From positions 1 through 33,904 of the IMG/VR virus record IMGVR_UViG_3300042557_001434: a DNA stretch of 33,904 nucleotides. One strand, given 5' to 3'. Below are positions 1-33,904 of this stretch, piece after piece. The DNA comes from a virus. Position numbers and translations under genes: made by a program. The notes under the pieces are model-generated. The model was not told where the DNA came from and searched no databases. It saw nothing but the letters and a program-made list of their open reading frames with translations. The stretch's first letter is position 1. Every line of letters starts with the position of its first letter.

Positions 1-65
1 CCAATAGTTTTAGTTGAGATATCAAGACCTAAAACTTTAGGTGTGTTTTTAATTTGTTTTGCCAT
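1..65 (-). CDS. Partial gene, N-terminus of a putative RuvC/RNase H-like nuclease
   Basis: An ATG at 65-63 opens a frame that runs off the left edge after 21 full codons, beginning MAKQIKNTPKVLGLDISTKT. The segment VLGLDIST-x-T-I-G resembles the first beta strand of RNase H-fold nucleases such as RuvC, where the Asp after the hydrophobic run is the first catalytic metal ligand (D15 here). Phage Holliday-junction resolvases often start this way, but the same fold start also occurs in ASKHA-type proteins, and only one strand is visible. It lies 37 bases beyond the stop of the 929-residue gene on the same strand. The start is well supported; the function is a guess from one motif. Confidence 0.45.
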   Translation of the reverse strand, partial: MAKQIKNTPKVLGLDISTKTI

Positions 66-102
66 AAATTAATTCTAACATAAAAAATTTTAAACTGAAT
101 GT

Positions 103-2892
103 TTAGAAATCTAATTTGATGACAAACTGTTGTATTCCTTGTCTTATTACCGGCGATTGTAATTTTGATATAACCATAATATCTTTGTTATCATCAAGTA
201 AGGCAATTTCGGTAACATATGATTTTGTTCCTTGTTTCCAAGTCGGATTTGATGTGTTTTGGAACTCAGTAAAATTAAGATTAATCTTATAGTTCATTTC
301 ATATATTGTTGCTTGAATATCTGTCTCTATTGATCCATAGAAATAATACTCATCACCAAAATTAAGATTGGGTGTTGTCGTACCAAGAGTCGTAAGATTA
401 ATATAGTCATTCAAATTATATGTTGGCGCAGAATCATAAAGATCTTTTGTAATAATAAATGTGGTACCAGTTAATGCGGCCTCAGTTATATAACCATTTA
501 ATGTTTCACCACTTAATGAATCTGTAAAATCAATTATTTTCCAACCTGAAGATGTTGGTCTTTGACCTGTTGTTACTTTTTGTGCTAATATTTCTAATCT
601 ATTAGCAAAGAAACCTGTTGGTATATCACAACTTGTTGGACAATATGTTGTTGTTGTAGTCGTATTTAACCTCAATGGATAATATACAGTTTCTTTTAGT
701 GTTGGGATATCTTGTTGTGATAATAAAACCGATTCATTACACCAGATTAAACCATTTCCAGATTCGGTTGTTATAATATTAAGAGTCTCTGTTAATATAA
801 AACAAGTTTCACTAGGTGGTAATGTTGTTGTTGACGTTGTTGGAAAAAATGTTGTTGAGGTTGTTGTTGGGTTAAATATAGGTTGGTTTAAACATTTAAA
901 CTCAGCCCCAAATCTAACAGCAACATTTTTAGATGTATCAGGATTACAATCATTATTATTTCCAGAAATTTTTGAGTAGTAATTTGAATGTAATGAATTT
1001 GTAAATTCAGTGTCATTTGAAAACCTATAAGTTACAAACATTGTCTCGTTACTACTAGTTAAAACACCATCAATAGTTGATGTCGCTACACCACAAGTAT
1101 TTGGTGTGATTAAAGAGATCTGAGGTGCTGATAATGTCCAGTTTCTGTTAGATTTATAAGACATCGCAGCAATTATTTCCTCATCATCAATTATAACTAA
1201 TTTACTATCTGGGAATACCTTACCAATTCTACTTGGGATTCCATTAGCGTTTCTATTTGTGTCCCATAGATGGTAATACCTTATTCCTGGTTGATTCATT
1301 CCATCATTTTTGGTTGACTCAATATAGTTAACCTTAAATAAATCTAAATCATCAAAATTTGGTGGGTCAACCCAGAAGGTTTCACCAAAACAACATTCAG
1401 GGTTTTTATGCCACATTAACCAAGGAATGTGTAATTTAAAGTTTCTTGCTTGCCCTGTTGTATCTTCTGGATTTGATGGGTTGTATGGTTGTAATGCAAA
1501 TTTTTCACCATAGAAGAAATCAATAGTTTGATTTGTATAATGAATAATTGCAATTGCTTTTTGTTCTTCTGGTTTAACTTGTACTATCTCATCAAATGAA
1601 TTATAATAATATACATAGTCGGTGTCTGTTTGACCAGAACTTGAATTATATCCAAAATATTCTTTTGTCCCAATATAATCTATTGATCCAAACTGATCAT
1701 ATCCTTCATAGACAGTTGAATTAAGTCCGGCTGGGTTTTCAGTCCAAGGAATATTCATATTCCAAACTTTAACATCAAATTGATCTATATCACAAACTGA
1801 TTCAAAATTTATCACATCATCGGACCAATGTGGTCTTGGTGTAATACTATCATATAAAGATGTCATTTTAGGTGGATAAATAACAGTTCTTGCGTAACAG
1901 TCAAATACCAAACCTGAAAAATCTGGTGTGTTTCTATCTAAAGTTATTTCGTTTTCACATATTGCAACAATCTTATATGTTAAAATGTGATAACAAGAGT
2001 TCATTGGCATTTCACACTTAGCATCCGGTGGTGGAGGACAAGCTCTACTTGGTGTTGGTGTTACACATGGTGTTGTAGATGGTGTAGGTGTTGGCGTAGG
2101 TGATGCACAAGGATCGTAGTTTGGTGTTATACTTGGTGTTGGTGTTACAGTAGGTGTCGGTGTTGGTGAAACAACTGGTGTTGTGTCACAATCATCCCAA
2201 ACTAAAAAGAAATCATCTTCGGTCAACATAAATTCATCCAATTCAGTCATGATTATACATGTTTCTAAAATTGGTTGTGGTGTTGTACTAGGTGTTGGGG
2301 TTGGTGTTGGGGTTGGTTGTGGTGGATAATTACAACCACAATTTTTTAACCCATTTCCATCATAATAGATTGTTATTATGTCGCCAACTGATGGTTCATT
2401 AATGTTATAAAGATCACACTGATCGTAAATTAATTTTACTTTATTTGTCCCAACAAGTGTTGCCATGTCAATAACATAATTTGCCGAAACAACATACTTT
2501 GTATTTGTTAATACATTCCAGTTTACACTTGACCCTGTTGTTACACCACCAAAAAAACCACGTAAAGGTGCTCTATTAAATACTGGTTCAACTACTGAAT
2601 CCATGTATGGTATACCAAACGTGTTTCCAGCACTTCCATCAACATAATAAGGGTATTTTACACTTTGTCTATTTGATTGCGGAACACCAGATGAATTTTG
2701 TGTATTAAATGGTGGTTCCAACACAAAACTATTTGGTTGATTATAGTTTAGTGGTGTTTTATCATATGAGACCTCACTATCACCAATTTGGAAATAAGAT
2801 ATTTTAAAATTACCTTGGGACAGTTTTTGTCTTCCTGTGTCGGTAACTCTAGTGTTAACTAATCCTGATGTATTTTTAAGTATATAACTCAT
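103..2892 (-). CDS. Large tail/fibre structural protein with Pro/Thr linkers
   Basis: This 929-residue protein has no enzymatic motif that I recognise. The N-terminus (about 1-45, containing RVTDTGRQKLSQG and ISYFQIGDSEV) and the C-terminus (EIALLDDNKDIMVISKL, ending in VIKLDF) have the style of baseplate or fibre-attachment proteins, in which a C-terminal strand reads 'EIGLyDe.g.lvaigkl'. Between them are low-complexity Pro/Thr linkers at about 192-205, 240-282 and 674-693. The linkers flank two copies of a small Cys-bounded module, C212-C235 and C697-C718. Several Cys-rich patches follow (CGC 185-187, C262, C276, C285, C293, C300). An elongated virion surface protein is likely, probably part of the adsorption apparatus with its upstream neighbours. 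The ATG at 2892 is preceded by TATTTAT six bases upstream. Confidence 0.7.
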   Translation of the reverse strand: MSYILKNTSGLVNTRVTDTGRQKLSQGNFKISYFQIGDSEVSYDKTPLNYNQPNSFVLEPPFNTQNSSGVPQSNRQSVKYPYYVDGSAGNTFGIPYMDSVVEPVFNRAPLRGFFGGVTTGSSVNWNVLTNTKYVVSANYVIDMATLVGTNKVKLIYDQCDLYNINEPSVGDIITIYYDGNGLKNCGCNYPPQPTPTPTPTPSTTPQPILETCIIMTELDEFMLTEDDFFLVWDDCDTTPVVSPTPTPTVTPTPSITPNYDPCASPTPTPTPSTTPCVTPTPSRACPPPPDAKCEMPMNSCYHILTYKIVAICENEITLDRNTPDFSGLVFDCYARTVIYPPKMTSLYDSITPRPHWSDDVINFESVCDIDQFDVKVWNMNIPWTENPAGLNSTVYEGYDQFGSIDYIGTKEYFGYNSSSGQTDTDYVYYYNSFDEIVQVKPEEQKAIAIIHYTNQTIDFFYGEKFALQPYNPSNPEDTTGQARNFKLHIPWLMWHKNPECCFGETFWVDPPNFDDLDLFKVNYIESTKNDGMNQPGIRYYHLWDTNRNANGIPSRIGKVFPDSKLVIIDDEEIIAAMSYKSNRNWTLSAPQISLITPNTCGVATSTIDGVLTSSNETMFVTYRFSNDTEFTNSLHSNYYSKISGNNNDCNPDTSKNVAVRFGAEFKCLNQPIFNPTTTSTTFFPTTSTTTLPPSETCFILTETLNIITTESGNGLIWCNESVLLSQQDIPTLKETVYYPLRLNTTTTTTYCPTSCDIPTGFFANRLEILAQKVTTGQRPTSSGWKIIDFTDSLSGETLNGYITEAALTGTTFIITKDLYDSAPTYNLNDYINLTTLGTTTPNLNFGDEYYFYGSIETDIQATIYEMNYKINLNFTEFQNTSNPTWKQGTKSYVTEIALLDDNKDIMVISKLQSPVIRQGIQQFVIKLDF
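814..873 (-). repeat. Thr/Ser-rich linker with TTFFP motif
   Basis: Encodes residues 674-693 of the 929-residue protein, a Thr/Ser stretch broken by FFP and LPP. A 16-base string within it (about 840-855, plus strand TTGGAAAAAATGTTGT) recurs twice in the 531-residue gene at about 4267-4322, so the linkers of the two genes are related at DNA level. Confidence 0.6.
2047..2175 (-). repeat. Pro/Thr (PTPTP) linker repeats, distal block
   Basis: Encodes residues 240-282 of the 929-residue protein. Tandem Pro-Thr dipeptides are interrupted by short Cys-containing spacers (DPCAS, TPCVT). The DNA is a degenerate 6-base repeat (GGTGTT/GGTGTA/GGTGTC on the plus strand), so gain or loss of units keeps the frame. 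Confidence 0.75.
2278..2319 (-). repeat. Pro/Thr (PTPTP) linker repeats, proximal block
   Basis: Encodes residues 192-205 of the 929-residue protein, directly before the first Cys-bounded module. Same 6-base periodicity as the block at 2047-2175 and the linker at 8575-8695. Confidence 0.75.
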
Positions 2893-2945
2893 TTGTAAAT
2901 AAATATCATTTGTTTCATTTTATATGTTTGGTGTTGTTATTTATC

Positions 2946-4541
2946 CTAAATACCTCTACTTTGTGCTTCTTGTATTATAAGTATATTGCAACATTCACAC
3001 CCTTGTATCTTAGCGTTATTAATGTATGCGTTTGTATTACTTGCCGCATCATAACAAGCTGGTGATGGTAAAACAGGACTAACTGTGTTGAATATCACAC
3101 CAGAAAAAGTTGATGTGTTATTTAGTGTAACGTTAGACCAAGTTGAAAGTGTTGTTGTAATATATGTTGTTCCATTACATAAGTTTGTTGTTGTTATATT
3201 ATTAATAATTGGTGAATTTGGAATCACTGGGGATCCATTTACCAAAATGTTTGCACCAGAATTATTTGTTGCTGAAGTTGGTAATGGTGCGACACTAAAC
3301 TGTGAATTAGTGATCAAATCAAAAACAACATCAACACCATTTGGTAGTGCTGGTGTTATTGAAATACTTAAATTATTTCCAGATCTAATAAGTGCAATGT
3401 TGTAAGTTATTGGTGAAGAACTAGATGTTATTGTAACAATTTGTGTTTGTAAAGAACCTGTGGAATCTTTAGTAACAATTGAGTAATTTCCACTACCTAA
3501 ATTATTGAATATCGGATTAAACTGAAATGTTGTTCCTCCATTTTTTGAGTATTGGTATGGTGGAACACCACCACTTGCTGAAACAATTATAGAACCATTA
3601 CTACCACAAGAAGGATTATTACTTGTTAATTGCATTGATAGTGGTGGTAAATTATCACAACTTCCTTCTACAACTGTTATTATAGTTTTACCAGCACCTA
3701 AAATTTGCCAACCATTTAATGGTGGTGTGTCTGGATTTGGGTTATAAACAACAAAACTTGTATTACCAGAAATTAACCAATCTTCTGTTGTTCCTGTGTT
3801 CCAATACATAAAAAATTCACTATCACTAGATAACCAACTTGGTTTATCATTAAAAATACCATTATATATAAAATCTGAAAATTCTGACTGAAATGTATTA
3901 CCAATTGGTGTTGTATATATTACACACAAATCATCAAATTGTGGTAAAATTGTTGTACTTGTTGTTGTGGTTACTGGAGATGGTGTTTCGGCAGATAAAA
4001 TACAAGTTGATGTAATTAAAAAATCACCATATGAATCTGTAACTGTCGCTTTATATTCCCCAACACCTAAATTATTTATTGTTGTTCCAACACTTCCATT
4101 TTCCCATAATATTTCATATGGTGGTGTTCCTCCTGTAATATACAAAGATGCGGAACCGTCAAATGTGTCACTAAAACTAGGATCAATACTAACACATTCA
4201 ACACCCATAGGAAATATTGTTATTACATCACATTCATTTGTTGGTTCTAGTGGTGTGTTTGGTGATGGAAAAAATGTTGTAGTTGTGGTTGTAATTGGAA
4301 AAAATGTTGTAGTTGTGGTTGTTAGTGCAAGACAAACACCATCCACACATCCACCAAGTAATGTTGTACTTGTAGGTAATCTAGTGGCTCCATTAAAATT
4401 ACTAATATCATTTGTACAAAAATTATAAATATTTCCAAAAGTAATTGGTATAAATTGTGTGATGTTATCACAATCAGTATATGATGCTAAACCAGTTGCT
4501 TCAGCAGTAAATTCATAACAATTACAAGTAGAACTTCCCAT
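2946..4541 (-). CDS. SprB-repeat-containing surface/fibre protein
   Basis: 531 residues. After a Cys-containing N-terminal region (CNCYEF, YTDCDN) come tandem Thr-rich linkers ending in FFP. Two segments then match the pattern of SprB repeats, the module of flavobacterial gliding-motility adhesins: one with GGTPPYEILWENGS then GVGEYKATVTDSYG, the other with GGVPPYQYSKNGG then GSGNYSIVTKDSTG. Another TTTTSTTILP linker separates the first repeat from the middle of the protein. The C-terminus holds CECC. No signal peptide is visible, as expected for a virion protein. It lies just after the glycosyltransferase-like gene and before the 929-residue protein, and a TATTTAT element precedes the start by four bases. 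A host-recognition fibre or decoration protein is the likely role; the exact position in the virion is unknown. Confidence 0.7.
   Translation of the reverse strand: MGSSTCNCYEFTAEATGLASYTDCDNITQFIPITFGNIYNFCTNDISNFNGATRLPTSTTLLGGCVDGVCLALTTTTTTFFPITTTTTTFFPSPNTPLEPTNECDVITIFPMGVECVSIDPSFSDTFDGSASLYITGGTPPYEILWENGSVGTTINNLGVGEYKATVTDSYGDFLITSTCILSAETPSPVTTTTSTTILPQFDDLCVIYTTPIGNTFQSEFSDFIYNGIFNDKPSWLSSDSEFFMYWNTGTTEDWLISGNTSFVVYNPNPDTPPLNGWQILGAGKTIITVVEGSCDNLPPLSMQLTSNNPSCGSNGSIIVSASGGVPPYQYSKNGGTTFQFNPIFNNLGSGNYSIVTKDSTGSLQTQIVTITSSSSPITYNIALIRSGNNLSISITPALPNGVDVVFDLITNSQFSVAPLPTSATNNSGANILVNGSPVIPNSPIINNITTTNLCNGTTYITTTLSTWSNVTLNNTSTFSGVIFNTVSPVLPSPACYDAASNTNAYINNAKIQGCECCNILIIQEAQSRGI
4267..4322 (-). 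repeat. Exact 26-base tandem repeat encoding Thr-rich TTFFP linker
   Basis: A 26-base string occurs at 4267-4292 and again without change at 4297-4322 (period 30). It encodes two copies of a Thr-run followed by FFP in the 531-residue protein. Exact identity suggests recent duplication or gene conversion. Confidence 0.8.
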
Positions 4542-4553
4542 ATTAATAAATAA

Positions 4554-5531
4554 TCAATTATTTGTTTTTTCAATATAAGATTTCATAACTTCTATATATT
4601 TTATTGTTGAGCTTTTTGTGTCAACATAATTAAAATAAGTTGGGTCCTCTATTAATTTTTTAATTGGGTCTATGTTTATAAACTCGCCTTTATAAAACTT
4701 TGTTTTTTTGAGGTCGTCTGTAACACCTGCCATGTGTAATATTGTGTGTTTTTTATAAACATCAACACTATCTGTTGCCCAGGAAAATGAAAGTTCATTA
4801 ACAACTTTTGTTTTAAAGTTGTGTAACCATAGATTCCATAATACTGACCACATTTCAGCAGTCCAAAATTGTATTTGACCTGGATTTATTGGAAACTTTC
4901 GTTGGTAGATCAACATATTATTGTATAATGTAAAAGAATCTAAATATATTTTTTCCCAAAGTTTGTAATCAGTATTTTTTATAATATATTGACCTCCGCC
5001 AGAATTTTTTTGATTTTCTTTTATTAGATCAACACTTATACCTATTGTGTCAGCCATTTCTTTTAAAAGTTGACCTTTTTCAGAAGTTGGGTGTTGTGAT
5101 TCGTATCTTCTACAACAATCCATAATATAATCATACCCAATATATCCAATTGTATCTGAAAGATAACATATATCATCATTCATCATTTTTTCAAAATCTG
5201 GTAATTCTCTAAATATGATATCTGCATCATGTAAGAAAAAACATTTACCATATTGTGGATATTGTTCTAACCACTTATAAAGTAAAAAAGGTTTAATACT
5301 TGGTATATATCTTTTATTAACTCTTTCATCTTTATATGAGTGAATGTTAATTCCTATTTCTTTCAGTTCGTTAGCACCTTGAGATAATTGGTTATTTCCT
5401 ATTGTTGAGAATATTACGTGGATATTTTTAGGGTCAATTCCTTTTTCTATAAAATTGTGTGTGTATAACTTTACTTGCCAATGAAAATACGGAACGTCAG
5501 GTTGTGCCGTTACAAATACAATATCTTTCAT
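4554..5531 (-). CDS. Putative GT-A-type glycosyltransferase
   Basis: 325 residues. The N-terminus reads DIVFVTAQ followed by a Rossmann-like alternation, and residues 97-107 read CFFLHDADIIF. D102-A-D104 fits the DxD metal/nucleotide-sugar site of GT-A glycosyltransferases, where Asp residues hold the divalent cation and sugar diphosphate. GGGQYII at about 178-184 resembles the conserved acceptor-side segment found in many such enzymes. The acceptor is not evident. The gene sits inside the fibre cluster, so a sugar could be added to fibre proteins rich in Ser/Thr, or host surface glycans could be modified; both are inference. No membrane segment is visible. The start is ATG; no TATTTAT element is seen upstream. 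Confidence 0.6.
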   Translation of the reverse strand: MKDIVFVTAQPDVPYFHWQVKLYTHNFIEKGIDPKNIHVIFSTIGNNQLSQGANELKEIGINIHSYKDERVNKRYIPSIKPFLLYKWLEQYPQYGKCFFLHDADIIFRELPDFEKMMNDDICYLSDTIGYIGYDYIMDCCRRYESQHPTSEKGQLLKEMADTIGISVDLIKENQKNSGGGQYIIKNTDYKLWEKIYLDSFTLYNNMLIYQRKFPINPGQIQFWTAEMWSVLWNLWLHNFKTKVVNELSFSWATDSVDVYKKHTILHMAGVTDDLKKTKFYKGEFINIDPIKKLIEDPTYFNYVDTKSSTIKYIEVMKSYIEKTNN

Positions 5532-5565
5532 ATTGAAAATATATTGTTAAATTTTTTAAAGTGAA

Positions 5566-7191
5566 CTAATTTACTTGGTTGATAGTAACAATAAGAGATG
5601 GGATTGCGGGTACACTTCCAGCGGCTGGTTGATGTTTTATTGACAATTGGTTATCTACATTACTATTTATTTCCCATTTTAATTCAACATATTCATTTGG
5701 TGTTGTAGTACTAAAAAAGAAATTCCAAGCAGGAACAACATATACACTATTTGAAGGAAATCCAATCTGACTAGCACTATATAATACATCAAGACCGTTT
5801 TGATAAAGCCATATGTGTGCGTGTGTAGAACTATTACCACCAGTTTTTACCATTTGAGCACTAAATGCTAAATTATAAACACCAGGATTTTGTATTACAA
5901 ATATTGTATTTGCACTTAAAATAATTCCAGTATTCCAAGAATCTGATGTGTTTGCCGACATAGTTAATACTGTATTAGCAAGACCTGTTTGGTCTCCAGT
6001 GTCATAAAAAGATGCGTAATTTTTATTTAAAGTACTTGTAATATCTCTTTGTTTAATAACACCTGTTGATATGTCTCTAACTAACATATTATCATTTGTA
6101 CTATCTGTTCCTGGGGTATTTTGTAATGCTAAATAATTTACGTGGAAAGTACAAGCTGATACTGATATTACATCTTTACCATATGTTGCCGACATTTCGT
6201 GATTAACGGTGTTTCCAGATCCACCTAAAATAGAGCCATATTGGTTGTTTGCTGTGTTTTGACGACCACCACCAACAAATGAATATAAACAAGATGCTGT
6301 ATTTCCAGAACCGCCAATTACCGTTGAATAAATACAACTTGATGTATTTCGACGACCTCCGCCGATAAATGAACCATTTCCTATTGATGTGTTTAGATAG
6401 CCGCCGCTTACGGTTGAATAGTTACAGATTGATGTGTTACACCAACCTCCACTAATAGTTGAATACCCTCCAATTGATGTGTTTTGTCTACCCCCGCTAA
6501 CGGTTGACCCTAAGTTGTCTGACAAATTACAATACCCACCACTTACGGTTGAGTGTTGATCTCCAGATGTATTTCTGAATCCACCACCAATAAAGGAATT
6601 ATCCCCTATTGATGTATTATTAAGACCTCCACTTACGGTTGAGTAATCAGCCTTTGATGTATTAAATATTCCCCCACCAACAAATGAGGCGTAACCACTT
6701 GATGTGTTATTAAAACCACTACCAACAAAAGAATAATCCCCACTTGTTGTGTTTCCAGAACCACTACCAACAAAAGAATAATCCCCTATTGTTATATTTG
6801 AATCTCCTCCACCAACAAATGAATAATCTCCAGACGATGTGTTAAGATAACCACCACTTACGGTTGAAGAATCTCCACTTGAGGTGTTAATATAACCCCC
6901 ACCAACAAATGAATAATTTCCAGACGCAGTATTTCCAGTTCCCCCACCGACAAGTGAGTAATCACCACTTGCATCAGATCCAACATTAATTCTTTGTGTT
7001 GAGTCCGTACCAGTTCCAACTTCATATAATTGTGTTTGACCAGATAAAATAGCGTCAGATACTTGTTGTATTGTTGCTTTGTATGATGATCCGGCAAAAT
7101 TTCCTTGTGACGTATCACCTGTTATTACAATATGTATTAAATCTTGTAAAGTTACACCAGTCGCTAAAGTCCTATCGGTAAGAAATCCCAT
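5566..7191 (-). CDS. Trimeric-type tail fibre with YadA-head-like repeats and C1q/TNF-like tip
   Basis: 541 residues in three parts. Residues 1-74 form an N-terminal region that could dock to the virion. Residues 75-329 are 17 tandem copies of a 15-residue unit with consensus SGdYStVsGGxxNTs, the style of trimeric adhesin head repeats (YadA/Hep_Hag) that fold as a left-handed beta-roll. Residues from about 330 on are a connector followed by a beta-rich domain (YASFYDTGDQT, GVYNLAFSAQMV, HIWLYQNG, PSLIVTINQVN at the end) that resembles C1q/TNF-like jelly-roll tips of phage fibres. The architecture strongly suggests a homotrimeric fibre with a receptor-binding tip. It ends in TAG, and a TATTTAT element lies 14 bases before the ATG. 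Confidence 0.75.
   Translation of the reverse strand: MGFLTDRTLATGVTLQDLIHIVITGDTSQGNFAGSSYKATIQQVSDAILSGQTQLYEVGTGTDSTQRINVGSDASGDYSLVGGGTGNTASGNYSFVGGGYINTSSGDSSTVSGGYLNTSSGDYSFVGGGDSNITIGDYSFVGSGSGNTTSGDYSFVGSGFNNTSSGYASFVGGGIFNTSKADYSTVSGGLNNTSIGDNSFIGGGFRNTSGDQHSTVSGGYCNLSDNLGSTVSGGRQNTSIGGYSTISGGWCNTSICNYSTVSGGYLNTSIGNGSFIGGGRRNTSSCIYSTVIGGSGNTASCLYSFVGGGRQNTANNQYGSILGGSGNTVNHEMSATYGKDVISVSACTFHVNYLALQNTPGTDSTNDNMLVRDISTGVIKQRDITSTLNKNYASFYDTGDQTGLANTVLTMSANTSDSWNTGIILSANTIFVIQNPGVYNLAFSAQMVKTGGNSSTHAHIWLYQNGLDVLYSASQIGFPSNSVYVVPAWNFFFSTTTPNEYVELKWEINSNVDNQLSIKHQPAAGSVPAIPSLIVTINQVN
6205..6969 (-). repeat. Seventeen 45-base coding repeats (15-residue beta-roll units)
   Basis: Encodes residues 75-329 of the fibre protein. 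The framework GG-x-x-N-T is constant, while the two residues before N-T change in nearly every copy (TG, YI, YL, DS, SG, FN, IF, LN, FR, YC, RQ, WC, YL, RR, SG, RQ, SG). It is a protein-coding repeat with diverged codons, not a CRISPR array. Confidence 0.85.
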
Positions 7192-7214
7192 TTTATATTT
7201 TTATAATAAATATT

Positions 7215-7520
7215 CTAATCTTGGAAAGTATAATCTATTCCGTCCATAAAAAAGAAATTAATCCCGTCTTGGAACTGTTTTACGGTTGGGAATAGGTCAC
7301 ATAGTAAAAATTCGCTATGGTCACAATTCACACAATTTGTAAATTTCAAAGTAAGTCCTGGGTATGTATCAAATAGTGGTGGTAATGTTAAAGCGATTGT
7401 TGGTGGAATGAAATCGTTTAGAGTTGCAATTAAAATACAATTATTTCCATAGATGTCACAACCCCACACATTAAATGGAACTGAAAAATTAAATACATTT
7501 GTTATAATAAGTTGTGTCAT
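7215..7520 (-). CDS. Small hypothetical protein in fibre cluster
   Basis: 101 residues, family not recognised. It is beta-rich and hydrophobic in parts (FNFSVPFNVWGCDIYGNNC, IALTLPPLF), with five Cys, two of them in NCVNCDH. The C-terminal part, TVKQFQDGINFFFMDGIDYTF, looks like a compact structural end. Its ATG overlaps the stop of the upstream 1104-residue gene by one base (TAATG), so translation is probably coupled and the product may be made in proportion to that protein. It could be an accessory fibre component or an assembly factor for it; nothing in the sequence decides between these. Confidence 0.55.
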   Translation of the reverse strand: MTQLIITNVFNFSVPFNVWGCDIYGNNCILIATLNDFIPPTIALTLPPLFDTYPGLTLKFTNCVNCDHSEFLLCDLFPTVKQFQDGINFFFMDGIDYTFQD

Positions 7521-10500
7521 TATATTGGTCCTGCGTCATTTATAATCCAGTTATTTGGTCCAGACGTTAATGTATTTCTAGCAACGGACGCAGCGCTTGG
7601 GAATGCACTATAAAATGAGTTTCCGCCATCAAAAGTTACATCTGGTTGTACTGTTTGTGCTGCCCAACCAACTAATAATGCGTTGTAATTTGTTGTTGAT
7701 AGACTTATATTCGCAAACATATTAAACATAGTTGTTACATTTGATATATTCCAACTGGATAGATTTTGTTCAAAAACAACAGCGTTAGCAAAAACACCAT
7801 TCATATTTGTTACATTTATAGTATTCCAAGTTGTTATATTTTGATTAAATACTGAAGCTCCTGCAAACATATTACTTATGTCTGTTACTGAAGACATAAT
7901 CCAATTACCTATAGGTTGGTTAAAATGTATACAAGAACTGAACATACCAGACATATCAAAAACTGTTGATACATCCCAGTTATTAATTAATGAACTACCG
8001 CCATTATTAAAATCAATACAACTCGCAAACATTCCAGATGTATTTTGTACATTAGACATGTCCCAATCACTTAAATTATCATTAAAATTAACATCTTTTC
8101 CAAACGCTTCTTCAAATGTTATAACTGATGATGTGTCCCATAATTCAACATTATTAATTGTTGTTAATGTTTGGCATCCAGCAAAAACTCGTTTTAAATT
8201 AAAAGTTCCGGATAAATCTAAAACATCCACAACCAATGAAAGATCTAAACCTCTACAACCAGCGAAATTATATCCATCATTACCTAATTTAAGTGGTCCC
8301 CAACTTACAACACTTGTGATGTATTTAGTACTTGGACTTGAGTTAAATGACCAACCTTCAATAGTTCCGGATATTGTTACAGTATAGTTACCATTTGCGA
8401 CGTATGTATGTGTTGCTTGAGGACTATTCCAAGTGTTAATAAAATCCGTATTACCATCGCCCCAATTAACAGTGAAAGAATATGTTCCCAATGGTATTAA
8501 AGGTAATGTTATTGGGAACATTGATGAAACAAACCAAGTGGTAACAAAATCATAAATTGGTGCTGGTGAAGCGGAAGGTGTTGGCGTAACAGTAGGTGTA
8601 ACAGTAGGTGTAACAGTAGGTGTTGGTGTAACAGTAGGTGTTGGCGTGTTTGTTGGTGTAGGTGTTGGTGTGTTTGTTGGTGTAGGTGTTGGTGGTAATC
8701 CGCAAAACTCACAAGAAATATCATAATCAATTAAAAGATTAATTGTTATTTTTGCATCGCTTAATAAATTAACATTTTGTTGATTGCAAGTGCTACCAGT
8801 TGTAACACAAGTATTAAAAATTTGTATTGTATTTTTTTGGTAATCAACAATAACATCACCAATTCCTTCGTATGTTTTAATAGTTTCAACAACTGTATTT
8901 ACCCATAACACATCAGAAGGATAATCTGTGATTCCAGATGATGAATAAAAATTAATTTGTTTATATTCTCCATCAACAGAAGTTTCAAGAACAAATTGTG
9001 CTGTGTTTAATTTACAATTTATATCATCAAATGTTAGATCATAAAAACCCTCATTAAACATTTGATAAATCCCTCTTTTACCAATTATGTCTGTCTTTTG
9101 AAATGGTGAACTGCAGATATTAAATACTTGATAATTAGATAATTTATTAGTTCCATCAAGTAATGTTGATTTAGTGTATACACAACCGTTACTATCTACA
9201 ACTTCTAAAGTATATGTTCCGGCCGATAATCCAGTAACTAGTGGTCCTGTTCCAACATTAGGTGTCCAATTATATGTAAATGGTGGTTCACCATAGTAGA
9301 TTAATGTTTGGATTTCTCCATCATTACCGTTAACTGGTTGTGTTGTAAATAAATCAAAAAACACACCATTTGATGGGTTTATTGTAAAGTTTGTTGTTTG
9401 AGAACAACCATTTAGATCTGTTACTGTTGCTGTATATGTTCCGGATGGTAAATTATTATATATTGTTTGTGATGATGGTGGATACCCGTTAATTTCATAT
9501 GTGTAAGGTAATGTTCCTCCAGAACTTGATATTATTTGTACTGATCCATTAGAAAACCCACAAGTTGTTCCTGTTGTTGATGCTGATATTGTGAATAATA
9601 TTGTGTTACTTATTGTAATGGTTGTTGTATATGTACAAACACCTTGTGATATAACTAAAGTATAGGTGTCTGATGCTAAATTTGGAAATGTTTTGTTTGC
9701 TAACGTTGTTGTTTCTGATATTGAGTTACCTAAAGAATCTATTAATGTATATGTAAATGCTCCTGATGGTACACCACTATTTAAAATAATATCAATCTGA
9801 CCATTGTTTCCACAACTTGAGTTTGTTGAATTTATTGAGACAATAGAAAAAGCGTTTGGTGTGATTAGTGATGTTGAATTAATAAAACTACAAAGTCCGG
9901 CGTCTTGTACGTAAACAGAAAAACTTCCAGAACTTAGTCCACTAAATGTGTATGATTGTGAAAATGTTATTATGGTTTCACCGTTACTACCACTATAATA
10001 ATATGGACCGGTTCCATCAACTATTACGACCTCAATAGATCCATCATTTCCAAAACAAGTAGGTGGTGTTGTTATAAAAGAACCAAAAGTAACTGGAGGT
10101 ACATTATCAACAAAAACTGTTTGGATTAATGAACAACCATTATTGTCTGTTACAGTTACAGAATAAAAACCTGATAATAAATTTTCAATATTTTGTGTTG
10201 TTTCACCATTAGACCACAAATATGTGAATGGAGGATTACCGGTTAAACCTGTTATAAATATTTTACCATTTCCAAAAGCCGAAATACAATTAGCGTCATT
10301 TACAACATAAAATCCATAATTTATCGGATTTGATGAATTTATAATACAAGATTCAGATCTTCCTGTGCAACCACCTCCATCATCGGCAATAACATAATAT
10401 GTTTCAGGTAATAAACCATTAAAAACATAGTCATTAGTTACACCAATAGCAGAATATATTAAGTTGTCATTTATATCATACAAATAAAAATCTATTGGTC

Positions 10501-10834
10501 CGTAAACATTTTCAGTTGTCGCCGTAAGGGAACCATTATTTATCCCACAAGTTGTACCAGTAACCTCAATTGAAATGCAGGTTCCTGAAGATATATAAAT
10601 TGGCACAATTAATGTGTCAAAAGCCGAGTCCGTTATTTCAACAAAATAACTACCAGATGGTAGGTTGTTAACATAATATGTTGATGTTGTTGCTGAGGTT
10701 GGTAATAAACCGCTTGTTGATATTTCTGAAACCGCCCATCCTGGACTGTCTCCGGTTATATTAAAAAATACCTCACCAATAGTAAGATTACTACAATCCC
10801 CAGTTACAGAATAATTATTTATTAATATAGCCAT
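7520..10834 (-). CDS. Mosaic adhesin/fibre: SprB repeats, PTP linker, PKD-like and DUF285 repeats
   Basis: 1104 residues. Residues about 80-560 carry around six SprB-like repeats (for example GNPPFTYLWSNGETTQNIENL then SGFYSVTVTDNNGCS), each ending in a G-x-Y-x-V-x-V-D-x-x-G-C type strand. About 568-707 is a Cys-containing module that resembles the C-terminus of the upstream 1005-residue protein. About 713-755 is a Pro/Thr/Val linker. About 775-830 is PKD-like (FTVNWGDGNTDF, THTYVANGNYTVTISG). About 880-1060 are DUF285/BspA-type repeats with units such as MFAGASVFNQNITTWN. SprB and DUF285 modules are typical of Bacteroidota surface adhesins, so this is probably the main host-binding fibre. 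Both ends are joined to neighbours by TAATG overlaps. Confidence 0.8.
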   Translation of the reverse strand: MAILINNYSVTGDCSNLTIGEVFFNITGDSPGWAVSEISTSGLLPTSATTSTYYVNNLPSGSYFVEITDSAFDTLIVPIYISSGTCISIEVTGTTCGINNGSLTATTENVYGPIDFYLYDINDNLIYSAIGVTNDYVFNGLLPETYYVIADDGGGCTGRSESCIINSSNPINYGFYVVNDANCISAFGNGKIFITGLTGNPPFTYLWSNGETTQNIENLLSGFYSVTVTDNNGCSLIQTVFVDNVPPVTFGSFITTPPTCFGNDGSIEVVIVDGTGPYYYSGSNGETIITFSQSYTFSGLSSGSFSVYVQDAGLCSFINSTSLITPNAFSIVSINSTNSSCGNNGQIDIILNSGVPSGAFTYTLIDSLGNSISETTTLANKTFPNLASDTYTLVISQGVCTYTTTITISNTILFTISASTTGTTCGFSNGSVQIISSSGGTLPYTYEINGYPPSSQTIYNNLPSGTYTATVTDLNGCSQTTNFTINPSNGVFFDLFTTQPVNGNDGEIQTLIYYGEPPFTYNWTPNVGTGPLVTGLSAGTYTLEVVDSNGCVYTKSTLLDGTNKLSNYQVFNICSSPFQKTDIIGKRGIYQMFNEGFYDLTFDDINCKLNTAQFVLETSVDGEYKQINFYSSSGITDYPSDVLWVNTVVETIKTYEGIGDVIVDYQKNTIQIFNTCVTTGSTCNQQNVNLLSDAKITINLLIDYDISCEFCGLPPTPTPTNTPTPTPTNTPTPTVTPTPTVTPTVTPTVTPTPSASPAPIYDFVTTWFVSSMFPITLPLIPLGTYSFTVNWGDGNTDFINTWNSPQATHTYVANGNYTVTISGTIEGWSFNSSPSTKYITSVVSWGPLKLGNDGYNFAGCRGLDLSLVVDVLDLSGTFNLKRVFAGCQTLTTINNVELWDTSSVITFEEAFGKDVNFNDNLSDWDMSNVQNTSGMFASCIDFNNGGSSLINNWDVSTVFDMSGMFSSCIHFNQPIGNWIMSSVTDISNMFAGASVFNQNITTWNTINVTNMNGVFANAVVFEQNLSSWNISNVTTMFNMFANISLSTTNYNALLVGWAAQTVQPDVTFDGGNSFYSAFPSAASVARNTLTSGPNNWIINDAGPI
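8575..8695 (-). repeat. Pro/Thr/Val linker with 6-base repeat units
   Basis: Encodes residues about 713-755 of the 1104-residue protein, alternating TPTP, NTPTP and VTPT. The plus strand shows repeated GGTGTAACAGTA and GGTGTTGGTGTA strings. Unit changes alter linker length without breaking the frame. Confidence 0.8.
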
Positions 10835-13800
10835 TAATCGTTACAAAATATATCAAAGTTTATCCCAACATTAAATTCAAAGTTGTTATCATCACCTAAA
10901 GGTACGCAGTTACCATTATAAACGGTAATTGTTTCACTATCATTATTAATGATATAACTTAATCCATAAACTTGTAGTTCATCTGTTAAATCATTAATTG
11001 CGTTTGTCCAATCTGTTGTTGTTGGATAACTAGTTCCATTTAATGTATAACCAAACCCATTGAAAAATAATTTTGTTAATATTGGGTCTCCGTTTACCCT
11101 TATATCAACATACCATTGTGATTGTATTGAATTTAAAATACAATCATTTGTTGGGTCATACCCATTTGTTGTCAAATAGTTTGTTATTACATTTCCTAAA
11201 ACGACACCAAACGATGTGATTGTAGGATCGGAACCCCAAGGATATAAAGGACATTCAACAGCTTGGATTGGGCAGTCATAGGCGAACAATTGTCCAATAA
11301 GTGAACATGGTTTACATGGTACTGGAATGATCTGACAACCAGCTTGTCTTCTCCATACAAATTTTTGTCTATGGAAAATTGAGTTCTCGTATTTAATACC
11401 GGTGTTCCAAATTGTTGTTGCAGGAACCATTTGTTCAATTAATCTTATCCAGTAATCGCCTAGACCATGAACATAATCCATCATTGTTTGATATGTAAAA
11501 TTATCATTAGGAATATTAACCGCAGTTCCAGATTCTAAATATTTCCAATAAATTGATTGTAAAGTTGGGTAACCCCCTGTTTTACCGTCGGTAATAAATT
11601 GTCTGTTTCTAACATTTACCATGTTTCTCCAGAAAGTTTGTGCAAACTCAAAGAATGTTTTTTCTTTTGGTTTTGGCACAATTTCTGTCCAATCTATACC
11701 ACCTCTTTGTGGATATGGTGTATTTGGATTTGGGTCGCAATAAGTTGGTACAACATAGTTTAGTCCTTCGTTTGGAATTGGGTAGTTGTACTTTCTTGAC
11801 ATTGTCCAAACATCGTAAACTAGACCTTGTGCTGGGTTCATGTGAATATCAACATTTTTAACATTTAATGTTAAATTATCATCACCTACTTCATAGTAAG
11901 CATTAAAATTTCCATCAAAATTTTGTCTTAAAAATGCTTCCTCGTCAGTCCAGCTTTTCTTATTATCAACAACTTTTCTTAATTTAAACCCAAGTGTCAT
12001 ATATGGAAATTGTCTATATCTTTGTAGGTATTGTTCACCATAGTTAAACGGAAGTAGGTTTGTTTGGAATGTTGGGTTTGATCCAGTAAATACAGAATTT
12101 GTAATATCTATTTGTTCTGGCATTCTGTGTTGTGGTGTTGATTCAAACCAACCACCACCTATTTGAAAGAAATAAGCGTCCGATTGTTGTGGCATACTTG
12201 GGTAGCCAAGATCATCAATTGGGTAATCCTCAATAATTACATTAGCATTACTACTAATAGTTGTTGTTGTGAATCCAGTATATTGAGTTCCCATTATTGA
12301 GAAGATATCAGTTGTATCTAAAACTGGTAGTTCTTGGATATAAGTACCACCTGATATTTGTGCGTACTGTTGTTCAAATTGGTTTAAATTAATTTTTTGG
12401 TCAGCAACATATATGTATTCATTAAATTCAGTTAAAGCTTCTGGAGCTCCAATTAATCTTAAAAGTATTTCTATTGATTTTCTTGTTCCTTTTGATTTAA
12501 ATAGGTATGCCGAATTTAACACTAAATTTCTATAATATTGGTAATTTAATTCTTCAGGTGTTTGACCAATACCAACACCACTAAAATTATTACTCCCATT
12601 TGAAAAAACAGAATCTAAAAGTTGTGTTTCGGTAATTGGTGATATATTTGTTTTCCAACCTAATGTTTGTGCTAAGTTTTTTAATAATTGAGAAGGTATA
12701 TCATTTTTAACAACATAATTAACATTTGTCATGTTTGGTAAAGCCAATATAAATTTCATTGATTCGTCAAAACTTCTACCATATATTTGTAGAATTTTTT
12801 CCATTTTTTGTTCGTCAGTATCAAATTCCTTGAATGCTCCGGTTGTTAAAAACCTTGAAATTAAATTTGTTCTGTAACTATCAAGACCGGTTGCATAATC
12901 ATTTAATGTTGTTAAATAATTGTCAAAAGCTGGTGATGATATATCTAAATTCCATTCACCATTTTTTGGGAAGGTAATGTTTTGATTTGTTAAGTAATAT
13001 GTTCCATCTTCAGCTTCGCTTACTTGTGTAAATGTGGATGTGTATTGTGGTACAGAACTTCTATTTAATAAAAATTGTTCTACCTCATCTAAAGTTTCAT
13101 TAAAAGCTTTGCTAACATAGATATCTGTCGGTCTAATAGCATAATATAAATAACTAATACTTTGACCAGAAAATGGATTACCTTCAACATACATTTTTAT
13201 TGTTGTTGATGTACTATCTGTTGGTGTAAAACTATTAATTTTATATGAATCTCCAAATAAGAACATACCATATTTGTCATAATTAACAGTAAAGTTTCTT
13301 AATTCTGAAACAGGTATTTCTCTTAATGAGATATTTCTTGTTGCATTCACACTATAATCAATATCAAAATTATTCTGAATTGATTGTATTGGGATTTCAA
13401 AATATGTTTCGTTTTCAATTGGGTCAAAAACTATGTTTGTTGCTGTTTCCGTTCTACTAAAATTAAACTGAAATGGACTAATCTCTAAAGCCGCTGGGAA
13501 ATAACTAATTATGTTTGTAATTGATGATGAAATTCTTTTAACTAAAGATCCATATAGTGTAAAATTAGTTACTTGTGATAAATCAAAATTTGGATACACT
13601 CTAAAATTTTTAGCTTGGATCATTTTTGATTCTTCAATGTTCTGAATATTCATCGTATCCAAACTCATTGGGTCTGAAAAAACACCTATATTAAAAGTTC
13701 TATCTTGTTTTTCGGTTAAACTTTCTGTAAATTCAAAATTACCTTGGGTAAAACCTCCCCCATCAACTAATTGGAAACCAACCAAGTTGTCAGAAAACGT

Positions 13801-13851
13801 TCCAGCACCTGTAGCTGATTGAGGGGGACAAGTATACTTTTTAATCGCCAT
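10834..13851 (-). CDS. Large tail/baseplate protein with tail-protein-I-like segment
   Basis: 1005 residues. The region about 435-467 (YYRNLVLNSAYLFKSKGT then RKSIEILLRLIGAP) matches the helical 'YR..L......y..KGT...i..llrl.g' signature of phage tail protein I-like baseplate proteins. The rest is largely beta and not recognised. A stretch with YWIRLIEQMVPATTIWNTG, then a Cys-rich patch (GCQIIPVPCKPC, YDCPIQAVECPLYPWG), precedes the C-terminal 60-100 residues, which resemble a module in the 1104-residue fibre gene downstream. That resemblance, and TAATG coupling at both ends, fits a role linking the baseplate to fibres. The ATG at 13851 opens with MAIKKYTCPP. Confidence 0.65.
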   Translation of the reverse strand: MAIKKYTCPPQSATGAGTFSDNLVGFQLVDGGGFTQGNFEFTESLTEKQDRTFNIGVFSDPMSLDTMNIQNIEESKMIQAKNFRVYPNFDLSQVTNFTLYGSLVKRISSSITNIISYFPAALEISPFQFNFSRTETATNIVFDPIENETYFEIPIQSIQNNFDIDYSVNATRNISLREIPVSELRNFTVNYDKYGMFLFGDSYKINSFTPTDSTSTTIKMYVEGNPFSGQSISYLYYAIRPTDIYVSKAFNETLDEVEQFLLNRSSVPQYTSTFTQVSEAEDGTYYLTNQNITFPKNGEWNLDISSPAFDNYLTTLNDYATGLDSYRTNLISRFLTTGAFKEFDTDEQKMEKILQIYGRSFDESMKFILALPNMTNVNYVVKNDIPSQLLKNLAQTLGWKTNISPITETQLLDSVFSNGSNNFSGVGIGQTPEELNYQYYRNLVLNSAYLFKSKGTRKSIEILLRLIGAPEALTEFNEYIYVADQKINLNQFEQQYAQISGGTYIQELPVLDTTDIFSIMGTQYTGFTTTTISSNANVIIEDYPIDDLGYPSMPQQSDAYFFQIGGGWFESTPQHRMPEQIDITNSVFTGSNPTFQTNLLPFNYGEQYLQRYRQFPYMTLGFKLRKVVDNKKSWTDEEAFLRQNFDGNFNAYYEVGDDNLTLNVKNVDIHMNPAQGLVYDVWTMSRKYNYPIPNEGLNYVVPTYCDPNPNTPYPQRGGIDWTEIVPKPKEKTFFEFAQTFWRNMVNVRNRQFITDGKTGGYPTLQSIYWKYLESGTAVNIPNDNFTYQTMMDYVHGLGDYWIRLIEQMVPATTIWNTGIKYENSIFHRQKFVWRRQAGCQIIPVPCKPCSLIGQLFAYDCPIQAVECPLYPWGSDPTITSFGVVLGNVITNYLTTNGYDPTNDCILNSIQSQWYVDIRVNGDPILTKLFFNGFGYTLNGTSYPTTTDWTNAINDLTDELQVYGLSYIINNDSETITVYNGNCVPLGDDNNFEFNVGINFDIFCND

Positions 13852-14759
13852 TATCCTGTGATGTTGTTAAAAGCTTTACTAAAATCAATGTTGTTACCTC
13901 TATCTTGTCTAACTTCATACAACAAGTCATTAAATTGGTCTCTAACCTCATAAAGGTTGTATTGTTTGTAAATATTATTGTTACTATCGTAAATTGTATA
14001 AACACCATCATCAAGTGACTTAGTTTGATTACCATACAATGCAATAGCAAGTGTTGAGATGTCTTGGTCAACAATTTCTATTTCTGTAGTTATTGGATTA
14101 AAAAATGTATTTGAAATTATTATGTTTTGGTCCGGTTGTCCAATAAATGGAGTTGCGTTTGGTTTGTTAGTTGGTGATGATGAAGGTGATAAAGTACAAA
14201 AAAGTAAATTTGATGTACCCTCAACATAAATGTATCTAATAGATTTTTGTGAAGTATTTGTTAAATTTTGAACTACAGGTTCACAATAAAATGACGAAGT
14301 AATAACTCTAAAAAAATTAGGTATCTTACTACCATCAGAATTTAAATATTCAACTCTAAACCCAACTAAACCTTGATTAACAAATTTATTTCTAAATTCT
14401 GAAGGGACATTGTTTAAATCAACAACAATTCCTTTAACGTTTGGTAATGCGGATAAAATACCACAATCAGTAATTTTAGTTCTAATCTCTGCAGGTCTAA
14501 TATATAATGTGTAAATACCCAATTTATTAAACTGATCTGCCGGTAGTTTTAAATTGTATAAACCACCAAGTATTTCTATATTAGCATTACCACCTGTCTG
14601 TGAATTATGAAAATAAGGTCTTAAAATTGATTTTGCATCTAATTTAGTTAAGACAAAATTATCGGTAACATCACGACTTGGGGTATAGTTAAGGATGATT
14701 TCAACATCATCCGGACTTACATCAGCGCTTCTTATTGTTCCGTAGGTTCCAGTTGCCAC
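13851..14759 (-). CDS. Structural protein of unknown role in baseplate cluster
   Basis: 302 residues, family not recognised. The frame opens with a GTG at 14759 (protein starting MATGTYGTIRSADVSPDD). The composition is that of a soluble beta-rich virion protein, with a Ser/Pro-rich turn in the middle (TLSPSSSPTNKPNATPF) and a C-terminal helix-prone end (YEVRDQFNDLLYEVRQDRG). Its stop overlaps the ATG of the 1005-residue gene by one base. The 44-base gap to the gene upstream holds a TATTTAT element, so a promoter inside the cluster is possible. A neck, tail-completion or wedge role would fit the position; none is shown. Confidence 0.6.
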   Translation of the reverse strand: MATGTYGTIRSADVSPDDVEIILNYTPSRDVTDNFVLTKLDAKSILRPYFHNSQTGGNANIEILGGLYNLKLPADQFNKLGIYTLYIRPAEIRTKITDCGILSALPNVKGIVVDLNNVPSEFRNKFVNQGLVGFRVEYLNSDGSKIPNFFRVITSSFYCEPVVQNLTNTSQKSIRYIYVEGTSNLLFCTLSPSSSPTNKPNATPFIGQPDQNIIISNTFFNPITTEIEIVDQDISTLAIALYGNQTKSLDDGVYTIYDSNNNIYKQYNLYEVRDQFNDLLYEVRQDRGNNIDFSKAFNNITG

Positions 14760-14795
14760 AATTTATTTATTAAAAATGTTTATCTTGCTTCAGTT

Positions 14796-14802
14796 ATAAA
14801 TA
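14796..14802 (-). promoter_or_regulatory. TATTTAT element in the gap before the 302-residue gene
   Basis: Minus-strand AAGTATTTATAAC lies about 37 bases before the GTG, the largest spacing among the TATTTAT elements here. It starts inside a 44-base gap that interrupts a run of coupled genes, which favours a promoter over a translation signal at this site. Confidence 0.3.
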
Positions 14803-14803
14803 C

Positions 14804-15979
14804 TTAGGCAGTGTCTTTTTTGACTTTGAAAAATTTGTATCCATACTTCTCTAAGTCCCCAACATTATCCACTTCTCCTAGTCTTGAAATATATTCATTT
14901 ACGGACTGCTTACCTCTTTCAACAAATACATTAGTCTGTACTTCTGGTTGGTCAATAACATTTAAAAGGCCCTCGTTTTTTGTAATTGCCGATAATATTA
15001 AATCATTTTGGGTAAAACCAGATGAATATGTTACATATAAGGTATAGTCCTCATAGTCATAATAGTCAATGTTATTTATTGTATAAGCGGTATATGTATC
15101 TGTTGGATCTGGACCCCAAACAGTTCCGACACAACCTGTTGTTCCGGTAACTTGGACACCTATTTTAAATTTACCACCTAGTAAAGCAAATTTAGGTCCA
15201 AATTGTGCTAAATCATTTATTGATGATTGTGTAAATCCGGTAACTAAAAATGGAACTGTTGTATAATTTGAGCTATAAAAATCAGAAAGATTCGTGTTTG
15301 AATCTCCACTAAAAATATAATCATAATTTATAGGGGTTCCACTCCAATTACCTCCGTATGGTGTGAATGTTGCAATACCATAAGGATTATCAATTGTAAC
15401 ACCAGTAAAAGGAACTATAACTTCTTTTTGAACCAATGATATACCCCAAGGTGAGTTGGCGGTCATACTAATTGTATAGTTTGCGTTTGAAGATGGGTAA
15501 GTGTGTGTTACCGGTGCTGAACTGGTTAGTGTTACGGTTGGTGATCCATCACCCCAATCTAAAACATAAGTTATTAAACCAAGAAATTTAACCATTTCTT
15601 GATCTGATGTGTTATAAAAAATATACGTATATGGGTTTGTTGTATTGGCTGTAAATAAAAAATTATTTATAACATCTTTTTGTAAAACAGCACCATCAAA
15701 AACAGAATAATATCCAATATCTGTTGCTGTTTGTGTAAAAATTATTGGGATTGTAAGTCCCGTTAATATTGAAGTCCCGTTTGTTCCTCCGGATAAAATA
15801 TCTCTCATGTCAAGATATAAACCGGTTTCACCAATAATTGTATTTTCCGTTACGGCCGTAATAAAACAACACTCATCAATGTCGTAAAACACTTCTGTTC
15901 CGGCAGTATATTTAACTGTGGTAAGATCTGCCACAATATTCTCTGGTGATATTTTAAAATAATATTTTTGCTCTTCCAT
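14804..15979 (-). CDS. Structural protein with PKD-like domain
   Basis: 391 residues. Residues about 135-195 form a PKD-like Ig fold: YVLDWGDGSPTVTL followed by VTHTYPSSNANYTISMTA shows the W-G-D-G and H-x-Y-x-x-x-x-x-Y-x-[IV] landmarks. The rest is beta-rich and unrecognised, ending in a basic helix (GDLEKYGYKFFKVKKDTA). PKD domains act as spacer or adhesion modules in surface proteins, and a similar domain occurs in the 1104-residue fibre. The ATG overlaps the upstream stop by one base (TAATG). A baseplate-peripheral or fibre-connector role is plausible. Confidence 0.6.
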   Translation of the reverse strand: MEEQKYYFKISPENIVADLTTVKYTAGTEVFYDIDECCFITAVTENTIIGETGLYLDMRDILSGGTNGTSILTGLTIPIIFTQTATDIGYYSVFDGAVLQKDVINNFLFTANTTNPYTYIFYNTSDQEMVKFLGLITYVLDWGDGSPTVTLTSSAPVTHTYPSSNANYTISMTANSPWGISLVQKEVIVPFTGVTIDNPYGIATFTPYGGNWSGTPINYDYIFSGDSNTNLSDFYSSNYTTVPFLVTGFTQSSINDLAQFGPKFALLGGKFKIGVQVTGTTGCVGTVWGPDPTDTYTAYTINNIDYYDYEDYTLYVTYSSGFTQNDLILSAITKNEGLLNVIDQPEVQTNVFVERGKQSVNEYISRLGEVDNVGDLEKYGYKFFKVKKDTA

Positions 15980-16788
15980 TATGGATTAATATATTCGTAC
16001 CATTTTATTGGTGTTATTTGATCACCAACTCTATTATTTGTTGATGTTGATAACACTTCATATGTTTTTGATTGATAATCAAGTTTTACTTTATAATAAA
16101 AATAATCAGGACCTAAAAAATTAAATTTACTAGGTGTAATATTTGATTGTGGTGTATTTGTCATTACACTAAAAACACCAGTTCTTCCATTAAAAAATTT
16201 AGCAGACATGTAAAACTCAGACAAATCAATAAAATCTCTTTTTCTTAACCAATAAATGAAAAACCCTTCTTTATCACCAACATAGTCAAGTGAGTATTTT
16301 GGTTTTCTTATATCAACTGGTGGTAATAAAGGTGAAATACTAGCAACCTCAAACTCACCTTGTTGGACCGGTAAAATTATTGTAAAATAATTTGTTTGGC
16401 TCTTATCTTCCGGTGTATCGTAAAAATCCAATTTGAAAAAAGATTTTGTAAATGGTTTGATAAAGTAATAGATATCTGATGGTGTAAACCCTTCATTTTG
16501 ATAGGTAATATCCCAATTTGCACTTGTTACTGTTGTTGCTGTTATAGGTAAAACATTATCGTAAAAATAAAATTCGTAATTTACGTCTGTTTTCTCATTT
16601 ATAAATGAATTGTGTGAAAATCTTAATGTTTCAAAATCATTGGCAACCCCAATAATTTCTTTTACCATTTTTTTCTGATACTCTTCAATACTATCATCTC
16701 TACCTGTAAAGTCCCATTTCATTTCAACAGGAACTTCAACATATTTATCTGTTTCAGATAATAATATTTTAATTTTATTCACACTCAT
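15979..16788 (-). CDS. Structural protein of unknown role
   Basis: 269 residues, not recognised. It reads as a soluble protein with many aromatic residues (FYFYDNVLP, YYFIKPFTKSFFKLDFYD, FFIYWLRKRDFIDLSEFY), common in baseplate and tail components. It overlaps the end of the upstream 578-residue gene by 14 bases and joins the downstream gene through a TAATG overlap, so it sits within a tightly coupled run of tail genes. No catalytic motif or membrane segment is visible. Confidence 0.6.
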   Translation of the reverse strand: MSVNKIKILLSETDKYVEVPVEMKWDFTGRDDSIEEYQKKMVKEIIGVANDFETLRFSHNSFINEKTDVNYEFYFYDNVLPITATTVTSANWDITYQNEGFTPSDIYYFIKPFTKSFFKLDFYDTPEDKSQTNYFTIILPVQQGEFEVASISPLLPPVDIRKPKYSLDYVGDKEGFFIYWLRKRDFIDLSEFYMSAKFFNGRTGVFSVMTNTPQSNITPSKFNFLGPDYFYYKVKLDYQSKTYEVLSTSTNNRVGDQITPIKWYEYINP

Positions 16789-18511
16789 CTACTGTTGGGT
16801 CTACTATTTCGTTTATGTTTTGGAGTCCGATTCCTTCTGGGAATACTCTAAAAACAATATTTTTATATGGATAATGTTTTCCATTTAAAAATGGATAATC
16901 AACACCAATACCAGATGTGTCAACATATCCATAAGGATATAGATCTCTCCATCTAAAACTATTTGATAAATTGGAAAAGAAAGCATAATCAGGTATTCCT
17001 AATACTCCGGTTGCATCTCCTTCTTCAATATAATCAGAATATACTCTTAGTGTTATTGAGTTGTGTGGTTTATAATAATAACCAAATTGATTCTGTGCTG
17101 GAGCATCAGTAGGTATGTTAAAATATTGGTCGTTATAAATAAATTTGTGATTCATTCGTGAAACAATCCTTTCTGTTTGGAAATAGTCGTTCCACTCACA
17201 GAAGTCTCCATCTATTATATCATCAACATTTAAATCATTATTATATGAAAATGGGCCAACTGGTGGTAATGTGTTTGAGAGGTATTGTGATTGTGTTACT
17301 GGTGTGTCTGATAAAAAATTTGTTTGGTCCCACCATAAATTTGGTAAATTATTAACTATTGGTAAATTAAAATCAAAACCTTGTTTTAACTTTTTTGTCC
17401 AACCAAAAAATCCTTTCCATATTGTTGTAAAAAATAATTCTGAGACTGGTCTTTTTTGATTATCAAGCAGTGGTTTAATATCAATATCACAATTGAAAGA
17501 TAAACTATATGATTGATTTCCTTCTTTTACTGAAGATCTTTCTACACCATTAGGTGTTAAAACGGCTTTTTCTAATTTACTTTTTGAGTTAAAATTTGTT
17601 TGATCAAAACCAGCTTTTGTTATGATAGCACATTCACTATTTGTTAAAACTTTATGTCTTCTTACGTAATATTCCGATCTTGTTTCTGTTGGGTTACTTT
17701 GATTTATAATTCTTTTAAAAGTACCAACAGCTCCGGTTTGAAATGTTGTACCGGTATATCCAATATTTGTGATCCCAAAAATATAAAGGTCGCTATCATA
17801 GCCAGGTGTTCCCAAACTAGTTACCTGAAATATTGTATCTGTACCATAAGGGAAAGACAATTCAACAAACTCCCCTTCAACTAACCCATGTTCCATGGGA
17901 CATTTAAAATTTATATAATTACCATTTAAATCATTACCCTCTAAAATATAAAAAGGTATTCCGTCCATTGCTGTCCAAGACCAAGAAGCTAAAGTTTCTG
18001 GATCAATCGCATATAATGGTTTAAAATAGTCATTATCAAATGGGTATGTTATATAGTGAGACCAATTATATGTTGAAGCACTCTTATTTATAAAATTAAC
18101 ATGATTATTTGGTGGTATTGTATAGCCAGGAACATTATTATCTGTTCTAACAAAATCAAATTCAAAATATTGAGGATAACCTTCCCACGGTGTTGTTGGT
18201 AATGTAATCATACTAACAGCATTATTGATTGCGTTACTATAATATAGATTATTTTTAAATGGTTCATATGTTGTTGATCCAGTATATTCGTTTTTAAAAA
18301 TTAAAGAATATTTACAAACTGGTCTAAATATTGTTGAGTCTTGTCTTTCGTCATCAAACACTGTTTCAAGATTTAAATCAACATTTCTATCAAACTCTAC
18401 AATTTCTTTTACAGTTTGTTCCAATGGTATGTTTGAAAACACACCTTGGTCTTGAGATGACTTAAATCTCAAACTACCTAAAACCACACTTGTTGGACTA
18501 TCAATTCCCAT
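16775..18511 (-). CDS. Baseplate/tail structural protein of unknown family
   Basis: 578 residues, not recognised. Rich in aromatic residues, Asn and Pro, with features of a virion beta protein (FVELSFPYG, GTTFQTGAVGTFKRI, NSITLRVYSDYIEEG). Its ATG overlaps the stop of the 1798-residue gene by one base, so the two are probably made together. By position (gp25-like, gp6-like, 1798-residue protein, then this) it occupies the place of gp8-like wedge genes in T4, but I see no sequence match to support that name. Confidence 0.6.
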   Translation of the reverse strand: MGIDSPTSVVLGSLRFKSSQDQGVFSNIPLEQTVKEIVEFDRNVDLNLETVFDDERQDSTIFRPVCKYSLIFKNEYTGSTTYEPFKNNLYYSNAINNAVSMITLPTTPWEGYPQYFEFDFVRTDNNVPGYTIPPNNHVNFINKSASTYNWSHYITYPFDNDYFKPLYAIDPETLASWSWTAMDGIPFYILEGNDLNGNYINFKCPMEHGLVEGEFVELSFPYGTDTIFQVTSLGTPGYDSDLYIFGITNIGYTGTTFQTGAVGTFKRIINQSNPTETRSEYYVRRHKVLTNSECAIITKAGFDQTNFNSKSKLEKAVLTPNGVERSSVKEGNQSYSLSFNCDIDIKPLLDNQKRPVSELFFTTIWKGFFGWTKKLKQGFDFNLPIVNNLPNLWWDQTNFLSDTPVTQSQYLSNTLPPVGPFSYNNDLNVDDIIDGDFCEWNDYFQTERIVSRMNHKFIYNDQYFNIPTDAPAQNQFGYYYKPHNSITLRVYSDYIEEGDATGVLGIPDYAFFSNLSNSFRWRDLYPYGYVDTSGIGVDYPFLNGKHYPYKNIVFRVFPEGIGLQNINEIVDPTVDECE

Positions 18512-21500
18512 TACCCTTCAGTTAATATGTATAGTTTAATAAATTTATCCACAGCTGTTTTTCCATTATTTAAACCGAAATAGAAGTGGAAAGGAGCACC
18601 AACGACATAACTACCAGAATTATTTGGTGATGGTTGTGGATCTCCTATTAGGTCAAAATTAGTTAAGTATCCTAATTGTGTTGTTGTTGTTTGATAATAT
18701 TCATTGACATCTGTAAAATTTAAATCTTGGTAACCTCGTTTATAGAAAGGTCCGGTTGTATTCCAATTATTATTTTCATTTCCAAAAATGTTACCAGATT
18801 GCGATTCAATTGTCCATTTATAGAATGGAACTTCTTGTGTTTTTGGGTATCCATAAAAATACTGTAATAATGGAGTATAGTTCAATGTTTCGTAACCAGG
18901 TGTTAGATTTTTTCTGTAAGCGTTGTTAATTTGTGGAACTTCATAAAAAACACCAAAAACTGGTCTTTGATCTGATTGTGAATCATTTCCAAAAAATATA
19001 GAATCTGGATTTGGATAATTTTCAACAATAAAAGGTAGAATTTTCCATTCTGAACTAATTGAAAACATTTGTGCAAAATCACCATCAATTCTATCACCTT
19101 GTCTTTTACTATTAAAGAATTGAATTATTCCCTTTCCTTCAGTATTACCACCACTTGGGTTTGCAATTGGAATCATTGATTGTCTAACATTATCATTTAA
19201 TAATCTAGATAAAAAACCGATTTGTAATACATCAGATAAATCTTGGTATGATGTTGATTTTATATTGTCAACATAATAACTATTAAAATTATTGTTATTA
19301 CATATTTCAGAAATAAATTTTTCCCTTGGTCCCATATCAACAATTGTTGTTGGGAACTGAATTTGTTTTTTATTATAACCAAGACCAGGATATGTATTTA
19401 AAATGGAAGGTGGTAAAGTTATTGGTGAACTAAATGTTGGTGCGTCTTTACCTATAAATTCTTGTGTTGATTCTTTCCAAGGTGAACTCCTATAATAAAA
19501 ACCATTATTAATGTCGTTAAATACTATTACATCAGAACAATAATTATATGTTGGCGTTGTTGGGTCTGTCAACGTATATGTTGCTGTTTTATTAAAATTA
19601 AACATATATAAAGCGCCATTTATCCAGTTATTTTGAAATGTTTGTGCAAACACACCTCTACAAGCTGCAAATGTTATTGTAAATCTAGTTTTCCATTCTA
19701 AGAATAATTTAACATCTTCATCAACTTGGGATAAGTACTTTTTATTTAAAAGACAATAACAACCTCTAACAACTCTATTAACAGGTATATCACAAGTACC
19801 TGGTGCTAAAACACCAACATTATTTCCAGTACCAGAATAACAATCAAGTGGGACTATTCCATCACAAGATAGTGTTGAGATGAGTGATGCAACTGAAGAG
19901 TCTGCGGCTTCACCAGAAGGTAAATCAGATGCAATTCCATTTGATGGCGACGATGTTTGTCCATCAGCAGTATAGTATGTAAAGTTATTATTTTGATGTA
20001 ATGCGTATGATGTGTCACCATCTAGACCGTCTTCTCTTTTGGTAGATAATGGTAATCTATCACTTCTCATAACAATTTTTGTTTTATTTGAGAAGTTAAC
20101 ACCACCCAAAGACTGTCTAATATAAGCTGGTGAATAAACCATAAATAATCTTGATGGTGCATAACCAATTTCTAATTTAGCATCTGGACCACCTCCTGAT
20201 GGAGTGTAACTGTTCCAACCATTTCCAGGACATGGTGGGAAAGATGCCCATCTTGACGCAATAAAAGAACCACCACCATAATATTTTGGACTATTTTCTA
20301 TTAACGTATATTGTGAAGTTGCGTTAGTATATTGGTTAGATCTTATGTTAGGGTCATTTATTGCAAACCAAGTTGTGTATGGTTTATATGTGTCTGAAAT
20401 TACATCATCAGTTGACAAATAATAGTATGGTAGATCAGATGTAAATCCTGTGTAGTCATTTCCAATATTGAACGTATATGAATTAAAATATAATTGTGGG
20501 TCATTATTGTTTGGTGTGTTGTGACTTTTTGGTGCAAAACCAACTCCTTGTATTGGTATGTTCATATAATATGATCCTTCTACTATATTGGAACCGTATG
20601 TCGTGTTTCCAAGTATTTTTGATACGTCATATCTAATAGTTTGTTTTGATGTATTTGGATCAATACCTCTAACAAAAATTAAAACTTCATAGTTAACATT
20701 ATTTGTCAGTGAATTGATTGCAGGACCTAATGGGAATAAACTATATCCACCATTACAACAAAATTCAAATTCAATTTCATGATTTAAATATGTTTGAGGA
20801 AAATAACCAGATGTTGAGAAATTAGCTAAAGAGTTAAAATCACTTACGGTGTAACCGGTAATCATTTGAAAATACTCAATGTCGGTTGGGTATTGTAAAA
20901 ACGAGGTTGTTTCTTCACTTTGTTGTGTAATCAATACTGGAAATTGTGGTGTATTAGTTGTTTGAGTGTTTGCATAAGAAATATTAACAGAAGTATCTCC
21001 AACGATTGTTGTACCTGTAATTGCATTATTACCAAAAATATTTAAAGTTGATCCAGTTAAGTTTACCTGACAATTAGATAAGTTACCATCTTGGAAACTA
21101 AACAGATTTCCAACACCTAATATATCTTTTGTTCCTGGATTTGCTAAAACAACAACAACTTGATCTTCATAAAATGTATTTCCAGAAGAAGGATTTACAG
21201 TTGTTTTTATTCTATTTACACCAGAAAAATATTTATCACGAGTATTAAATTCATTTAATTTTTGAGGGTAAGATTCTTTTGTTGGTAAAGCATAACTTCT
21301 GTCATCACTACCAGTACTATCTTCTGCGGCCAAAATAAATGGTTGTGGTGCTTTTCTTAAATAACCTTCATTATTAAAAATAACATCAGCACCTAAAGTT
21401 CCAGATGATGTTACAATATCATAACCGGAAAAAATTCTTTTTATATCAATTAAAGCTCTTGCAACAACTTGTGCATCTATATCCTGATCAATAGCGGCAG

Positions 21501-23907
21501 CTAATAAACTTTTAAAGTTACAATTTTGATATGGTGGTGAAGTTTGAGGTGGTATGTTATAGTTATTATCAAAAGGACCTTCATTATTATCATTAATATC
21601 AACATCGTCCGGATTTTTATAATTTGGGTGGGCCACATCATAAGATTGTGAAATATTAATTGGTGCCAAAAATGAATTTGCTTGAGACACAACACTATTG
21701 TTTCCGGAATTTGGGTCTGTATTTTGTTGTTCGTCTATTGATTGTTGTACTGATTGTGTTGTTATGTCGTCGTCAATTTCCGCATTACCACAATCACAAT
21801 CACAAGTATTACAATCTGGATATGAAACCATTGGTAATCCAATTCTTGGGAAGTTCTTTATCCTTATAAGATATACCGCAGCAAAAACCGCAAAAGCAAT
21901 TGAAAAAGCAAACCTAAATACAAAAGATGCGGCTTGAGATGCAATTCTAAAATATAAACCAATATTAACAACTGGACCACCTAAAGGAGAGAACGCTCCG
22001 TTTTCAATTCCAGAGTTTATCCAGTCAATCATATCTCTTACAGCGTCAAAAGCAAAATAAATACCAAGAGCAATCAAAAGGTATTTTAATACAGGCCAAA
22101 TAAATAAAATAAGATGTGCAACAAAAAGTAATACTATGATTGGTATTGTTAAAATATTGATAAGGATGTTGAAAACAAAGAATAGAAAATCAAAGTTTCT
22201 TATTGCGTCATTTACTGGAAAGGTATTAACTGTTGTTTTACAAGTTCTATTATCAATTTCTTTTATTCCAAGATGTTTTGCTCTACCTAAACCGTTTTTG
22301 TATCTATCAAGAAACATTGCGGTTGTATAAACTTTATTATAGTTAAATTCATAAAAAGTATCTTCACAATCAATTGCTGATTGGGTGTCCACATAATCAT
22401 CCCAATCTAAACTAAATGAGTAAGATCTCAATACATCAAAATAATCTTGTGGTAGAAATTTAAAATTAATATCTTGTAATTGTGTATCATCAATTGGATT
22501 TGAAATTACTTGAACCACATCTCCGGCGTTTACTGGTATTACTCCGGTATCACCAAAATATGGTTGACCATTTATAACAACAGAGAAATTAGCGGAATTT
22601 ACAGTATTTTCAAATAATAACCCACCTGTTTGTGTTATTGTTGTTGTTCCAGTTAATGTACCAACTGGTAACGTAATTGTTAAAGGTACGGCAGTAGTCG
22701 GGTCAAATGGATCTGTTGAGGATGATGACCAACCGTGTTCTTTTATGTTTGGGACAAGAAAGTTTGCCCTTAAAAATTCATTTTGTAACCCTTGTTCGTT
22801 TTCCCATTTAAATTTAAACCTATATTTTCCTTTTGTTGGTATTCCTTTTGTTGGGTCATTTGATAATATTTGTTGTCCAAATTCATTTGTTATTACATAA
22901 TCAACATTCATTGGTACGTTAACTAAAAAAGATCCGTCACCGTCAATTACTTTACCATCTTGTTCAAACTTATGTTCTTCAAGGATTGGTAATCCTTGGT
23001 TGTCGGCAAATATTGTTTGTCTTATTGCTAAGATTTGACCAGGACCAGAAATTAATTCACATAAATTACCAGTATTGTTTTTTGGTTTACAAGTTGTTTT
23101 AAGTGCATCGTCATCTGATGTTGACAAAATAGAACCCATAAATATTGCATTTGGTTCAATCTTTATATTAGCGTCTTGTGTTAAATCAAAATCAGCTCTT
23201 ACAATACCAATTTGACAAATATCATCTTCACCCCATAATGGAGATATCTCAATTGTTTTATTTAATGTTTTTATTTGTGGTAATTCATTAAGGTTAGTTG
23301 AAGATTTAAATGTACTACCATTAACCTGTGATGGGGTTGCAAGACCCGCTTGTATCAAATCTTGTGGTGCTAAAGAAAAACAACCAATATCTGATAAATC
23401 AACGTCCATTACAAGAGTTTGTGTTCCAGTAGGTGCTCCAAATATCATATAATCACCACTGTCATTTGTTTTTACAGTGTATTTATAGTACTTGTCATAT
23501 ACCTCAATATATGATTGATCTAATAAAACCTGATCTCTTGTTGGAAATGTCCCTGTTGCGGCATGTGTTGAATAAGAAGGGTCTTGTGGTAATAAATTAT
23601 ATCTATATCCTTCCTCGTTAACATCCGATAATGTCTTATACGGATATAATTCTGATATTATTGGATTTGTTTCGTCTTCACTTGTTAAAGGAATAAAGAT
23701 TGATACTTTCGCATTTGGTACTCCAAACCCTCCATTAACAACAACTCTACCTATGATAACGCCATAGTCAGCACAAACTCTTGTGTAGATCTCACTTTGA
23801 TTTATTTTAAGTGATAAGATTTCAAGTTGTTCAAAGTCCTGTTCAAGTTTGACATTTATAAACTTGTCTTGTCCTACTTGTGTTCGTATTCTATATGATT
23901 TGGGCAT
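18511..23907 (-). CDS. Very large baseplate-associated protein with membrane segments and Cys cluster
   Basis: 1798 residues. The N-terminal region includes a carboxypeptidase-regulatory-like Ig fold (GVIIGRVVVNGGFGVPNAKV with IFIPL, then YTVKTNDSGDYMIFGAPTG). Residues 572-623 are strongly hydrophobic, enough for two membrane spans (FNILINILTIPIIVLLFVAH, then WPVLKYLLIALGIYFAF). A further hydrophobic stretch lies at about 660-683 (RFAFSIAFAVFAAVYLIRI). Directly after it is C699-x-x-C702-x-C704-x-C706, then an acidic Gln/Asn-rich region. The remaining 1000 residues are beta-rich and unrecognised. Its place after the gp6-like gene recalls T4 gp7, but a membrane region is unusual for a wedge protein and hints at contact with the host membrane. 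ATG start; TATTTAT 17 bases upstream. Confidence 0.65.
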   Translation of the reverse strand: MPKSYRIRTQVGQDKFINVKLEQDFEQLEILSLKINQSEIYTRVCADYGVIIGRVVVNGGFGVPNAKVSIFIPLTSEDETNPIISELYPYKTLSDVNEEGYRYNLLPQDPSYSTHAATGTFPTRDQVLLDQSYIEVYDKYYKYTVKTNDSGDYMIFGAPTGTQTLVMDVDLSDIGCFSLAPQDLIQAGLATPSQVNGSTFKSSTNLNELPQIKTLNKTIEISPLWGEDDICQIGIVRADFDLTQDANIKIEPNAIFMGSILSTSDDDALKTTCKPKNNTGNLCELISGPGQILAIRQTIFADNQGLPILEEHKFEQDGKVIDGDGSFLVNVPMNVDYVITNEFGQQILSNDPTKGIPTKGKYRFKFKWENEQGLQNEFLRANFLVPNIKEHGWSSSSTDPFDPTTAVPLTITLPVGTLTGTTTITQTGGLLFENTVNSANFSVVINGQPYFGDTGVIPVNAGDVVQVISNPIDDTQLQDINFKFLPQDYFDVLRSYSFSLDWDDYVDTQSAIDCEDTFYEFNYNKVYTTAMFLDRYKNGLGRAKHLGIKEIDNRTCKTTVNTFPVNDAIRNFDFLFFVFNILINILTIPIIVLLFVAHLILFIWPVLKYLLIALGIYFAFDAVRDMIDWINSGIENGAFSPLGGPVVNIGLYFRIASQAASFVFRFAFSIAFAVFAAVYLIRIKNFPRIGLPMVSYPDCNTCDCDCGNAEIDDDITTQSVQQSIDEQQNTDPNSGNNSVVSQANSFLAPINISQSYDVAHPNYKNPDDVDINDNNEGPFDNNYNIPPQTSPPYQNCNFKSLLAAAIDQDIDAQVVARALIDIKRIFSGYDIVTSSGTLGADVIFNNEGYLRKAPQPFILAAEDSTGSDDRSYALPTKESYPQKLNEFNTRDKYFSGVNRIKTTVNPSSGNTFYEDQVVVVLANPGTKDILGVGNLFSFQDGNLSNCQVNLTGSTLNIFGNNAITGTTIVGDTSVNISYANTQTTNTPQFPVLITQQSEETTSFLQYPTDIEYFQMITGYTVSDFNSLANFSTSGYFPQTYLNHEIEFEFCCNGGYSLFPLGPAINSLTNNVNYEVLIFVRGIDPNTSKQTIRYDVSKILGNTTYGSNIVEGSYYMNIPIQGVGFAPKSHNTPNNNDPQLYFNSYTFNIGNDYTGFTSDLPYYYLSTDDVISDTYKPYTTWFAINDPNIRSNQYTNATSQYTLIENSPKYYGGGSFIASRWASFPPCPGNGWNSYTPSGGGPDAKLEIGYAPSRLFMVYSPAYIRQSLGGVNFSNKTKIVMRSDRLPLSTKREDGLDGDTSYALHQNNNFTYYTADGQTSSPSNGIASDLPSGEAADSSVASLISTLSCDGIVPLDCYSGTGNNVGVLAPGTCDIPVNRVVRGCYCLLNKKYLSQVDEDVKLFLEWKTRFTITFAACRGVFAQTFQNNWINGALYMFNFNKTATYTLTDPTTPTYNYCSDVIVFNDINNGFYYRSSPWKESTQEFIGKDAPTFSSPITLPPSILNTYPGLGYNKKQIQFPTTIVDMGPREKFISEICNNNNFNSYYVDNIKSTSYQDLSDVLQIGFLSRLLNDNVRQSMIPIANPSGGNTEGKGIIQFFNSKRQGDRIDGDFAQMFSISSEWKILPFIVENYPNPDSIFFGNDSQSDQRPVFGVFYEVPQINNAYRKNLTPGYETLNYTPLLQYFYGYPKTQEVPFYKWTIESQSGNIFGNENNNWNTTGPFYKRGYQDLNFTDVNEYYQTTTTQLGYLTNFDLIGDPQPSPNNSGSYVVGAPFHFYFGLNNGKTAVDKFIKLYILTEG

Positions 23908-23924
23908 TAAAATTAACTTTTTTG

Positions 23925-23931
23925 ATAAATA
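23925..23931 (-). promoter_or_regulatory. TATTTAT element upstream of the 1798-residue gene
   Basis: Minus-strand ACTATTTATCA lies 17 bases before the ATG and just after the terminator of the tagged 177-residue gene, as expected if transcription restarts here. Confidence 0.35.
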
Positions 23932-23987
23932 GTTTATTTCCTATTTTCAAAAAATAATCTTGTTTTAAAAAAAGTAAAAGAAAGAAA

Positions 23988-24012
23988 AAACCCCAACTTG
24001 TGATTGGGGTTT
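23988..24012 (-). terminator. Intrinsic terminator after the tagged 177-residue gene
   Basis: AAACCCCAA at 23988-23996 pairs with TTGGGGTTT at 24004-24012 (9 bp, 7-base loop). In the minus-strand direction the stem is followed by a T-rich tract (complement of the A-rich run at 23976-23990). It begins 16 bases past the stop at 24029. Confidence 0.8.
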
Positions 24013-24028
24013 AATTATTATTTTAATT

Positions 24029-24562
24029 TTACATGTTATTACCTCTCAAAGCTTCACTCCAAATTGCCGAACCACCAACCATATCCCATGTCCAGGCTTT
24101 TTCTGGTTTCATTTCTCTATCAAAATATACTTTACCAAGTTCATCAAGATACAAAAAAACCTCTGGGTTTGAGGAAATTTTACCATTTTCAAACTTTGCT
24201 GTGATGTTTAACAAACCTTTCCAAATTCTTGTTCCTTTCTTTTCGTTTGGATATAAATCTTCTTTATCTCTAGTTACATTAAAATAAAGATTAAGCTCAT
24301 CAACATTTTGACCTTCTAAATTAATCGCGTGATTTCTATCATCATATTTGTTTATGGTTATTGAAGAACCCTCTAGTACACCAATTTGTCCAAAATATAA
24401 TTTTTTTCCAATTAATTTAGTTGATATTTTTTTAGCTAGATTATCAAAAAAAACTTTTCTTTTTTCTGAAACATTTTGTTCCATTATTACTCTTTTAACA
24501 ATTCTTGTTAAATCTGATTCTGTTAACCTTATAATTCTTTTCATCGTTTTTTTTTGATTCAT
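24029..24562 (-). CDS. Tagged protein 1: shared N-terminal peptide plus unknown domain
   Basis: 177 residues from the ATG at 24562; a second ATG at 24544 (M7) matches the start of the two other tagged proteins. From M7 it reads MKRIIRLTESDLTRIVKRVI then MEQ, nearly identical to the starts of the genes at 26985 and 28400. I20-M21-E22 (counted from M7) fits the I/L-x-E consensus of T4-type prohead proteases. The body is a small alpha/beta protein with a lysine-rich front (KKISTKLIGKKLYFGQIG) and TWDMVGGSAIWSEALRGN at the C-terminus; I do not recognise it. It sits between the gp6-like and 1798-residue genes with its own terminator, like an inserted cassette. TATTTAT spacing (10 bases to the first ATG) favours the longer start; the tag alignment favours the shorter. 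Confidence 0.7.
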   Translation of the reverse strand: MNQKKTMKRIIRLTESDLTRIVKRVIMEQNVSEKRKVFFDNLAKKISTKLIGKKLYFGQIGVLEGSSITINKYDDRNHAINLEGQNVDELNLYFNVTRDKEDLYPNEKKGTRIWKGLLNITAKFENGKISSNPEVFLYLDELGKVYFDREMKPEKAWTWDMVGGSAIWSEALRGNNM

Positions 24563-24568
24563 TATTTA

Positions 24569-24579
24569 ATAAATAAATA
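24569..24579 (-). promoter_or_regulatory. Overlapping TATTTAT elements before tagged protein 1
   Basis: Minus-strand TATATTTATTTAT holds two overlapping copies of TATTTAT in the 25-base gap after the gp6-like gene. TATATTTA differs from the Bacteroidota -7 box TAnnTTTG only in the last base. Confidence 0.35.
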
Positions 24580-24587
24580 TATTTTAT

Positions 24588-26426
24588 TTAGGTAAAAGTT
24601 ACCGTTTTTAAATTGATTACCCTAACATTAATATCCTTGTTTGGATATCTAACTTGGTATATTTGTGTTGGTTCTGCAAATATTGTGTCAGCAATTAAAT
24701 CAATTTGTTTTGTATTTGAATTTGAGTATTTTTGTGATGTTTGATTTGATGAGTATTGACCACCAACTCTATTAAAGAATCTCATATCTGAAATACTAAT
24801 AACACCATTTTCATTTTGAATCAATCTTCTTAATTCAGAAACATTTACATTTTGACCTAATTGTCTTGTGTTTGGACTAAAATAGGTATTAACAATATCA
24901 ATTATTTTAGATACGATTGCTCCAGAGTTTTGGGTTGCATCTAATACAACATCAACATCAACAGCAAGATCAATTGGATTAGCACTTTCAATAGAAATAT
25001 AATCATTTATCATTCTATAATTTGAGAGATAATTTGCAACATTGTTTTTAAGTGTTGATGAAATTGTATCAGTTAAAGTTCCGTTTGAATCATAAGATAA
25101 CATCTTAATTTTTATCTTATTATTTTCTTCAGTAATTGTAACTTTTGCTGGAGCTCCAAACTGTGATGGCATATTTCTTATGATTGATTCATAATCATTT
25201 ATTGTAACAGCTCTATTTTGTGCTGAGAAGTTAAATGAAACCATTTGTCTTACGTCTTCGGTTGTTGGTGCATTTGCTCCACCAATTGCGGCTGTAACAT
25301 TATTACATCTTAATGTATTCACAACAGATTTATTAACACTTTCCGAAGGTCCGTTTACAAAGAACGATACGGTACCAATTTGTGTAATAACATTTGACCC
25401 AAGATTTGTTGCTTGTCCTCCACCTATTCTATATTGAATGAATAATGTTGAGTTTGATTTTAAAGCGGCTCCTAATGCTAAATTGTTTGAGTATTTATTT
25501 AAATCAAAAGCATCTCCTGTTCTTGCAAATTCTCTTAATTGTTCTTCTGCCGATACATTTCCACCGCCAAAAGTCATCTTTAAATAACCTTCTGGTGTAT
25601 ATTCTGTTACAAATTTTGTATTTGTAACAATATATTTTCCAACTTTAATACCTGGTTGATCCGATACTTTTGTTGGGTCCTCAATAAAGACTCTATCTTC
25701 GGCCAAAGCCTTAACTTCGTACCATCTATTATCAAGACCCAAAAATTCTTGTGGTTCCGGAATTGTATTATATTGTGTTCCATCTTTTAATAAAACACTT
25801 GTAATACCTAAAACATTTTTTTCTGGTAAAAATAATTCAAAATAAGGTTTTACATCATTTGGTGTAATAACTCTTTTGAAAACTTTTGTTGTTCCATTAA
25901 CAACAACTTCTCTTTTTGTTATTGTGTAGTTTAATATTCTTCCGTTTGTATCAAAGTTTGGAATTTTTAATCTATTTGGTGATCCTTCAGCATTTATTGG
26001 TGATGCAAAATCAATATCATATACCGTTTCAAATGGTTGTCCGGCACCAGATACTTGTGATCCTCTTCTTAAAATTCCACAATATCTTAAATCTTCTTTA
26101 TCACCAAAAGCTGGAACCGTAATTGAAAAATCAACTAAAGCAACTGATGGTCTTTGTCCTGGTATTTTTAAACCATAGGTTCTTGCTATATTGTATATTG
26201 ATGCTTTTTGTTGTGCAAACTGTAATACAGTTTCTTGAATACTCCTATCAATTTGAAATTGTAGGTTATCATTAACTGCGGCATTTAAGTCCATTAACAC
26301 CGAAAAAACTCCAGCGTCATTAAAATTTTGGATAAGGTCCGGATAATAAGTTCTTGTGAAATTTATTAATTCAGTTCTTATTGTTTGAAAGTCCCTAGCT
26401 GTGTATGATATTTTTTTTTCTGCCAT
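24588..26426 (-). CDS. Baseplate wedge protein, gp6/baseplate-J-like
   Basis: 612 residues. The N-terminus (SYTARDFQTIRTELINF, YYPDLIQNFNDAGVFSVLM, then DLNAAVNDNLQFQIDRSIQE) is the characteristic start of T4 gp6-like wedge proteins in T4-like phages: the aromatic-DF motif, a region around 'nd.g..l.dl.a...d...y..d....E' and a helix rich in aromatics. Further on, VRQMVSFNFSAQNRAVTINDYESIIRNMP resembles the baseplate-J family core. In T4, gp6 dimers form the iris-like inner ring of the baseplate that opens during sheath contraction; length is close to T4 gp6 (about 660). It follows the gp25-like gene with a 6-base gap, a pairing common in contractile tails. Confidence 0.88.
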   Translation of the reverse strand: MAEKKISYTARDFQTIRTELINFTRTYYPDLIQNFNDAGVFSVLMDLNAAVNDNLQFQIDRSIQETVLQFAQQKASIYNIARTYGLKIPGQRPSVALVDFSITVPAFGDKEDLRYCGILRRGSQVSGAGQPFETVYDIDFASPINAEGSPNRLKIPNFDTNGRILNYTITKREVVVNGTTKVFKRVITPNDVKPYFELFLPEKNVLGITSVLLKDGTQYNTIPEPQEFLGLDNRWYEVKALAEDRVFIEDPTKVSDQPGIKVGKYIVTNTKFVTEYTPEGYLKMTFGGGNVSAEEQLREFARTGDAFDLNKYSNNLALGAALKSNSTLFIQYRIGGGQATNLGSNVITQIGTVSFFVNGPSESVNKSVVNTLRCNNVTAAIGGANAPTTEDVRQMVSFNFSAQNRAVTINDYESIIRNMPSQFGAPAKVTITEENNKIKIKMLSYDSNGTLTDTISSTLKNNVANYLSNYRMINDYISIESANPIDLAVDVDVVLDATQNSGAIVSKIIDIVNTYFSPNTRQLGQNVNVSELRRLIQNENGVISISDMRFFNRVGGQYSSNQTSQKYSNSNTKQIDLIADTIFAEPTQIYQVRYPNKDINVRVINLKTVTFT

Positions 26427-26432
26427 ATATTA

Positions 26433-26891
26433 TTAAATATTAATAATTACAAAATCACTACTTTCAAAAGCCTGATTTGTTGACCTATAATCAATTTTTA
26501 TTTTTGCTGTATGTTCTTTTTCAGCAATACCTTGTACTGTAAATTCTCTTTGACCTTGACTATTAATAAAAGTTCCTTTATCTTCTTCACCTTCTGAAGC
26601 GTCAGTAATACTAATATTTGTTATTTGTATTCCGGGAATATATCTTTCAACACTATCTCGTATTTCGGCTTCAATATCTGAAAATGTTGGTCCATCCAAT
26701 GGTTCAAAAATATATTCATATAATCTTGTTCCAAAATCTGGTAAGAAATATCTGGTTCCCTTTCTTGTTAATAATAAATGAACAAGATCTGTTCTTATTT
26801 CTTCATCACTAGTGTCTGAAAGATCCAAATATCTACCCGTAAAAGATTCTCTAAAAGGAAAATTTATTCCGTATGTAACCCCATTTGCCAT
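26433..26891 (-). CDS. Baseplate wedge protein, gp25/GPW-like
   Basis: About 152 residues from the ATG at 26891; a TTG six bases upstream (26897) is a less likely start. The sequence GINFPFRES, then EEIRTDLVHLLLTRKGTRYF then LPDFGTRLYEYIFEPLD, is the classic GPW/gp25 pattern: inner-ring strand, helix with RxxL, a 'kGeR.f.PdfG..l....fe' core and an acidic helix (DIEAEIRDSVERYIPGI). In T4, gp25 joins the wedge to the sheath and starts sheath polymerisation. The C-terminal strand EHTAKIKIDYRS is also typical. It is the first gene of the baseplate run, after a terminator, so it needs its own promoter; TATTTAT lies five bases before the ATG (26897-26903). Confidence 0.92.
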   Translation of the reverse strand: MANGVTYGINFPFRESFTGRYLDLSDTSDEEIRTDLVHLLLTRKGTRYFLPDFGTRLYEYIFEPLDGPTFSDIEAEIRDSVERYIPGIQITNISITDASEGEEDKGTFINSQGQREFTVQGIAEKEHTAKIKIDYRSTNQAFESSDFVIINI

Positions 26892-26930
26892 ATCCAATAA
26901 ATATAAGGACTGGTAATTTTATATAAATAA

Positions 26931-26958
26931 AAAACCCTCCTTTGTTAAAGAGGGTTTT
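26931..26958 (-). terminator. Intrinsic terminator after tagged protein 2
   Basis: AAAACCCTC (26931-26939) pairs with GAGGGTTTT (26950-26958); an inner TTT/AAA extends the stem past a bulged C at 26940, leaving loop GTT. On the minus strand a T-rich tract (TTTTTTATTTATAT) follows. It lies 27 bases past the stop of the tagged gene. Confidence 0.8.
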
Positions 26959-26984
26959 AATTAAAAAAATTTAATTATTTTTTT

Positions 26985-27590
26985 TTATAAATTTTTAAGA
27001 AAACTAATAATTTTTTTCATACTATCTTTACACCAAACCTTAACCACTGGTTGGTATCGACCACCAAAAGCTGCGTGCATTGGTGAAGAGGCTGTCCAAT
27101 ATGTTTCGTAACATCCGGGTTGTAAATTTTTTGTTAAAGAAGTTGGAAAAATAGTTTCGAGATCATGTTCTCCATCTTTAAGTTTAGGAATTAAAGATCT
27201 AAGTTTTTCATCTTTTTTCAAATCATATATATCAATTTGGACTTCATCAATATCAGCATTCATTCTTCCAGAACCTTCTTTTTTATAGTCAGATGACCAT
27301 ACAACTGCCATGCCCATTGATGAATTAGTGTATATCTCTTTTGAACCTTCTTTTCTTAAAGAAAATCCTTCAGATTTTAACATTTCACCCATAGATTCCC
27401 ACCATTTTTTTTCTTTTGATTTTTTAATCTCAAGATCTGGTTTAAGTGATGGATTAACACCTAATGGTGTTTCTGTTTTTTTTGTAGATGGTTCCATACC
27501 TGGTCTATATGGAGGATCATTTTGTTCTTTAAGAACTCGTTTAACAATACGAGCAAGATCTGATTCTGTTAGCCTTATTATTCTTTTCAT
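26985..27590 (-). CDS. Tagged protein 2: shared N-terminal peptide plus unknown domain
   Basis: 201 residues beginning MKRIIRLTESDLARIVKRVL then KEQ; L20-K21-E22 matches the I/L-x-E pattern at the same column as the other tagged proteins. A Pro/Lys-rich linker follows (about 25-62), then a globular part from about 63 with WWESMGEMLKSEGFSLRK and GMAVVWSSDYKKEGSG, and a C-terminal stretch with Cys residues (PGCYETYWTASSPMHAAF, VKVWCKDSMKKIISFLK). I do not recognise the fold. Codons in the tag differ from those of the other two genes, so the peptide is kept by selection at protein level and is not a recent DNA copy. It is separated from the gp25-like gene by a terminator and lies divergent to the plus-strand gene. 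Confidence 0.7.
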   Translation of the reverse strand: MKRIIRLTESDLARIVKRVLKEQNDPPYRPGMEPSTKKTETPLGVNPSLKPDLEIKKSKEKKWWESMGEMLKSEGFSLRKEGSKEIYTNSSMGMAVVWSSDYKKEGSGRMNADIDEVQIDIYDLKKDEKLRSLIPKLKDGEHDLETIFPTSLTKNLQPGCYETYWTASSPMHAAFGGRYQPVVKVWCKDSMKKIISFLKNL

Positions 27591-27602
27591 ATTTTTTTAT
27601 TT

Positions 27603-27609
27603 ATAAATA
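27603..27609 (-). promoter_or_regulatory. TATTTAT element before tagged protein 2
   Basis: Minus-strand CATATATTTATAAATAA, 12 bases before the ATG. It lies in the divergent region next to the plus-strand TAnnTTTG promoter but on the opposite strand, so the two genes would use different signals. Confidence 0.35.
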
Positions 27610-27636
27610 TATGTTCAAAAAAAAAAACCAAAAAAG

Positions 27637-27669
27637 TTGTTACATAAATTGTATATTTACATATATTTG
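27637..27669 (+). promoter_or_regulatory. Bacteroidota-type promoter (TTG / TAnnTTTG) for the plus-strand gene
   Basis: TATATTTG at 27662-27669 is an exact match to the Bacteroidota -7 consensus TAnnTTTG. TTG at 27637-27639 can serve as the -33 element with a 22-base spacer, slightly long. Transcription would begin roughly 5-8 bases downstream, leaving a short A/T-rich leader without a Shine-Dalgarno sequence before the ATG at 27697. Confidence 0.6.
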
Positions 27670-27696
27670 TACGTAATCAATTTAAAAATATATCTT

Positions 27697-28350
27697 ATGA
27701 AAAAACTTAATGTAATTTTATTATTTTCTTTAATTTCTTTAATTATTTTTTGTTCAAATGTTAGTTCGTCAATTTTTAGAATAGAACCAAATTGTAAAGT
27801 TGAGGATAAATCTCAACTTAAAGATGGTGACATAATTTTTCATACATCTCAATCAAGTCAGAGTAAAATGTTACAATTAGTAACTTCTTCTGAATTGACA
27901 CACGTTGGTGTTATTTTTATAAAAAATGGTAAACCTTATGTTTTTGAGGCTGTACAACCAGTAAAAATAACTTCTTTTGATAGTTTTGTAAGTAGAGGTT
28001 TGAATTCAAATTATAAAATATTAAGACCAAAAACTCCACTTACTAAAGATCAAATAAAAAAAGGTATGGCTTATTCAAAATTACAAATGGGTAAAAATTA
28101 TGACCTTAAATTTCAATGGGGTGATAAAAAAATGTATTGTTCTGAATTAGTATGGAAAATTTACAAACAAATGGGTGTTGAATTATGTGAACCTAAGACA
28201 TTTGCTAATTTTAATTTGGATGATCCAATTGTTAGATTAGCTATTAAGAAAAGATATGGTAATCAAAAATTTGACTTAAATGAATTAGTTGTTGCCCCTT
28301 CTGACATTTATGAAAGTGATTTATTAACAACAATATATAATACTTATTAA
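27697..28350 (+). CDS. YiiX/YebB-like permuted papain-fold (NlpC/P60-type) exported protein
   Basis: 217 residues from the ATG at 27697. A frame from TTG 27637 would add 20 residues but overlaps the promoter, so I reject it. Residues 1-20 are a signal sequence (MKKLNVILLFSLISLIIFCS); C19 could be lipidated, though the -1 Phe is a poor lipobox. The mature part has L-K-D-G-D-I-I-F (41-48), T-H-V-G-V (68-72, H69), V-F-E (82-84, E84) and Y-C-S-E-L-V (147-152, C148). His before Cys is the order of circularly permuted NlpC/P60 enzymes (YaeF/YiiX, LRAT-like), which act on amide or ester bonds in peptides or lipids. It is the only plus-strand gene in the window, with its own promoter and terminator. 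Roles in lysis, envelope modification or superinfection exclusion are possible. Confidence 0.75.
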   Translation: MKKLNVILLFSLISLIIFCSNVSSSIFRIEPNCKVEDKSQLKDGDIIFHTSQSSQSKMLQLVTSSELTHVGVIFIKNGKPYVFEAVQPVKITSFDSFVSRGLNSNYKILRPKTPLTKDQIKKGMAYSKLQMGKNYDLKFQWGDKKMYCSELVWKIYKQMGVELCEPKTFANFNLDDPIVRLAIKKRYGNQKFDLNELVVAPSDIYESDLLTTIYNTY

Positions 28351-28353
28351 TAA

Positions 28354-28380
28354 TTTAAAACCCCAATTTGGGGTTTTAAA
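28354..28380. terminator. Bidirectional terminator between convergent genes
   Basis: TTTAAAACCCC (28354-28364) pairs with GGGGTTTTAAA (28370-28380): 11 bp, loop AATTT. It lies 4 bases after the plus-strand stop and 20 bases past the minus-strand stop at 28400, with A/T-rich flanks on both sides, so it can serve both genes. Confidence 0.85.
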
Positions 28381-28399
28381 TTTAATTCTTTTTTATTAA

Positions 28400-29338
28400 T
28401 CAACGAGCATACTTTAGATATTTAGAAAAATCAGTCGAATTTTGGTTTAATTCCTCTTCTTTCATACGTCTAACCATAGAAATTGGTGTAGGAAAACAGT
28501 AATTAGTAATCTCTATACCAGATTTTTGAACAACCTCTAAGACAAATGTTCCACAATTACTATCATCATCACTTATTTCAAAATCAAATAAATCGTAGGG
28601 TTTTTTTGAGACACTTTCAGCGTGTGCTATCCCATTATTTATATTTGGAGCACTTAAAACCGCATATTCAATTTTATATTTAGGTCCTTCTCCTTTTGTA
28701 TTTCTGTGTATTATCTTGATTAAATTTTCTAAATTAGTAATCTTTCCGTCTGATATCTTTGCAACTTTACCTAAATTTTTTGAGACACAGACTCCTAAAC
28801 CTTTTTTACTGGCTGTGGCACTATATCTACCAAATTCAAAAATCTTAACATTACCTTCTGGTGTTACTGTTGCAACACCTGCGTGACCAAACGGACCAAC
28901 GGTTCCTTTCTTTTTTGCGAACCCACTTTTTTCTGCAACCCAAGATATAAGTTCTTGCCACATTCCACCTCCTGATTCTATAGTTGGTTCGTATTCGGGA
29001 AATGCAAATGGTATAACAAATCCGTTTTGAGTTGTATTAGTTACTTTTTCATCTTGAGTATTATTTGATAAATATTGATTACCATATTTACTCCAAGCCG
29101 CCTCTGTACTTGCACCAAAAATACCATAACCTTCACCCTTGTTTAATTTAACATATTTACCACTTGGTGATTTAACCCAAGGCCCAATTGTATCCATCCA
29201 ATCTTGGAATTTTTTTATTTCAGTTGTTGATGATGGTATTTTTTGTTCTGAAATTACTTTAATTAATTCTTCTTCACGAATAACTCTCTTAATAATTCTT
29301 GTTAAGTCTGACTCTGTTAATCTTATAATTCTTTTCAT
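28400..29338 (-). CDS. Tagged protein 3: putative peptidoglycan hydrolase with permuted papain-like domain
   Basis: 312 residues. Residues 1-22 are the shared peptide (MKRIIRLTESDLTRIIKRVI then RE), with I20-R-E22 and I29-S-E31 as I/L-x-E sites. About 40-92 resembles a peptidoglycan-binding helical domain (IKKFQDWMDTIGPWV, LNKGEGYGIFGASTEAAWSK). About 146-280 carries G-H-A-G-V (H152), I-F-E-F (E168) and N-C-G-T-F (C262). The His-Glu-Cys order and the spacing from the HxGV motif to the Glu are like those of the YiiX-like gene that converges on it. A permuted papain-fold amidase or endopeptidase acting on cell wall is the best reading. It could be an endolysin or a virion-carried lysin; the tag favours the latter. 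It ends in TGA, and TATTTAT lies 15 bases upstream of the ATG. Confidence 0.72.
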   Translation of the reverse strand: MKRIIRLTESDLTRIIKRVIREEELIKVISEQKIPSSTTEIKKFQDWMDTIGPWVKSPSGKYVKLNKGEGYGIFGASTEAAWSKYGNQYLSNNTQDEKVTNTTQNGFVIPFAFPEYEPTIESGGGMWQELISWVAEKSGFAKKKGTVGPFGHAGVATVTPEGNVKIFEFGRYSATASKKGLGVCVSKNLGKVAKISDGKITNLENLIKIIHRNTKGEGPKYKIEYAVLSAPNINNGIAHAESVSKKPYDLFDFEISDDDSNCGTFVLEVVQKSGIEITNYCFPTPISMVRRMKEEELNQNSTDFSKYLKYAR

Positions 29339-29353
29339 AAACTAATTTTTATT

Positions 29354-29360
29354 ATAAATA
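29354..29360 (-). promoter_or_regulatory. TATTTAT element before tagged protein 3
   Basis: Minus-strand GGGATATTTATAAT, 15 bases before the ATG, directly downstream of the terminator of the DUF5522 gene and its G-run (complement of C7 at 29362-29368). Confidence 0.35.
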
Positions 29361-29375
29361 TCCCCCCCAAAAAAA

Positions 29376-29397
29376 AATCACTACTTTTGTAGTGATT
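29376..29397 (-). terminator. Intrinsic terminator overlapping the end of the DUF5522 gene
   Basis: AATCACTAC (29376-29384) pairs with GTAGTGATT (29389-29397): 9 bp, loop TTTT. On the minus strand it is followed by a run of T (complement of A9). The 5' arm covers the last codons and the stop TAG of the DUF5522 gene. Confidence 0.85.
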
Positions 29398-29632
29398 CCT
29401 TTAAGTTTGTGTTACCTTTTTGGTAAAGTGGTTCGTAAGGGCAGTGTCTACAATTGTTTCCACAACATTTTCCTCGTTTTATATGGAATGATTCAGTCAT
29501 AACAATATTACCATTTTCATCTTTATAAAAGTCAGGTTCAGGAGATTTTTTAGTTGTCTCCTGAACATATAACTGTTGTACCCAATCTTTTGATGCGTTT
29601 ACTGTCATCTTAGTTAGTTTTTCTTTGGTCAT
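29381..29632 (-). CDS. DUF5522-family small Cys-rich protein
   Basis: 83 residues. The core MTESFHIKRGKCCGNNCRHC followed by PY is the signature of DUF5522 proteins, common in Bacteroidota and also found in eukaryotes: E-x-F/Y-H-x-x-R-G-x-C-C-G-x-x-C-R-H-C-P-Y. The four Cys plus His suggest metal or Fe-S binding, but the function is unknown. The upstream 50 residues are charged and likely flexible. It follows the RNR gene by 61 bases with a hairpin between them, and its ATG touches the T-run of that hairpin. An accessory role for the reductase, for example in redox or metal supply, is only a guess from position. Confidence 0.8.
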   Translation of the reverse strand: MTKEKLTKMTVNASKDWVQQLYVQETTKKSPEPDFYKDENGNIVMTESFHIKRGKCCGNNCRHCPYEPLYQKGNTNLKESLQK

Positions 29633-29637
29633 AAAAA

Positions 29638-29661
29638 GCTAACAAAACTTGGTATGTTAGC
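29638..29661 (-). terminator. Hairpin with T-run between RNR and DUF5522 genes
   Basis: GCTAACA (29638-29644) pairs with TGTTAGC (29655-29661): 7 bp, 10-base loop. Reading the minus strand, the stem is followed by TTTTT and then at once by the ATG of the DUF5522 gene. It could end part of the RNR transcripts, act as an attenuator, or place the start codon next to structure. Confidence 0.55.
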
Positions 29662-29693
29662 GTTACATTGTTTCCCCAACTTACTTTCATGAC

Positions 29694-31553
29694 TTATACA
29701 ATTTCACATGCACCACCAGCGCAAGCTGCTTCACCACGAAGGTCGGTATTATCTTGTAGTTCAATTACTTTTGTAAGATCCACATCTTTTAGTGTTGCAG
29801 ATAATCTTTCAAAATCTTCTTTAGTACAATCTTCAAAAGGTGCTTGTGTGTAAGTTCCTCCGTTGTATGGTAAAACCGATAATCCATTATAGAATTTTCT
29901 ATTTTTCCACATCCAATCACCAACTAAATCCCACTCGTCTTCTTTAATTGAAACTGTTGCAGATACATTATGCGTATTTTGTCCTGTTCTATGTCCGTTT
30001 CTAATCCACTCTTGAGATACTTTTTTCACTCTTTCAAGCATTTGGAATACTGATTCATATCGTAAGATTGATCCTTCTGGTGACATTTGTGGTATTGTGA
30101 TTACCGCTGTGTCATGAGGTCTAAAATATTCATCTTCAACTAACTCTGGGTGATTAATTGCAAGGTATGTATAGATTGCCTCATTTTTTCCAACACGGAT
30201 TCTTCTTAAATAATAGTCATTATGCCAAGCGTGAATACCAGATGATGTTCCTAAAACCAATGATGAGGTTCCAGATGGTTTAACGGTTGTTGTACGTGCC
30301 GCTTTATTAATTCCGATAAGGTTTGCAACTCTTTCATTTTCTTCTTTAACGGCTTCAGCTGCTGCTTTCATATCATAACCTAACACAACTCCAGAACCAA
30401 TACCTGTCATTCCTACACCAATAAGTGCGTCTTTTTCGGTTGTTCTTTTCCATACATCTCTTAAGTAATGGAAGTCCGTATATCCAGCTTGTAATGTTCC
30501 AATGAACGCTGCACCTTTAACTCTTTTTTCAAAATCTTCTTGTGAGTCAATATCTGAAGCGTTAACCTCACACAGATTACAGAATTGGTATGGTCTAAGT
30601 CCTATTTCACAACAAGGATTTGTTCCCCAATCTTTATCATTTGATAAATAAATTCCTGGTTCACCAGCGCCAGATAATTCAATTCTTTTCCAAAGACCCA
30701 TAAAATATTCTTGTGTTATTTTATGTCTTAATAGAACTGCTGAATTATTTGCACGACCTCTTTGTGGGTTTGATTCCCACCAATTTCCAGATTTACAAGA
30801 AATCATTTCATCATCGTCAGCTGAGAATAATGAAATAAGGGCCGCTCTTCTGATTCCACCCGCTAATACCGCATCAGCAATATGACAAATGATATCATGT
30901 GTTTCAATTGGTGTTAATTTATCGCCATCGTTTTTGTTTTCCAAAACCTTTGTAATATTGTGAATACAATCTTTTAATGGTTGAGGTCCTGGTGCTTTTC
31001 CACCAGATGTTACAAGGTTTGCCCCTTTTTGTCTAATATCTGAAAAGTCAAATATTGGTGTTGATGCTTTGTATCCAAAATAAGACTCCATCAATACTTT
31101 AATTGCATCAGCCCATCCTTCAATAGAATCACCAATTAAGTATCTTCTTGTTCTTGTTGGATTTGGTTTTTTAATTTCTTGTAGTTTATCTACGTGATGT
31201 CTTTGTACTGAAAATCCTACTCCAGTTCCGCCTAATAACAAAAACATTGTTTCTGAAAATGCGTCTGTGTGGTCTATCGGTAAATAAGCACAGTTATAAA
31301 CTCTGTTTGGTGAAATCTCAATTGGTTTACCACCAAATTGTAATGATCTCATAGATGGAAGAATTTTTTTATCGTATACCATTTTATATACTTCTTCTAT
31401 CTGATCTTTAATGTTTGGGTATTTTTTTTGGTGCATTTCTTTATTTCTTGTCACCAATTCTTCCCAAGTTTCCCTTCTATTTAGTTCGGGAACAAATTTA
31501 GCGTATTTCATATACACCGTAATATCGCTCAATATTTTCTGTGAAATATCCAT
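29694..31553 (-). CDS. nrdJ: Adenosylcobalamin-dependent (class II, monomeric RTPR-type) ribonucleotide reductase
   Basis: 619 residues. It makes deoxyribonucleotides from ribonucleotides for phage DNA synthesis. Visible landmarks: LPSMRSLQFGG (65-75); N87-C88-A-Y, the first redox Cys; GGTGVGFSVQRHH (108-120); AGGIRRAALISLF; N312-P-C314-C-E316, the radical-site Asn/Cys/Glu; C325 eleven residues on, the second redox Cys; PSGTSSLVLGTSSGIHAW; and a C-terminal C611-x4-C616 pair that shuttles electrons. The Cys arrangement and C-terminal GGACEIV match Lactobacillus-type monomeric RTPR, though this protein is shorter than that enzyme (739 residues). No intein or intron is visible. It lies directly after the replicative helicase on the same strand. 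The host would need to provide B12. Confidence 0.88.
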   Translation of the reverse strand: MDISQKILSDITVYMKYAKFVPELNRRETWEELVTRNKEMHQKKYPNIKDQIEEVYKMVYDKKILPSMRSLQFGGKPIEISPNRVYNCAYLPIDHTDAFSETMFLLLGGTGVGFSVQRHHVDKLQEIKKPNPTRTRRYLIGDSIEGWADAIKVLMESYFGYKASTPIFDFSDIRQKGANLVTSGGKAPGPQPLKDCIHNITKVLENKNDGDKLTPIETHDIICHIADAVLAGGIRRAALISLFSADDDEMISCKSGNWWESNPQRGRANNSAVLLRHKITQEYFMGLWKRIELSGAGEPGIYLSNDKDWGTNPCCEIGLRPYQFCNLCEVNASDIDSQEDFEKRVKGAAFIGTLQAGYTDFHYLRDVWKRTTEKDALIGVGMTGIGSGVVLGYDMKAAAEAVKEENERVANLIGINKAARTTTVKPSGTSSLVLGTSSGIHAWHNDYYLRRIRVGKNEAIYTYLAINHPELVEDEYFRPHDTAVITIPQMSPEGSILRYESVFQMLERVKKVSQEWIRNGHRTGQNTHNVSATVSIKEDEWDLVGDWMWKNRKFYNGLSVLPYNGGTYTQAPFEDCTKEDFERLSATLKDVDLTKVIELQDNTDLRGEAACAGGACEIV

Positions 31554-31578
31554 TTTTTATAAATTTAATTATTTTTAT

Positions 31579-32976
31579 TTAATTTTCTGAAGTTTTTTGT
31601 TTTTCTTGTTCTCTTTGTTGTCTTTTTTCAAGCAACTCCTTAACCCTTTGTCTTTGTCTTTCTTCTTTTTGTTCCTCAATACCTAAGAATGTAGTTGTGG
31701 ATTCAGTATCTATTTCAATCATAGCATTATCAAACTTGCAATTTTCAAACACCACACCATCATCTCCAATACGAGACTTGGTAATTGCTATTGTGGCCAA
31801 CTTCATTTCTTTTTGTTGTAATGTCTTTGCTACTGAAATAATAACGTGTCCTACTTGTGCCTTTTTAATTGATCCCCCCATCTGGTCAGTCGTTACAACT
31901 TCCGATGAAATTGAGGATCTATTTCCCTGGGTTGCCGTCCAACCTACTAAATTTAGTTCATGACACATAGCTTCAAAACCTCTCATTACCGAACCCTCAC
32001 TCTTCCATTCATCCCCTAGATTTTTATCTGGAACAATACAATCAATGTAATCAACAACAACCATATCTATCTTTATACCATCTGCAATCATTTTTCTAAT
32101 TTCATTCTTAATTTGCAACATGGTTTTAGTATCAGACGGTAGTTTTTTCAAGATTAACTCATTTGGCATTTTTTCTTTAATGTCTTTTACTTTTTGCATC
32201 ACCTCATCCTTTTTTTCTGACAATTCGTCAGGGTGAATTTTTGTCCAAAGGGTAAAATGTTTCCTTTGTATCACTTTTGGGTTGTCCTCAAAGAATATTT
32301 GTAGGACATTAAAACCTAAGTTAAATGCGTGATTTGAGATCTTGGTTAATACTGTTGATTTACCGACTCCGGTTGGTGCTAAGATAACACCAATTTCTCC
32401 TTTTGCTAAACCTCCCTTTAACAACCTATCTATACCTGGTATTCCCATTGGTACTGGGTGTCTATAGTCGTCGTCCAATACTTGATCTAGGTTTGAAAAG
32501 ACATCCATCATTGATGTATCTTTTGAGCCAACAAGTAGTGCTTCTCTTACCAATTCTTCTAGGGTATCATAGTTTTCAAACTCACCCCCGTCTATAATCT
32601 TTTGAGCCTTTTTCATTACTTTCTGTAACTCTTGTTGTTTACAGAATTTTAAAGCCTTTTCTTGTACAAAATCTACCCCATCAATAGGTGCAGACTTGAT
32701 TTTCTTAACGGTGTCAAGCACAACTTTAACAGCAGTTTCTTGTTGTAATTCGGATTTAGCGACTTGTTCTAAGGTATCAAAAGAAGGTGTGTGATCATAC
32801 TTTTTATAGTATTCTTTAATCATTTGAATGATTATTTTGAAATACTTGTTTTCAAAATAGTTGTTTTCTATCACATCAATTATTGAGTGTGAAAAGTCTT
32901 TGTCTAAAATAATTTGATTAAGTAATTGAATCTGAAAATTGTTACCAAGATATTCAAAGTTTTTGTTTGTCGCCAT
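31579..32976 (-). CDS. Replicative DNA helicase, DnaB/T4 gp41-like
   Basis: 465 residues. An N-terminal helical domain (about 1-150) is followed by a RecA-type motor: Walker A A200-P-T-G-V-G-K-S-T208, catalytic Glu E230 in FFEDN, Walker B DMVVVDYID (304-312, D309), the sensor strand GWTATQGNR (345-352) and a possible arginine finger in KSRIGDDG (R402). This is the hexameric helicase that unwinds the fork 5' to 3'. The N-terminal domain (NNFQIQLLNQIILDKDFSHS, HTPSFDTLE) is in the style of T4 gp41-like helicases more than bacterial DnaB. The C-terminus is a charged coiled tail (about 434-465, rich in Q/E/R/K). No primase domain is fused. ATG start, with GAGGA 6 bases before it, one of the few Shine-Dalgarno-like sequences here, and TATTTAT 23 bases before it. 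Confidence 0.9.
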   Translation of the reverse strand: MATNKNFEYLGNNFQIQLLNQIILDKDFSHSIIDVIENNYFENKYFKIIIQMIKEYYKKYDHTPSFDTLEQVAKSELQQETAVKVVLDTVKKIKSAPIDGVDFVQEKALKFCKQQELQKVMKKAQKIIDGGEFENYDTLEELVREALLVGSKDTSMMDVFSNLDQVLDDDYRHPVPMGIPGIDRLLKGGLAKGEIGVILAPTGVGKSTVLTKISNHAFNLGFNVLQIFFEDNPKVIQRKHFTLWTKIHPDELSEKKDEVMQKVKDIKEKMPNELILKKLPSDTKTMLQIKNEIRKMIADGIKIDMVVVDYIDCIVPDKNLGDEWKSEGSVMRGFEAMCHELNLVGWTATQGNRSSISSEVVTTDQMGGSIKKAQVGHVIISVAKTLQQKEMKLATIAITKSRIGDDGVVFENCKFDNAMIEIDTESTTTFLGIEEQKEERQRQRVKELLEKRQQREQEKQKTSEN

Positions 32977-32999
32977 AATTTTTCCTCTTATCAGTAAAG

Positions 33000-33006
33000 A
33001 TAAATA
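33000..33006 (-). promoter_or_regulatory. TATTTAT element before the helicase gene
   Basis: Minus-strand TAGTATTTATCTTT, 23 bases before the ATG, in the short gap after the 149-residue gene. Confidence 0.3.
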
Positions 33007-33009
33007 CTA

Positions 33010-33459
33010 TTAGTTTTGAATAAATTGTGGATAAAAATAATTAAATTTTCTACCTGAAAAAATGTCAGTCAGGTCTGTTAGGATACCTTTTAACCTTGGG
33101 CGTAGGTCTACGGTATATCTTACCTTTGGTGGGTAAGGTTTTGCATCAAATGTTCTCTGACAAATTGTCATATCCCCAACCTTAATATAAAGGTTAAAAT
33201 TTTCTTTACCATCTGTAATTGATGTGTTTAATACCTCTGGATTTTCAGAAATTTCATACTGATTATCCAACATGTAAACAACCGATCTCATCTTCAAATT
33301 ATATTGAAGTTCATTACAGAAAGTTCTTATGTAATCATAAAATTCTTCTGACTTGCCGGCGTTTTTGTTAAACCCTTTGACATTGAAAAATCTCTGAACT
33401 ACGATGTTGTCATTACACATTAACAAAAATTCTACTTTTGTTATTTCTTGTTCTCTCAT
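33010..33459 (-). CDS. Hypothetical protein upstream of the helicase
   Basis: 149 residues, not recognised. It is alpha/beta, with FLLMCNDNIVVQRFFNVKGF near the start, a helix-prone middle (EEFYDYIRTFCNELQYNLKM), and PPKVRYTVDLRPRLKGILTDLTDIFSGRKF towards the end. The ATG lies four bases after the stop of the gene upstream, and the helicase follows after 33 bases, so it is probably co-transcribed with replication genes. A helicase loader or other replisome accessory is possible from position alone; there is no motif to support it. Confidence 0.6.
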   Translation of the reverse strand: MREQEITKVEFLLMCNDNIVVQRFFNVKGFNKNAGKSEEFYDYIRTFCNELQYNLKMRSVVYMLDNQYEISENPEVLNTSITDGKENFNLYIKVGDMTICQRTFDAKPYPPKVRYTVDLRPRLKGILTDLTDIFSGRKFNYFYPQFIQN

Positions 33460-33463
33460 TTTT

Positions 33464-33904
33464 TTACTTTTTTGTTTTGTTTCTAAAATTTGTTTTTTCT
33501 TTTCTTGATAGTTTTAAAAATGGTTTTAAAAAATTTACCCAAGCGTCGTCACCCTTTGGGAGAAATTTGAAGAATCCGTCTTCCATCATCATTCTTATTA
33601 GGTTTCTGTGTCCTCGTCCATCAGGATCCAATGACTCTGAGTAATACGACCTAACAAGTTCTTTTCCTTCCTGAGAAATGAGTGGATTAGCTAGGTCCAC
33701 CAATTTTTCATTAATTGTGAAAAACTCTTCTCCAAATATTCCCTCTTTGGTTTTCCCACTAAGGAGATTTTGTAAAGCAACATTTCCCTTCTGTTCTGAA
33801 AGTAACATTTCTGCCTTTGTTAAAATATCGGTATATTTTAATTCAGTATCAAGTATTTCAGGAAACAGTTTAAGAAATGTTTTTTCACCCAAATAAAAAA
33901 TACC
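33464..33904 (-). CDS. Hypothetical protein, 5' end cut by the window
   Basis: The frame is open to the right edge. The first start-like codon inside (TTG at 33892) is preceded in frame by G-I-F-Y codons, so the real start is probably beyond the window. About 146 residues are visible. It is mostly helical and charged, with EILDTELKYTDILTKAEMLL, LVRSYYSESLDPDGRGHRNL, and a Lys-rich C-terminus (KLSRKEKTNFRNKTKK) that could bind nucleic acid. I do not recognise the family. It lies four bases before the next gene, in the same run as the helicase. Confidence 0.55.
   Translation of the reverse strand, partial: GIFYLGEKTFLKLFPEILDTELKYTDILTKAEMLLSEQKGNVALQNLLSGKTKEGIFGEEFFTINEKLVDLANPLISQEGKELVRSYYSESLDPDGRGHRNLIRMMMEDGFFKFLPKGDDAWVNFLKPFLKLSRKEKTNFRNKTKK

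Follow-up and report, generated by a model that had tools for sequence, protein, structure and literature searches.

Three proteins with unrelated bodies, encoded in a viral DNA stretch of 33,904 bases (IMG/VR virus record IMGVR_UViG_3300042557_001434, here called the window), begin with a common N-terminal peptide, or tag. This tag very probably represents a removable capsid targeting sequence (CTS) of the T4 type, carried by many unrelated cargo proteins and cut after a terminal (I/L)xE by a prohead protease of the Peptidase S77 family. In its sequence logic, the putative system is a T4-type CTS in greatly expanded form, with new tag sequences, several interchangeable types, and about ten times the cargo. 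The tag and its boundary, the cleavage motif, the occurrence of this motif in head proteins, the co-occurrence with the protease, the swapping of tags, and a promoter motif shared with virion genes can all be read directly from the sequences.

Three tagged genes in the window

The window contains baseplate, tail-fibre-like, ribonucleotide reductase, and helicase genes; no head gene was recognised within these 34 kb, and a window protein of 1,798 aa has no match among phage records. Genes 24029, 26985, and 28400, which sit among the baseplate genes, share the N-terminus MKRIIRLTESDL[TA]RI[VI]KRV[IL]xE, followed by unrelated bodies. The tag, used as a query against the window, gave exactly three matches (E 1e-10 to 4e-9). 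A preliminary description of this DNA had reported one N-terminal peptide on three unrelated proteins, each with I20/L20-x-E22 (IME, LKE, and IRE), and both observations were confirmed.

All features of the three genes lie on the minus strand. The tag of gene 24029 (MKRIIRLTESDLTRIVKRVIME) occupies positions 24479..24544, with a predicted cut after E22 and before Q23 (codon 24476-24478) and a possible second site at LTE9. Its predicted mature cargo (24029..24478) belongs to a family of unknown function, whose homologues L012/L527, L528, and L529 are tagged as well. The longest ORF of this gene starts upstream of the tag Met, at 24562 (MNQKKTMKRII...); translation probably begins at the tag Met itself (24544), since homologue L527 has an in-frame stop just upstream of its tag Met. 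The tag of gene 26985 (MKRIIRLTESDLARIVKRVLKE, 27525..27590) is also predicted to be cut after E22, leaving an orphan cargo (26985..27524) for which no relatives were found among viral contigs. In gene 28400, the tag (MKRIIRLTESDLTRIIKRVIRE, 29273..29338; predicted cut after E22) precedes a predicted mature cargo (28400..29272) with a TseH-like domain, and an additional ISE↓Q site (the arrow marks the putative cut) lies nine residues beyond the predicted E22 cut. The domain assignment rests on a match of residues 108-273 to PF25218 (E 4e-14, 53.2 bits, curated cut-off 27), without activity data. For two of the tagged proteins of the window, AlphaFold gave models too poor to be used (pLDDT 32 and 37).

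An ATATTTA promoter-like element precedes all three tagged genes, at 24574..24580 (gene 24029), 27604..27610 (gene 26985), and 29355..29361 (gene 28400). Over the 22 tag codons, each gene pair differs by 6-9 synonymous versus 2-4 non-synonymous changes, and DNA identity among the three genes drops from 73-85% inside the tag to 30-38% directly past it. The codon differences previously noted at Ile4, Arg6, Leu7, Glu9, Asp11, Leu12, and Arg14 were found again, together with further ones at 17, 18, and 19. Because the changes are mostly synonymous and the DNA is unrelated right past the tag, the pattern is that of selection acting on the tag peptide and not of a recent DNA duplication.

Boundary, terminal motif and exchange of the tag

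A degenerate pattern, M-x-x-[hydrophobic]2-RLTESDL, was scanned over viral contigs and matched at least 120 loci. At least 153 distinct tagged proteins were found, in about 123 families with nothing in common past residue 25 among the matches listed; all counts from these database scans are lower bounds. The preliminary description had mentioned RLTESDL starts on other Bacteroidota phage proteins. This wider occurrence was confirmed, and the records that carry the tag come from T4-like phages of Bacteroidota. Tag information amounts to about 3-4 bits per position through residue 22, apart from positions 13 and 21, which vary; conservation collapses beyond residue 22, with about 0.6 bit or less from residue 24 on. 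The hydrophobic spacing of the tag is compatible with a helix, and the conservation of I20 and E22 around a variable residue 21 could also reflect an amphipathic helix. A tag profile matched 50/50 tagged records (1-16 matches each) and had no match in 50 random viral contigs. Across about 85,000 genomes of bacteria and archaea, the degenerate pattern had 15 matches. Real tags account for only three of these; each lies on a MAG contig, and in one of the MAGs a different contig carries a gene for an S77 protease. The tag is essentially missing from cellular genomes, and a cellular origin was rejected. A tblastn search of INPHARED with the bare 23-residue tag and two variants found nothing.

A terminal (I/L/V)xE is present on 148 of 151 tags, comprising 138 of a short class and ten of a long class, and three tags lack the motif. 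Tag length is 22-26 residues; the long class (LTESDLHxIVKESVxKILKE) has its site shifted by four residues, with L at P3 and E at P1 in 10/10. Within the loci read, the four records of a divergent capsid clade (clade B) have only long tags and the 24 records of clade A only short ones; all type I tags found in record G012 (clade B) are long, and all those in the 296,330-bp record G001 are short. This match between tag class and head clade could also come from common descent. Since LTE9 also fits the short motif (I/L)xE, one or two cuts per tag are possible; a clear second site is missing in some type II starts. The same motif recurs in three head proteins. Alignments covering 20 phages show LINE↓A, LINE↓S, LIYE↓A, or LLKE↓A near residue 60 of the capsid protein (19/19) and (I/L)xE↓(S/N/A) near residue 34 of the protease itself (20/20). 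Most scaffold proteins have LxE↓Q, and this motif shifts with a preceding insertion (KKTLFE↓Q, KKSLYE↓Q, KKPLNE↓Q).

The strongest and most telling sequence test of the putative cut site was provided by tag swapping, that is, by homologues of tagged cargos whose N-terminus is no recognisable type I or type II tag; 13 families yielded 41 distinct cases. In 39 of these 41 swapped N-termini, (I/L)xE lies no more than a few residues from the junction, versus about 20% at random internal places, and in the two exceptions it is present slightly farther from the junction. The cases cluster in 13 families and are not fully independent. On one DHH-like protein, the starts MKIIITESQYKMLINE↓SGIRDIK, MKNLIRKFLKEHTLILE↓SGIRGIK, and MRKLIKE↓SGIRDIK replace each other; another family uses MKKVIRLTESDLTRLVKRVLSE↓, MNLNSIIKKVLKE↓, and MGNIERIIRKVLNE↓, and the swapped N-termini have the common core [IL][IV][KR][KR][VI][IL]xE↓. 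Members of the DHH family in phages of 634 and 642 kb start with KYxQFINE↓E, which we take to be close to the T4 CTS. An earlier, looser version of the test, limited to tagged cargo, found the motif in 94/107; it was tightened because the ITE near the start of type II tags alone satisfies the motif and because loose type I tags were among the subjects. A generic N-terminal swap test over all genes was dominated by a few large families and yielded no usable signal. The RLTESDL tag is used by many unrelated, mostly orphan proteins, and several other predicted labels ending in the same site are interchangeable with it. The original reading was refined twice, by a second possible site at LTE9 within the tag and by a targeting code that is broader than RLTESDL.

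Head genes, protease and predicted cargo

The baseplate protein of the window is 91% identical to its counterpart in G001, whose head cluster is T4-like, with terminase, portal, protease, scaffold, and capsid protein genes. The G001 protease matches the solved structure of T4 gp21 (5JBL, E 4.5e-13). PF03420 (Peptidase S77, the T4 gp21 family) is present in 29/50 tagged records, among them all but one of the 12 largest (11/12), compared with 8/50 in a random viral contig set. According to a capsid-protein profile, a full-length capsid gene occurs in 28 of the 50 tagged records, and S77 is found in every one of these (28/28), which ties the tag to phages with a gp21-type protease. The remaining 22 records look like fragments, because the capsid gene is missing; 21 of them also lack S77, and the other, G020, ends shortly past its protease. 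For the phage of the window itself, the S77 protease is inferred from relatives, as no head genes lie on this 34-kb fragment.

G001 encodes 11 type I, about 20 type II/III, and 8-9 minimal tagged ORFs among 345-379 ORFs, so that about 10-11% look tagged, and these genes are scattered across the genome. The type II/III forms are MKIIITExQY... and MKxLITEEEKxRILG...FLxE↓Q. Among 1,207 control ORFs of random viral contigs, there were no type I, no type II/III, and four minimal tags. ATATTTA occurs within 50 nt upstream of 23/30 tagged genes versus 59/309 others (p 2e-10), and where the upstream gap is at least 45 nt, the counts are 14/16 tagged versus 30/144 other genes. The element also lies upstream of portal, protease, scaffold, and baseplate genes, and its presence in front of both groups suggests that tagged genes may be expressed together with virion genes.

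When 120 cargo representatives were compared with Pfam, few matches were obtained, in eight families that include TseH-like (gene 28400), peptidoglycan-binding, NUDIX, and annexin; the enzyme-like cargos are TseH-like, NUDIX, abhydrolase, and DHH proteins. Cargo families show a high turnover between relatives. ADP-ribosyltransferase cargos, which would parallel T4 Alt, are not claimed here, as their Pfam matches were sub-threshold (best E 0.006).

Proposed mechanism, alternatives and related systems

According to the proposed mechanism, a basic amphipathic peptide, in its commonest form RLTESDLxRIVKRVI, would carry the protein into the assembling prohead, where it probably joins or docks on the scaffold core. 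By analogy with T4, the variable front part of the tag would bind the prohead core, and its last three residues would form the cut site. The gp21-type (S77) protease would then cut after (I/L)xE at the tag end, leaving the mature cargo free inside the head, from which it may be injected into the host at infection. The choice of scaffold as partner is an inference helped by the likeness between EISELVKESLxE↓Q in the scaffold and DLHRIVKESVNKILxE in long tags, and injection is inferred because of T4 precedent and rapid cargo turnover. The cargo tag with a gp21-type site, as first proposed, is supported in that every sequence-level prediction held; scaffold recognition, cutting, packaging, and host delivery remain inferences in the absence of protein-level or virion proteomics data. 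Among cleavage, virion presence, and injection, the last is the weakest step.

A possible reading, though in our view a doubtful one, is that loading into the head and processing do take place, yet the tagged proteins remain in the head as structural or core components instead of being injected as effectors. A recognisable enzyme domain is indeed missing in most cargos (eight Pfam families for 120 representatives), and many inner proteins are found in giant-phage heads (PMC5694885); the fast turnover of cargo between relatives and the enzyme-like cargos nevertheless fit accessory effectors better than a fixed structure. The position of the cut may also be questioned, since L/I-T-E is the sole element common to tag types I, II, and III, it fits (I/L)xE↓S, and T4 and giant phages are known to have propeptides that are cut more than once (PMC5694885). 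A conserved cut at LTE9 (ITE in type II tags), whether instead of E22 or besides it, still seems rather unlikely to us, as minimal tags like MNLNSIIKKVLKE↓ have no LTE yet retain the final site at the cargo junction, and the tag is conserved out to residue 22.

The location of the window tags among baseplate genes and their helix-compatible hydrophobic spacing might point to an uncut docking or assembly peptide for tail or baseplate, with (I/L)xE merely the end of an amphipathic helix. We consider this improbable: the junction motif survives replacement of the remaining N-terminus, moves with tag length, and equals the sites in three head proteins, and the tagged genes of G001 are scattered. 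There is hardly anything to recommend a mobile 5' module, consisting of promoter and start region and spread by recombination for expression with the peptide incidental, beyond the common upstream ATATTTA and the occurrence of one tag on many bodies. The differences between tags are mostly synonymous, so that the peptide is conserved and the DNA is not, and ATATTTA does not require the tag peptide, because untagged virion genes use it too. A removable targeting sequence remains the preferred reading.

Previous studies showed that T4 gp21 cleaves after L/I-X-E, that IPI, IPII, IPIII, and Alt are internal proteins with a gp21-cut CTS, that ten N-terminal residues of IPIII are enough for packaging, and that residues 4 and 7 of the CTS mainly govern targeting and residues 8 and 10 processing (PMC9026906). 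The tags described here resemble this CTS as short N-terminal peptides on unrelated predicted cargo with an (I/L)xE end, and they occur with an S77 protease related to gp21, a T4-like head gene set, and cargo that is freely replaced between relatives. Unlike the T4 CTS, the tag has a different sequence and about 22 instead of 10 residues, comes in several interchangeable types, and is predicted on dozens of cargos per genome instead of four; the tagged phages are uncultured Bacteroidota jumbo phages, for which cutting and packaging are only inferred. In phiKZ and SPN3US, a diverged gp21-like protease processes many head proteins after xxE sites, and the propeptides are mostly longer than 100 residues (PMC5694885), a length criterion that tags of 22-26 residues do not meet. 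Two SPN3US paralogues have an identical N-terminal stretch of 15 residues (PMC5694885), whereas the tag here is found on unrelated proteins.

The bS21-encoding freshwater Bacteroidetes phages, which reach 331 kb and in which the genes for terminase, portal, prohead protease, and capsid occur together (PMC9723584), are probably the same group as the tagged phages or a close one, although membership is only presumed. The passages of that report matching a term search make no mention of N-terminal tags or cargo loading (PMC9723584). The cultured Flavobacterium phage immuto (NC_055915) has a T4-like head, a prohead protease, and a capsid protein 41% identical to that of G001, with a likely site IVSE↓A. 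Three of its proteins have common NF[DN]L[KR]xFL[VT]EN[KR]LT starts, a type unlike RLTESDL, and no RLTESDL tags were found in the stretches read. Neither RLTESDL nor a capsid targeting sequence paired with Bacteroidota was found in the literature searched, which left most subscription journals and preprints out of scope.

We lean, with some reserve, towards a broader picture in which large T4-like Bacteroidota phages, and perhaps also the largest phages known, use interchangeable head-loading labels defined mainly by a basic amphipathic helix and an (I/L)xE cut site. Each head would deliver with its DNA dozens of fast-changing, mostly unknown cargos, about a tenth of the genes, and any gene could be recruited via a short 5' end. 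Should the proposed targeting system prove right, head cargo could be recognised by a simple N-terminal motif throughout a very abundant group of uncultured freshwater phages, and hundreds of orphan genes would receive a functional label, with many of them likely to be early anti-host or anti-defence effectors. It would also predict further short tags by which proteins of choice could be loaded into phage heads, a method for which T4 has been the sole basis so far, and the question of what jumbo phages inject would become testable from sequence.

Second and candidate further tag types

A second tag type, MKIIITExQY...(I/L)xE, was found in the 296,330-bp relative of the window phage (G001, L234-L247) and in viral loci L387-L458, comprising 172 unique proteins of 65 families, among which one family (ENISLKEKLLGLIKKVGFES) occurs in many paralogous copies, part of them tandem. 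The starts MK[YH][IL]KxYKIFE|S or M..KY.QFINE|E (bar, predicted cut) recur on ORFs of huge phages of 634-735 kb (L535, L537, and L538; LR745206, LR756502, and LR756501), and look like a further tag type with the same end site. The start MSKQFINEVSRMKxLFxYKxGxVISEQ, common to two adjoining genes (L531:979-1785 and L531:1791-3032), is perhaps another; one of this pair has a stretch resembling residues 41-107 of window cargo 28400. Three proteins of cultured Flavobacterium phage immuto (L533:1803-2318, L532:7632-8633, and L532:8633-8932) share the start NF(D/N)L(K/R)xFL(V/T)EN(K/R)LT, one being annotated as cob(I)alamin adenosyltransferase.

Amidase and tail-region genes of the window

A YaeF/YiiX-type papain-like amidase (27637-28350, + strand; PF05708, E 2e-33) carries no tag and lies, in divergent orientation, between two tagged genes; its start resembles a signal peptide. 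Two tail-region proteins contain SprB repeats (2946-4541 and 7520-10834, both - strand), the larger, at 7520-10834, also having a DUF285 match.

Cargos with ADP-ribosyltransferase-like motifs

ADP-ribosyltransferase-like motifs (YHFT, LYHGS, LYHYT) were identified in tagged cargos (L260:6395-6955, L395:3588-4127, and L507:16121-17176), with only sub-threshold Pfam support. If these cargos are ADP-ribosyltransferases, they would parallel Alt, the T4 internal head protein with a capsid targeting sequence.
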